A stretch of 64,000 nucleotides of DNA from Apostichopus japonicus (Eukaryota > Echinodermata > Holothuroidea > Aspidochirotida > Stichopodidae): NCBI RefSeq assembly GCF_037975245.1, contig NC_092564.1, positions 1,691,984-1,755,983 on the forward strand, read 5' to 3'. The position numbers and the translations under genes were made by a program. Below are positions 1-64,000 of this stretch, piece after piece. Position 1 is the stretch's first letter. Each line of letters starts with the position of its first letter. A model generated the notes under the pieces. It had not been told where the DNA came from and searched no databases. It saw only the letters and a list, made by a program, of their open reading frames with translations.

Positions 1-68
1 CAGACATACTTTGATCATCTCCTTCATAAGTATAGTTTATGTATCAATGTTCCTCCTTTTTGTAACAG

Positions 69-178
69 AGACTCCACAGAGCAGCTACAACCGTCCAGGC
101 TATCATCAGAGGATTCCTAGCGAGGAGACGATTGAAGAAAGCGGACAAAGCCTTTGCCAACTTGCAAAAGAACTACAG
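69..178 (+). CDS. IQCB1: IQCB1 exon a (first in window): IQ motif
   Basis: The acceptor is aacag at 64-68 and the donor ag|gtgaaa at 178/179. The frame starts AGA CTC CAC and leaves phase 2. It encodes RAATTVQAIIRGFLARRR, an IQ (calmodulin-binding) motif, followed by KKADKAFANLQ. An in-frame alternative acceptor is not obvious. Lines before 69 are intron. Confidence 0.85.
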
Positions 179-3100
179 GTGAAAAGACATTTTATCCATA
201 AAGAGTTTGCTTGTCAGACATTTGTTTGACAAGTCTTCATATGTATTATGAAGTATGTACTCTTGTCGTTGTATTAGATAATTATTTTATTTACAAATAA
301 ATTCATCACTCCCCAAATGAAGAATTTAATGCTGTTAAGAAAATGATTTATTCAGATGCAAGTTGTTTGATATCAAGATTATTTAATACCCTTCCAGCTA
401 AGCTGCAATTGTTTCACATTTTGTCACTCAGAATTCATCATGAGAAAAAAGATGAACAGAAAGCGTCTCATCGTCAAGAGAGAGAACTTCAGCATCAACT
501 GTTGTTGTCTAGAAGGAGAGCAATCAGGGAGACAAGACAGAGACAGCTGGATATGATCGCTGCAATGCATCCAGGTACTGTATAAGTATTACAATGATAC
601 AGTAGACTGGATGCATCCAGGTACTATATTAGTATAACAGTCATACAAGTAGACTGGATTCATCCATGTACTGTATTAGTATTACAATCATACCAATAGA
701 CTGGATGCATCCAGGTACCGTAAGATGAATTATTATTAGTATTAAAATCATACAGTAGACTGGATGCATCCAGGTACTGTAAGATTAATTATTATTAGTA
801 TGATAGTCATACAAGTAGACTGGATGCATCCAGGTACTGTACTAACTGTAAGATGAATTATTATTAGTATTACAATCATACAGTAGACTGGATGCATCCA
901 GGTACTATATAAGTATAACAGTCATACAAGTAGACTGGATTCATCCAGGTACTGTATTAGTATTACAATCATACCAATAGACTGGATGCATCCAGGTACC
1001 GTAAGATGAATTATTATTAGTATTAAAATCATACAGTAAACTGGATGCATCCAGGTACTGTACTAACTGTAAGATGAATTATTATTAGTATTACAATCAT
1101 ACAAGTAGGCTGGATGCATCCAGGTTCTATATTAGTATAACAGTCATACAAGTAGACTGGATTCATCCAGGTACTGTATTAGTATTACAATCATACAAGT
1201 AGACTGGATGCATCCAGGTACTGTATTAGTATAACAATCATACAAGTAGACTGGATGCATCCAGGTACTGTATTAGTATAACAATCATACCAATAGACTG
1301 GATACATCCAGGTACTGTACTGACTGTAGGATGAATTATTATTAGTATTAGTCATACAGTAGACTGGATGCATCCAGGTACTATACTAACTGTAAGATGA
1401 ATTATTATTAGTATTACAATCATACAGTAGGCTGGATGCATCCAGGTTCTATATTAGTATAACAGTCATACAAGTAGACTGGATTCATCCAGGTACTGTA
1501 TTAGTATTACAATCATACAAGTAGACTGGATGCATCCAGGTACTGTATTAGTATAACAATCATACCAATAGACTGGATACATCCAGGTACTGTACTGACT
1601 GTAGGATGAATTATTATTAGTATTAGTCATACAGTAGACTGGATGCATCCAGGTACTGTAAGATGAATGAGAGTACAATCATACACAGGAAGAGTTCAAT
1701 CATACACTGGTTGATTAGAATCATACACCGTTAGGCTAAACGTATGCACAAGTCATAGGACCATGCACAGACTAGGACCATACCCATATACTTGCATCAT
1801 ACAATTGGGCTAGGTAATGTGTATAGTTAGACAAAGTGACAAACCAACCAGACTTGATGGTGACCAGATTGGCAGACACCTTACAGCAAATAGCATCAGA
1901 GGGTGTTTGAGAATCACAAAGAAAGTCATTTTATTTTGACACACAGAATCAGTCAATGTAGAGAAACTAGTTTGTACACAATGATGACCTTCAAAGTTAA
2001 AAGAGCTTAATCACTTGAAAACAATGGCTAGTGACAAACTTGGATTATTCTTTCACTCTTCAGCTGAAATAGACAAGTACTTGGAAATATCACAAATTCA
2101 AGCTGCGGTTAAACTACAGGCAATTTGGCGAGGAGTTCTGGAAAGGAGGAAGTTAGGACTCAGAAAAGCAACAGCACAGCAAGTTAGAGCTGCCATAACC
2201 ATCCAAAGACATGTGAGTCTTTATTTATTCATTGCCAAGGTAGCAATGGGAGATGCCTCACACAGCAGGGGTGGGGTTATGGGAGGGGGGGGAAGGGGGA
2301 TTCTTTATTATTGTTTTACTGAAATCCCTCAGTGTTTTATATTTATATATTCAAGATCACATGATAGATGTGATGACAGATGACGAGCTGTCTCGTTACT
2401 GATATATAGCTTTTAGAGAACATACTTGTATAGTTAATACTACTACAGTATAGTAAATGTGTCCAAACATCATGTGATATTCATTATTATATGATTATAA
2501 TATGATTAATTTATTATATGATTATTGGTGGTGTCACACAGAGAGAGGTTATAGGTATATTACTACATTGTTATTCCTAATTGTCCATTACTGAAACAGT
2601 CCTGGTTTGCACAACACAAAATAATATGCATTCCAACTTTCCAGGCAAATTTACCTTTCATAGGTCTAGCATTGTAGAGGAAGTTAACCTGTGAACCTTT
2701 AGGTAGAAAATCAAAGAGAGTAGAGTGCTATAGTGTTGGAGTGAATGCCTGATTCCTCTCATCTTTGTCTTCAGATCCGAAGATACCTGAAGAGACAGGA
2801 TGAGAAGAGGAAGGAACCGATGATGTGGCAGCCTCCTCCAGGACTTACAGACGAGAGGCGGGTAGAACTCCAGTCGATGATTGAGGAGAAGAGAACTGCT
2901 AAACCTGTGAGTCATGATAAAGTATTGCGACAGGGAAATATGTTAAATCTATGCACAGAAGAGAGGAGAAGAACCTGTTGATTGAGATCACTGAGAAATT
3001 GGTTCAAAGAGTGTTAATTGACACATAGTGTTCTCAATAATAGTTTATTCATAACATTATTAGTTTACATGACTATTATTTTCACACTGATATGCCAAAG

Positions 3101-6100
3101 CATTGATGATTTGGCCAGTTAACAATAATTGAGCTAGGGAACAGTAATATGAAAACACTGGTTCATAATCCTGTGTCACTAACATTGTTCTGGTATGCAC
3201 CATGTAACAGCCATCCTCCACCACCCCCCCCCCCCCCCCCCGCCTTCCCCTAAAGCTACTCTCCTAAACCTAAACAGATATTTACTAATAAATACAATGG
3301 ATATTGGAAATATTCTTTGTTTTTGCCATAATTCAGTCCAAAGTATCAGAAAGAGCAGACCAAGAAGACCTGCATCTCAAAGCCCAGGATGCCTGGATGC
3401 ACTACCTCTCCAGGAGACTGGTGATGAAGAAAGGTTACCAGAGGAGAGAGGCTCTTCTCGCCTCTCTAGAGATGGATGCCGATCTTTTAGCAAGTAAGAA
3501 TATGTATTTCATCTGAGTACAGAGTATCAATAAGATTGAGAACAGGGGAGTTTGATGAAAATATGTCTTAGGATTTGATACCATTAGCTCTACCTTTGTC
3601 TATTGACTAATCTTTTTGCAAGTAAGATTATATATTTCATCTGAGTACAGAATATTGATAAGATTGAGAATAGGGGAGCTGGATGAAAATATGTCTTAGG
3701 GTTTGAAACCATTGGCTCTACCTTTGTCTATCAACAGTCCAATATTAGCCTGGTTACTGGCAAACAATGCAAAATTTGCTATGGTTCTAGTGAAAAGGGT
3801 TGGGAGTACATAGGAGGGAGGGCGTTATAATACTCATCTGCTCGTTGTTAAGTACTGAAATAGTAGTCTATACAGCTGTAGTAGAACTGAACAAGTATTC
3901 AGCCAGCAGGGTCCAGGGCCTTGGCATTGAGGTGTAGTATTTTATGAACCTCTAAAATGTATCATGACTTAAATACTTTATGAAGGTACTGATTACATTT
4001 CACAAATCAATGTAGAAAATGGTTAAAAATATGATTTTGTCACATGATATAAATAAATGACATTTTACCATTCTGGGTTGTATAACTAGGGGCATGAACT
4101 TATCACATGATATTAATAAATGGCATTTAACCATTCTAACTTCTGAGTTGTATAACTAGGGCAGGGGCGTATCCAGGGGGGGCACAACAGGCACGCGCCC
4201 CCCCTATTGGCCGTCACCAAAAAAAAAAAGTTTAGCCAAAAAAAATGAAAAACTTGATGACGACCTTTAAGTGAGATGTCGGTGATCGCTCAACCCCCCC
4301 CCCCTCCCGTATGCTTTATTTTTTGTTTGCCAAAAAAAGGTTCTGGTGAAGTTCGGCGGCATAATAGTTTTAGAAACATAGATGGTAATTGTGTTTGTAT
4401 TATCACTATAAACACTAAGTGACATGCCAGCCATACTAAATTGTGCATTTTGTGTCCATATTTACTGGAAATGTTGCTTATTATTAAGGTCGAAAAATGG
4501 ATCACATATGGCCATGGGCGGCGATCCTGGGGGGGGGAAGGGGGGATATATCCCCCATGAAAATGGGTGGAGGGGATGTAATACACCATATCCCCCCCCC
4601 CCACCAAATGCCAGGGATAAGAATATTTTCATGCCTACATTTATGCATCTTCGTTAATGTTCGGCTCTTTTTTAGCTTCATTTCTCGCCTACCATAAACG
4701 CAGTGCGATCTTTTCAAATAAAGCGTCTTTATAAAGCAAAAATAGTTGACTGTAGGCTTCATTGGCCCTATAACAACAAAATGTATTATTGCGCCCACGG
4801 TATCGATATAGTACATATATGCACCCTCATAGTATTCATATAGGCCCTATAGTAGGCCTACACACGTACATGTTCCCTCGAACAGCTGAGAATCTCATGT
4901 AACCAGGGTAATGCTTAATACACGTTTCACCTGGATGCCCTAGCAATCGGTACATAGGAATGTGACTATGTGTAATTGTGTATTGCATGTGTATAGGCCT
5001 ATAATAGCCTGCATGAGGCCATTTTCTTCATCGAATAATATAAAAGAGCTCTCGAACATTCTAACGTTGCGCCTGAAACAAGATTGACAGGGGCAATTTT
5101 CCCAAAATAACACCCGAAATTAAAAAAAAAAGTATTTTGGATCCTGATTATGAGATATTTCGGACATGACATCCCTATTTTAAAGTTGGGTATATGCCGC
5201 TTGGAAACCTCGGGAAGTGCCGTTTCCGGCCATCTAGAGGGTTTGTTAATCCCAAAATTTTCTGGTACGCTTCGCGCCAACTCATGGTGGCGCTACGCTT
5301 AGATAGTCAACAAGGTCATATCCCCCCCCCACTCGGAGGTACGGATCGCCGCCCATGCATATGGCACCATTTTGCATTTCAGCCCTTCTTCGAAAGCAAA
5401 AATTGTCCACCCCTTCCCTTAGACCCATCCCCCAGGACGGCGATCATTCATGCCTGACGCCCCCCCTATTGGAAAATCCTGGATACGCCCCTGAACTAGG
5501 GGAATGATAGTATCACATGATATCTTTAAATGACAGTTAACCATTCTAAATTCTGAGTTGTATAACTAGGGGAATGATAGTATCACATGATATCTTTAAA
5601 TGACAGTTAACCATTCTAAATTCTTAGTTGTATAACTAGGGGAATGATAGTATCACATGATATCTTTAAATGACAGTTAACCATTCTAAATTCTGAGTTG
5701 TATAACTAGGGGAATGATAGTATCACATGATATCTTTAAATGACAGTTAACCATTCTAAATTCTGAGTTGTATAACTAGGGGAATGATAGTATCACATGA
5801 TATCTTTAAATGACAGTTAACCATTCTAAATTCTGAGTTGTATAACTAGGGGAATGATAGTATCACATGATATCTTTAAATGACAGTTAACCATTCTGGG
5901 TTGTATCAAACTACCTGATAATCTGTAGTTGGATTTCCTTTGTGCTTGGATAAAAGTTGTTATGGATATGCATTTCCATGAAAGAAATAGCATTCTTGTC
6001 TTCATTACACTATGCATTAATTGGTGTTTTATCATATGTACGTACATGTATGATGTAATACCTTTTGGGTCATTGGGATATGGTTTTATTTTTAGGGGAG

Positions 6101-6607
6101 GCCTAGAGGCATAGGATTCAGAGGCATATATATGGAACAGTTTCCGTATTATATTCTGATTCCATCCAGATTTTCTCCATAGCAACCGTCATATATTGAA
6201 ATTCTTCGCTCTGAGAATGGCAACTGACTTAAGCCCTATGAAGGCATCTGCTTGTAATAATCAATGTTTTTGCTCAAATATCAGCTTTTGTTGCAATACT
6301 TGAATGAAACATGAGAATTGTTTGTTGCTTCATTAATTTTTTTTATTTTTGTTGTTGTCTGATACCATTTCCAATGGTTTTGATTTTCTTGTTATTGTCA
6401 TCCTGAGTAGCTGCTCCAAAACTGTCTGATGCCACAAACAGAGACGTTTACACCTTCACAAGTCACTCAGCACCAGTTGCTGCTAAGGCACTCGCAAACC
6501 ATAGAGAAGAGGTCAATATGTTGAGACAACCCTGGTGGAAGAAGATGCATTTAGAGGATAAAAATGAAGATGATGTGGAAGGAATGGAGGAAGCAGTCAT
6601 GTTCTGA
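69..6607 (+). CDS. IQCB1: IQCB1 / nephrocystin-5, C-terminal part (six exons, gene partial at 5' end)
   Basis: Joined exons 69-178, 432-574, 2064-2212, 2775-2906, 3337-3493 and 6411-6607 give one open frame of 296 codons including the TGA stop. The product matches the C-terminal half of IQCB1 (NPHP5), a protein of about 600 residues in vertebrates. That protein sits at the centrosome and ciliary transition zone, binds calmodulin through IQ motifs and binds CEP290 near its C-terminus. Visible landmarks, in order: an IQ motif VQAIIRGFLARRR (exon 1), a charged helical stretch ending in LDMIAAMHP (exon 2), a second IQ motif LQAIWRGVLERRK (exon 3), a third IQ motif split between exons 3 and 4, the block TDERRVELQ (exon 4), and PVAAKA followed by PWWKKM near the end (exon 6). 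The order and spacing agree with the vertebrate protein. Upstream exons lie outside the window. Every intron has GT-AG ends. The identification rests on remembered family sequence, not a search. Confidence 0.9.
432..574 (+). CDS. IQCB1: IQCB1 exon b: charged coiled-coil-like segment
   Basis: The acceptor cactcag ends at 431. The exon enters in phase 2, completing an Arg codon, and leaves in phase 1 at atgcatccag|gtactg. It encodes a Lys/Glu/Gln/Arg-rich stretch (KKDEQKASHRQEREL, then LLSRRRAIRETRQRQ) ending MIAAMHP. Vertebrate IQCB1 has a similar charged stretch ending in an HPG sequence before its next IQ motif. The last 19 or so bases around the donor are the seed of the minisatellite that fills the next intron. 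Confidence 0.87.
575..1680 (+). repeat. Minisatellite, about 21 variable units built on the exon b splice donor
   Basis: The core ATGCATCCAGGTACTGTA recurs about 20 times after the copy that forms the end of exon b. Copies carry ATGCATCCAGG, ATTCATCCAGG or ATACATCCAGG, usually followed by TACTGTATTAGTAT, ACAATCATAC and (A)GTAGACTGG. Unit length varies from about 45 to 70 bases because some units carry an extra block ACTAACTGTAAGATGAATTA. Short open frames on the minus strand here (1191-1373, 1466-1678) are translations of the repeat, not genes. The array lies in the intron between the exons at 432-574 and 2064-2212. Confidence 0.93.
1681..2063 (+). other. Rest of IQCB1 intron between exons b and c
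   Basis: This is non-coding intron sequence downstream of the minisatellite. It begins with a few decayed repeat fragments (AATCATACAC) and ends in the pyrimidine-rich acceptor ttctttcactcttcag. I see no other element. Confidence 0.7.
2064..2212 (+). CDS. IQCB1: IQCB1 exon c: second IQ motif and first half of the third
   Basis: The acceptor ctcttcag ends at 2063 and the donor is cat|gtgagt. Entry phase 1 and exit phase 0 fit both neighbours. It encodes AEIDKYLEISQIQAAVK, the IQ motif LQAIWRGVLERRK, and then RAAITIQRH, which is completed as an IQ-like motif by IRRYLKRQ from the next exon. Confidence 0.9.
2213..2774 (+). other. IQCB1 intron between exons c and d
   Basis: This is intron sequence with a G-rich run (about 2266-2300, gggagggggggg) and an AT-rich stretch of short TATATGATTA repeats near 2485-2525. 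The apparent reading frame that continues out of exon c is not coding. Confidence 0.7.
2775..2906 (+). CDS. IQCB1: IQCB1 exon d: end of third IQ motif and TDERRVEL block
   Basis: The acceptor gtcttcag ends at 2774 and the donor is aaacct|gtgagt. Both ends are phase 0, giving 44 codons. It encodes IRRYLKRQDEKRKE, MMWQPPPGLTDERRVELQ and MIEEKRTAKP. The TDxRRVEL block corresponds closely to the vertebrate protein. Confidence 0.92.
2907..3336 (+). other. IQCB1 intron between exons d and e
   Basis: Intron sequence with one long C homopolymer (about 3223-3241). Otherwise I see nothing in it. Confidence 0.7.
3337..3493 (+). CDS. IQCB1: IQCB1 exon e
   Basis: The acceptor aattcag ends at 3336 and the donor is gcaa|gtaaga. 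Entry phase 0, exit phase 1. It encodes a helical segment, LHLKAQDAWMHYLSRRL followed by RREALLASLEMDADLLA, which aligns with the vertebrate segment LHAQAQERLQHYF. This lies near the region of the vertebrate protein reported to bind CEP290. Confidence 0.9.
3483..3737 (+). repeat. Two-copy tandem duplication (about 127 bp) that includes the exon e donor
   Basis: The first copy begins inside the exon (CTTTTAGCAAGTAAGAATAT) and runs to about 3610. The second begins CTTTTTGCAAGTAAGATTAT near 3612 and repeats the following 110 or so bases with about 10 percent differences, including ATTTCATCTGAGTACAGA and GAAAATATGTCTTAGG. The strong GCAA|GTAAGA splice donor is therefore present twice, 128 bases apart. 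Confidence 0.88.
3738..4030 (+). other. IQCB1 intron between exons e and f, proximal part
   Basis: Unremarkable AT-rich intron between the donor duplication and the 70-bp array. Confidence 0.6.
4162..5493. mobile_element. Non-autonomous hAT-type DNA transposon, 1332 bp, inserted in the 70-bp array
   Basis: The perfect 16-bp terminal inverted repeats are CAGGGGCGTATCCAGG at 4162-4177 and its complement at 5478-5493. They are flanked by a perfect 8-bp target duplication, AACTAGGG, at 4154-4161 and 5494-5501. CAGGGGCG termini with an 8-bp duplication are typical of the hAT superfamily. There is no transposase frame, so it would depend on a transposase supplied elsewhere. Without the inner insertion it would be about 480 bp. 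Confidence 0.9.
4513..5357. mobile_element. Second hAT-like element, 845 bp, nested inside the first
   Basis: Inverted termini CATGGGCGGCGATCC at 4513-4527 and its complement at 5343-5357 are flanked by a perfect 8-bp direct repeat, CATATGGC, at 4505-4512 and 5358-5365. The 8-bp duplication suggests hAT, although the termini begin CATGGG rather than CAGGGG. It contains G- and C-rich runs and an A-run but no recognisable transposase. Short open frames at 4290-5457 on either strand are incidental. Confidence 0.83.
5911..6410 (+). other. IQCB1 intron between exons e and f, distal part
   Basis: Non-coding sequence ending in the pyrimidine-rich acceptor of exon f. The 119-residue minus-strand open frame at 5826-6185 starts beyond the array, ends inside it, and has no recognisable domain. 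Confidence 0.6.
6411..6607 (+). CDS. IQCB1: IQCB1 last exon (f) with stop codon
   Basis: The acceptor reads cctGAGTAG|ct, so GAG and TAG are tandem in-frame acceptors three bases apart; TAG (ending 6410) fits better. Entry is phase 1. It encodes LSDATNRDVYTF, HSAAPVAAKALANHRE, RQPWWKKMHLED and an acidic tail ending in AVMF before TGA at 6605-6607. PVAAKA and PWWKK are shared with vertebrate IQCB1. The tail after WWKK is about 23 residues, somewhat shorter than in vertebrates. Confidence 0.92.
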
Positions 6608-7045
6608 GATGTACGTCCAAGGCAAAGACTGAACACGGTAAAGAGGGGAGGGAGGCTGTTTGATGTACCGCCATGGCCAAGACGGAACATGGTAAGAGGG
6701 AGCTATTTGATGTGTGTCCATGGACAAGAAGGAACATGGTAAGAGGGAGCTATTTGATGTGTGTCCATGGACAAGAAGGAACATGGTAAGAGGGAGCTAT
6801 TTGATGTGTGTCCAGGGCCAAGACTGAACACAGCAAGAGGAGGCTATTTGATGTGCGTCATGGCCAAGACGGAACTCGGTTAATAGGGGCTATTTGAAGT
6901 GCGTCCATGGCCAAGACGGAACATGGTAAGAGGACGCTATTTGATGTACCGTACATCTATGGCCAAGATGGAACATGGTAAGAGGACGCTATTTGATGTA
7001 CGTCTATGGTCAAGGCAGAACACTGAAAAAAGGAGGCTATTTGAT
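6608..7045 (+). repeat. ~47-bp tandem array starting at the IQCB1 stop codon (putative 3' UTR)
   Basis: About nine units of the form GATGTGTGTCCATGG, CAAGAAGGAACATGGTAAGA and GGAGCTATTT start near 6607, 6661, 6709, 6756, 6803, 6851, 6896, 6943 and 6994. The first unit begins within two bases of the stop codon. The short minus-strand frames at 6463-6784 are repeat translations. Confidence 0.88.
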
Positions 7046-7270
7046 GCTTTTCTTGATTAGAGAATAGAATACAAAGAGAAAGGGAAAGTAATGATAGTAC
7101 CCACCCTGTTTATTGTATGGAAAGGACTCTTCACACATCAACATAAGTGTTAAATAACTTACATTGTAATTCCTTTGATAGTTCTGTTGAAAAGATCACA
7201 TGTCAGTGTTAAGTATACTAATGTCAACGTTTGTGATCATTGTTAACCTTTTATAGAATGTGTGAAGCCT

Positions 7271-7736
7271 AAATGGTGATGTTGATAGCATGAAATCATA
7301 AATGGTGATGTTGATAGCATGAAATCATAAATGGTGATGTTGATAGCATGAAATCATAAATGGTGATGTTGATAGCATGAAATCATAAATGGTGATGTTA
7401 ATAGCATGAAATCATAAATGGTGATGTTGATAGCATGAAATCATAAATGGTGATGATGATAGCATGAAATCATTAATGGTGATGTTGATAGCATGAAATC
7501 ATAAATGGTGATGTTGATAGCATGAAATCATAAATGGTGATGTTGATAGCTTGAGTCATAAATGGTGATGTTGATAGCATGAAATCATAAATGGTGATGT
7601 TGATAGCATGAAATCTTAAATGGTGATGTTGATAGCATGAAGTCATAAATGGTGATGTTGATAGCATGAAATCATAAATGGTGATGTTGATAGCATGAAA
7701 TCATGAATGATGATGTTGATAGCATGAAATCAGGCA
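7271..7736 (+). repeat. 29-bp tandem array, about 16 copies
   Basis: The unit is AAATGGTGATGTTGATAGCA plus TGAAATCAT, repeated head to tail with few mismatches (for example GTTAATAG and GATGATAG variants, and one shortened unit near 7550). It lies downstream of the IQCB1 stop, probably within the 3' UTR if the polyadenylation signal at 7942 is used. Confidence 0.95.
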
Positions 7737-7941
7737 ATGGAATGCCCATCTATCTCAGGACAGAACATTGTTGTAAGGCCATTTTTCATTAATGATCTCT
7801 GTAAAATAACTGACTAACTGACCCTTAGGATTTGCTTTGAATGAAATGTAGAAGATGATGTTTATTCTTTCCTTTTGTTGTGCAATAATTGTAAAGAACT
7901 CTACAACACCTTGACTTCAAAACCAAACCTTGAAAAGTTCA

Positions 7942-7947
7942 AATAAA
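7942..7947 (+). terminator. Possible IQCB1 polyadenylation signal AATAAA
   Basis: AATAAA lies in an AT-rich context and is followed about 25-40 bases later by T/G-rich sequence (ctatctttgtttgttttg). I saw no better signal between the stop at 6607 and here. It would give a 3' UTR of about 1.35 kb containing both tandem arrays. There is no transcript evidence. Confidence 0.35.
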
Positions 7948-8185
7948 TATTTACATTTTCATATAGAAATACTATCTTTGTTTGTTTTGATTGATTCATT
8001 TTACTTTCCATTTCTTTACTTGTCAATCATGTATGAGTTTACTGTTAATCCTCAATGATGAATAACATAGCAAACGCAGACAATTTCGATAGGTATCATG
8101 TTAGATATCTTAAAAGGCAATCCATGATCAAGTATTATATTAGTAGTAGGTTTTAACCAAAAATAGTGTTGCTCTTCTTGCAACT

Positions 8186-9400
8186 ATGGGTAATAAAAAC
8201 CTAGCAAATGTCATCACATTCCCACAGTCTAATTTTACACAAGATGTGGTATATGTTAAAAATAATGATCCATACAAAGCCACGAAGCTCCATCCTATTG
8301 CAACATCTGATCATTTTAGCATTTGTATCGTACCAAAGTATACAGAAAGATTCAGGAAACCCCAAAAGAAACCAAGACAAAAGGGTAGAGATTTTAGTAA
8401 GAGGAACATACAGAACTTATGTGATATGATCGCATCAACAGATACCTTAAATGACTTGACGGAATTCCTTTCAAGTTGTAGTTATTTTACAACTAACATT
8501 TGTATTCCTCCCAAGTCGATACCGATTTCTGAGATGACGATGAGGCTGCCTGCAGATAACAATATTAGACAAATTGAGAAGGAGATTAGAAAAGCAATCA
8601 AGGCTGGGGACAGCTCAAAGAAACAGGTTACAGCAGGCTATTTAATAATTATGTTTACAAAAATAGAAGTGAATATTTTTAGAAGATTACCTTTAACTCA
8701 GCATCTCTGTGGGACTTCCTGAAATCATTAAGGAAACCAGACAACAATATTACTAAAGGCAACATAACTAAAGATTTAGGTTGTGAATTAAATAGCCCAT
8801 TTTGGACGGTTTAACGATGCAGTAAGCATTGACCAAGTCTACATTTACCAGGTCAACCTGCTGGTATTATAAACGAAAATAGCTAGACGAGGATGAAGTT
8901 TAGAAAAACAATTTGGACTTGCTAAACGTGGAATCGCTTCAGGCTTTGATAATTTATCATGGTGGCTATTTAAGTACTGCTCTGAAGCAGCTATCTTTAC
9001 TGTAATTTTTAATTTCAGTAGTGATGAAAATCTCATTTACAAAAATCACAATTACAGAAAGGGTATTCTTCTACATATGGTATTAAAATTGGCATCCCAC
9101 AACGAGGTCTCCTATCGGCCCTATTATTCACAATTTATACTGATGTATTACGTTCAGATTCCCATTGCCCTATTGTATAATATGTGATGACACTGCCTTA
9201 TCATGAAATATCTCCAAACATCGCCAAAATCAACGCGATAATCAAGATTTTATTACGAGTTGTTAATACGTGTGACGAGAAGATTTTACTCCTTAATCCA
9301 AAGAAATGATATTTGGAAATATGAACATTAAAAAAAGGTTTAATAAGAAACAAAAGAGTAGAAAACGATGATTCAATGTTCATATGTTGAGCATACTTTT
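8186..9400 (+). pseudogene. Degenerate non-LTR retrotransposon (end of endonuclease plus reverse transcriptase)
   Basis: An open frame at 8186-8722 contains TSDHFSI, typical of the C-terminal part of an apurinic-type endonuclease, followed by a basic linker and LWDFLKSLRK in a shifted frame. Further reverse-transcriptase fragments follow: GIASGFDNLSWWLFKYC at about 8928-8980, GIPQRGLLSALLFTIYTDVL at about 9090-9150, and the catalytic-site remnant CDDTA at about 9183-9197. Next come residues resembling the region after the catalytic site, ending LLLNPKK. Stops and frameshifts break the frame at several points. No 5' part and no poly-A tail can be defined. I do not assign a clade. Confidence 0.8.
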
Positions 9401-10945
9401 ATTTTCAATTAATTTGTCTCCGTTCTAATCACTTTAAAAATTAATTATTTGTATGTACATTAAATTGATCCTATTTATAAATATATAATTTTATAACAGA
9501 AATAAATTTAATTGATAAAGGTATAGCTCATCAAGCAAGACCAAACAAGTAAATGTTTAAGTTATGCTGTAAAAGAATCCCTAAAGAATAACAGCTGTTA
9601 TTCTTTATAGTAAGCCTACTGGAAGGGAGGGGGTGGGGGTGGGAGAGGAGGTACGTGCTCCGAGTGGCCACAGCAAACATTGACAAATACATAATTTTAC
9701 GCGTGGGTAGGTATACGCATGTAACTAATAGCTCAGTCAATCAAATGGAGAATGATGTTGCGTTGTCATTAAAGTCGACAATCCAGGGCCATATGCGACG
9801 CACGGAATCTGTTTAGAGAAACCGCCTTCTGCGCATATAATGGCTAATGAGGAAAACCTTTTGAGAAGCAGGTCTTATCGCGCTACAATAGCAAGCGGCT
9901 ATCCAGTACAATAATCAGTCTGGGGAATTTAAAAGCTCCCCTTCTCCTCCCCAACCTTTGAAATCCTGTACACGGCCATCATCTGGTATCATGTGTACCA
10001 CTATATAAGGCAAGAGTTGCACAGGCCAACGCATGAAATAAAGCCTCTCCCAACTACTCTTACAAACTGGGAGATATTAATTTGACAGTTGGTGTTTGGC
10101 AGCTGTCATCTTGTAAATCTCTAGCGTCATAGCCAGGTGCCAACTACCGTTAATTCTGCCCCTCCCCTGTTTCACCCCTCCCGCCCCCCCCCCCCCACAA
10201 ATTTCAAATGACAGCCAGTTCAACCAACTGTCAAGTAGGCTACGTACCTACAAGTTAAGCATATTTAGAAAATTTCTATTGCAATATTGTAACAAATTAC
10301 AGAAGTTTTCCGACTTCAAAATAAATCATGTTTCCCGTACGTTTAAAGAAATTTTGTTCTGGCCTTTTTGATCATGTGTATTTGCTTGTCTTGCTCAATC
10401 CGTGTATCACAATATGTTACCCATGCTTTGTCCCCAATAAAAATAATTCTTTAAATGCATTGTTAGTTTGACGTTATATTGCAAATACCCGACTTTTCAT
10501 TATTATTTTTTTCATCGAAATTTTATTGTTTTCATAACAAAGAATATGGCTATGCGGAACGAGATTTCCATGAGTTTATTCAAAACTCGCTCCGCATATG
10601 CCTTTTTAAAACAAAAACATTAAGTGGCGGATCTTCTCTGGGCTCCAGTAAATCATTTTCATTTCAAGATCTATTTTGCGGATATCATCTTTTGCCAAAA
10701 AGGTACGTACCGCTCTGATAAATAATTAGAGTTCCTATAAAGGAGCAGCTCTAACACCCATAGAAATTGGTAAGGATAATACCACAGGAGCGCCCGCTAA
10801 ATTCTAGGCACGGCCCAAATGAACCGGTTTGAAGTGAGCTGCCAATAAGATCATCAGACGGCCGATACATGCTTAGTGTATGGTGTAATCCTTTGGTGAA
10901 CGTTTTGCAAAGTATAAGTTGCACTAAAAGTCTTAAACTGAGACA
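9401..10945. other. Intergenic, no gene seen
   Basis: AT-rich sequence with a G-rich run (about 9620-9650) and a C homopolymer (about 10185-10197). An imperfect inverted repeat, TTTGACAGTTGG with CAGCTGTCATCTTGTAAA at 10081-10117, pairs with its complement at about 10202-10235 and may be a small MITE. None of the short open frames has coding character. Confidence 0.5.
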
Positions 10946-10953
10946 TATTTTGA

Positions 10954-11317
10954 CAGTGGCGTAGGAAGGTACCTTTGAGTGGGGGGGGGGGGCAGAAGAC
11001 TGATGGCCGACCTGGGGGAGGGGTCTAGGGGAGAGGGTGTCCCCCTCCCCTTTGGATTTTTTTTGCATTTCCAGGTGGCCTCAGATGCAATTTGATGCAA
11101 TATAGCACACTTCAACACCCACTCCATTTTGTAAATAATTTTTCATTTTCACCTGGCCTTAGATGCAATTTGTTGCTCCAAATGAGATTTTTTTCTCATT
11201 TGGAAATGAAAAAGGGGTTTTCTGACTTGCGAAGCGGGGGAGGGGGAATGATACTTCCGCCCCCATATTTTTCACTGGGGGGCTGGCGCCCCCAGCCCCC
11301 CGGTTCCTACGCCCTTG
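10954..11317. mobile_element. 364-bp hAT-type MITE
   Basis: The left end CAGTGGCGTAGGAAGG at 10954 and the right end, whose complement reads CAAGGGCGTAGGAACC, at 11317 form imperfect inverted termini. A perfect 8-bp direct repeat, TATTTTGA, flanks them at 10946-10953 and 11318-11325. The interior is G/C-rich near both ends and has no coding capacity. Confidence 0.87.
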
Positions 11318-11325
11318 TATTTTGA

Positions 11326-12480
11326 ACTAATTTACATGGAAAATGTACAGTAGTAAATATGCTGAGATTTATGATGAAAGGCAGCACTGGAATTTACAGT
11401 AAGCACTGATTCAATGCACTAATGATTGACAAAATCATCATTGGCTATGACTAGTGCACGTAGGAATTGCTTAATTACTGTAAATTGAAAATTGCCAAGA
11501 AACTTTGGAGCATTACTGCTCAGTGTTATATTTTGACGGACCATAACAGAATATTGACTTGTAAATTATAAATTCAACTTCAAAAGGAAAGATTGGTCTG
11601 CTAGAACACATAGGCCTAGATACTCCTAAGTTAATTTCTACGGCTTTTTTTTGCATACAAAACGATCGCAGAGTAGCAAAAATGATTACAGAAACTATGT
11701 CACCTGCGGTATGTGATTACTTACCAGTTACCGGTACTTCATGATAATGGTCTTCCAGTTCATTCACTTCGCAAAGGAAATCAAATTATGGATGGTACTT
11801 GCCATAAATATTCATATCATTACCAACATTAAGAATATTAAGAATAAGAAGAATTAAGGAGAATGGGAAGAGAAATCGCAGGAGAATGGACCTACTGCTA
11901 GTAGTGCTCGAATAGATATCTCACATTTGATTCCTAAGGTCTAAGCGCAAGGTTTTTCTTACAAATACTTTTGACTGTTTGTTCGAAGTTGAAAGTGGGG
12001 TGGAGGGGGGGGGCAGGGTTTAATGTCCCCATCCCCTGTATCCGCTGCATAGTATCCAACTGGATCGGCGAAGGGCTTCCTGGGCAAGAATGAGTAGTCT
12101 AACTCTTCCCCGACTACATGTTTAATCTCGATTGAACGTTTCCCTCCAACTGACTATCGAGGTAGCCCCTCCGTCACTCGTGAAGTAGACTAATTCCACC
12201 ATAAACAGTAAGCTTTGACTTCTTCCCTAAGGCGCTGAATGAACCATATCGATCCTTTCAGTAGACTCAAATGCGACAAAACAATGTGGAAATTTGGTTC
12301 CCTTCTGACAACAACCCCCCGAAATCACCAAAACTAAAGTTCCTTTATACTTTGTAGCGACAAAGGAACTTTAACCATAACAAGCCTGGCCAGGCATGCA
12401 ATGCTACTTTTTAGAAATGAAAGTTGGAAACATGAAATCACGATTGGTTTTGTAACAGTCAGCTAGCTTCAGATTCGACA
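11326..12480. other. Intergenic, no gene seen
   Basis: No coding sequence is supported. A perfect 12-bp hairpin, TAAAGTTCCTTT paired with AAAGGAACTTTA (12335-12346 and 12362-12373, 15-base loop), is the only clear structure. A G-run lies near 12003-12014. Confidence 0.5.
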
Positions 12481-12580
12481 ATATCTATGGTCGTGTTTGT
12501 GTACAACCGATGACGTCATTTTTGTAAGCTTGTGTACTTGCACACTGGCCTTTTCAAATCTGAAAATATGGCGGTTGATC
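12481..12580 (+). promoter_or_regulatory. Possible distal CLASP promoter: CRE palindrome and YY1-like site
   Basis: A full cAMP-response element, TGACGTCA, lies at 12511-12518, and AAATATGGCGGTT near 12564 resembles a YY1 site often found at animal transcription starts. About 200 bases downstream is a strong GTAAGT donor. Assignment to CLASP is inference from position and strand: the CLASP start-codon exon begins with a splice acceptor, so a non-coding first exon must lie upstream. There is no TATA box. Confidence 0.3.
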
Positions 12581-12762
12581 ACTATTCGAAGCTTTGTTTG
12601 TAACTTAAAAAATTGTGCATTTCACACTGATTGCTGATTCTTCCCATTACATTACTGAGGAGCTTTATTTGGAATATTCTTAATGGTACTCAATATCAGG
12701 AAGGAATTGTAATTTACAGTTTAAAAACTGCTCTTGGAAATCTCTCGTACGAAAGGGCTTTG
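12560..12762 (+). other. Candidate non-coding first exon of CLASP
   Basis: The sequence ends ggctttg|gtaagtta at 12762/12763, a near-consensus splice donor, and lies downstream of the CRE site. The start at 12560 is arbitrary. If it is used, it would join the acceptor at 26814 across a 14-kb intron. Any upstream first exon between here and 26800 would serve equally well, so confidence is low. Confidence 0.25.
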
Positions 12763-15700
12763 GTAAGTTATTAACGCATTATGTCAGCTACAGTGTAACG
12801 TAAAGTTGTGTAGGCCCTAGACTAGACTTAGGCCTATACATACATTGACATTTGATTTGGAAGCAGGTTTGAGCCAGGCAAGGCTTTGCCTATAGCGTAC
12901 CGTAAACTTGGCTTAGCAATTTTATGTATTTATCCACAAACAAGTTTTTGATGATCCTAGAGAATGCTACTACTAGGCCTACTACAGTGCCTAGGCTACT
13001 GTAGGTCTAGTACAGTAGAATGAAAGGTGTGAACATTATTTAGCTGGCATGGCCCAAGTTAAAGCTATAAGCTAACAACTTACCCAAGTCTGCTAATTTC
13101 AGGCTGAATTTCAGGGTAAAATTTTCTTCAAATTTGCTATATTCTGAGAATGTGGTCCATTAGAGTTATCGGTTTTGGTGATGTGAGATTGAAAAAAAGT
13201 AAGGCCTTGGCTATATGAATATATTTGCAGTTTTCACACTTTGAAAATGATGTCCTACCAATCTCAGTCAAAAGTCAGATTCATGTTGGTTGACCAGATT
13301 TACTACTGTATGTATGTGGCCCTACCGTAAATACTGGCAAACCAACCATTATCATAGCAGCATTTATATTCTCAAATCCCAATGAGGTTATGTTTGTCAA
13401 CATAGATTGACCGATGAGATTTCACAATGATTTAATTCATTATATTTTGATCTGGCCAATAAAAGTGAGCAGACTAGGCCATCAAAACTTTGGTAAAACT
13501 GGTCACCACTCACCAAGCATTGCTGATGGCCAAATATAGTGCACACTGGCTATGCTAGCTTCAAATCCTTTCTTGTAATTTGCTGTGGGGCAAATGTTGG
13601 GAGCGCCTGTGGCCTACAGTAGGCAAGCAGGCAGGCTGGCCAAATGGGGCCAGCAAAATTCAAGTTGATCTAGGTCTAACATAGGCTAAATAGGCCCTTG
13701 GACATAAGTTTCCACCATGACAAATGTGTGTTGCTGCCATGTTGGAAACATAATTCCTTGCTTTTTTGTTGCAACTTTTAAGTTTCTTCAAAACTGTATG
13801 TAGACCGTAATATCTTGGTCAATCAGCTTGTAAAAGTTATCTACTAACAATTGGCTACTCAGAGGTGTTTAGAGATCCCTGATTTCTGGGGACCATCCCC
13901 TGATTACATGTACTGTCCATGGATGAAAAATTGTCTGTGGGCATATCCCCTGGTTATAATAATTTCATAGGATTTGTTTTAAAAGGAAAACATCTAAAGT
14001 TCAAAATTAGGCTAGTGATAACAGCCAACAGAGACACCTATTTCCCAACAAGTTTTTGGGCATTGGATAACTATATTGTGGACAAAATACGTTTTTCAGG
14101 ACAAAGTGTTCTTAATTTGTGCGTTTGACTAGATCATCCTCAACATCAAAGGTTTAGCCAAAACAGTGACAGGCCCTAAAATTTCCTCCTTGTAAACTAG
14201 CGTTGCACAAACTTTAAGGCCCACTATTGTTACTGTGCTATTTTAAAACTGGACGCAACATCTCAAAAAGGTTTGGGTACAGTATGCTTGAAAAAAAGTT
14301 GCATGCATTCAGTCCGCCATGAAAATGTGCAGTTTAAAATTCGTCTGCTGGAACACACAATACTGTTAGTCATAATGACCCCTGAGTGTACTGTACATTG
14401 GCTCGCTGTGCAACGGAAGTAGATATACTGTATAATGGGGACATTTATTGTATTTTTTCCTACGTTGGTTATGAAAGTGATCTTCCAATGCTATTGTCTA
14501 TTCAGTTCATTCAAGTGCTGAATTTTTAATTGGTATTTTAATTGGGGTATTAGTATGGTTTCAAACTTTCAGGTCCTGACTTTCTTGCCCTAAAGTTATG
14601 ACCTACAGTACAGTATATTCACATTTGTACAGTAAACACAAGGGGGATCAGGATCTTGTATTTCTCAGGTACCTGTAATGTACAGCATGCGTATGTTGTA
14701 ATTTAGCTGACTCTGGATGCTACTGTATAAACTTTGATAAGTGGTTGTGGATCAATGCATGCAAGCAAAGATCACAGCGATTGCTTACTGTATATACTGT
14801 ATACTCAGCTTTAGACTCCTACCAGTCTCTGCATATATAAGGAAATGATGAGGGAAAGTGGGGGGGGGGGTGATCCCCAGAGCATTCACATGACAATCCT
14901 GATTGCAGGGTCAGGATCCTTCTCAAAGAGAAGATAACTATGATGATTCTGAGTAACAAGTATTCAAAATTTACATCTTGTGATGAATAATTGGAAATTC
15001 TCAAAAGAAGAAACAAAGAAAAGAAAAGAGAATTCCTTTATGAAACACAATATTTTACATGTACTGCACATGTACGGTAGGTATCCAGACTACTTCACTA
15101 CAACTGGGTGGAGAATTTATAATTAGCCTTTAAATATTTAATATCATATACAGTTCTGTACAGTAGCTGTACCATTACAGAAGTGTACTGTACTACTGTA
15201 ATGACTAATGAGGTACAGTATGGTATTTAAATAACTGAATTGGTCACCTCTTGAACACTGTGCGCCCTCTATGACTGGACCCTGCTGGTCAGTGACCACC
15301 TTTCCCATTCTACCACCCAAAGTATTTAGATTATATTTTCAAGAAAGATTTTATTCTGTATTTATTATATAAATTAATGTCCTTGTCAAATTGTGTATTT
15401 TTCCTTTGTGGGTTTTGGTCTCTGTCCTTTCACTGTTTTAAGGCCTATATCAGGGTGCGTGAAGCTGTTTCATGAATTACAAGATCTGCTATTTTCTCTG
15501 CCCTCCTGCATGTAAACATGTGTTAGTTAATTGTTACAATTAACTCATGTATTATGCTTTTCCTTTACTTGCTTTCTAGTATGTTTTCTTCAGTTTGTAG
15601 GCAGATTTCACCTCCCTTTTTCCGGCACAGCTAATAGTTTAGCCTTTTGCTAGTTACATATAGGTTAGCTAAGGTTACATAGTATTGCCCTCATTTGTAA

Positions 15701-15879
15701 GCCATGTGCCTTTCCCTTCTGCGAGACATGCTTTCCTATGCTGCTTACGGTAGGTTCTTTGTTGAGCTGTTCTTCAATAGCCTACTGTAGACCTTCCACT
15801 CCTTGTTATTTATTAGTTTTCCGACGGCTGTTAGCCATAATGAGGTCATGCTTGAACTTTGCTTGTCTTCCTCAATTTT

Positions 15880-16000
15880 GGGCAGACTAGAGTTCTGAGG
15901 TTGAGAAGGGATAGGTAAGCTCGCCACTTGTAAATATCCAAACCTGGTAAGCTTTGGGATATTAAGCGAATCGATATGATACAAGCCTGGTTACTCAGTG
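15880..16000. repeat. Dispersed repeat, copy 1 (related to 27418-27545)
   Basis: The series GTTCTGAGGTTGAGAAGGGA, TAGGTAAGCTCGCCACTTGT, AAATATCCAAACC, TGGTAAGCTT corresponds piecewise to sequence at 27418-27490 (AAGGTTGTGGGGAGACAGGT, AAGCAGGTCACTCGTAAATA). It is a diverged interspersed repeat of unknown class. GCGCCCTCTATGA near 15261 and ACGCCCTCTATGAGCAGTCA near 27723 may belong to the same family. Confidence 0.5.
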
Positions 16001-17515
16001 CTCCGGTGGTGTTAGTGTTGACCACATTTGACAGCATGCAATGTATACATTATGTGTAGAGTATGTCAGCCGCTAAGGTGTGATGGGTAATTTATATTCA
16101 AGCTGTGGACTCATTTGAGTGAATCATCCCTGTTGCTCTGTTGAATTCCCAATTATAAGTCTGCAGAATGCATGCATACTGTACGCAGATATATGAAGTA
16201 ACGTGTAATGCTAGAGGTGACATCACCGTGGCTGCTGCTCACAAAATTCTAAACCATTGCCACGCAGTAGAAAACAACAGGGCATTTATAAATTAAAAAT
16301 CCTGCGCTCTGTACTCTGCATGGTGGGAGACTGTCGGTATTATTGAACCTCCCAGCAGATCTGCTTCTCAGGTTAGAATGGAATGTGACGGGAGATGGAG
16401 ATTGTGCGCATTTGGGGAGAACTGTTGTTAGCAATACGAGCAACAACGTATATTGTGATGGATATATGCAGTTTACTACAGGGAATAGCAAAACAGCTAT
16501 ACATAGAATAGGTGGTACACAAATTGTACACACTTGCATTTACATGCTTGTACACAGTGTTGGCAGTATTTGATTAATAAAGGCATTAACACAACCTTAA
16601 AGTTGCAAAGGTTAAACACCAGAATATTCCCTGTGTAGACTTGATACTTAATTTTGTTTTTTGCATAAATTTGTTGTAAAGACCTTCCATGTTTTGCAAA
16701 TCTGCATATTGAAAATTACTTTTATTAATAAGTATCACATACAGTACCGTACTGTAGCCACACCATGCTATTGTTGCAAATATGCACAAAACATATAACA
16801 GTTGTTCTTTTTCAGGTTTATTGATAATGAAATTAAATAAATACTGTATGGTACAGGTACAAAATGAGATATTTACAACAAATTATTTTGGTAGAATTTT
16901 TTTCGAAGGGTACCCTCTATATGACATGTACTGTACTGTAGGGTATGGCCTTAACTTGTGACTTTAGTAATTTGAAGATTGCCATTTTCTATAGACAGAG
17001 GCTCACAGATACTCTGATATCTAAAAGGTCAAGTTTAATAGTGTAGCAATACTGTATTGCATGGGCTCTTGTTTGTAACTTGCACCATTTTGGCACAGTT
17101 TCACTTTGACATGTAAGCATCCGGAATTGTGCAAGGTATTGTTGACCCTGGCATGACTCAGACAAAAGTATATTTCCTAGATCATAACACCTCCACAAGC
17201 TATTTTGATCCAACTTTACATTGTACAGTATATTCTGACATGAAAATGCAATTTGATATCTTCAGCTGAAAATATGCAATGGCTTTGTTGATTCCTTTGA
17301 GAAAGTTTTTGAGTTTTTGATGGATTCTTCTACAGTAAAGGCAAGTGGGAAGGATGGTGTTACTTCAGCTTCAAATTGTAAAGAGTTGTGCAAGTTGTAC
17401 AGTAGATTGCAGTGTTAAAATTAGCTTCAGGTTTCAAGCAGTTGCTTGCTCCACTGAGAACACTTGTACATATACATTATATTTTTGTGCACAGCCTGTA
17501 CACAACTCAGACTTT

Positions 17516-17666
17516 ATGAACTGCTGAATAGCATACTACATACATTAACACAATAGCATGTAATGTTCAGTACAGTAAGTCACCAAGGTCATGAACTGCT
17601 GAATAGCATACTGTACATTAACACAATAGCCAGTAATGTACTGTACAGTAAGTCACCAAGGTCATG
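17516..17666 (+). repeat. Two-copy local duplication, about 75 bp
   Basis: ATGAACTGCTGAATAGCATA, then TTAACACAATAGC and CAGTAAGTCACCAAGGTCAT, occurs at 17516-17591 and again at 17591-17666 with small differences. Confidence 0.9.
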
Positions 17667-17852
17667 ATTGTGAATACTGTAACTGTATAAATAGAATTGC
17701 CACTAATCCTGTACACTAACTGTAAATTCAGTCAATGATGGAAAAATTAGCTGACAAACTGCTTTCAGTGTTAAGATTAGAGTAGAAATTATGAATTTTG
17801 CTTTTAAATTTTAGCATGTAGATCCATACCAGCTGTAATGTTAGACTGTGTG

Positions 17853-18520
17853 TGTTATCTAGAGGGTTATATTACATTAACATGGATAAGACGAGTGATG
17901 CAAACCAATTGGGTTGAAGAAGATGTTGAAATGGTGGAACTTACAACATTGAAGCTATATCATAACTTACAGTACAAGCATTAGAAGGAAGTTACTTGTA
18001 AGCTTACAGGCACTTTGGATCATACATGTGATATCTAGAGGGTCATATTACACTAACATGGATGTGACGAGTGATACAAACCAATTGGGTTGAAGAAGAT
18101 GTTGAAATGGTGGAACTTACAACATTGAAGCTATATCATAACTTCAAAGCATAAGAAGGAAGTTACTTGTAAGCTTACAGGCACTTTGGATCATTTACAG
18201 CAAGTGATATCTAGAGGGTCATATTACACTAACATGGATGTGAGGAGTGATACAAACCAATTGGATTGAAGAAGATGAACTTGCAATGGTGGAACTTACA
18301 ACGTTGAAGCTACAGTATAGCATTTCTTCTAAGCTTTACAAGGAAGTTACTTGTAAGCTTATATACAGTAGGCACTTGGACCTTGTATAGTAAGTGATAT
18401 CTAGAGGGTCATATTATTACACTAACATGGAAAAGACGAGTGATACAAACCAATTGGATTGAAGAAGATGTTGCCTAAACTACTAAGCTTTATAAGGAGG
18501 TCACTTTTATGCTAACAGCA
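17853..18520 (+). repeat. Four-copy tandem repeat, about 175-190 bp per unit
   Basis: The unit starts TATCTAGAGGGTCATATTAC near 17855, 18031, 18208 and 18398. It continues with ACTAACATGGATGTGACGAG, TGATACAAACCAATTGG, TTGAAGAAGATGTTG and AAGGAAGTTACTTGTAAGCT. Copies differ by small indels, and the last copy is truncated. Confidence 0.9.
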
Positions 18521-19499
18521 AGATTACCAGTTCTTTCTTGAGGTTTGTGGGTTTGCAATTTGTTGCAATTGGGATCTCTTAATACCGTAGATCATTAATA
18601 TGGCCTTTACATAAAACGTTGATACAGTAGTTGGAAGTGGCGTTTGGGAATTCTAACTTGGTATCTCCCTTAATATAAAATCCAGTAATGTAACATGTTA
18701 ATGTGAGCCTGTTTGAAGTTGATTATTATTTGGCCAGGGTGGAGGAAGTGTCCTTGTTACCTGTACAATCTACTTGTGTTGGCATCCTTAAAGACCTCAA
18801 ACAAACTTGCGAAGTGAACCTGACGTATTCTAACAGAATAACTATAACGCTGTAAGGTTCTCTCGCTGACACATTCAAGTTGCTCTCTTTTATTACAAGT
18901 CTGAATGATTCTAAATATAATCTTACGCATCCTACGTACATGTATGAAAGCCGAAGAATGTTTTCTAATTTATTATGGACTGTTGCTCATTACTGTCAAC
19001 TTGGTATTTAGAATGGACTTTGTGCAATCAATATCTCAAATTCCATCTAATGCAGGACACTGAAGTATCAGATTGCTGAAGATTTCTGGCAAACATCTCT
19101 CAATTCAAGAGTCATGCTTGTTTACTACTGCACTGCAACTTAGTCAAAGGTTTAATCAGAGAAACTTGTGGGATGTTTTTGACTAGCCCTATGAAGTTGG
19201 TTGGCTGTAGTACAGTACAGTAATGTGTGGTAATGATGTTACCTGTCTTATAGTGTCTATCTGACAATCAGTACACTACATGTACAGTAGTTCCTCTGGA
19301 GACCTGTACAGATGTTTGACAGATTTGTCTTGTATGCATCAGTTGTTTCATTGATGCTGAGTACAGCATATATATACTGTATGTATGTATACTCATGATG
19401 GCAGTACATACTGTACTGTACATGCTTGATTAATGCACATCAGTAAATTAGGAAACCGGCTGGGCAAGAAAATGTTTATTTAAATGAACAATTATGTAA

Positions 19500-19700
19500 T
19501 CAGGGCCTTGTAGGGAATAATTTATCCAGTATTGCATTGCAAAATGGTCAAATTACCACACAAGTGCAAAGATATGTACTGTATACTTATAGTGTACAAT
19601 GAGTACAGTATAGTGCTATTGGTACAGTACTGCTGTACACAGGAACCATATTATTTTATGTGAGCCAAAATTCAGAACCTTCAAAACTGCTATGTACACA
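19500..19700. repeat. Dispersed repeat family A, copy 1
   Basis: AGGGAATAATTTATCCAGTA, then GCAAAATGGTCAAATT, AAGTGCAAAGATATGTA and ACCATATTATTTTATGTGAG. Related sequence occurs at about 21530-21690 and 57655-57830. The class is unknown and I could not define termini. Confidence 0.7.
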
Positions 19701-19986
19701 AATTTTGAACACTTATTTATTCCCTGACATGTTCAGATGTAAACCATGTTTTTCATAAGAATTGTATGATTCATTACCAATTACCTGGTTCTTTATGTAC
19801 TCACTGAGCTGGTACTAATGAGTACAGTGGGTTACTGTACAGTATGATTGCTTGGCAGGTTATGGTATTCTGAAGTACCTGTAGTAGTGAACTATAGTAT
19901 TTCTGTGAATAAAATTTTCAGATCGTAATGGATACCGCCTCTTGTTGCAAAACACCTCCTTTCAAATAAAATATAATTTTTAATTT

Positions 19987-20345
19987 TGCTATTAAGACTT
20001 TCTTGAAACTCAATGCCCTAGAGTTTATTTAGAAAGTTTAACGTTTTCGTATAACTTTTATGATGTCAAGCCATTAATATGAAACATGACGGCAAGTTAT
20101 ATCAGTTCTATTATGAAGGACTGCATGATTAAAAGAACACAACTGTGTAAAATAAGTTGCATGTATTAAGACTGTCTTGCTAGGAAACTCAATGCCCTAG
20201 AGTGTATTTAGAAAATTTAACGTTTTCGTATAACTTTTAATATGGTAAACCATTAATATGAAGCACGACAGGAAGTAATACAGTTCTATTATGCATGAAA
20301 GACAGCATGATTAAAAGAGCACAGTGTAAAATAAGTTGCATGTAT
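19987..20345 (+). repeat. Two-copy tandem duplication, about 178 bp
   Basis: ATTAAGACTTTCTTGAAACT through AAAATAAGTTGCATGTA is present twice in tandem (boundary near 20165), with scattered substitutions and small indels. CAATGCCCTAGAGT and AACGTTTTCGTATAACTTTT are shared exactly. Confidence 0.92.
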
Positions 20346-21529
20346 GATAAAACAGGAAATGTCTTCTTGGAATTCTTGAAGATGTACAGTACATTATATA
20401 GTACTATAATTACTGTAGAAGTACAGTACTGTTGTTCTCAAGTTTCATTTTACAGCCAATGCAAGTACAGTATGTGTGTCATACTGTAAGTACAACTGTA
20501 GAAACTTTTCAAAGATAAGGTTTTTTTACCACAAATTTTCAGTCTGGAAATCCCAGACTTTATAGTATATTTAGTGTATGTGGCATTTACAGTACATATA
20601 CTTTAAAGTTTGTGGATTACAACACAAATGATATGAGATACTCTACTTCAATCATAATATGCATGAATTGATGAAGTACAGTACAAACACAGATCTACTG
20701 TAGTTGTGTACAGTACAGTACTTGTAGCGAGGTTGCTGATGTAAGAGATATCAAATTATCAATGACCCACAATTATAAGTGATGGTTCTTCAAATTTTAA
20801 TGTTCAAAGTTTAAATTATTGAAATATTTTACAGGGAAAAAAATAATTCTGTACTTAGTTTCAGGTCTTTGCTTCATGGTTAAATGTCAGTGTTTGCAAA
20901 ATGCAGATTTAAGCTGAAACAGTGTCAACAGGTGGGTGATCGTGCCAACTTTGTATCTTTAACATTCATTGTTCACACAGTGTGGATTTACACAAATACA
21001 ATTGGAACATGATTCATAATTAAAATTACAATGGTGTGCATTCTTCTGAAGGTGGCATTAAGTTTGATTTGTGCTGTCAAAATTAGTTACAAGAATCTAT
21101 ATAGTACCAAAACTATTCATTTGAATTGCATTTTGGCTCTTGCTGAGCAAGCCACACATTAATTTACTTATAATTGGATACTGCAAGCAGTCTAACTACT
21201 GTAAGAGATCAATGCACTTAACAAGCATCATCTGTAGGTACTGGAGCCTAATTGCAAGGCTATGAGCAGTTTGATCCCAAAAAGAATATACTGTATTGTG
21301 TCTCAGAAAGTAAAGTAAAAAAAAGTAAACAATATTAATGTTTCACAGTAACGATACATGTTTCTATTTAGAAAAACCTAACTTACATGATTGTTTCTAG
21401 TGTGGTTTTAGCAGTAATTATACTGTACAGTACTGTAACTTGAAGATTAATGATCACTTTTTATTACAAGGCAGCTGAGTAAACAGTGCAATACTAGTAC
21501 AAGGCATAGTATACAAAACAATATAAATA

Positions 21530-21690
21530 CAGTAATCCAGTATTGCATAGTAATATGCTATGCAAAACGGGCATATTGCTATGCAAGTTAAAAAATGTAT
21601 ACATAGCAGCTTTGTACACAGTGACCATAATACTTTATAAGAGGCTAAATTCAGAGAAAGCTTCTACACAAGGTTTGAACACAGTACACT
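21530..21690. repeat. Dispersed repeat family A, copy 2
   Basis: TAATCCAGTATTGCATAGTA, TATGCTATGCAAAA, CATAATACTTTATAAGAGGC and TAAATTCAG correspond to the copies at 19500 and 57655. This copy shares more with the 57655 copy (CATAGTAATATG). Confidence 0.65.
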
Positions 21691-22810
21691 AATTATTCCA
21701 GGCTGCTTGTGTCCTCGTTGTCATCAGCCTACATACCATGTCCCATCCATTGCTTGAATGTGCAGTGGGCTGTGTATTGAACTGCCTATACAGCTCCTGC
21801 TAATTGAATATGTGTACACATGCATGTACGGTACCAGTCTGTATATATCATACCATCCATGTGAGTCATTATCATCCTGTCAAGTAGACTGCTCTAGATA
21901 CATCCCAATGAGCCATCTACATTAGATGGAGACACAGCTCTCTGTTTACTTATCCAAGTATAAATGTTATTAAATGTGTCCTTTGTGTTGGCATTGTACA
22001 GTGTGTGCTGGTTACCCTCACATAATAAATAGAAAAGTTAAAGCAGCATGCAGGCACTCATAATTACATGTGCATGAATCAGGCTATAGGCAGACAATTC
22101 GATGCTATTATCATCAGAGAAAAGTAAAAAACTAGAAATAACAAACTTTAAGTTTATCCCGCCGCCCCAATGTCATACTCAAAATGCAAGAAATTTAATG
22201 CAAGTGTGTTAAATTGTTGAGGCATTTTTTTGAAATTATACCAAATGACCAAATAAGAAATAGACTTTTTATGCTTTTGGATATGACTTGACTGTTAATG
22301 TTAATGCAATGTTTGGTCAAAAAAGTGCATTTTAAGTGTTTAAAATGGGAAAATACATTTAAATCAATTTAGTATGGGTATCGTTGATCTGTATTATTTC
22401 CTGCCTTAGAATGCAGTGGATTATATATGCCCTAGAGATAATTCTAGAGGTACTTAGTATTTATTATTATGATTACACAATATTGAGAAACACATACCTT
22501 GAACATACTGTAAGTATGTAGCTACTTTAATAGCACAAGTTTTTTACGACAGACCTTTTAAGTGCCAGTTTGCCAATATGATTATTTAAATCAGCTTAAT
22601 AGAGGGAAATTGCCATTTCTTGAACATATTTAGGCTAATATTTATCCTTGGTAATTTATGATTTTTTTTTTCCAGTGACTTCCTCTATCTCAGTCAGTAC
22701 AGATGGGTGTTAATCCATGGCGGCCTGACAGTGTTGTGTGATATCTCCACTTCCTGTATGTCACAGAGAACAGTGTCAAAGGAAGTCATTTTTACTGTCT
22801 AGTGTCTGAC

Positions 22811-23075
22811 AAAATACATCTATTCTAGGGAGTACAGAGGGTGGGATGCGATTGCGGAACAGTGTAAATATATATATAGTTACCCAGACATGATGAGAAG
22901 TGAATTATGCCTGGTTGTACTGCAGATGTGCACACATACATTACAGTAAAATACATCTAGTCTAGGGAGTACAGAGGGAGGGATGCGATTGCGGAACAGT
23001 GTAAATATATATAGTTACCCAGACATGATGAGAAGTGAATTATGCCTGCATGTACTGCAGATGTGCACACATCTA
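22811..23075 (+). repeat. Two-copy tandem duplication, about 133 bp, plus a distant partial copy
   Basis: AAAATACATCTATTCTAGGG, then AGTACAGAGGG, GGGATGCGATTGCGGAACAG, TACCCAGACATGATGAGAAG and TGAATTATGCCTG occurs twice. A fragment (ACCCAGACATGATTAGAAGT) recurs near 23382. Confidence 0.92.
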
Positions 23076-26000
23076 CTGTACATTACAGTATTCAAGGACT
23101 CTTTATGACAGTAGCAAATGTTGTGACCTGTTCTCATATATCGTACACATTGCCTAGATGCAGTATTTAATGTTATATTGTAATATTTACAGTAGTACTA
23201 CAGTGTTAGTGCTGTCATTGGTTTCGTAATCAAATATGCTGTACAGTACTTGAAAAATGATTTTGAATGGGAAGTTGTTTATCTAAATACTGAACTAGGA
23301 CTACCGAACCTTAGATCTACACTCTTGACTTTGATGAAAGGAACCAGTGAAGTCTTGATTTACTACATATCCCTTGGTCATACCCAGACATGATTAGAAG
23401 TGAATTATGCCTGGTTGCACTGTGTAGGACTGTTGTAGGATTTTACTACATGTATGGACTATGTCTTGAAATATCTACCAACTGCAACACAAATAGCTGC
23501 TTTACAAACTTGAAATTAGGATAAAGAACAAGTCGATAGTCCTTTCTTTAATCAAGCTTAGCAGTAACTGCTGTGAGTTACAGTACACGGTATGGCGGCT
23601 GTATAAGGAAGCATTGATATGTATATTATTATGTGGAAGTTGGACTTTGGTACTTCTGTATGAAAGTGATAAATTTGACAAGACAGGAAGTTGCAGGCCT
23701 TTCTGATTTCAGAATGTAATTAAATAGTGCTGGCAACATGTACATCACTGTATACAGTATGTATATATGAGTAGTTTTTTGTTATTATTTAAGTTTTGAT
23801 GCCATAATGACATCGATTAGATAAAACCTTAAGGACTCAGTGATCTTGGCGATTAAACATACCCCAGTTAATAGTTTAAATACTAATGTGACCTTCTACT
23901 GCTCCAACTGGCCGGCTGCAGATTTGATATCATTTTGTAAATAGGTACAGTAAGCAGTCATTCATATAAGGGAGTATTTTGATCCTAGTGATTTCAAGTC
24001 AATGTAGTAATTTGACACCTGTACTTACTGTATTGTACAGTATGTGTGATATGGCATTGTAGATTGTACTGTATATATCTTGTTCAATCTCATAGTCCAC
24101 ATTTGCAATGATTAGTCATCAAATTCTCAAATAGTTGGTCACACATAATTAACCAGAGCTCTCTTGAATTGTATCCTCTATTGAAAGGACAAGTTTCTTT
24201 AACATACTGTACGTACACCTTGTGTAAACATAAGCTTGTGTAAACTCCCCATTTATTTTGATGATAATTATTGCACATGGGAAATACCTTTTTCTCATTA
24301 TTTGTGGTAAATTGTTGTAAGAATGATTCTTAAAAGGTCCTGTTCTTTAATACCTTTTCATTCATAGTTGCAAACAGCACTTGTAGGAAGTGAAACAATG
24401 TGGGCTGCACAAGTGTAAATGGTCAAGTTGTGGTAATGTTGATGAGGTAAATTTAATTACAGCTCTCCTCCCTTTAATTACTGCTCTCCTCCCATTACTG
24501 TAGTCTTTACAGTATCTGTGTTTGTGCTTATGAAATGAAATGTACAGTATTAAACCATATTTGTTCATGACAAGTCTTTACGTAAATATCTTCCTCCTTG
24601 TGTCAAAGCTAATTATTGATACAATTTGCTATACCCTTGGTGATGAGTCATATTCAAACGATAGCACTCCATACAGTACAGTCTGTACATGTTGTTATCC
24701 AGTCAAATTTACTGTACCTGAGCCTGTCTATCACAATTTGTAATATAGTAGTACAGCCTTTCAGCAGACAATTCAACATAAAAATGAATAAATGAGCAAG
24801 AAAAAAAAAGGCACAATATACATTAATGATAGACAGTTTACTATGGAGAGAGCTAGAGTATGATTGTAATAGTTGTACAGTATGACTATACAGGGAATGA
24901 TTCTGTGATATTAATGTGCAGTACTTAATGAGTAGAGCATTAATTTATTTGTGTTTAAACAAGCATTGAGGTGCTATTTACTGTATTAATGAGGTGATTC
25001 TTTCATGCCCTAGTTACTTGAGTGATCTGCTATATACACGTGATCAACTGATCGTGACACACACACAATCTCAAAATGCACACTTTGCAGTACAATTGTC
25101 TGTGGTGTAATAGTGAGGTTAGGGTGTAACATGTACTGTACATCCTAATTTTGTACAGTTAAAGGACTCTTTGTGCAAAATAGTAACTCCTAGAGCACTT
25201 AATCACTATGTGGTTTGATATGCTACTGTACTGTATGTGTATATGACCAGTCATGTAGCTTATAATAGATGGGAGTTAACATTTTAGAGGTATCTAGCAC
25301 AATGGTTTGTTTCTCACCGAACCACTCCTTTTCATCGACTTAAAATATGTTGAGCTGTTGAATGGAATGTGTTTGTCCTATAAAGTCTTAAACAGCCTCA
25401 AAAATTAACTTTTTTGCTTGGGTTTTATCTACCTATTTGTATTCTCACTTGGTCATAATCTTAGACTTGTTAATTATATATTCATGAATGTTCATCTACA
25501 GTGAATGGCCAGACACTGGAGACATTCAAAGCAGAATGTTCTAAAGTAGCCCTAGAAGCTAGTAATTCTATGTTCCTTGTAACTTAAAGCTGCTCTCAAC
25601 AGCTCCTTTGACTAACTTTTCGAGGTGCTTCAATTGTGTGAGAGACACACTTTTGTTATTTCTGCCATTTCACAGGCTAATGTTGGAAGGATTTGGCCCT
25701 ATGAACTCTGGCATCATCTTACGCAATAAACTTATAAACTGAGATGTCATGTTTTGACAGTGCACTAAAGTAATGTTTATCTATCATGAGGATCAAGTTA
25801 TTCCTGTTGGTCCCATGTTACTGCAAGATATATGTTTTATCATAAATAATGTAAGTTCTATATAATGGAAGACTGTGTTTATGCCTAGATTCCTTAGCAA
25901 CAGACTTGTTGCACTTTACATTTATACTGTAGTAGGATGGAGTGCCATATATAAAGATAGGACCTGGTATGAAATTTAACCACTACACAGTAATTTGTAA

Positions 26001-26433
26001 TGGTGTATTTACAGGTACAGTACTGGAATGACAATGTGTTGTAAGTAAACAAAGGCTCTTGGTCTGATTAGTCAGATATGCAGTTTTGTGTTTGTCATAT
26101 AAGTAAACAAATACTGTTAACAAGGTACTATGAGATGTATAATCAAGATCTATGTAAATTGTATCATGTACTCAATGTTAGCATTCTAAATGTCAAGTTG
26201 CATAGGTCATGAACTTGATAGATCCATTATGTAGTAAAGTAATGTTGTTCCACAGGCTCAGTTGTGCTTACTGTACAGGAGATTTTTCAACCTGATGTCG
26301 GAAGTCCGAACAGAAATTTGCTCGTCCTGGGTGATCAGACAACCGTTTGAAATTTGTCCTACAGGTGTTGTTATTCCGACAAATTTGGCCCCTTTGCAGT
26401 TTACTGTACAATAGGCATGTACTACAGTATCTA

Positions 26434-26750
26434 CAATCTTCGACAAAAATAGATGGGACACCCCACTCCCCGTATCAATGTTGCAGTTTCTGAGCGCTTT
26501 TGGCTACAACATTGAACGGGGGGAAGGGGGTGCGCTTAAGCCAATATCGCTCGTTGTTGCTCATACTGTCCCATCATTTTTGTCGAAGATTCAATCTTCG
26601 ACAAAAATAGATGGGACACCCCACTCCCTGTATCAATGTTGCAGTTTCTGAGCGCTTTTGGCTACAACATTGAACGGGGGGAAGGGGGTGCACTTAAGCC
26701 AATATCGCTCGTTGTTGCTCATACTGTCCCATCATTTTTGTCGAAGATTG
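26434..26750. mobile_element. Tandem pair of 158-bp palindromic MITEs upstream of the CLASP start codon
   Basis: Two head-to-tail copies (26434-26591 and 26592-26750) differ at only a few bases (CCCGTATC/CCTGTATC, GTGCGCTT/GTGCACTT). Each starts CAATCTTCGACAAAAATAGA and ends ATTTTTGTCGAAGATT(G). The outer ends form a 20-bp inverted repeat that includes the flanking CTA/TAG. A TA dinucleotide on both sides would fit a Tc1/mariner-type target duplication. Each copy has a second inner inverted repeat, AATGTTG with CAACATT. It ends 64 bases before the splice acceptor of the CLASP start exon. Confidence 0.85.
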
Positions 26751-26814
26751 TAGCCATCATTTGATGACATTGAGCACTGAGCTAATATCAATTGTTTTCT
26801 TTTTAATCCCTTAG

Positions 26815-27062
26815 ATGTAGAAGCATCAAACTTTCTGGATTAACTTTTGGAGGGCTATCGTTGAGCCGGCATAAGAAGCATGTCTGACCGAACTCTTGAT
26901 GACATCGCCGATGATGTCATGAAAAATGAGACTGCTATCAAGTATCAAGCTGCTAAGGAGTTGCAGGAGTACCTGAGAAACCCTGCAAACTCTCTTCAGT
27001 GTGAGAACTTAGATAAATTAATTGACAGTCTGGCAGCATGGGTGAATTCAAGTAACTTTAAG
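26815..27062 (+). CDS. CLASP exon 1 (coding): start codon and first TOG1 helices
   Basis: The acceptor tcccttag ends at 26814, followed by 65 bases of 5' UTR with an in-frame TGA at 26862, and then ATG at 26880. The donor is aag|gtgagt. There are 61 codons, exit phase 0. It encodes MSDRTLDDIADDVMK, KELQEYLRNP, LDKLIDSLAAWVNSSNFK; LDKLVDGLATSWVNSSNYK is the vertebrate equivalent. Confidence 0.93.
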
Positions 27063-30000
27063 GTGAGTTCCATTTAAAAAGGATAATTCAAATGGTTTTT
27101 TCACATGTGGCAACTTTTAAGCCAAGCTGGAAATTTGCCAAACACAGTGGTGCAAAGATATAAAAGATACAAAATGTGGTAATTGTGTATTCTCATAATT
27201 AACAGATGTATACAAATTTTAAATCTGCTTGCTATGATTACTAACATTTCATATAAAAAGATCAACCAAAATTCCGGGCGAATTTCGCGAAAATTTTTCT
27301 AACTCCGAAAAACACAGTGAGACACTTTGTGGGTAGAAAAATGAAGGAAGGTCATTAGGGCCAGTGAGGGTGTACAGTGTTAAAAGATTACCAGGGCATT
27401 CTAGACACGGTAGAATGTGGTGCTAAGGTTGTGGGGAGACAGGTAAGCAGGTCACTCGTAAATATATAAACCAGTAAGTTTCATCATATTCAACTTCCCG
27501 ATGGATGGATGGTCACTCTAGTAAGTTGTCCCGTGATTGTTAGGGATGCTCTTAAAGACGTAATTCTTGGATGTCCTGAGCCTTGATCCGATCTTGTACT
27601 TTGTGTCCAGCAGTGATCAGCCACATTTGGTATTTACTTCGCTCCTTGATTACCTGTCTCATCACAACCTCAGCACTCTAGTTCCAACTTGCCTAGAGAG
27701 AACTGGTAACCTTTTAACAGAGTACGCCCTCTATGAGCAGTCACTATCGATGTAAGCCCCTCCTTGTTCCTCCTTTTCAACCCTCCTCCTCATTAGAACT
27801 ATATTTCATGGACTCCTCAGTCTAGCTGAGTACTGTAGCTGTTGTACTTGTGTCCATCAATGGTCAACCATGGGTTATCAGAACAATCTTTGCTATCATT
27901 ACAGTACACAGTAGCAGTAGATACTTTAAGCTAAGAGGTTTAATAGACTGGTACAGTCAATGTTTGTTTGTTGGATTAAATTTAAAAGAAGATCACATGT
28001 ATCTACTGCTGTGCAGTAACTTGTGTGGCACCAGTGCTGGATTCTTGGGTAATTTCAGCTTAAACAGCCTTTCCAATTAAACCTTAAAGCAGCTTAACAT
28101 AATGATAGTGACTAGAGAATAATAAAGTAAGATTAGAATAACTGTTGTTTATGTCTGGTTTTGTAGGCAATAGAGTATGGAGGTAGGAGGATTAATTATA
28201 CTGCAGAAAGCTTAGTGAATCAGAATGAGTAATTGTAAAATAATAGTGATACTGGCAAGCTGCCACAAAAATCACTTTGTGTTGATAAGATCACATAATT
28301 GATATTTCATGCTGGATATTGTACAGTACATGATACAGTACAAATTGAAATTCCAAATACATTGTACATAGCAATTGAGCCCATATGGAAAGGTTAGTCG
28401 ATAATTCCTATCGGTGAACATTACAGTTAATGATATGGTATAACGTGTAACTACTTGAAACAGTTTGTAATTTCTATTGTGTTCTACATACAATACAGTA
28501 GGATATTATAGAGCTCAGCACTATTCATGCATGTTTATCTACGGTTATCATCACTCTAGCTGTTTCAAGCTACTATTTATTGTTATTTTGATCTAAAAAT
28601 TATAAAAATTAACTTTGGGTGAACTCTAGGGAACTCTGTATTGAGTCTGAGGATTCTTTTCTGTGTGTACAGTATATACTACTTAGCATAGTTGCATGTG
28701 TGTACAGTAGCATAGTTGAATACCAAATGCAGCAGAATTAACAATAGAAGAGCTGTTTACCTTTCATTTCAAAATGTAACATTTATGAATTTAATCAGCA
28801 TACTATACACTACAATGAGTACATATATGTTTCAGTTAAATCAATGTTTGATGGGTCTTCCATTTTAACATTCATAAAGAGGAGTGTCTGCATGGCCAAA
28901 TTTGACAAAATTCACTGGATCTTTTAAGCTTCCATCAGGTGGTTTTTAATCTTTAAAGTGAGGAAACTGTGCTGAACTGTGTAAGGTTGTCTTACAGTAG
29001 CATGATCATACAGTGCAGTTTGCCATACAGTATTTAGTTATATAGTACAGTAGGTAAAAATATTCGCTAAGTACTGCCATACGGTACTGCAGATCAATGG
29101 GAAATAGTTGCTGCAATTGTTTGGTTCTTCCAATGCCAATCCAGGGGTACAAACCTGGCCATGAATCACCTGTCCTTCACCTGTCATATTTATGTCAAAA
29201 CATAAACTTCACTTTCTGCTCTTAGCACTGCTGACCTTTTGACTCATATTTAACAGCTTTAGTTGTTGGATTAGGCAAAGAGGGAGTTTGTTGTCAAAAC
29301 TTGTCACTACAGTAGTGGGCAGGTCCAAGCTATTTGCACTGTGACGTACGGGACATTTCAGAGACTTAAATGTGTCTAAAAGTTATAAAAAATCTATTTT
29401 CCAGAAACTTTTTCAGGTTTTCATATTTGTTATTGCTGCTACTTTATTACAAACTTATGAAGATTTCCTACACTTGCTTTAATTAGGTCCCATCTTAATT
29501 AATGTACAGTGTGACGTACGGGACCAGAGAATTTTGTGTTTTTTTTGCTAAAGAGCAAAGCTGAAATCGCTCTGAAATTAGGAGGGCAGTGATCAAGCTG
29601 TTATAACTAGTGAATAGCCTAACCTTCCAAGAGCTAAGCTGTAACATATTAGAAAAAAATATGAAGCCATTCCAGTTCAGTGATTACTCAAATGAAAATT
29701 GTCCTGTGACGTACGGGACATGTGACGTACGGGACAATTTGTCCAATAAAAATTGACTATGAAAAGTCATATTTTTATTCCTGAATATACCATAACAAGC
29801 TGATTTCTACATAAAAACATTAATTTGGATATGTCAGAACAATGTCATTGGTAATTTCATGCCATATTTCCTTCTTTCGGGGATCGAAAAGAGCAGTGAC
29901 TGTACTTGTGAGATCATTCCACTACATAAAACATGGAATGCGTAAAGTATAAATCTACTCTACACATTCATCAAATACTCATAACATCAATTCTAGCTTT

Positions 30001-33000
30001 GTTAGACCACAAATGATCCAAGATGCAAGTTTTGGTGCAAAACTGTCTCGGTATATACTGTACAACACTGTATCATACTCCCCACTATTGACCCTGAAGT
30101 TGAAATATGATCCATCCCATTCAAAACATACCAAAATGTCCACAGTAACATCCACATAATGTCCATCTATGAAACTAGTACAACAAAGAAAACTCTATAG
30201 ACCTAATAATGGTTACCAGACCAAATGCTCATAACATCAATTCTAGCTTTGTTAGACCACAAATGATTCAAGATGAAAAGTTTTGATGCAAAACTGTTTT
30301 GGTATATATACTGTACAGCACTGTATCATACTCCCCACTATTGACCCTGAAGTTGAAATATGATCCATCATATTCTACCAAAATGTCCACAGTAACGTCC
30401 ACATAATGTCCATCTATGAAACTAGTACAACAAAGAAAACTCTATAGACCTGATACTGGTTACCAGACCAAATGCTCATAACATCAATTCTAGCTTTGTT
30501 AGACCACAAATGATTCAAGATGCAAGTTTTGGTGCAAAACTGTTTCCGTTGTATACTGTACAGCACTGTATCATACTCCCCACTATTGACCCTAGAGTTG
30601 AAATATGATCCATCATATTCTACCAAAATGTCCACAGTAACGTCCACATAATGTCCATCTATGAAACTAGTACAACAAAGAAAATTATAGACCTAATACT
30701 GGTTACCAGACCAAATACTCATAACATCAATTCTAGCTTTGGTAGACCACAAATGATTCAAGATGCAAAGTTTTGGTGCAAAACTGTTTCCGGTATATAC
30801 TGTACAACACTGTATCATACTCCCCACTATTGACCCTCAAGTTGAAATATGATCCATCATATTCTACCAAAATGTCCACAGTAACGTCCACATAATGTCC
30901 ATCTATGAAACTAGTACAACAAAGAAAACGATAGACCTAATACTGGTTACCAGACCAAATACTCATAACATCAATTCTAGCTTTGTTAGACCACAAATGA
31001 TTCAAGATGCAAAGTTTTTGTGCAAAACTGTTTTGGTATATACTTTACAACACTGTATCATACTCCCCACTATTGACCCTGAAGTTGAAATATGATCCAT
31101 CCCATTCAAAACATATCAAAATGTCCACAGTAACGTCCACATAATGTCCATCTATGAAACTAGTACAACAAAGAAAACTATAGACCTGATACTGGTTACA
31201 AGACCAAATAGTCATAACATCAATTCTAGCTTTGTTAGACCACAAATGATTCAAGATGCAAAGTTTTGGTGCAAAACTGTTTCCGGTATATACTGTACAA
31301 CACTGTATCATATTCCCCACTAGTAAACCCTCATGTTGAAATATGATCCATCCCATTCAAAACATATCAAAATGTCCACAGTAACGTCAATGTAATGTCC
31401 ATCTATGAAACTAGTACAACAAAGAAAACTCTATAGATCTAATACTGATTATTGAACAAACTCATGAGTGTTTGTCCTCTGCAAAAATTGGGCGAGCAAA
31501 ACTCTACACTTGTAACTAAAAATCTCAATGTCTACTATCTAAGTCTGGACACAAGAACATTGTTGCACAGTCATGATAGTCACACTTCACAATAGGCCTA
31601 CGAAATGTTAAAATGCAAACTCAACATTCTTGAAGTTGTCCTCATTCAATGTCAATGTTGAATAGCATTGTAGATGATTTTGTATCCCACACACACACAC
31701 AATTGACTTCCCGATAGTATATTGAACAACACCTGGGATGTTGGTGGTCATCAGTCAATGGTTTATTTGAAGCCATGTTGTGCTCTTCAGGCATGCAGGG
31801 ATTATATGTTGCAACTACCATCTTTCAACAAAATAGATTTGCAAGCATTGAAAGGTTTCCAGTAGAGGTCCCCATTGGAGCCCATGCATGTTTATTATGT
31901 ATAAATACAGGGTTTCCCCCACACTATGTCCCGTACGTCACATTTTGTCCCGTACGTCACATTTTTAATTTTGATAATTAGATTTGCTGTGAATATTTTT
32001 TCAATTTTTTTGGGATGGATTTTGTTGAACAATGTTCTTAATTAGAACTTTACAGAATATCACCAAAAAAAAATTGTTCGTCCATATCAAAACTTGAAAA
32101 AAAGTGCTGAAAATTGTGACGTACGGGACATCAGTATTTGGACACTAGCTAATTAGCATATTTAATTGATGAACCCCCAAACATCATATGTTAAAATTAT
32201 TGGAAGGAAGGGTGTATCATGTCCCACATAAGTTATATTCAATAAGTTCATATTGCTGGCAGGGAAATAGAATTCAAAATGTCCCGTACGTCACGCTGCA
32301 ATTTGAATTTATGCAAATTAGCCGGCTGTAATTGTTCGAATAGGCAAAACAATTAAAAAAAATTATGAAAATCTGAAACTTCAATAATTCAGCTTTAACA
32401 TGACACCACATTTAGGGAGCTTCAGTAAAGTTTGAAATTTGGCTTCTTGGGATACAATAGCTTGGACCTGCCCTAGTTCACAACCCCCAAATATTTTAGA
32501 ATTTAGAAAGTACTGTACCCTTTCTGGACTTGTGTACTTTATTAACTCCACTGACTTGATTCCATTTTAGATTCTATGTTGGAAATAGATTATGGGTGGG
32601 TTGGGAAGGGAGGGTTGGGTTGGGAAGGAAGGGTTGGGTTGGGAAGGGAAGGGCAGGGCAGGGGGGGGGGACGAGCTGCAGTATGTGAGGTGTGAGTTTG
32701 CTTAATACTACATAGTCGGAGTGATTAAAAGAAACCCTGATAGTGTTACATGGATTTGTACCTTAGAAACTTTGCCATTCCCCAAACTGTAAATTTTCAA
32801 CACCTTTTCACTCAACAATGTATTTTCTGGTTTGTTTTCGCAGGTATCTTTGAATGGTTTGGAATGTTTGATATGGATGGTGGATAGGACGCATGAGAAG
32901 TTTAAAGTGTACATTAGCACAGGTAGGTACTGTACCACTACTGTAGCTAAATCTATAGCTAAATCTGTGTTGATCTCTGACATTATTAGTAAAATTAACA

Positions 33001-36000
33001 GTCTTTAACTTGTATGCTACTTACCCACTGTTACAGTTTATAAAAAAACAGAACCAATTCTTGATTATGTTGCTATTCTTCCTTTTCAAATGAAATGTGA
33101 AAATATACAATAAAAGTGAATTCCAATTTGAAGAAGAAAACTTATAAATAATTTACATGAGAACCATAAGAGAAGAGTGTCCTTGAAAATTATGCATAAA
33201 TTATTTGCATTATTTGTTTGGAATTTTTAGAGAAATATTAAACTGATCATTTGATTAATAAATCTAGGTTGCGTTTATGTAACTTCAAACATTCCTTTGG
33301 TCACTATCATGGAAGTGAATTAGCATGGTCATTTCTTCGGAGCTGATTAAAGCACAAAAGCCTTACATTTGATCTCCTATTCTCAGCTGTTAGGGCTGAT
33401 TGTGAAGCAAATTTGCTAGCTGTCCCCCACTCTGCATGTTCTGGTAAGGTTGTTGTAACAGCAAAGTTGGTATTCCCAGGAAGATAAATACATAATGAAA
33501 GTTATGGCTGGTAGCTTTCATTGTTCAACTCTGAACTCTGATGACCTTAAATAATTTTGGTGTTTATCTGCCAAGAAAGTACAAAAATTACATGGTATGA
33601 TAATCGAAGGTTTAATACATCCCCTGTACAGAATTTAAATTCATGGTCTGTTTCTTACTGTTGAAGTTGTTCCATAATTTATGTTCACTATTATTTCACC
33701 CACAGCTCTTCCCCCAGCATTGGAGCGACTCGGCGATAGTAAAGAACAGGTAAGTCAATTGAGAAGAAGTGTTGTTGACAAGTTTCCTTGCGGCTGAACT
33801 GTCAGCTTCTGGAGTCCATGGAAATGATTAAATCTGCAGCTATCACTACACCTACCATCCCAACATGTTTAATTAAATCTTCAAGCATAGCAATACACAG
33901 CAATACACAGCCGTACATAGCAATACAGCAATACATAGCTGGCCAGTTGAATAATGGTAACACTAAGAGCTGTGGGGACAGGGTATGTATCATATAGCAA
34001 CAGGAAGATAAGGTAGTATTAATGTCAATGTCCTAAAGTTCGAAAGTGGAAATAAGGTCACTTCAAAATGTTCAAACAAGGTCAATTTTGAAATTTTCTC
34101 TTTCAAAAGGATTTTCAATCTCTGACCACGATTCCAATACATACAAACAAATCACAAGCCTAGCAAGGCACTAGCAACCATTCTGAGTAAATACAAACCC
34201 TTTCAACTGGAACTGATGCATTATTCTTAATCATGTCACCAAGCTTGTTAATTGCTGACAGGAGAAGAGTAGAAATGATGGAAAACAACCTTTTTCTTGG
34301 AATGTAAGGTTTTATCCCGTCTGGCACAAACAGTTACCATTAAGCATGGCACACACTGTGCTTGTCACAGATGGGGACAGGATCCTTTCATCCTAATGAA
34401 CTGGTAACAACTGCAGTCATGGTTGACCACTGTCATTCAGAGAAGGTGCCATTGATTCTATGTAAATCTCCATTAAAATCAGTTTGAGATCTTAGTCCTC
34501 TAAGTCATGTTGAATAACAGAGCTTGTAGACAGAATGTCAGGGTAAACCATGACTAACAGTCCTGAGGTAATCATCAGTTAAGGCTGCCAATTTGCATTG
34601 ACAGCAGGATATGGACTGAAATTGTAGGATTTGTGCTTTATTGTACAGTCGAAGACCTGAAAAATGTTTCAATTTCAACTTTTAAGAAAGCTACTACTGT
34701 ATGCAACATCAGATATTTGGTAAATAACTCATTGCTAAAATGTACCAAATGAAACCAATGTAAACCAAATGAAAATTAAATGGTGGATTTTGGATACATT
34801 TGTATTCCAGACATTCTCTCATAGAGTATAATAAACAATACTTTCAAATTAAACTTGAAAACTTGAAAATAATTTTACTTTTGACCTTGTTATTCAAAGT
34901 GAGAAATGACTCGCCAAGTTACAGTAATATACATTCTTTTAATTTATGTCAAATATACAAGACTGATTGATCATTATAGAATGGAAGAAAATGTTTTAAA
35001 ATACCACATGTTAACAGTATGTAAGTAGCCTTGAATAGTTTCTTTGTAATAATGCTGTAGGTATATATCTTCATTAATAAATACATAACGAAAGACACAT
35101 TTACATTTTCTGCCTAACTTATCATAAGGTATACATTACGTTAGAGGCAGACAAACTTGTATTATGATATGCGTTCATACACTACTACCTACCCTCACAT
35201 GACTTGACATTAACATTGACTTTTGATGAGAATTAATTTAAGCTGGTTCAAAGCTCAATACATGAGCTCAGAATAAATTCACTTGGCCATCAATTTGCAG
35301 TATTTGTTGTGATTTTGGTGCACCGCAGCTTGAGTGTATGATGCCACTGTCTGTATTACTTTACTGTTAAGTGCTAACAGGCTACTGGCTGTCAATCAGT
35401 GTATATATCTCAGCACACTGAACAGGAAATGAAGGAGATTGGATTAACACTGCTCATCTGTCAAGCACTCAAACACCAACAAACCTGCAACAGAAGAGAT
35501 CAACATTAGCTGCTTTTTCGATTGACTTCAATCTAGTAGCATACAATTAGTTTAGAAATAATAATAATGAAACAGCCTATTTTGTGGTCAGTTTCCCAAC
35601 ACGGAGTTGAAAAAGCTGTGCATTTTGTGTTGAGTTTATTAAAAGCTCGAGGGCTCCTCTGGAAAGCAGTGCTTCTGCACAGAAAAGGACTATCCGTATT
35701 AAAGATGACAATAATAAAAAAAATAAAGTAAAAAAAAACAGGGATAGGAAAGAACAGGTAGCTGAAAAAATAAGAACCTTACTTTGTTCATAACAGACCC
35801 ACGAGAGACCATGAAATCAAACGTAAGGTTTGCAAGTAAAACAAATCAAGTACATTAAAGATAAAGGAAATATCTTTTCATGTACAGAATTAATAACTCA
35901 CTAATTATAGAGGGAGTAAGTAAATGATTGTAAACACATAGATCTCCTCATTAGAATGAGTGATATCCAGTTATATATCAAATTAATACATACCCAAGTC

Positions 36001-39000
36001 CAGCCAGATGGGACACTTTTCTAATGCTAATACCACTCTATACTCTCCTTTCAAATCATGCTTCAGCGCACCTGTACTGACAGTATGTACAGTTCGTAGC
36101 CTTAATCTCATTGAAACAAGATATTGACACTATTGTATACACTACAGTATCAGCACCATTGCTATGAAGCAAGACATGAAAGGACAACTTACTGTATACA
36201 AAAATTGTCCCAACTGGGTGCTATGGACAGGCATTGGGTGAATAACCCAAAGCTACATATAATCCACATTAAGGTGCTTTGTTGTTGCCATAAACATTTA
36301 CCCTTTAATTAGGGCTTTAACTTAAGGCTTTAATTATTGAGGCTTTAATTAAAGGGATTGTCAGCTTTGACACAAGTTTCAAGGAGTGGCTACATATATG
36401 ATTCAACAGTAAGGTTGTACTTGATGTCACTCCATAGATCTTATAGAACTCCACTACTATTATACCCTTGAGGTGCTATTTCATTTGACATTGTAGACCT
36501 TCCATTCACAGTCCTACAGATGAATTAACCAACGAACTGCTTGTTGGGACATCCAGCCATTACACTAGTTACTGAAGACTTTAGATAGCATTTAATCGAT
36601 GGCAATGAATAGATTTATTGATTGGCACAGTTTTTTAAGACTTGCTGGTGGGGGATTTGTTGTGATATAACTGCTGTAGCAATATGTAAGGCTCTACCAT
36701 AATCAGTGATGAAGAATGGTATTATAGCTTGTATTGATGAACCTGTACTTATTGACCAGTTTTGGATGTATGCATGTATAGTAAGAATGTACCATAATCA
36801 GTGATGAAGAATGGTATTATAACTTGTATTGATGAACCTGTACTTATTGACAGGCTTTGGATGTATGTATGTATAGGTCAGTGGCTATATACAATGTGTA
36901 TAAAGCACAAAGTGAAATTTAGTGTGCATCTCTGATTTGCAAAACTTCAGCAGAGAAAGTAACGTAGGGCCTTAATATAAATTAATCATAAACTTACTTG
37001 TGGCTTTCTTATGATTATTTTGTGTGTCAAATTACTGTACCCAACAGTGAAACTGTAACCATTAAATTTGTTTACAGTAATTGTGAATGGAAGTATTGAT
37101 CATTCATTCTCAGTGTGGTTCTGTAGGGATTTTTTACCAAGAACAGCTTCTGTACAGTGTCGGCCATTCCACACCTTTAATTCAGAATGTATGTAAAGTA
37201 CTGTACTGCATCAGTCTCATCCAAGCATTTAGTTATGTAACCTGTTTTATTTGCCAAGCCTCAGTGCTATGCTGTTTGGTTGAATTAATCTCAAAACAAT
37301 TAGAAATTTGACATATTTTCTACATTTGAGTTTGAAGGTTTTCAATTCACTTGACTTAATCGTCTAGAGACTCCACTGATTATCTTGCTATTCTAGTAGC
37401 AGATTGTACAGTGTAATTAATGCAACATTCCCTATGGAATATTGTACCCCAAGATCATTGTCTCACTGTTGATATCTGTGAAAAGCTCTCAGGAGGCGTA
37501 CAGGTAGAATAATCTGTTCAAGTTGGATACAATGGCTCCCAGTCGCAGTGTGTACTCTTTCTCTTCACCCAAACATCTATTTTCTATTTTTTAAGTTTAA
37601 ATTTATGTAATATTTAGTGATCTTTCCATATTTCTTTTGAAATCAATTGATATTATACCAGGTGCCTTTCATTTTGTACCTCATCGTTATTGATGCCAAA
37701 ATGTTTTTGCAAATTTTTATTCAATTGTGACAACAGATTGTATACCCATTTTGATAGTGAAGGAGGGCGGGGGGGGGGGGGTGGGGGGAGGAAGGATGGA
37801 ACAACATTGCTTTTTTTTATCAACTAAAAGGTGAACCAACTAAAAGTGCAAACATGGTAATGAACTTATACTTCATGTACAAAACAGACACCATACAATT
37901 TAAAACCAAGGTGAAATTTTACAGCGTAGAAAAGTACACAAATACAGCTTTTGTTGACATCTGTTTCAGTCACAAGTGGAAGCCATTCAGTTTAGTGACC
38001 ACAAGCAATATTAGGATGTGACAGCTGCTGATAAAGTCATCTATATATTAATCTATGGGTAATTGTATAGGCTCAAAATATATGGTGACAAAAATTGTAA
38101 TTGATAAGTTTGACTCCTCACTTCCATTAGCAAGGGATATTGTTTTCATTGATGAATCAGTACGGAATGTGAACATTCAGTTTTACAATCAATAGTTTTA
38201 CTGGATATCAATTGATTTATTTATAATTAGTGGAGATTGTACACTATGCATGCAAGCAGGAATATAATATGTCACTTGAGAAGAAACAGATAAAAAAAAA
38301 ATTACAGACTTTATAAGTATAAACTTGGGGTAGAAGGAACCCCATTATATGGGAACGGTTTTGAAATTCGTGAAACTGTAGTGACTTCTAAGATGATATG
38401 CTAAAATGAACATTTACAGTATAAGTAGATTGCTATTAACATCTTTTTTTTTTGGGGGGGGGGGGTTACAGTTTATGCCAGATGTCATCCTGATCATATA
38501 TATAACCAAAAGTGCCATCTGTGCAAAGAAACTTATAAACAGTAGCATTGCTATTCAATCAATTCCATATTGCATGTTGTCTGTTCCACAATTCTCTAAC
38601 TACAGTGGGGACTCTGCCTACACAGGCCACACAAACTTGTGTTGGTGGGAACATTGACACATTGACAATATCCAGAAGTCAACATAGTATTTATGTGTTT
38701 CACTAAATGATGTTTGTAGCTGGTGGGATCTGCTCATGACATTGATGTCTTTAATGTCCCACTTTGTTCTTCATATACATTTGCTTAACAAATGTTGTGC
38801 TGTGTTGTTTTTGAAAATAACAAATTCTAAATATCCTGTTGTAAAGATTCCTTGATAATCAAGAAGCGATACTTTAAAGGAGAAATTTAAGAGTGTTGAC
38901 AACCCCTCTAGCTCGTGAATGAGTGTAGCACGGTGTGACTGTGATAGGATATCCCAGCCATGGAATTCTGGTGATGTATTACTTCTTGGTGTCCTGAAAG

Positions 39001-42000
39001 TGAAAACCATGGAGACACTCTTATTGACCTTGCAAAATTGTGAGGGGGGACTGTGGATTGCAAATTAGGCAATGACTATAACACGAATCGCAAAGTCTGT
39101 AATTGCTATTACGGTTAGATTCGTCCAACACCGCAGCATACTAAAACGTACTCTAAGCCGAAGCCAAAGTGAATTAATCAGGTCACACATATGGAGTCTA
39201 TGCATGCTAAGTTCTTCAATACTGCCCTCATTATCTACTGGTAAACATTTCCTAACTGTAGTTTTGATTCATATTTTGATATGAAGTTCAGCTCATTCAT
39301 GCATACTCTTTACTCAGTCATTTCATTTCTCAATCTTATTTTAGGTCCGAGAATCAGCTCAGAATCTTATCCAGAAGTTAATGTCATGTGCTGCATCACC
39401 ACAGGTTTGTTAATTAATTATATGCAATCTTATACCTACCTTCTGAAAGTGTGGTTCCTAACATTGCGTTAACAGGCTAGCACTCATATCTAGGTGTTTT
39501 TTTATATATATTTTTTTTATCACAAAGACCTGTGATATGCATTTATTTTACTTACTGCAGGTCTAATATTCTTACATATTCCCTCCCCCACCCAAAAAAA
39601 AAAAAAAAAAATGTTTACAATAGCAGAGTTAAAAATTATGAAAATCAAAGCGAATTGTAATTAATTAAAACCCACTGATTTTGATGTCATTGCTTACAAA
39701 CCTCAAAACTAATATTCTACTTTGTTTTATTATAGTTTCAGTATGAACTGTAGTTGTGCTTGTTATGGTTACAAAATGATCTAGAATCTACTATTTATAG
39801 GGTATTTTACTCTATCTCCACCTTCATAATTGTGATCCATGAACTTATCAAGCAGATGAAGCTCTGTAAAGCTTGGCTAACAGTGTTTTAGCATGGAGCT
39901 ACTTACAAGCTCACAGCTTTATTCATCCTCATAGTCATATCTCAGATTTTGTGAATGTCTTAAACATGTTCTTAACTTAACCAATAAATTGTTAGAGAAA
40001 TACTGTCTGGAGTGGTTGTCTTCTGGCTGGATAGCTTTTGACATTTAAAGTAATGAATTTACCTGAGCTTCTCTCCAGAGTTCATCCACAGAGAAAACAA
40101 CAATTAGCAGTTGTATCCTGTAATGTGTAATATAATATGAAACATCTTGACAGAAATAGAGAGTGCACAGCAGGAAATGCATACAAACAGAGAATTGACA
40201 TAAACAACATTTAAATGCCCCAAGCTCTCAAATTCAATTTGTCTGCCCAGAATCTAGTCTAGGTGGTAAACTCTGCTCTCGTCAAGCTGTGAGAGGCCTC
40301 CTCGCCGATTTCATTTCCCTCATATGGATAGAATTGATTTTTTTCTTTTTGCCTTAAAATGATCTGATTACAACTTTTGACACATTTGCCTTCTTCATTG
40401 CATATAGTAAGTCAGGCTGAGTCTATTTAGATATATCCTAGAGCTGTATGTATCATATATATCATAGAGCTTTATGTATCATAGAGCATTCTAATAACTG
40501 TTATTACATACACTTTCCATATAATACGTAGGTATACTACCGGTTGACTAGTCACTACAGTGTTTCATCAGTTCAGCTGTAAAAACTCTATGATTGTGAT
40601 GTATACATGTACTTGTAAAAACAGAGAATCATTTAAGAGTTCAAATTTTGTGTAGCAGTTTGGAAGGTTCTAAAGGTTATCAATCATAAAATAGTTTATT
40701 CCCTGTGTCCCCAAACTGCTATACCTGTATATCGCATTACTGCACATATTTGGAAAGCAAGTTGCCTTTTTTTCAACTAGCATTTTGTATTGCGATACTG
40801 GATAAATCATTCCCTGGTAAACACTGTATGGAGATATTTTCTCATGTGTGTGTTTAATATTGAAGAATCTGGATAGAATCAGTTTCAAGGTAGTTAATCA
40901 GCTGCCAATCTGACCAAATATAACCATGTTCAATAATTTAAGCTTACATATAAAGTATGAATCAATTGAAAGTGAAGAATTTAAAGGAGAAATCTATAGC
41001 ATTGATACTATCCTAGATCCTTGTACACACTGGATCATAAACATAAGGAAAGCCTAGATCTACCAACAACATGGCATTTCTTTACTGAATTTATTTAAAT
41101 TCATTTTTAAAAACTTGAAACAAAACCTCTGAAAAAAGCACAAGTACAAAGAATTTAATGGTCTGTGATCGTCTACTCGTTGCCATCAATTCATTCACTT
41201 TCACTCAATGATAGATGACCAATAAAATGAAAAAATTCCAACCTCAACCTACCTGGGCAGTGTTTCATTTTCATTATCAGAAACACAGATCTTGTGTACT
41301 TTTCTTTTTATAATTTGTTGTAATGTATTCTTCATGCAAGTTTGTCATATCGTCGCTACAGTGCAGTCTATATATATACTGTATGAAGACTTCATTAACT
41401 GTGAGTCTAGAACCAATTCCCCTTTTAGGGTAAATATTAAATCAATACATGACTGTGTAGCATCAAATTGTTAAATTGCTCTTGATGTTCACATGGAGAC
41501 AGAGGTAAATGTTAAATGATTCTATTTTTAAGCCGCATTCTCGGATGGTCTCATTCTCTCTCTCTCATCTAATGGTATTTCTCTTCCCTTCTCTTACAGT
41601 ATATCTTTGAGAGGCTCATGAAAGCTTTTTCTCATAAAGCCTGGAGAGTGAGAGAAGAGATACTGCTATGTTTAATCAACACGATCAATATGTGAGTTTG
41701 CTGTACAGTTTGGCCAAATGTTATAATGTTTGAACATACTGTACCGTATATGTATATACAAGAGTCATGCATCGGAATATGTATGTACAGTAAAAGGGTA
41801 TTGCGTAATATACAGTATTACTAGTAGAATAAAGATTCCTCAAGATATAACATTGTTGAAAAAAGCACATCTTTGAATTAGGTTGGTATTTTCCCAAAGT
41901 TGCTGCTGAGTATCACTCAGAGTATGATCGCTCAGAGTAAGATCACTCAGAGTAAGATTACTCAGAGTAACATTGCTCAGAGTAAGATCCTTCAGAGTGA

Positions 42001-45000
42001 GATTGCTCAGTGCAAGGTCGCTCAGAGTAAGATCACCCAGAGTATGATCGCTCAGAGTAAGATCACTCAGAGTAAGATTACTCAGAGTAACATTGCTCAG
42101 AGTAAGATCCTTCAGAGTAAGATTGCTCAGTGCAAGGTCGCTCAGAGTAAGATCACTCAAAGTAAGATTGCTCAGAGTAAGATCCTTCAGAGTATGGTCG
42201 CTCAGAATAAGATGGCTCAGAGTAAGGTCGCTCAGAGTAAGATCACTCATAGTATGATCACTCACAGTAAGATTACTCAGAGTAAGATTGCACATGGAAT
42301 CATTCTCAGCTTTCTTTTCATTCCAATGAAGTTTAACCCTGGAGTATTTAGTGAAGTCCATTCAAATCATGAAATTTTATGGCAAAGAGTCCATTTCATA
42401 CTTAGCAATAAACGCTTTTGAAAGCAAAATTGAAAATTGAAAAGTTGTTTGAGTTTTACTGTCTGAAGTGAAACTTGATTAGTCTGCAGTAGCTAATGAC
42501 ACACGTTGTGATAGAGTTTTGGTATTGAATGCTGTGAGAAGGTGATAAATCATCGCAAATTTTGTTTTAAGCTGTAAGGCAATATATATTTGTAGTTCGA
42601 ACACATTTCAATAATGAATACAGGAATACAAATCTAACAGTCCGAGTGACCCTGTTTGACCCCTAGGATGGGGGAGCCTTCAATGGAAAGGCCAGTATTA
42701 TCAAAAGCTATAGGGATAACCTTGGAAAGAACTTCTTCTTTTAGTACTGCAAGTAATACAAGATGCCATAATAATACTGTAGTATTATATGAATTATAGC
42801 AAGAAAAAAAGGAGACATTGTGTCACAAACCTGAAATTATAATTTATATATTTTGATTTTGGAAAAATAATTCCTTTATCCTCTCTTTGTGATGTGTGTA
42901 ATTTATATTCAAAGGGTTAAAAAAATCACGTTGCTTCATAACATAAACTGACCAGAAATACATACCTGGACATGTCAAAACAAGATTGATAGCTCCCTTA
43001 TTTGGAGTAAAGTTCCTTGTAACCATGTTATACCCACAATGATAAGTACAGTATCTCTCTCATACCGAATTTATGTTGTGCGTATTACTAATTACTGTTT
43101 TGTGTTTCTTGGCAGTAGGATAGGTACAGTATAAACGGTGTTTGCATAGATATACATCTGACATTGTAGTCACTTACTGTTGTACCTATACCACTGCACA
43201 GTCTAGTCTTGATACTGTGGTATTAAGCCAATTAAATCAATATGTTATTGCACTTAGCTCTGTAAATGACCCCAGACTACAATTCACAAGAGAATGCCTG
43301 CAATTGCTTGTAGTTCATTTTAAGATGTCTAACTTATGTCATTTACACCAACCAATTAGTAAAAAATGTAGTTAAGTTCCTCTGACGATGATTTCCTTTG
43401 TATCTACTAGACGACCTATATTTTAGTTCCTCCTGCTCACAATGTTTTTCTAATAACTTAATCCGGGAATCGCTTAGCAGCTTCTTACACCTTTGTAATC
43501 TCTTTTTCGGTTGTTTTCTTTGCATGTTGTCATTACCTACCTTTGCTTGACCATATGTTGAAGTCTTATTGTATTTCCTGTTTTTCTTTTTTTGCAGACA
43601 CGGTGCTGCTTCACTTACCCTGAGCAAGGTAGTACCCTCGATATGCAAGTTGCTAGGTGATCCAAACAGTCAGGTACTAAACATCACGGAAACATCGTAT
43701 CAATTGACCCAAATATAGCCTACTTATATCTCCATGCCCTGTAGGCTCTAAATTGGGTTTAAATTGCCTGGTCATTTTGTGGACTATTCTTCTGAGGTTA
43801 TGCTACACGTGTGGAAGTAATAGATTGATCTTAAAGGGGGGGGGGGAATGAGTCATGGTTTAAATTACTTTGTAATATATTGAAATCTGGTACTTGTCAA
43901 ATTATTTGGGCAAATAATTGGTAACAAGCCTGTCATATTCTGTCTTTTATCTGTTGATACATCAACATGGTCTTGAGGCTTTTAGGCAACTTCTATTTTT
44001 TTTTGACATTTTTCAGGGAGTAGTAATACTCTAGTCAGATACATTTTATCGTTTTATTGGGTAGCAATCAGGGGTTTGATATTCAGGTTTTCAAGATTTG
44101 TTGGCCTAATGGATTGTTTGGCAAGTTGTGGGAGTACACTTGGTCAATGGAACCCACATATTTCACTTTAGGTTGTTGGGTAAGGAAACCATCATTACTA
44201 CAAACGTCAAGATTATTTGAGAATGAAACTCCATGAGGCTAGTATTGATGATGTAAATAGAATTCCAGTGATTTACAAAATTCAGATTCACCCAGCAATC
44301 CTAGAGAAAACAAAAAGAAGAATTATTGACATTTTGAAAGAAGGAAGGAAGGAAGTATAAATTGACCTTTAATGCTGTGGCGTTGTGTCTTGCTCAAGTA
44401 TTGTGCAGAAAATATTTGCTCTTTGATGCTTTCACTGTTCTATAATCCATCACTCATTACTGAAATTCCTCTATTAAAATTTTCATTCTCCCAGTACCAC
44501 TCTCAGTGTCTTAGGTTATCAAAATATTGGGAGATTTTCCTCCAAAGAACTCTTTTAATTTGAATGTTGCCTGAAGCAATGTTTCCCATCTTGTGAAACA
44601 TGAAAAGACAAATGTTTGTAAAGACAACATGACTGTTCTCATATCTGAAGCATCCCCCAGCTGTTTTGTATTATTTCATTCAGGTACGTGATACTGCCAT
44701 CAACACTCTGGTGGAGATTTACAGGCACGTCGGTGAGAAAGTTCGTATTGATCTCGGGAAGAAGGGTATACCAAGCTCCAGGTATGTAAATATTTCTTGT
44801 CTCGTTCACTTCAGTGTGGTTGTGCCAAATCTAACATCCCTCTCCTCTCATAGCATGTTCACTCTGAGCATATCGTAGCATGATGCATTGATGAAACACC
44901 TTTGCTAAGATAATAATAATTATAATAATACATAATTTTTATATAGCGCCAAACAAACTATGAAATAATTCTTGTAGCGCTTAACAAAAAATAACAATTA

Positions 45001-48000
45001 TAACATATATGCTTTGGTGAAGAGATACATTTTGAGTGCTGATTTGATATGGTTCTAGTATTTTGTGTGAAAAAAGAACCCAAAAAACAACCAGCCCATA
45101 ATACCCATAGCATAGTATACCCTAATAGCATAGTAGTAGTATAGTAATACCTTAATAGTGCAGTAATAGCATAATAAATTCCCATTGCATAGTAAACACA
45201 CTTCAAGTCTGTCTCGTATAGTTAAAGGTTTACGTGTAGTGTAATGAGATAGTCATCTTTGCAGTGCTGTGAAGTTTTAAAGGTCATTGGGCAACGTTGC
45301 ATTGTTTCCCTCATTCTGGTCAAAAAAACAACCTGCTCATAATACCCCATAGCATAGTATACCCTAATAGCATAGTAGTAGTATAGTAATACCTTAATAG
45401 TGCAGTACTAGCATAATAAATACCAATTGCATAGTAAACACACTTCAAGTCTGTCTCGTATTGTTAAAGATTTGCGTGTAGTGTAATGACATAGTCATCT
45501 TTGCAGTGCTGTGTAGTTTTAAAGGTCATTGGGTATTTCTGGTCATTAAGAATTTTGAAATTTGTTTTCCATACCCCATGGAGTAAAATTAATAGCAGTG
45601 AAGCCAGACCGATCCTGTAAATAATATTTGATCAGAAAGATAGACATAATCTCCATAATGTATAACCATTGTTTACTGTAACCTTTGTCATTTCGTTCAA
45701 AGTTAAACTGTTATGACAATGGGTGGAACTGTATAATCAGAAACGAAATCAAACAAGGTTCTCCATACTAATGTCACCTGTGTGGATATCTTTGTTTGTT
45801 TGTCTATCTGTCTGTCTGTCAGATTCATAGTGCTGCATAGTATCTTTCAACATTGATCTACAAAACTACTAGATCACTAAACTTGTTCAGAATTGATGTT
45901 GCTGTTGATACAGGAGCTTTAAAAATGTTGAAGGCTTAAATCCCAGCAAACTCGTTACAAACTTATTTTTCAGATTTGTATTCCACTTGTGGCTTTTATT
46001 ACTCTCTTTCTAAAGAGTGGTTGTTAGGTCTTATAATTAAGTAGTAAATACTAGTGTACACTCTCTCTTTGCTAAACGCTGCCTGAATGAAGAGAAACCA
46101 GTTGGATAGCTTGGTTGTTCTGACAGAGCTGTTGAAGAAGTTCCAATAAAACCAAAGAGGCATATTACAGTACCTGCAAGCTGAGATTTATTTACTGCAA
46201 GACTTAAGTATTCATACATAGCACTGTTTATTGTATCCACATAGAATTGAATGCTTTGAACCTTTTGTTTTGTTTTTTGCTCCATTGCAGACTTTCCATA
46301 ATTTATGCAAAATTTGACGATGTGAAAAAATCAGGGAAGATGCTGGTGCCAACAGAACAACGTAAGTAGATTTTTTTATATTTTTTTTATATTACATTAT
46401 TTTTATATTATTATTATAGTAGATTATTTTTCCCATTGACTGAACAGTTAGATTCTGTTGTGTGGTTATCAGGTGTATGGAAGAGTGGTAAACAAGGGCA
46501 AGATTAAAGCAAACCTGCACATTTCAATTCAAATCAATGGTCTTCATCTATCAACGATATTCTTCAAGTTCAAAAGGTCACACTACGAATTTGATCAGAT
46601 GGGTTTCAATATAAACCGCAAAATTTATTTTGCTTATCGTTGGGTTTGTCCTGCTGGAGGCAAAATGGATCTAAGCCTGTGATAACATAGCACACAGTAA
46701 ACACATTAATATCAAGGTGAATGTTCTTATAAATTTCTGTTTGTGTACATATCACTGCCCTCATCATGTCCACAAAGGTCAGTGACAATGGACTAAAATA
46801 TTGTCATTTTTGAAGTAGTTAAATTTTTTGCAGCCATATTTAAAACGAAAGAAGCCAACATTTTGTAACGTTCATCTGACACTCAAATACTTGCATACAA
46901 AATGGGTCAGTGGTCATTTTCACAGCACATATGTCCAAACTTGCTTAATGTGTAGTGCATGTCATAAGGATGGGTGGAACTCATTCTTATACAGCTCATG
47001 GGGCTGTAAGTGACGACTGAATGAACATGCATTATCAAATGACCTTTGACATTCTACGATGATCTCATCAACTCATATCACAGAGCAGCATAATATTGGC
47101 ATCATTGTCAACACAACTGTCTATGTTTACCCCTTGCTAACAATTCTCTCTGTCTTCAACCTATTTTGCAATGCTGCCCTCTTTTTGCTACACTGAATGA
47201 AGGCAGCATAACAGTTTGATCCATAACATACACGGTACAATATTTGTAGTTAATATCTAATTGACAAACAGTGTTGTGATCTGTTATTAAGCATTTTTAA
47301 AGGAAGATCTGATTTTCCGCATGTCAAGCACAGGTCGAAGCATCTCGCTGGGCGCTTGCCAAGGAATAAGTTAGTAATTTGAGTTTTAAATGTGCACTCA
47401 CTAACTAGTAGCAAGCATTGATTATCATAATCAGCCTGAAGAAATGGTATATAGATGATTGGTAATAAACTATGCCCAGCTATGTTTTACACTTTGTCAA
47501 CAGTAAATGACTAGATTATTTTTAATGCCATTGTTTCAAATAGTGTTGAACATATACAGTCCATGTAGGTTGCAGCTGTTTCACTTGAGGCAAACTTCTG
47601 GCTATTAAACACAGCTTTGCTTCATTGGTTGTTTGAATTGTCAGCGAGGCATAAGCTGCACAGATAATTCTTCATACTTCTCTTTGCAAATTCGAGAATG
47701 CTTAAATTTATGACTGAATATTTGGAGGTTTTCTTTACAACATGGAAACAAACAAAACAATACCCCAAAAAAAACAGTCATTGACAGTTAAAGCGATTTT
47801 AACAGTTATTGTTGAAAATATTTTATATGCATGTAATATGCAAGATGGCAAAGTTGATCACATAAGTGAGAAATCAGAAAGATTGATGGGTATTCAGCCA
47901 TTCATACTTCGCTAGCAAGTATCAAGAATGGTAACTTTGAACAGCCATGTTATTAAATTATGCTACTGATATCTTCCCTGAGTTTCATATTTTGGGACAG

Positions 48001-51000
48001 AACATTGATGTTTTCCTGCTGTATTTATTTTGTATAAAATTCTTTGAGTATATGATCCCAGTAAATGAAGAACCACTCTGAATGAATACCATTACTTCAT
48101 GTCACCTTGGCAACGAGTGGAAAGATCTGTTGCTTTGTGAGCTAGTCTCTCCCTCGTCTCTTCATATAGATTTTAGTAAGGGATGCATGTATACCAATAA
48201 TACACACACACACACACACACTAAGTCAACTGGTCATGTGCTTGATTTATTTAATTTTACTGCATAGCCTTTAACCAGTATATCCCTCCTATCAAGACAG
48301 TACATATTAGCCTAATAGCCATAGCCTTTAACAAGTGTAATCCTCATATCAAGACAGTACATATTAGTCTAATAGCCATAGCCTTTAACCAGTGTATCCC
48401 TCATATCAAGAGAGTACATATTAGTCTAATAGCCATAGCCTTAAACCAGTGTATCCCTCATATCAAGACAGTACATATTAGCCTAATAGCCATAGCCTTT
48501 AACCAGTATATCCCTCCTATCAAGACAGTACATATTAGCCTAATAGCCATAGCCTTTAACAAGTGTAATCCTCATATCAAGACAGTACATATTGGTCTAA
48601 TAGCCATAGCCTTTAACCAGTGTATCCCTCATATCAAGACAGTACATATTAGTCTAATAGCCATAGCCTTTAACAAGTGTAATCCTCATATCAAGACAGT
48701 ACATATTAGCCTAATAGCCATAGCCTTTAACCAGTATATCCCTCATATCAAGACAGTACATATTAGCCTAATAGCCATAGCCTTTAACAAGTGTAATCCT
48801 CATATCAAGACAGTACATATTAGCCCAACAAATAGCCACACTTTATGTCTGACTTTTGAAGACCTCATTAAATATGCAATCATAAAAAAATAACAAATTT
48901 GTGTCAAATTTTGCAGGTATGCCCAGCAGATTCAGGGGCTGCCAGTAGTTTCTGTGTGGTATGACAGAATAGCATAGGCAGCTGTGTACAATACATGAGA
49001 CTGTTTCAAACCCTGTACAGCAACATGTTAACACAGTGTGTGTGTGTGTTTGTCTTGTTGCAGAGATGGGGTCTTATAGTAAATTCTTGTAATCAATTCA
49101 TTTTTCGGTGTGTGTCTTTTCCCACTAGGGAATTGAATAATTTTCGTATGGATTTGCTCATTGTCCGTTTTTTCAGAATCACAAAGAAAAGTATTTACTG
49201 TTAATAAAATGCCTGAAGCCAATTGGTGAAGTCTCTCTCCCTAGATGTCAACAATATATCTTCTCTTAGGCCCAGATAGCCAGTCAAGGAAGTTGAATGA
49301 GAGATACTTCCACCTGCGTTCCGTAATACATTAATATAACTTGCTACCATGACCGGTTGGTAAGGAAGGTGTTCGTTAGGGAGACCTTGTTGATTTCAGA
49401 GTTCAAGTGATGTGTTGTAAGAATCATTGCAACAACCGTGTACAATTCAAACCTCCTGGATTGTAATGTCATAAAAACATCTCCGACTTAACTGATGTAC
49501 TTCACTCGGTTAATGGATTTCTTTCTCCTGGATATATTCTGTTGGAGTTCGAAAATTTACGAACGCTGCATGATCGGTGGATGCCATCTTGCATTTGATG
49601 TTTTACACGTTTAATTGCAATCTTTTTCAAAACAGTCTGTTAAAACCACCAGAAGTGAATCAATGCTGGTTTCATTACGAAGTGAAACTGTTGAATGCAC
49701 TTTGAGGACGTTGAGACACATGTACGAAAGATAACTGATGACGTTGTCATCGTTGAGTTGAACGTGTCTACATTGTTGGATCTCGAAATGAATTTGTAAC
49801 ATTTTGTGCCTTCTTTTAAGAGGTGATCAGTGACAGTTAGATTTGAGGAAAACATCTTACCGTTTTGTACAGAAGGACTTTTGACTCCATGTTGCGTGAC
49901 ATTGACTCTACCTTCAAATATATCACTGTTGATAGTGTTGTAGGTGCATCTAGCTGCATTCAATGCAACTGAATACTTGGATTGCTAACATAATCAAAAC
50001 ACAAACTTCAGAGAGGAATGCTGATAGGTACTTTTTCAGGAGATGAACAGTTCTACGTCCACTGCGGCTGTTATCTGTGATTGAGAAGGAACTCAGAGTT
50101 ATAGTACCATTAACCTCGTACTAGCTATTTACTTACTTCTTTGATACTATTGTTCTTTACTTGTCAAAAAAGGGTTAAAAGGATTGAGATTTAGGAACTA
50201 GAAGGAGTCTGTTTTTTTTTATCCAAATTCTAATCCCCACAAATATCTAAAACGAAAAATTGTGTATAATTTATATACAGTACAAGTTACAAGAAAGAAT
50301 AACATTCTCTATTTAATATCACATTAATGTGAAAGGATGTTAGTAAATGTTACAAGTAACAGTACATCTGTGATCGTCTCATAATGTAAACCAACCAAAG
50401 CTCCTTTCTCGTCCTATCACCTGAGGGAGTTCAGGCACAAAACATCACTTTAAAAGTTGTCTGGTGGTATGTTTGTTATCATTGTGTTGAATGTTTGCCT
50501 AGGTCACAGGTTGCCATGATTCAGGCAGAAGCCTTCTATCTTAAAGATCAAGATTTGAACTTGGCTATTTGACAAGTGAATAGGAAACAGAAATAAAATG
50601 CTAATACCCACCCACTGTGAGAAGAACAGACATCACCCCCCCCACATGGAATAATAAGCTGCCACTGAAAATCTTCTGTTAAAGCGCTTAGGTAGTGTGA
50701 AGTTGTTTCATTTTGCGACAACATTTTTGGTAAAACTCAGAGGTGGCCCAATCGGTCTGTTGATAACTCTACTGTCATGGATGGGGAGGATTTGAAGGAA
50801 TTGGAGCTTGCTTTTCCTGAATTTGAAGCAGATGTTTCTATAATTGTCGACTGTTTGAGGAGAAATAGACACAGGGCAATTGCTGTTGAGAGTGACGGAC
50901 AAACAATCTCTTTGAGTCCTGATTCTGGTCTGGAGAGTGTTCAAGAGGAGGATGAATTGACTTCAAGTGAGCCTCGGACTTTTCTCCTCCTCATTGGTTG

Positions 51001-54000
51001 TCTTTAGATGTTATTTCTCGGAAGGCAGCTTTCCTCGGTCTAGATTATTTGCTGGTATTAGTTCGATTCAGTCCAGAGTGTCTAGGTTTATAGCAAATGT
51101 GATAGTGGGAAAGAGAACTGGAGGTTGGTGGGAAGGGGGGGGGGGGTGTTGGTGAGGAGAGATGGATTTAATTTCTTCCTTATGTGGATATACACAACAC
51201 CTGACAGCTTCATTTCAAGCACATATTTCTCTCAACTGAGGGAACTGGATCACAAAAGAATAAATTGCATTCTAAGGCAGGGGTTTTCAGGGGGGTCTGT
51301 AAACAGAACTTCAACCAATGACAATCTTGCGATGCTTAAGGCACTAGATTTGAGCACTTAACAGGCCTACCTGGCACATAACTTAAAAGAATAGTCCAGG
51401 TAAAAATTTCGTTTTGATATGTTACAGAGGATCTAAGCATTCTAGTGAATTTGTTTTGCAAGTCCTATGTACCGTTTTTGAGATATTGACAGTCGAAGTT
51501 ATCCGATACTCTACCTAAAGTGAACTTGAAGCAAACAGGTGTGATGTCATAGTTGAACACTGACAAATAACGTTTTTTACTTTTTTTTATTTTCCAGTCT
51601 AATGATTTGACCTTGGATTGGATAGGGTTACTAGTGTGTCTAAAGGGGATGTGAAGTTTATAAAATACAAATACCTATAATACATTCACATTATGGTTGC
51701 ATTTAATTGTGGAGTATAAAATTAGACGTAAATTTTAAAGGAAAGCAAAACATTATTTATCAGTGTGCAACAATGATGTCACACCTGTTTGCTTCTAGTT
51801 CACTTTTGGTACGAAAGGTGGCAACTTCAACTGTCAATATCTCAAAAACGGTATGTAGGAATTGAATTCAAATTTCACCAGAATGCTTAGATTATGTTCC
51901 TCTTTAACATATCAAAATGAAATTTTGACCTGGACTATTCTTTTAATCTAGGTATGGTGAGTGTTTGAGTTCTAACCAATGCTTTTGCCAGGTCTGCAAT
52001 AAAAGTTAGTTTACAACCCCTGTTCTAGAGTAGTCTGTTCTCGGCAGACTGAAGACTGGTGCTGCTTCATGAATGGTATCACCAAAAGTGTGAAGTCAAT
52101 TACAACTTGATAGAGTTCATGTTAAAAGTTTCGTCCTTTTTCTTCTTTTGTAGTAACACAGCGGTCCTCAGGAGGTGCGGCAAGCGGGGGTGCTGCGGCA
52201 GGTGGAGGTGATGAAACAGACAACAAAACTGTAAGTCAATTCTCCTCTGGTTTGTAAGAATATTAAATTATAAGTTGCTAATATTTTAAGATCTGTCTAA
52301 CATGTAATCATTGTCCAGAGGGAAGCCATTTCATTTCAACCTCAGAGACACAGAATTTGAAGTACTTAGCACATGTAGGATGAACTAATTATACATCTAA
52401 TGAACTTCCATTGTTTAAGTGTTTCGTTACATTTGTTTCGTCGCTGATTGCATTCAAAGCAAAGCAAGAACCCGCAATTGCAAAAATTTGTTAAAATGGT
52501 CTCTGCAGACTTTGAGAGAAGAACGTGACTGCTTCATCTTGAAAAGAGGGTTTTTAGTGACAGGAGAGGACTGCTGTTAGAGACACTAATTCCTGGCTTG
52601 TTTGTTTCATTTTTTTAAATGATAGTCGACCGTTGAATGTGGTTTCCGGTGAATGTGTGGAAGTTAGCTGCTCTCTTCCAGCTCAGGACTAGAACTATCT
52701 ACGTCAGTAAAGACATGCTTCCAATTCATCGTGGATAGGCCTGACATGAGAGTTTGTTGACTAGTTTGATTTGAATATCTGGCCCAAGTCGGTGTACATA
52801 TGTTGAATGCATGTAATATCACCGTGAAAGTGCTAAACAAAGGTTTATAAAGGTTCCACGGCAATGTTTTACCAACAGGTCACAAAATACTAGTTTTGTT
52901 TCTTTCTGGGCTGAGGATGGGAGAAAGGTGGACAGAGTTTAATTCTAGATGGACGACATTGCTATAAATGCCTCTTTTTATTTTTTGGTTTGTTTGAATA
53001 ATTTCCATCATTTCTCTCCCTTGGTGTAATGGTGCATATTGTATCGTCAAGAAAGGAATAGTGCCGTCCTCTTGGTGGTAATTTTTGTCTATTGGGTGTA
53101 AATAAAATAAATGTCAAAAGTCAAAAAACGATTTGGATGTGGAACGAACATCTGCTGCAGTCTTGACCAATTTGTTTTTTTTATAATTAGCATCATTTGT
53201 CTTAGACAGCTTTTTAAGTTAAAACCATCAGGAAACTGCTTTATGTCAGTAGAAATCATTTTGCTAGATCTGTCACTTCATTTAATATTTAAAAAAAAAA
53301 AAAAAGCAAAGCGTCACCCTTCCCCATCCCACCCTTCTCCCAAGAAAACAAAACGTTCTCAAACCTGTTCAGGAAAATATGACATGGAAAGGAGGGGGTG
53401 GTGGGGAAAGTGAGATATCAATTCTAGCTCAACAATTCTAGCCCATCATAAAGCATTATAACTTTGAGTAGGAGTAAAACTTATTCCTTTGCAAGGATAT
53501 TAAGTTTTTCATATACTGTAGATGAGCAGTTGATATGATTAAACATTTAGCTATTTACATTGATATGGAAATGACCATTCCAATATATTTTTTGAGTTTG
53601 TTTTGAAATGAATAATCAGCAATTTTCAAAATGAAGTATTTTCAGTGACAATATTCGCTGACGATTTTCATAGTCTTCTAACAACTCTGGTGATGTGTTT
53701 GGAAGTAGTATTCTGCACAGACAGTGCAATCTATAACTTACAAACTTTCAACTGGTTATTACATTTTTGTTATCTAGATAAAATGCGGAATGAATTTCGA
53801 CTGCCTTCACCATCTTCTAGGTTAATCCACAGGAGTGACACGCAACACATGTGTTATAATGCTTAATATCCTCTCCGCTTCAGCGAAGCGTGTTTTTGTA
53901 CCTCATCTCACTAAACTTTCAGTTTAACCCAACCTGTGTGTATATGCTACTTTGCTTGTGTATTTTCTCCTTGCCTGCTGCCTACATATTTTAGTTTCTT

Positions 54001-57000
54001 TGGGAATCAGCAGTGAAACGGTCCAACAAAAATCAATTTATTTTGAAACCCCACCCTAAGGTGAGCTACACATCATTTTTGTTTTTTATGTGGACCTCAT
54101 TCGACCTCCATTCTGGACTCCATCTCAAGCTTTACTCTTTTCACTGCTAAGTTCCGCTCTATTTGCTAAAATTCATCTTTGCCTTCATCTTTACTGTTTG
54201 GCTTGGTGTGTATGTGTTTGAGTATTTCTATTAGCTTAATTAAAGAGCAAGAAATGCTCTATGGCTCTTAATATTTAACATTTTATCCTTGCACCCATTT
54301 CTCCAACTTTCCAACTGCACTGTGCAGGTCCAGTCTTTATCAGATACTGCCAAAAGTCCAAGAACATGGACAAGTAATTCAGTCTGGACTGAAACAGATT
54401 TAAATGTCTCTTAGTGATAATAATTTTTTGGTCATTATATCACACTTGAAAAAAAAAAACTACATTTGATACCTTTGAAGGATCACTTACAGAAGCCAAT
54501 GGAAGTAGGAGTAGACTTGCCAAGCCTGAATGTTTCAAAATAATTTAGATTTAGATTTTGTCACAAAAAACAGGAAATTAATTCTGGAATCTGTTTGCAA
54601 ATTGTTAGGGTTCTAACATTAGCCAGCAGCAACAGGATGTACCTGTGACTGTCTGTCTGAATGTGTACAGTAAACATTCGTCTAGAGCAACTATAAGCAA
54701 TCCTATATTTACAGAATCTATGGTAAATCTCCTCCTGGGATTAACCTGACTTGTGACATTACAGTTATGACACACAAACCTATGACTGTATTACTGTATA
54801 TGTGTCATTTACTTATGTGTGTGTGTGCGTCACCATGACTACAAGTTTATAAAACATTGACAGCTATTGCTGCTTCCAGACTTATCATCATAATTCATGC
54901 CTTCAGTGTGAGTACTGTACTGTACTCGGACAGAAAGCATTAATATCCCAATAACGTGATTCCTTGCCTACAACTAGTCATGAATTGTGATACAGTACTA
55001 CTAAACTAGAGAGAGAAATTTAGGACTGGAAAATTGTCAGTTTGTAGTGACTTCCATTTCAGGTTTTATCTGTATCCAAACCTTGCTTATACTGCCAGAT
55101 GGTTATAATGTTAAAGAGTATCTCAGGATTCTGTATTTCAAATGTGACTGCTAGGTATTGTGTCATCACATAACACACACACAAGTCATTCATTTCTTCA
55201 GACACATGATAACACACTTTGATAACATGGAAGACTTCATTTGAATAAATTGTGATTCATTGATCTTACACGAGCTATGATATTTAAGTGATTTTCCTCG
55301 CTCTGTATTGGTTTGTGTGCTGCTTCATAGTTTGGCCAGTTTATGTGATTTTGGTGGTGGTTTTACGAATATGACCAAGCTGTTTTTGTTTTTTTTTTTT
55401 TATAATCGTACTGTAACTGATTATCTTTCAAGGGTTTATGTAGGAATAGGTAAAATATTAAATGTGTCTATGGTGAATTTTCTAAATTGAAAATGGACCA
55501 AAACTGTCAATCTGATCAATACTGTATGTTGTATATGGATTTATGGTTCTTACTTCAAACTCCCTATGTGCTATACATCATGCTGAACCATCTTAGTACT
55601 TCTCACCACCCTCTCCCTTCCCCTTTTCCACCTCCCCCTTCTCTCTCTGTAGCAATTTGTAGTAGAAAACTACAAAACTCCCAAAAGAACAGGTCATTCA
55701 TCATGTTTGACTGAAGCTCCTAATATAATCTATGAAGTTATAACACTTACGTATGTCATATTATCGTGATACTAAGTTTGAACAGATACGTAATTTGTCA
55801 AAACTGCTTTTCTTTGGCGTGTTCAAAAAGTCTTTTTTATTCATGATAGTATACATACTATTACTTTTGTTAAATTCATTGTATCTCTTAGAGGCTATTG
55901 CACCCCTACATTTAATGGAGAAGTAAACCCAACCATTGTCTTTATCTCACATGTTTATGAAGAGCAACACCCCTAAAAAAGAGCCGCCCAATAAAATAAG
56001 GGGAAAAATTCATTTTGGATATTGGAGATATTCCTGGCTCAAAATCATGCCAGGTTAACATTGACAATATGTCACAATGCCACTAGGAGGTGAATTCATC
56101 TTGTTTTCCTTAAATTTTCAGTCTTTACATGTTTTCATGATGAAAGTAAGCTGTAAAAATTGTTGCGGATATCAGTACCGTGGCCAGGGAACATGTTCAT
56201 TTAAGCAACAGCATTTGCGAAGTTGAAAAAAAATATATTGAGTAATAACGTTGTACATGTATTCAAGCCGTTTGGGGCTCTGTGATGTCATTTAAGTAGA
56301 GTTGAACCTACAGTACAGCATATGAAGCAACATTTATTAAAATAAATAATATGAAATTAATAAATATATATTACTGTACCTCCCCATAGGGAATTAAATT
56401 TAATATTCCTTGCTGTTTGGTTGAGTTTTTAATAAGCATCTCTATCAATATTTATAAGTTCATCATAATGGTAAGTTGTGCTTCTTCTTTCACCCCAACC
56501 AGCCTCGTTTTTTGAGCATTATTCCAACCAATATCTAATCACATTATTCATTCTTCGTCTAGTACTGTAAACTAAGATACAGAATAAGTGAGTATCACAT
56601 CATGACCTCTTTTGTCTTACATCCTCATCACAACAGTACAGTAAAAGTCCTCACTGATTTTTGTAAAAAACATCTTTTTTTTCAGGGCTACTAGTTTCTG
56701 TCTCCATGATGATATTCCTTTTCACTCCATAGGACCACACAATGATACTCAATTTTAGATTCTGTTCAATTACTAGTACATTATGTTAGTCAGATCAACT
56801 TAAGTTTGATATTTTATGATTTTAACCTTGCTATATTAGTAGAGATAAATAACTGTTAAAATCATTTAACAACATGCATTGTTCCTGTAATGTAAAATAT
56901 GAACTTCCTATATGAGCATTACTTTTACCGAGCCAGACACGTCTAGCTTGGTACTGAGTGGTAGCTAATGAAAGAGCTTGTATTCTGGGCACTCCGTGAA

Positions 57001-60000
57001 ATATGCCAAGTAGCAGTTCTGTTTGTAGTCACTCCCAACTTAGTACACCTCAATTCACTCAATTTTTCCTTTGAGTAAACTTCTGTATTATTTTATCGTT
57101 TTTCATGCCCTTCAGCTGTTTATTTAGCCTAATCACATCATACTTTCAGTCTTTGCTAGTCCTTTGTACTTCTGCAATGAAATTCGTACATGGCAAGACT
57201 ACACTTTTATTTCAAAATCAACAATTTCTGAAGTTTCTGTAGAGGTTAAATATTATCACCCCAAGAGGACATAATAGAAGCTCTTGAAGTATTTTTGGTG
57301 GGTGTGTTGGGAGATGTACTCAGCAAATCCAATTCACAGATGATGTATTGTACATGTACAGTTGATGCCTTCCTTCAGGAATTTCTCAGAAACTTTAGTA
57401 AAAGATAAAGAAAAAAACATTCCAAACATTGATTTATTTGTTACAGTAATTATGGTTTGACTCACACATACAGTACTGTATGTAGCTATAAATCTTCATA
57501 CTCAAATTGTTACCTATTTCAGATATGCATACCTGTACAGAAAGTGTGTATGGACCTACATTATTTGCATTTAAACCTTGGAAGGTGGTTGATTTGTGAC
57601 AATTTTCATCTACAGGTTACCTGTTTTGATATAGACAGATGAATTTTTTTTGTCAGGGAATAATTTATCCAGTAACACATAGCAAAATGCTATGCCAAAT
57701 GGTCACACGGCTACATAAATGCAAAGATGTGTAGACCATTTTGTGCATAGTAATATGGATACCAGTTTTAGTATCCTATGAGAAGCCAAATATACAAACC
57801 ACTAAACTGCTAAAGAAAATGTGAACACTAAATTATAATCTGTTTTTAAATAATAAATTTTATTTGGACAAACGAAAAACTTATGATGGAAAGTTTGCCT
57901 ATAGGTGACCATTTTGTGTGAATCTAGCATATATCTGCATTTCTTTTCTACTGTATCATATCACAAATTATATCATTTACAAACATCTCAGGTATACTCT
58001 CTCTTTGCCTTCTATGTTCTTTGATACCTCAACTTTGTTCATTTTATCAAGTATAACAAAAATACAGGTATCACTCTTACATGATTTTCATCTTTTGTAT
58101 TTTTTTTGTAATTTTTTGTGTATGTAAATTTATCATTCTACATGATTCTTTTAATGGAACATCATACAAGGAATCATTCAAATATTTTCATTGCTCAATT
58201 CAACAAGAAAGCTTGTTGTTATTAGATATTCTGGCCTTGTATTCTCTGTGATACATATCGCTTTGACCTGTCACTTTACTAACAGGTACCAGCTATATAC
58301 TGTACAGTGTGTATTAACACAAGGCTATCTTGTTATGGGCAGATCCCCCTTACAGTTTAGTTTAGTTTAGTAGAAAAAAGGATCAGGAGGGACACTTAAG
58401 TCCCCATCAAGGCAGTACAAGTTTATATATGCACACCAGATGTTATCTGTACATAGGAAGGGATACCCTGTGTTGTGGAAGTTGTTATAGAGCTGCACTA
58501 AGAATAATATGGTCTAGAGGAGCTTATTTCTTGAATAATTGAATTATTTCCTAATAAATGTAAGATTTTATCATAGAGAATATAAATTATGATTACCAAT
58601 ATATGAAAACACCTCTTGAAAGTGGTTCATGCTGGTCTGTAATTGTAACAATTTTACATGCAACCTATTGACATGTATCGCTTGCTGGAAGAGATGACAA
58701 TTAACAGAAAAGCTTAATGTGTTTTTAACATGGAATTTATGTCAAGGTTGATTGGAACTGGTACCCTTACCTTTTTACAATTCAACACTGAGATGATAAA
58801 TCTCACTGATACTGTACATACTGTACTTACTTGCTGTTATTGTGTTCTAGTTGTCATAATATAATAATCTAATTTGGAATCATAGTCAGGTTGAACTCTC
58901 TGAAGATATGAAATGAATCATTGTGGCAAGAGAATATTTTACCAGTTGACGGATACCTCCTGAAAACATAATTAGTTTGAACACTGAAAACCATACTCAG
59001 AAGGATGAAATAAGGCAAAGGATTCTATAGCATAAAATAATATAAGTTTGTGGGACACAGACTTTTGTGGAGAGGGTTGAATGGTTACTTAACTCACTCA
59101 TTTGGAAAAGACAAATGACTGCAAGTATATTAATTAGTTTTGAGGGTTATCAAAATTATGTGTTAATATTACATGGTTTGTTAGTTTCCCTTACTGCTTC
59201 ATATGTTTAAAAACATTTACTGACTCTTCCAATATTGTTCCCTCTTCCCACTTTTGCCCTTTCTCCAGTCACACTGATTTAGTTATTAAAATATTCATAA
59301 TCTTAGAACCTTTCCCTGCAGCAGCTCCAGGATTTCATGACACAAATTGTACAAACAACATTATCTTGAGCTATGATCAATACGTTAAGATGAGGGCTGT
59401 TTGGTGTTCTGTGCCAAGCTGCATATCATCCCTCCCACACCAGATGATAATTTATGCAGATATATGCATCATCGTATAAATTTATCTGTAGAGATGGACA
59501 AAGTCTTATCTTATATTTTGGAATAGGAAAGTCAGCAATCGGTAATTATATTGTTTTTCTGTTTTTATATCTTTTCCTTTTACAGATTGCTAAAAAGGCT
59601 CAAGCCAGAAGAGTCAGTTCGAGTACACAACAGAGGAAACCATCCTCGAGTAGTTCGGCCTCATCTAGTCGTCCTTCTACAGGTGAGAAAAGAATTTCTT
59701 TATCTTTGTGGAAATATAAAAACATAAAAGAAAGACTGAAGGAAATGACTAGGGAATTATCTTTAGATTTTCATTTATCATTTATTTGTTAAAGGTGAAA
59801 GAGAAGAGGATTTTCAGTATATGTAAATCATTGTTCTAGAAAGATTTATGAGGAGGGAGGGGGGTGGGAGGGGGGCATGATGGTATGCACATAACATGTA
59901 GTAGTTTGCAACTCATTTGAGTTGGCAATTGGTTGGCCAAAGTGTTTTTATTAATCATTCTGGTTTTGGAGAAGTTGGCAACTGCTCTGTGTATAACTTG

Positions 60001-63000
60001 ATATCTTAGAAAGAGGAAAAAGGGGGGGGGGAGTGGGGCATGCAACCACATTCAGGTGATTATTGTTGAAGAACTATACAAATATTTCAACATTCATAAT
60101 GATTCTTTCATTTTCCATTCTCTACGACAGGCTCATCTACACCAACCCTTGTTGATAAAGATACCTTTCTTGCAGGCTTTGAAGATGTAGATACAGTTAA
60201 TGTAAGTTCTTCTCAAATGTTACAGAAGGGATCTGCTAGAATTCACATTTGCTGTATACATGTGTGTAATCATGGACCCTTGGCAAAAAGTCTTAAGAAT
60301 TAATTTCAATGACTTCAATGAGAGGGGGAAGTTGATGTCAGTAGAGAAGTACTTTTTGTAAATAGGTTTGGTTTGAAGTTATTGCTGGTTGAGGTAAAGT
60401 ATGCGTCTAGGGTCACAGTGAAAAGCTGTGAACTGGAAGTGTAGTAAGCAAATGTATTTGGCTGTTCTATTCAGATGGAGTCTCCGGAAGTTGTGAATAC
60501 TGGGTAAACAGAGTTTGAAGTGTTATTTCTCCTTTGGGGTGGTGATGGGAGTTGGGAATAGGAGCTGGCTTTATATGAAAAGGAAACAAGAACCATATGT
60601 AAATGAGGACCGAAAGTGAGAAACATGAAGAGAGAGAGAGATAGATATAGGTTGCCTCACCCCTCATTTGGAAAAGACCTCAGAATTGGGCATGTAAACA
60701 AAAAACACTAACCAGGTCATTGTTTGGAAAGGCTTTGTAAGTGAAAGAACCTTTAAAAGGAAAGAAGAATCTTGACTCTCACTGCTCACAACAAAGCATT
60801 TGTCTTTAAATCGACCTCTTTTAAAGTTGAGAAAAGCATAGATTCATAATATGAAGAAACTGAATATAGGATGTTTATTTATCTTTCTAATTTTCTCTTT
60901 TAGGTGGTTGATTGTCTGGCTGTTTGTTTGTTTGTGTTTTTGTTTCTTTCTTTTATTATATCGTCTCACTGAATATAGAATATTTATTTATCTGACCAAT
61001 TCTCTTTCAGGTGTACTCCACGAAGAGTCTTCAGGATGAACTAAACGCAATTTACCAAATGACCAATGATGACAAACATGACTGGGAAGCCAGGGCATTG
61101 GCTGTAAGTTCAGTTTGGTTATAGATCAGTCCATCGTCATACCGTTACTACTACTTTGTGCAAAGATATGATTCATCAACTCCCGTGGAGACCATGCAAA
61201 ACTGCTGTAGTTAGCTTTGTTGTATACAAACATACTGTATATCATCACATAGTTTGGCTTATTATAGTTATGCCTTTCTACACTTTACTCCCCTCTCCAG
61301 CTTAAACGGATGAGGAGCTTGGTTAACAATGGTGCTCAAGATTACGACTGCTTCCTGCCTCTGTTAAGATTGATGGAGGAAGCTCTTGTTCTCTCTGCCA
61401 AGGACCTCAGGTCACAAGTCGTCAAAGAAGCGTGCATTACCTTAGCGTAAGTTACCAGTAATGTTCAGCTCGCAATCTCTGCCTGCGGAAAGATCCAGTC
61501 ATGTTTTATTTTTAACTTTCTCTTATTCCTTGGTATAATTTTTCTATGCCATTATTTCCCCCCATTCTTCAGGAATTTTGTTTTCTCTAAGTGCCTTTGA
61601 AGCGCTTGAAACAGCTTTTGGTGTTTGGTTGGCAGTTTTAGCCAATCCGACCAAGTATTACTCAAAGCAAGATTGCTATTACTGAAACTAAGACACTGTC
61701 TCACATCCCCCACCCCTCCGCCCCACTAACTGGAAGCTAAGGAGGGAATACTTATGTAATAATGATTTGAGAACCTGATGGGTCAGTCTTAGCTTAATCT
61801 CTACCTGAAGGAAATGTAAGAAATAAACTCAAAATAAACTAAACAAGCATGGACAGTAATTACTAATAAGTATGGCAGACATTAAATTATAGTTGAGTTC
61901 ATCCTGTTACTATCCTCGTGAAGAATTAGCGATGGGATTGTTAAGATCCCTGTGATGTTTCAAGTGACATCCCATACTAGGAGACTCGGTGATTTAATCA
62001 GCCATGTTCTCTCTTTCTTCCGACAGGCATTTATCTTGTAAACTAGGTCGCCAGTTTGACCACGCAGCAGAGTCTGTACTTCCTACCTTGTTCCAATTGA
62101 TCCCTAACAGTGCCAAAATCATGGCAATCAGTGGCTGTGTCTGTATTGAATTCATCCTAACGGTAAGTAGTCATTCCGCCAGGAAGCACATCATTTTACA
62201 ACGCTAAATACCAAAAGGCTGGCTGCCTTGTAGCGTTACAATTGGCACGAGGTGGCAAGTTCTATACAGGTTAGCTTACTTTGGCAGTTTTCAACGCTAA
62301 AACCAATAGGCTGGCTGTTTTGTAGCGTTACAATTGGCCTCAGGTGGCAGTTCTATACAGGTTAGCTTAATACTTGGGCAGTGAAAGATCATTTCAGTCC
62401 GAGAGAAATGAAAGAAAGAAAATTTTCCACTTAAATTTGACCAATCAGGGTTATCTCCTACTACCCTCCACTTATTAGGTTTCCAATACTTCAAATGCCT
62501 TCATTTATTCATCCATATTATCACCTATATATCTTACTTTGTCTACCAAGAACGTTCAGGTTAATTGGATCTGTATCTAAGGAAGTGAAAGATTCTAGTG
62601 ACAATGCTATTCGACTGCTCGAACAAAACTAAAACTTGTTCTACCCATTTGGATTTGAAGGAGTTGGCAAAGGATTTGTATAGGACTGATGTATTAGAAA
62701 CTCTGATTCCAGTCACTCATCTGTCAATAGGAGGTCAATGTTTAGGACTGCATTAAGTTAGTACTTTACCAGTCCTTTAACACATCCGTAGCAGTGTGAG
62801 CCAATCTTCAGCAGCAAGGCTGTTGATCTGGTGGACAAACATGCACTCAGTTTATGATTGTCTCATGACCATGTGATGTGTCAAAGTAAATTAGCTATAA
62901 TTTCTTTCCAAGATTGATGGTGTTAACTCAGATGTTACCATGTTAAATATTTTTCATAAGTTATTTGTTTGAAGCTACTATTGTACAGGGTTGAAGAGTT

Positions 63001-63676
63001 CATATTACAGTTAGCAAACTCAGGATTTTGGACCCGTTCATAAGTTCAACTAGAATGCAGTTTTTAAGGTTACATCAAATGAACACGAGCCTCTTTTGTA
63101 AAAAAACAGCTTTTGATTTTAACTTATAAGTTGTTTTATGTATCTTTTTTCAAAAGTATTGTTTGTTTGAGAGATTGTGTTATATGCCAAGTACTGGTTG
63201 TCCTGTTACTGCACCATTGTACGAGGCTGATTTTCAATTCTTAATAAATCTCGAGTTAGTGTGATGAAATTAAAATATATTTACATTCCAGCACTGAATA
63301 ATAATAAGTTAGGACAACCAACTCTTTTTCACATTAGTATATAGGTTTTTATTCTGCATTATGTTACTATTAATTAAGTTACTTGTATGACTTGGTAGGG
63401 TCGTACAGTTATTAGTTATTAGACAAGTATTACTGTCAAGCATTCTGGTAGAAGTGGTAAATCCCACATAAGCTAAGAGACCAGACTTGTGAGAAGATGA
63501 TACCTAACAGTGCCTCTGTTTGCCAAGATGTTCATGTTTATAAATCAGGGTTCACATTTATTGTCAATTGTCTAATCACGTTACGTTCTATCCTTTTGTT
63601 TTCAGAATACCTACAATCCTAGGTTAATCCCAATTGTAAAGTCACATATAACATCAAAGTCTTCATCTATTAGGAA
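26815..63676 (+). CDS. CLASP (CLIP-associating protein), N-terminal part, TOG1 to TOG2; gene continues past the window
   Basis: Fifteen coding exons keep phase throughout and join into about 464 residues. Their nearest recognised relatives are CLASP1/CLASP2 (Orbit/MAST in flies). These proteins bind microtubule plus ends through TOG domains, suppress catastrophe and promote rescue, and act at kinetochores and the cell cortex. Visible parts are TOG1, residues 1 to about 235 (with LSKVVPSICKLLGDPNSQ and VEIYRHVGEKVRIDL, almost as in vertebrates), a Gly/Ala/Ser and basic linker at about 236-315, and the start of TOG2 from about 317 (DDKHDWEARALA, AKDLRSQVVKEACITL, LIPNSAKIMA). The ATG at 26880 is the first in its exon and follows an in-frame stop at 26862. 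Vertebrate CLASPs are about 1300-1540 residues, so roughly a third is present. The vertebrate-style 1/2 distinction does not apply to an invertebrate gene, so no number is given. Identification is from recalled family sequence. Confidence 0.95.
27063..29312 (+). other. CLASP intron 1, proximal part
   Basis: No coding sequence is supported. A diverged dispersed repeat lies at about 27418-27760, related to that at 15880. TACTGTA words are frequent. The 60-76-residue open frames at 27567, 27850 and 28272 have no domain support. Confidence 0.6.
29317..32473. mobile_element. Unclassified 3157-bp DNA transposon-like element with 18-bp TIRs, GTGACGTACGGGACA arm repeats and an internal satellite
   Basis: The left end GGGCAGGTCCAAGCTATT (29317-29334) is matched perfectly by its complement at 32456-32473. 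TAGT flanks both sides (29313-29316 and 32474-32477), a candidate 4-bp target duplication. The arms carry eight copies of GTGACGTACGGGAC(A): forward at 29341, 29511, 29706, 29722 and 32116, and reverse at 31927, 31946 and 32280. The middle (about 29971-31457) is a six-unit tandem array. No transposase frame is visible, so it is presumably non-autonomous. The 4-bp duplication is too short to assign a superfamily, and the GGGC ends do not settle it. It occupies more than half of CLASP intron 1. Confidence 0.85.
29971..31457 (+). repeat. Six-copy satellite array, about 243-250 bp per unit, inside the 3157-bp element
   Basis: Units contain ATAACATCAATTCTAGCTTT at 29981, 30231, 30478, 30721, 30965 and 31214, then AGACCACAAATGAT, TACTGTACAACACTGTATCA, TACTCCCCACTATTGACCCT, AATGTCCACAGTAAC and CCATCTATGAAACTAGTACA. 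Units are over 90 percent alike by eye. Open frames in the array (30414-30647, 30651-30833, 30895-31095, 31045-31356) repeat with the unit and are not genes. Confidence 0.95.
32584..32672 (+). repeat. G-rich tandem repeat (GGGTTGGGAAGGGA)n
   Basis: Repeats of GGGTTGGGTTGGGAAGGGA end in a G homopolymer. It lies 110 bases past the end of the 3157-bp element and 170 bases before CLASP exon 2. The many runs of three or more G on the transcribed-sense strand could form a G-quadruplex. Confidence 0.85.
32844..32922 (+). CDS. CLASP exon 2 (TOG1)
   Basis: The acceptor tttcgcag ends at 32843 and the donor is cacag|gtaggt. Phase 0 in, phase 1 out. It encodes VSLNGLECLIWMVDR and THEKFKVYIST, equivalent to the second HEAT repeat of vertebrate TOG1. 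Confidence 0.9.
32923..33705 (+). other. CLASP intron 2
   Basis: Ordinary AT-rich intron ending in ttatttcacccacag. I see nothing else in it. Confidence 0.75.
33706..33749 (+). CDS. CLASP exon 3 (TOG1), 44 bp
   Basis: The acceptor acccacag ends at 33705 and the donor is gaacag|gtaagt. Phase 1 in, phase 0 out. It encodes ALPPALERLGDSKEQ, matching the vertebrate LPSLIDRLGDAKD segment. Confidence 0.92.
33750..39344 (+). other. CLASP intron 3 (5.6 kb)
   Basis: No coding sequence is recognised. Contents include a short imperfect repeat of GCAATACA(CA)GC (33889-33940), an A-rich stretch near 35700-35745 that could be the tail of a short retroelement, a two-copy duplication at 36693-36872, and G homopolymers near 37766-37790 and 38453-38466. 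It ends with a pyrimidine-rich acceptor, cttattttag. Confidence 0.7.
36693..36872 (+). repeat. Two-copy tandem duplication, about 88 bp, in CLASP intron 3
   Basis: ACCATAATCAGTGATGAAGA, ATGGTATTATA, CTTGTATTGATGAACCTGTA and CTTATTGAC occurs at about 36697 and 36789 with few differences. Confidence 0.93.
39345..39404 (+). CDS. CLASP exon 4 (TOG1), 60 bp
   Basis: The acceptor attttag ends at 39344 and the donor is ccacag|gtttgt. Both ends are phase 0, giving 20 codons: VRESAQNLIQ, KLMSCAASPQ. The vertebrate counterpart begins VREQDQTLL and ends AANPQ. Confidence 0.9.
39405..41599 (+). other. CLASP intron 4 (2.2 kb)
   Basis: AT-rich, with T-runs and an A homopolymer near 39594-39610. I see no coding sequence. 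It ends in a long pyrimidine tract, ctcttccc ttctcttacag. Confidence 0.75.
41600..41691 (+). CDS. CLASP exon 5 (TOG1)
   Basis: The acceptor tcttacag ends at 41599 and the donor is aatat|gtgagt. Phase 0 in, phase 2 out. It encodes YIFERLMKAFSHKAWRVREE and ILLCLINTIN, equivalent to the TOG1 segment with FKHKNFRTREG in vertebrates. The basic HKxxRxRE loop is part of the tubulin-facing edge of TOG domains in general. Confidence 0.93.
41692..43597 (+). other. CLASP intron 5 (1.9 kb)
   Basis: It contains the 15-bp minisatellite at 41910-42291 and otherwise AT-rich sequence. The 101-residue minus-strand frame at 43343-43648 overlaps exon 6 antisense and is not supported. Confidence 0.75.
41910..42291 (+). 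repeat. 15-bp minisatellite with a 120-bp higher-order period
   Basis: The unit is CTCAGAGTAAGATCA with variants (CTCAGAGTATGATCG, CTCAGTGCAAGGTCG, TTCAGAGTAAGATC). A block of eight units is repeated, with starts near 41923 and 42043, so the period is 120 bases. Because 15 is a multiple of three and stops are avoided, 173-residue frames stay open on both strands. On the minus strand they read as LTLSD/LTLSN five-residue repeats. This is a property of the repeat, not evidence for a gene. Confidence 0.92.
43598..43673 (+). CDS. CLASP exon 6 (TOG1)
   Basis: The acceptor tttttgcag ends at 43597 and the donor is agtcag|gtacta. Phase 2 in, phase 0 out. It encodes HGAASLTLSKVVP, SICKLLGDPNSQ. The LLGDPNSQ end is identical to the vertebrate sequence. 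Confidence 0.95.
43674..44683 (+). other. CLASP intron 6
   Basis: Ordinary intron with a G homopolymer near 43837-43847. I see nothing else in it. Confidence 0.75.
44684..44781 (+). CDS. CLASP exon 7 (TOG1)
   Basis: The acceptor cattcag ends at 44683 and the donor is tccag|gtatgt. Phase 0 in, phase 2 out. It encodes VRDTAINTLVEIYRHVGEKV, RIDLGKKGIPSS. VRDxAINxLVEIYRHVGE is among the most conserved stretches of CLASP TOG1. Confidence 0.96.
44782..46290 (+). other. CLASP intron 7
   Basis: It contains an AATAATAATTATAATAATAC stretch followed by TTTTATATAGCGCCAAACAA (44910-44960), which resembles a TATATAGCGC dispersed repeat common in marine invertebrate genomes (recalled, not searched). A two-copy duplication lies at 45082-45532, and a (TTTG)n/(TCTG)n stretch near 45792-45822. 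Confidence 0.65.
45082..45532 (+). repeat. Two-copy duplication, period about 241 bp, in CLASP intron 7
   Basis: The copies at about 45082-45292 and 45322-45532 share CATAGCATAGTATACCCTAA, TAGTAGTAGTATAGTAATAC, CACACTTCAAGTCTGTCTCG and TCATCTTTGCAGTGCTGTG. The unit itself holds short internal ATAGCATAGTA repeats. Confidence 0.92.
46291..46361 (+). CDS. CLASP exon 8 (end of TOG1)
   Basis: The acceptor ccattgcag ends at 46290 and the donor is acaac|gtaagt. Phase 2 in, phase 1 out. It encodes LSIIYAKFDDVKKSGKMLV and PTEQ. Vertebrate TOG1 ends similarly (LNVIFTKFDEVQKSGNM). Confidence 0.94.
46362..50776 (+). other. CLASP intron 8, proximal 4.4 kb
   Basis: No coding sequence is recognised. It holds a (CA)n stretch (48202-48221), the 57-bp array (48263-48836), a short (GT)n at 49037-49049 and AT-rich sequence. 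The open frames at 46458, 48995, 49611 and 49640 have no domain support. Confidence 0.7.
48263..48836 (+). repeat. 57-bp tandem array, ten copies, in CLASP intron 8
   Basis: The unit is CATAGCCTTTAACCAGTGTA, TCCCTCATATCAAGACAGTA and CATATTAGCCTAATAGC. Variants alternate between CCAGTATATCCCTCC and CAAGTGTAATCCTCA in a partly ordered pattern, hinting at a two-unit higher-order repeat. Confidence 0.95.
50777..50966 (+). CDS. Candidate alternative first exon of CLASP (short isoform without TOG1)
   Basis: ATG at 50777 opens 63 codons, followed by the strong donor cttcaa|gtgagc. The peptide is acidic (MDGEDLKELELAFPEFEADV, then CLRRNRHRAIAV, LSPDSGLESVQEEDELTSS) and looks more like protein than the random frames around it. 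It leaves in phase 1, exactly what exon 9 (52154) accepts. It cannot be an ordinary cassette after exon 8 through the nearby AG at 50740, because the phase is wrong. An in-frame stop lies upstream at 50693. Vertebrate CLASP1/2 beta and gamma isoforms start from alternative promoters at the equivalent place, after TOG1. I recognise no homologue of this peptide. Antisense is also open over most of it, which tempers confidence. Confidence 0.42.
51278..52022. mobile_element. Short hAT-type MITE (CAGGGGTTTTCA / TGTAAACCCCTG-like ends) split by another MITE
   Basis: The left end CAGGGGTTTTCAGG at 51278 and the right end, whose complement reads CAGGGGTTGTAAAC, at 52022 are flanked by near-identical octamers, TTCTAAGG (51270-51277) and TTCTAGAG (52023-52030). 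Excluding the inner insertion it is about 185 bp. The duplication is imperfect (six of eight), so the boundaries are less certain than for the element at 4162. Confidence 0.6.
51387..51942. mobile_element. 556-bp MITE with TTAA target duplication and long inverted repeats
   Basis: TTAA flanks both ends (51383-51386 and 51943-51946). The ends begin AAGAATAGTCCAGGTAAAAA and pair with AATTTTGACCTGGACTATTC-TT at the right. Inverted similarity continues inward through CGTTTTGATATGTTA and past GATATTGACAGT, giving terminal repeats of well over 100 bases with mismatches. TTAA duplications are typical of piggyBac and Kolobok families. No coding capacity. Confidence 0.88.
52154..52230 (+). CDS. CLASP exon 9: Gly/Ala/Ser linker
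   Basis: The acceptor cttttgtag ends at 52153 and the donor is aaaact|gtaagt. Phase 1 in, phase 0 out. It encodes TQRSSGGAASGGAAAGGGDE and TDNKT, a low-complexity linker between TOG1 and TOG2. A second AG eight bases downstream would shift the frame. Confidence 0.85.
53995..54060 (+). CDS. Candidate 66-bp cassette exon in the CLASP linker
   Basis: The acceptor acatattttag ends at 53994 and the donor is cctaag|gtgagc. It is phase 0 on both sides and open for 22 codons (FLWESAVKRSNKNQFILKPH plus PK), so it could be inserted between exons 9 and 11 without breaking the frame. The peptide is basic like the neighbouring linker. I know of no matching exon in other CLASPs, and a random open 66-mer between splice-like sites is possible. 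Confidence 0.28.
57655..57830. repeat. Dispersed repeat family A, copy 3
   Basis: CAGGGAATAATTTATCCAGT, AATGCTATGCCAAATGGTCA, TGCAAAGATGTGTA, GCATAGTAATATGGATACCA and TGAGAAGCCAAAT correspond to the copies at about 19500 and 21530. Confidence 0.7.
59586..59682 (+). CDS. CLASP exon 11: basic Ser-rich linker
   Basis: The acceptor cttttacag ends at 59585 and the donor is ctacag|gtgaga. Phase 0 in, phase 1 out. It encodes IAKKAQARRVSSSTQQRKP, SSSSSASSSRPST. Basic Ser-rich linkers in CLASPs bind microtubules and carry phosphorylation sites. I see no clear S-x-I-P EB-binding motif in this part. Confidence 0.93.
59683..60130 (+). other. CLASP intron 11
   Basis: Intron with two G-rich runs (about 59852-59876 and 60021-60035). 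I see nothing else in it. Confidence 0.75.
60131..60201 (+). CDS. CLASP exon 12: linker before TOG2
   Basis: The acceptor ctacgacag ends at 60130 and the donor is gttaat|gtaagt. Phase 1 in, phase 0 out. It encodes GSSTPTLVDKDTFLAGFEDV, DTVN; the vertebrate counterpart contains VDEEDFIKAFDDVP. Confidence 0.94.
60202..61010 (+). other. CLASP intron 12
   Basis: Ordinary intron with T-rich sequence and a short duplicated ACTGAATATAG...TTTATTTATCT motif (60858-60895 and 60967-60995). No gene is seen. Confidence 0.75.
61011..61103 (+). CDS. CLASP exon 13 (start of TOG2)
   Basis: The acceptor tctctttcag ends at 61010 and the donor is ttggct|gtaagt. Both ends are phase 0, giving 31 codons: VYSTKSLQDELNAIYQMTN, DDKHDWEARALA. 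The tryptophan in DDKHDWE is the conserved tubulin-contacting residue of the first HEAT-repeat loop of TOG domains (family knowledge). Confidence 0.96.
61301..61446 (+). CDS. CLASP exon 14 (TOG2)
   Basis: The acceptor ccctctccag ends at 61300 and the donor is ttagc|gtaagt. Phase 0 in, phase 2 out. It encodes LKRMRSLVNNGAQDYDCFL, PLLRLMEEALVLS, AKDLRSQVVKEACITL. The last block is nearly identical to vertebrate CLASPs. Confidence 0.97.
61447..62026 (+). other. CLASP intron 14
   Basis: Ordinary intron ending in ctctctttcttccgacag. I see nothing else in it. Confidence 0.8.
62027..62162 (+). CDS. CLASP exon 15 (TOG2)
   Basis: The acceptor ttccgacag ends at 62026 and the donor is ctaacg|gtaagt. 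Phase 2 in, phase 0 out. It encodes HLSCKLGRQFDHAAESVLPT, LFQLIPNSAKIMAISG, CVCIEFILT. LIPNSAKIMA is invariant between this protein and vertebrate CLASPs. Confidence 0.97.
62163..63605 (+). other. CLASP intron 15
   Basis: A two-copy duplication starts just after the donor (62200-62380). The rest is AT-rich with no recognised element. Confidence 0.75.
62200..62380 (+). repeat. Two-copy tandem duplication, about 91 bp, in CLASP intron 15
   Basis: AACGCTAAATACCAAAAGGC, TGGCTG, TTGTAGCGTTACAATTGGC and TTCTATACAGGTTAGCTTA occurs at about 62200 and again at about 62292, with a handful of substitutions. Confidence 0.92.
63606..63676 (+). CDS. CLASP exon 16 (TOG2), last exon in window
   Basis: The acceptor gttttcag ends at 63605 and the donor is aggaa|gtaagt. 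Phase 0 in, phase 2 out, so the gene continues. It encodes NTYNPRLIPIVKSHITSKSS, SIR; the vertebrate equivalent is HIPRLIPVITSNCTSKSVAVRR. Confidence 0.95.
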
Positions 63677-64000
63677 GTAAGTAACAATTTAAAGTTTTTT
63701 TTTAAGGAGGACAGGGACAGGGGAGGGGTATGGTTGTTTACTTGAGCATCCTTCATATTGTTTGTTTGCAGCAAATTTTTTGATACATACCAAGCACTTT
63801 GCTGTATATGATGATGATGATGAATCCTAAAATTAGGATTAAAAAAAAGGGAAAGAAATTCTGACTCATTGTAAACATTGTGGACATTTATGACTTTATT
63901 ATTACATGGTTTAATATCTTACAAAGTGGCTTATGCTTTATTATGGAGTTATGTTTGACCGTTCATCCCAACTAAGGGTTAACCAATTTGACTTCTCGGT
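63677..64000 (+). other. CLASP intron 16, runs off the window
   Basis: Intron sequence with a short (GAT)n at about 63810-63823. No further exon is visible before the edge. Confidence 0.75.

What the first reader, a model, noticed from the sequence alone, without database searches (positions are those of the whole stretch)
29313..32477. Unrecognised transposon-like element: 18-bp TIRs, recurrent GTGACGTACGGGACA, internal satellite
The element has exact terminal inverted repeats, a candidate TAGT duplication and no coding capacity. Its arms contain eight copies of one 15-bp motif, mostly pointing inward (forward on the left, reverse on the right, with one exception at 32116). Repeated arm motifs of this kind usually mark transposase-binding sites. 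The middle is a six-unit ~245-bp satellite. Tandem-repeat cores are known in Helitron-related elements, but those lack TIRs and target duplications. The combination does not fit a family I can name.
Basis: partly seen in the sequence, partly recalled or inferred. Interest (0 to 1): 0.75.

Follow-up and report, generated by a model that had tools for sequence, protein, structure and literature searches.

The report
Non-coding jumping element with satellite core
This stretch is one copy of a recently mobile, non-coding DNA transposon family with a repeated 16-letter motif and a tandem-repeat core; it is a real family with no name that I could find, but the enzyme that moves it was not found.

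Summary
Window 29317-32473 is a 3157-bp element with exact 18-bp terminal inverted repeats (TIRs) between TAGT copies. The host genome holds 204 exact TIR ends (control 0); they form 84 pairs, 80 of them 1.77-3.43 kb long. Perfect 4-bp target duplications flank 36 of 45 two-ended copies read (shifted controls 0-1 of 45), and one copy inside a 51-bp tandem array shows the empty site. Three 2912-bp copies with different duplications differ by 3-5 bases, so movement was recent. The motif is a 16-bp imperfect palindrome. Variants shared between copies touch 1 of 112 motif sites against 137 of 1531 other arm sites; it is also better conserved than its surroundings in old relatives. It therefore behaves like a transposase recognition site; binding itself is untested. 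Satellite units number 1-7 per copy. Best reading: a non-autonomous cut-and-paste DNA transposon moved in trans. No autonomous partner was found. A P-type transposase beside one copy belongs to a separate P element, and a coding insert in another is a nested element with CACTG ends. The superfamily stays unassigned: Sola1 and Academ could not be tested, and no repeat library could be searched. I file it as a new member of a known kind.

The parts
29313..29316 (.). left copy of the 4-bp target site duplication, TAGT
   Evidence: sequence; 36 of 45 two-ended copies have a perfect 4-bp duplication
29317..29334 (+). left terminal inverted repeat GGGCAGGTCCAAGCTATT
   Evidence: 204 exact copies in the genome, reversed-pattern control 0
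29317..29971 (+). left arm, non-coding, with four motif copies
   Evidence: 30 left arms aligned
29341..29355 (+). motif copy 1
   Evidence: exact
29511..29525 (+). motif copy 2, one mismatch at its last base
29706..29720 (+). motif copy 3
   Evidence: exact
29722..29736 (+). motif copy 4, 16 bp after copy 3
   Evidence: exact
29972..31451 (+). internal satellite, six units of about 245 bp
   Evidence: TRF; 1-7 units in 35 copies counted
31452..32473 (+). right arm, non-coding, with four motif copies
   Evidence: 27 right arms aligned
31927..31941 (-). motif copy 5
   Evidence: exact
31946..31960 (-). motif copy 6, 19 bp after copy 5
   Evidence: exact
32116..32130 (+). motif copy 7, opposite orientation to its neighbours
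   Evidence: exact
32280..32294 (-). motif copy 8
   Evidence: exact
32456..32473 (-). right terminal inverted repeat
   Evidence: 18 of 18 bases complementary to the left one
32474..32477 (.). right copy of the target site duplication, TAGT
   Evidence: sequence

Best explanation
The region is one copy of a young, non-autonomous cut-and-paste (class II, TIR) DNA transposon family. A transposase made elsewhere recognises the 18-bp ends together with several copies of a 16-bp subterminal motif, and inserts the element at roughly palindromic targets (YRn|TNNA|nYR) with a 4-bp stagger that becomes the 4-bp duplication. Shown: the ends, the duplication, an empty site, recent movement, and conservation of motif and ends in lineages that transposed. 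Inferred: that the conserved motif is bound by the transposase (its near-palindromic form suggests a dimer), that the enzyme is of the DDE type, and that the internal satellite is a passenger whose unit number changes by unequal exchange or repair.
For: 204 exact TIR ends, control 0 (all places listed); 84 pairs, 80 of them 1770-3425 bp. Perfect 4-bp duplication in 36 of 45 two-ended copies, 0-1 of 45 at shifted positions. Empty site: joined flanks of the C8:5182203 copy align to uninterrupted units of its 51-bp array, 97% over 301 columns, no gap at the junction. Three 2912-bp copies on C4, C6 and C19 differ by 3, 4 and 5 bases and carry different duplications. Shared variants: 1 of 112 motif sites, 137 of 1531 other non-TIR arm sites. 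Ten old-relative alignments: motif differs at 94 of 501 positions, rest at 1477 of 4190, TIR at 22 of 180 (summed). 636 exact 16-mers in the genome, control 0.
Against: No transposase was found. Private (mostly post-insertion) non-CpG changes are also fewer in the motif, 7 in 79 sites against 308 in 1508, which selection at transposition alone does not predict. Only 5 of 10 old-relative rows show the motif significantly better conserved on their own. 9 of 45 two-ended rows lack a perfect duplication: 3 with one mismatch, 6 with two or more. The target consensus was read after inspection of the same 36 copies it is scored on.
Confidence: 0.85

Rival explanations
1. It is a non-autonomous derivative of the P-superfamily element whose transposase gene lies next to one copy on C19.
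For: A 779-aa frame with P-type domains (PF21787 E 1.9e-30, PF21788 E 3.6e-14) and upstream THAP exons ends about 0.4 kb from a truncated copy of the element. Galileo, a P-superfamily element, has several transposase binding sites in its arms (PMC3688188, passages).
Against: The two relatives of that gene that I read (L073, L074) have no such ends, motif or arm similarity. L074 has its own 31-bp perfect TIR beginning CAGAGCCG, and that terminus matches the 5' side of the C19 gene. P elements make 7-8 bp duplications (recalled), not 4.
Confidence: 0.04
2. The autonomous element is the 13.2-kb copy on C14, which has both exact TIRs, a TACA duplication and long open frames, and the short copies are its deletion derivatives.
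For: 817-aa and 308-aa frames lie between the TIRs; perfect TACA duplication.
Against: The coding block is bounded by its own inverted repeat CACTGTAAAAAAT / ATTTTTTACAGTG with a 2-bp TG duplication inside the left arm, so it reads as a nested CACTA-like insertion. The CACTA label rests on ends and duplication: the frame has only a sub-threshold DUF4218 match (E 0.07).
Confidence: 0.03
3. The motif is a binding site for a host protein (for example a transcription factor, or one that keeps CpGs unmethylated) and is conserved for expression or protection rather than for transposition.
For: Private non-CpG changes are also reduced in the motif (7 in 79 sites against 308 in 1508).
Against: The copies sampled have no gene to express (for the window copy). 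Private changes at CpG sites do not differ significantly (12 of 33 motif sites, 13 of 23 others, p 0.18), while shared ones do (1 of 33 against 17 of 23, p 1.6e-8).
Confidence: 0.12
4. It is a Helitron-like element with a central tandem array.
For: Central tandem arrays are known in Drosophila DINE elements (PMC9659126, passages).
Against: Exact TIRs and a 4-bp duplication in 36 of 45 copies, with an empty site that shows both.
Confidence: 0.01

Closest known systems
Tetris / DAIBAM of Drosophila virilis (PMC4079207, passages)
   Same: Non-coding DNA transposon with inverted ends and internal tandem repeats of about 220 bp; autonomous partner not found there either.
   Different: Foldback type: the tandem repeats lie in the long TIRs; duplications 8-10 bp. 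Here the TIR is 18 bp, the array is central and the duplication is 4 bp.
MITEs carrying satellites: Xmix/Xstir and miDNA4 of Xenopus (PMC9659126, passages)
   Same: Short-TIR non-autonomous elements with tandem repeats riding inside.
   Different: Mariner-type or unassigned, about 400 bp being typical for MITEs; here 1.8-3.4 kb with a multi-copy arm motif and 4-bp duplications.
Galileo, P superfamily (PMC3688188, passages)
   Same: Several recognition sites for one transposase spread through the arms, shown there by footprinting and EMSA.
   Different: Long TIRs, THAP/P transposase; no link to that superfamily found here.
Sola1 and Academ
   Same: 4-bp (Academ 3-4 bp) duplications, recalled; the known homes that I could not exclude.
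   Different: End sequences and transposases could not be compared; the AcademH paper is not held.

Membership tests
Non-autonomous cut-and-paste TIR DNA transposon | same inverted ends in many copies | tested here: met
   204 exact TIR ends, control 0
Non-autonomous cut-and-paste TIR DNA transposon | fixed-length target site duplication and empty site | tested here: met
   36 of 45 perfect 4-bp; empty site in a 51-bp array
Non-autonomous cut-and-paste TIR DNA transposon | no transposase of its own | tested here: met
   longest frame 103 aa, no Pfam family over cut-off, for the window copy
Non-autonomous cut-and-paste TIR DNA transposon | autonomous partner with the same ends | tested here: inconclusive
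   none among the 84 pairs by length and the 31 of 36 unpaired exact ends read; the tool warns that absence in G000 is no proof
Helitron | no TIR, no target duplication | tested here: not met
piggyBac / Kolobok / Sola3 | TTAA duplication | tested here: not met
   TTAA in 0 of 36 perfect duplications; the TTAA rule for these three is recalled
Sola2 | AWWT duplication (PMC3627910, passages) | tested here: not met
   2 of 36 fit AWWT
Ginger1 / Ginger2 | TGTNR ends; Ginger1 CCGG or CCGT duplications (PMC2836005, passages) | tested here: not met
   ends GGGCA; 0 of 36 duplications of the Ginger1 kind
PHIS, NuwaI group | GGG ends and 3-bp CWG duplications (PMC4482050, passages) | tested here: not met
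   GGG ends fit, but the duplication is 4 bp without CWG
CACTA/EnSpm-Mirage-Chapaev-Transib | CA..TG ends in most cases (PMC12730594, passages) | tested here: not met
   ends GGGCA..TGCCC
P superfamily | transposase between the same ends; 7-8 bp duplication (recalled) | tested here: not met
   4-bp duplications; the nearby P gene belongs to an element with other ends
Sola1, Academ | superfamily transposase and end sequences | not testable with these tools
   no transposase in hand, no repeat library; AcademH paper not held

The most novel reading that the evidence does not exclude
The family is the visible trace of a transposase lineage not yet in any superfamily: GGGCAGG..CCTGCCC ends, a 4-bp duplication at YRn|TNNA|nYR, and a multi-site code of a 16-bp palindromic motif at conserved positions in both arms. 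It has persisted in this genome for long (relatives about 35% diverged keep the ends and motif positions) and was active recently.
Probability: 0.2. Interest if true: 0.65.

Novelty: new member of a known kind. Interest (0 to 1): 0.45.

Why it matters
Variants inherited through transposition almost never touch the 16-bp motif while private ones do more often, so candidate transposition sites can be read from copies alone, without the enzyme. The copies also form a ladder of 1-7 satellite units, a snapshot of a satellite changing length inside a mobile vehicle. If the missing transposase proves new, it would add a superfamily.

Tried and rejected
Autonomous partner. (1) C14 13.2-kb copy: nested insertion with CACTG ends. 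(2) The four pairs over 5 kb (5447, 6452, 6582, 13166 bp) carry extra blocks that interrupt known arm or satellite sequence; I read these as nested insertions, for the 5447-bp one without further evidence. (3) P transposase on C19: looked like the partner, rejected after reading two relatives. (4) Motif with A or G before it: 5 hits, 4 in this family and 1 lone. (5) TIR variants with a non-G sixth base: 8 hits, 7 at ends of copies of this family (one of them, C19:14771756, placed by position only) and C20:15305163, a match in another tandem repeat. (6) Six-frame Pfam scans of four unpaired ends with unknown interiors: L040 and L064 nothing; L046 reverse transcriptase; L062 exons like sorting nexin 17/31, plus a 14-residue SWIM match in a tandem repeat, with other weak matches. 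(7) DUF7869, tried from memory as a transposase domain: present in the genome, but the one piece read (L076) has neither these ends nor the motif.

Other. A single ancestral satellite unit in the old relatives: scores 29.5-32.5 against shuffle maxima 35.5-36, so not shown. Satellite growth with time: rho -0.64 in 30 copies, but -0.28 (p 0.20) in the 23 not chosen by length; no claim made. Rfam: 0 matches. Folding of motif and TIR: nothing beyond shuffles. Empty sites among fetched pieces: none for 36 joined flanks. End and motif strings in papers: 2 papers hold an end string, both on other subjects by title; the motif is in none. Further paper searches for families with these features gave no match to the ends (listings, and passages of the papers named).

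Full report
Observation. The element proper is 29317-32473 (3157 bp), flanked by TAGT. The two 18-bp TIRs are identical, eight motif copies lie in the arms, and six satellite units of about 245 bp fill 29972-31451. The longest stop-to-stop frame overlapping it is 103 aa, and no Pfam family passes its cut-off in six frames (DUF6275 stays below it).

Copies. A search with the left arm scored 40 long matches; 25 of these 40 begin exactly at GGGC. The exact 18-mer occurs 204 times: 133 preceded by A (all listed) and 71 by another base. With up to one mismatch there are 234. The reversed-pattern control is 0 in each. Pairing the 204 places by hand gives 84 pairs and 36 unpaired ends. 80 pairs are 1770-3425 bp, and lengths bunch in steps near 245 bp; four are longer (5447, 6452, 6582, 13166 bp) and carry extra blocks read as nested insertions. 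I read 28 of the 84 pairs, counting the window, and fetched DNA inward of 31 of the 36 unpaired ends (2.4-3.9 kb each). The other five lie at copies seen.

Insertion. Of 45 rows with two recognisable ends, 36 have a perfect 4-bp duplication, 3 have one mismatch and 6 have two or more; shifting the comparison outward by 1-8 bases gives 0 or 1 of 45. One of the six failures, L036, is a chance pairing. Rows left out before the count: one-ended loci, two duplicates of a locus, and the second halves of two joined loci. In element orientation the duplications have T at base 1 in 29 of 36 and A at base 4 in 20 of 36, and flank positions 2 and 3 are mirror-symmetric in purines and pyrimidines, giving YRn|TNNA|nYR. 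Those flank positions were chosen after inspection (110 of 144, nominal p 1.5e-10). The copy at C8:5182203 sits in a 51-bp tandem array. Its flanks, joined over one TATA, align to uninterrupted units at 97% over 301 columns, with two gaps elsewhere and none at the junction. So there the ends and the 4-bp duplication are read directly.

Recency. L007, L011 and L013 (C4, C6, C19), each 2912 bp, differ by 3, 4 and 5 bases without indels and have different duplications. Median pairwise divergence is 2.9% in 30 left arms and 3.2% in 27 right arms; these copies were chosen partly for similarity to the window copy. A transposase acted on this family recently.

The motif. With its neighbouring base it reads TGTGACGTACGGGACA, 12 of 16 positions self-complementary. 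The genome holds 636 exact copies, control 0. Of the 100 places listed, 98 lie in paired or fetched copies of this family by my reading, and 2 lie just past the piece fetched for another copy. In the aligned arms, variants shared by two or more copies affect 1 of 112 motif sites and 137 of 1531 other non-TIR sites (Fisher p 0.0011); private variants number 19 and 321; the shared-to-private contrast has p 0.012. At CpG sites alone, shared variants hit 1 of 33 motif sites against 17 of 23 others (p 1.6e-8), and private ones 12 of 33 against 13 of 23 (p 0.18). Against a pure transposition filter, private non-CpG changes are also fewer in the motif (7 in 79 sites, 308 in 1508). So some protection after insertion, or lineages sampled once, cannot be excluded. 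These tests treat sites as independent.

Old relatives. A search with L041 found copies about 70% identical (260 candidates, 40 scored). Eight were read (L041, L047, L051-L056); ten arm alignments were used, five per arm, leaving out L055, the left arms of L051 and L054, and the right arms of L053 and L056. Motif positions differ at 94 of 501, other positions at 1477 of 4190 and TIR positions at 22 of 180 (summed). Five of the ten rows are significant alone and five are not. L041 and L047 keep the left TIR exactly. The simplest reading is that copies with damaged motifs or ends do not transpose, as expected of transposase recognition sites. Galileo is a biochemical precedent for several binding sites in the arms (PMC3688188, passages).

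The satellite. Anchor counts give 1-7 units in 35 copies; the sixth anchor of L005 lies 1421 bp away and outside the array. The array is inherited with the element: 82 of 125 units have their nearest relative at the same position from the left in another copy, and 8 of 125 in their own copy. L041 and L047 show no such array. Tandem repeats inside non-autonomous TIR elements are known (PMC9659126 and PMC4079207, passages), so this part is not new in kind.

The missing partner. A P-type transposase gene beside one copy on C19 looked like the answer. The two relatives that I read lack these ends, motif and arms. One of them, on C21, has its own 31-bp TIR beginning CAGAGCCG, and that terminus matches the 5' side of the C19 gene. 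The coding insert of the C14 copy has CACTG ends of its own and a 2-bp duplication. Other leads failed. A missing match in G000 is no proof of absence. The superfamily therefore stays open: the tested families fail on ends or duplications, and Sola1 and Academ could not be tested.

Verdict. A real, recently mobile family of a known kind. The search of paper texts for its end and motif strings found no report of it, but no repeat library could be searched, so it may be catalogued there. The host organism was not identified.

Noticed in passing
L074 1332-8347 (G000 C21:1208331-1215346): A P-superfamily element with a 31-bp perfect TIR and a 789-aa open frame 69% identical to the C19 transposase.
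   Followed up: partly
L031 about 679 to L032 about 1468 (G000 C14 about 11921205-11931868): A 10.7-kb insertion with 13-bp inverted ends CACTGTAAAAAAT, a TG duplication and frames of 817 and 308 aa without a Pfam family over its cut-off.
   Followed up: partly
L021 about 610-3302, L063 1-2087, L036 up to about 2998: One dispersed repeat (AACAAGAGCCCAAGGGCACTGTGG... ending in a GGTTCCTT..AAGGAACC hairpin) interrupts copies of the family; in L021 and L063 it lies within about 20 bp of the paired motif.
   Followed up: partly
G000 C17:24708225-24709854, C16:42322458-42324087 and others: DUF7869 genes in several exons with equal scores at two loci, and 18 places with an identically scoring 65-aa frame: a probable recently mobile family. 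In L076 one lies near an array of 93-bp repeats.
   Followed up: partly
G000 C16:30367457-30370130: A copy with two exact right ends about 0.75 kb apart: a compound or partly duplicated copy.
   Followed up: no
G000 C19:10287800-10290430 and C19:10313800-10316460: 2631 bases identical at two places about 26 kb apart: a very recent duplication or an assembly duplicate.
   Followed up: partly
window 565-1657, 5494-5897, 7270-7732, 41912-42288, 48263-48825: Several tandem arrays (periods 47, 70, 29, 15 and 57 bp) make the window rich in minisatellites.
   Followed up: no
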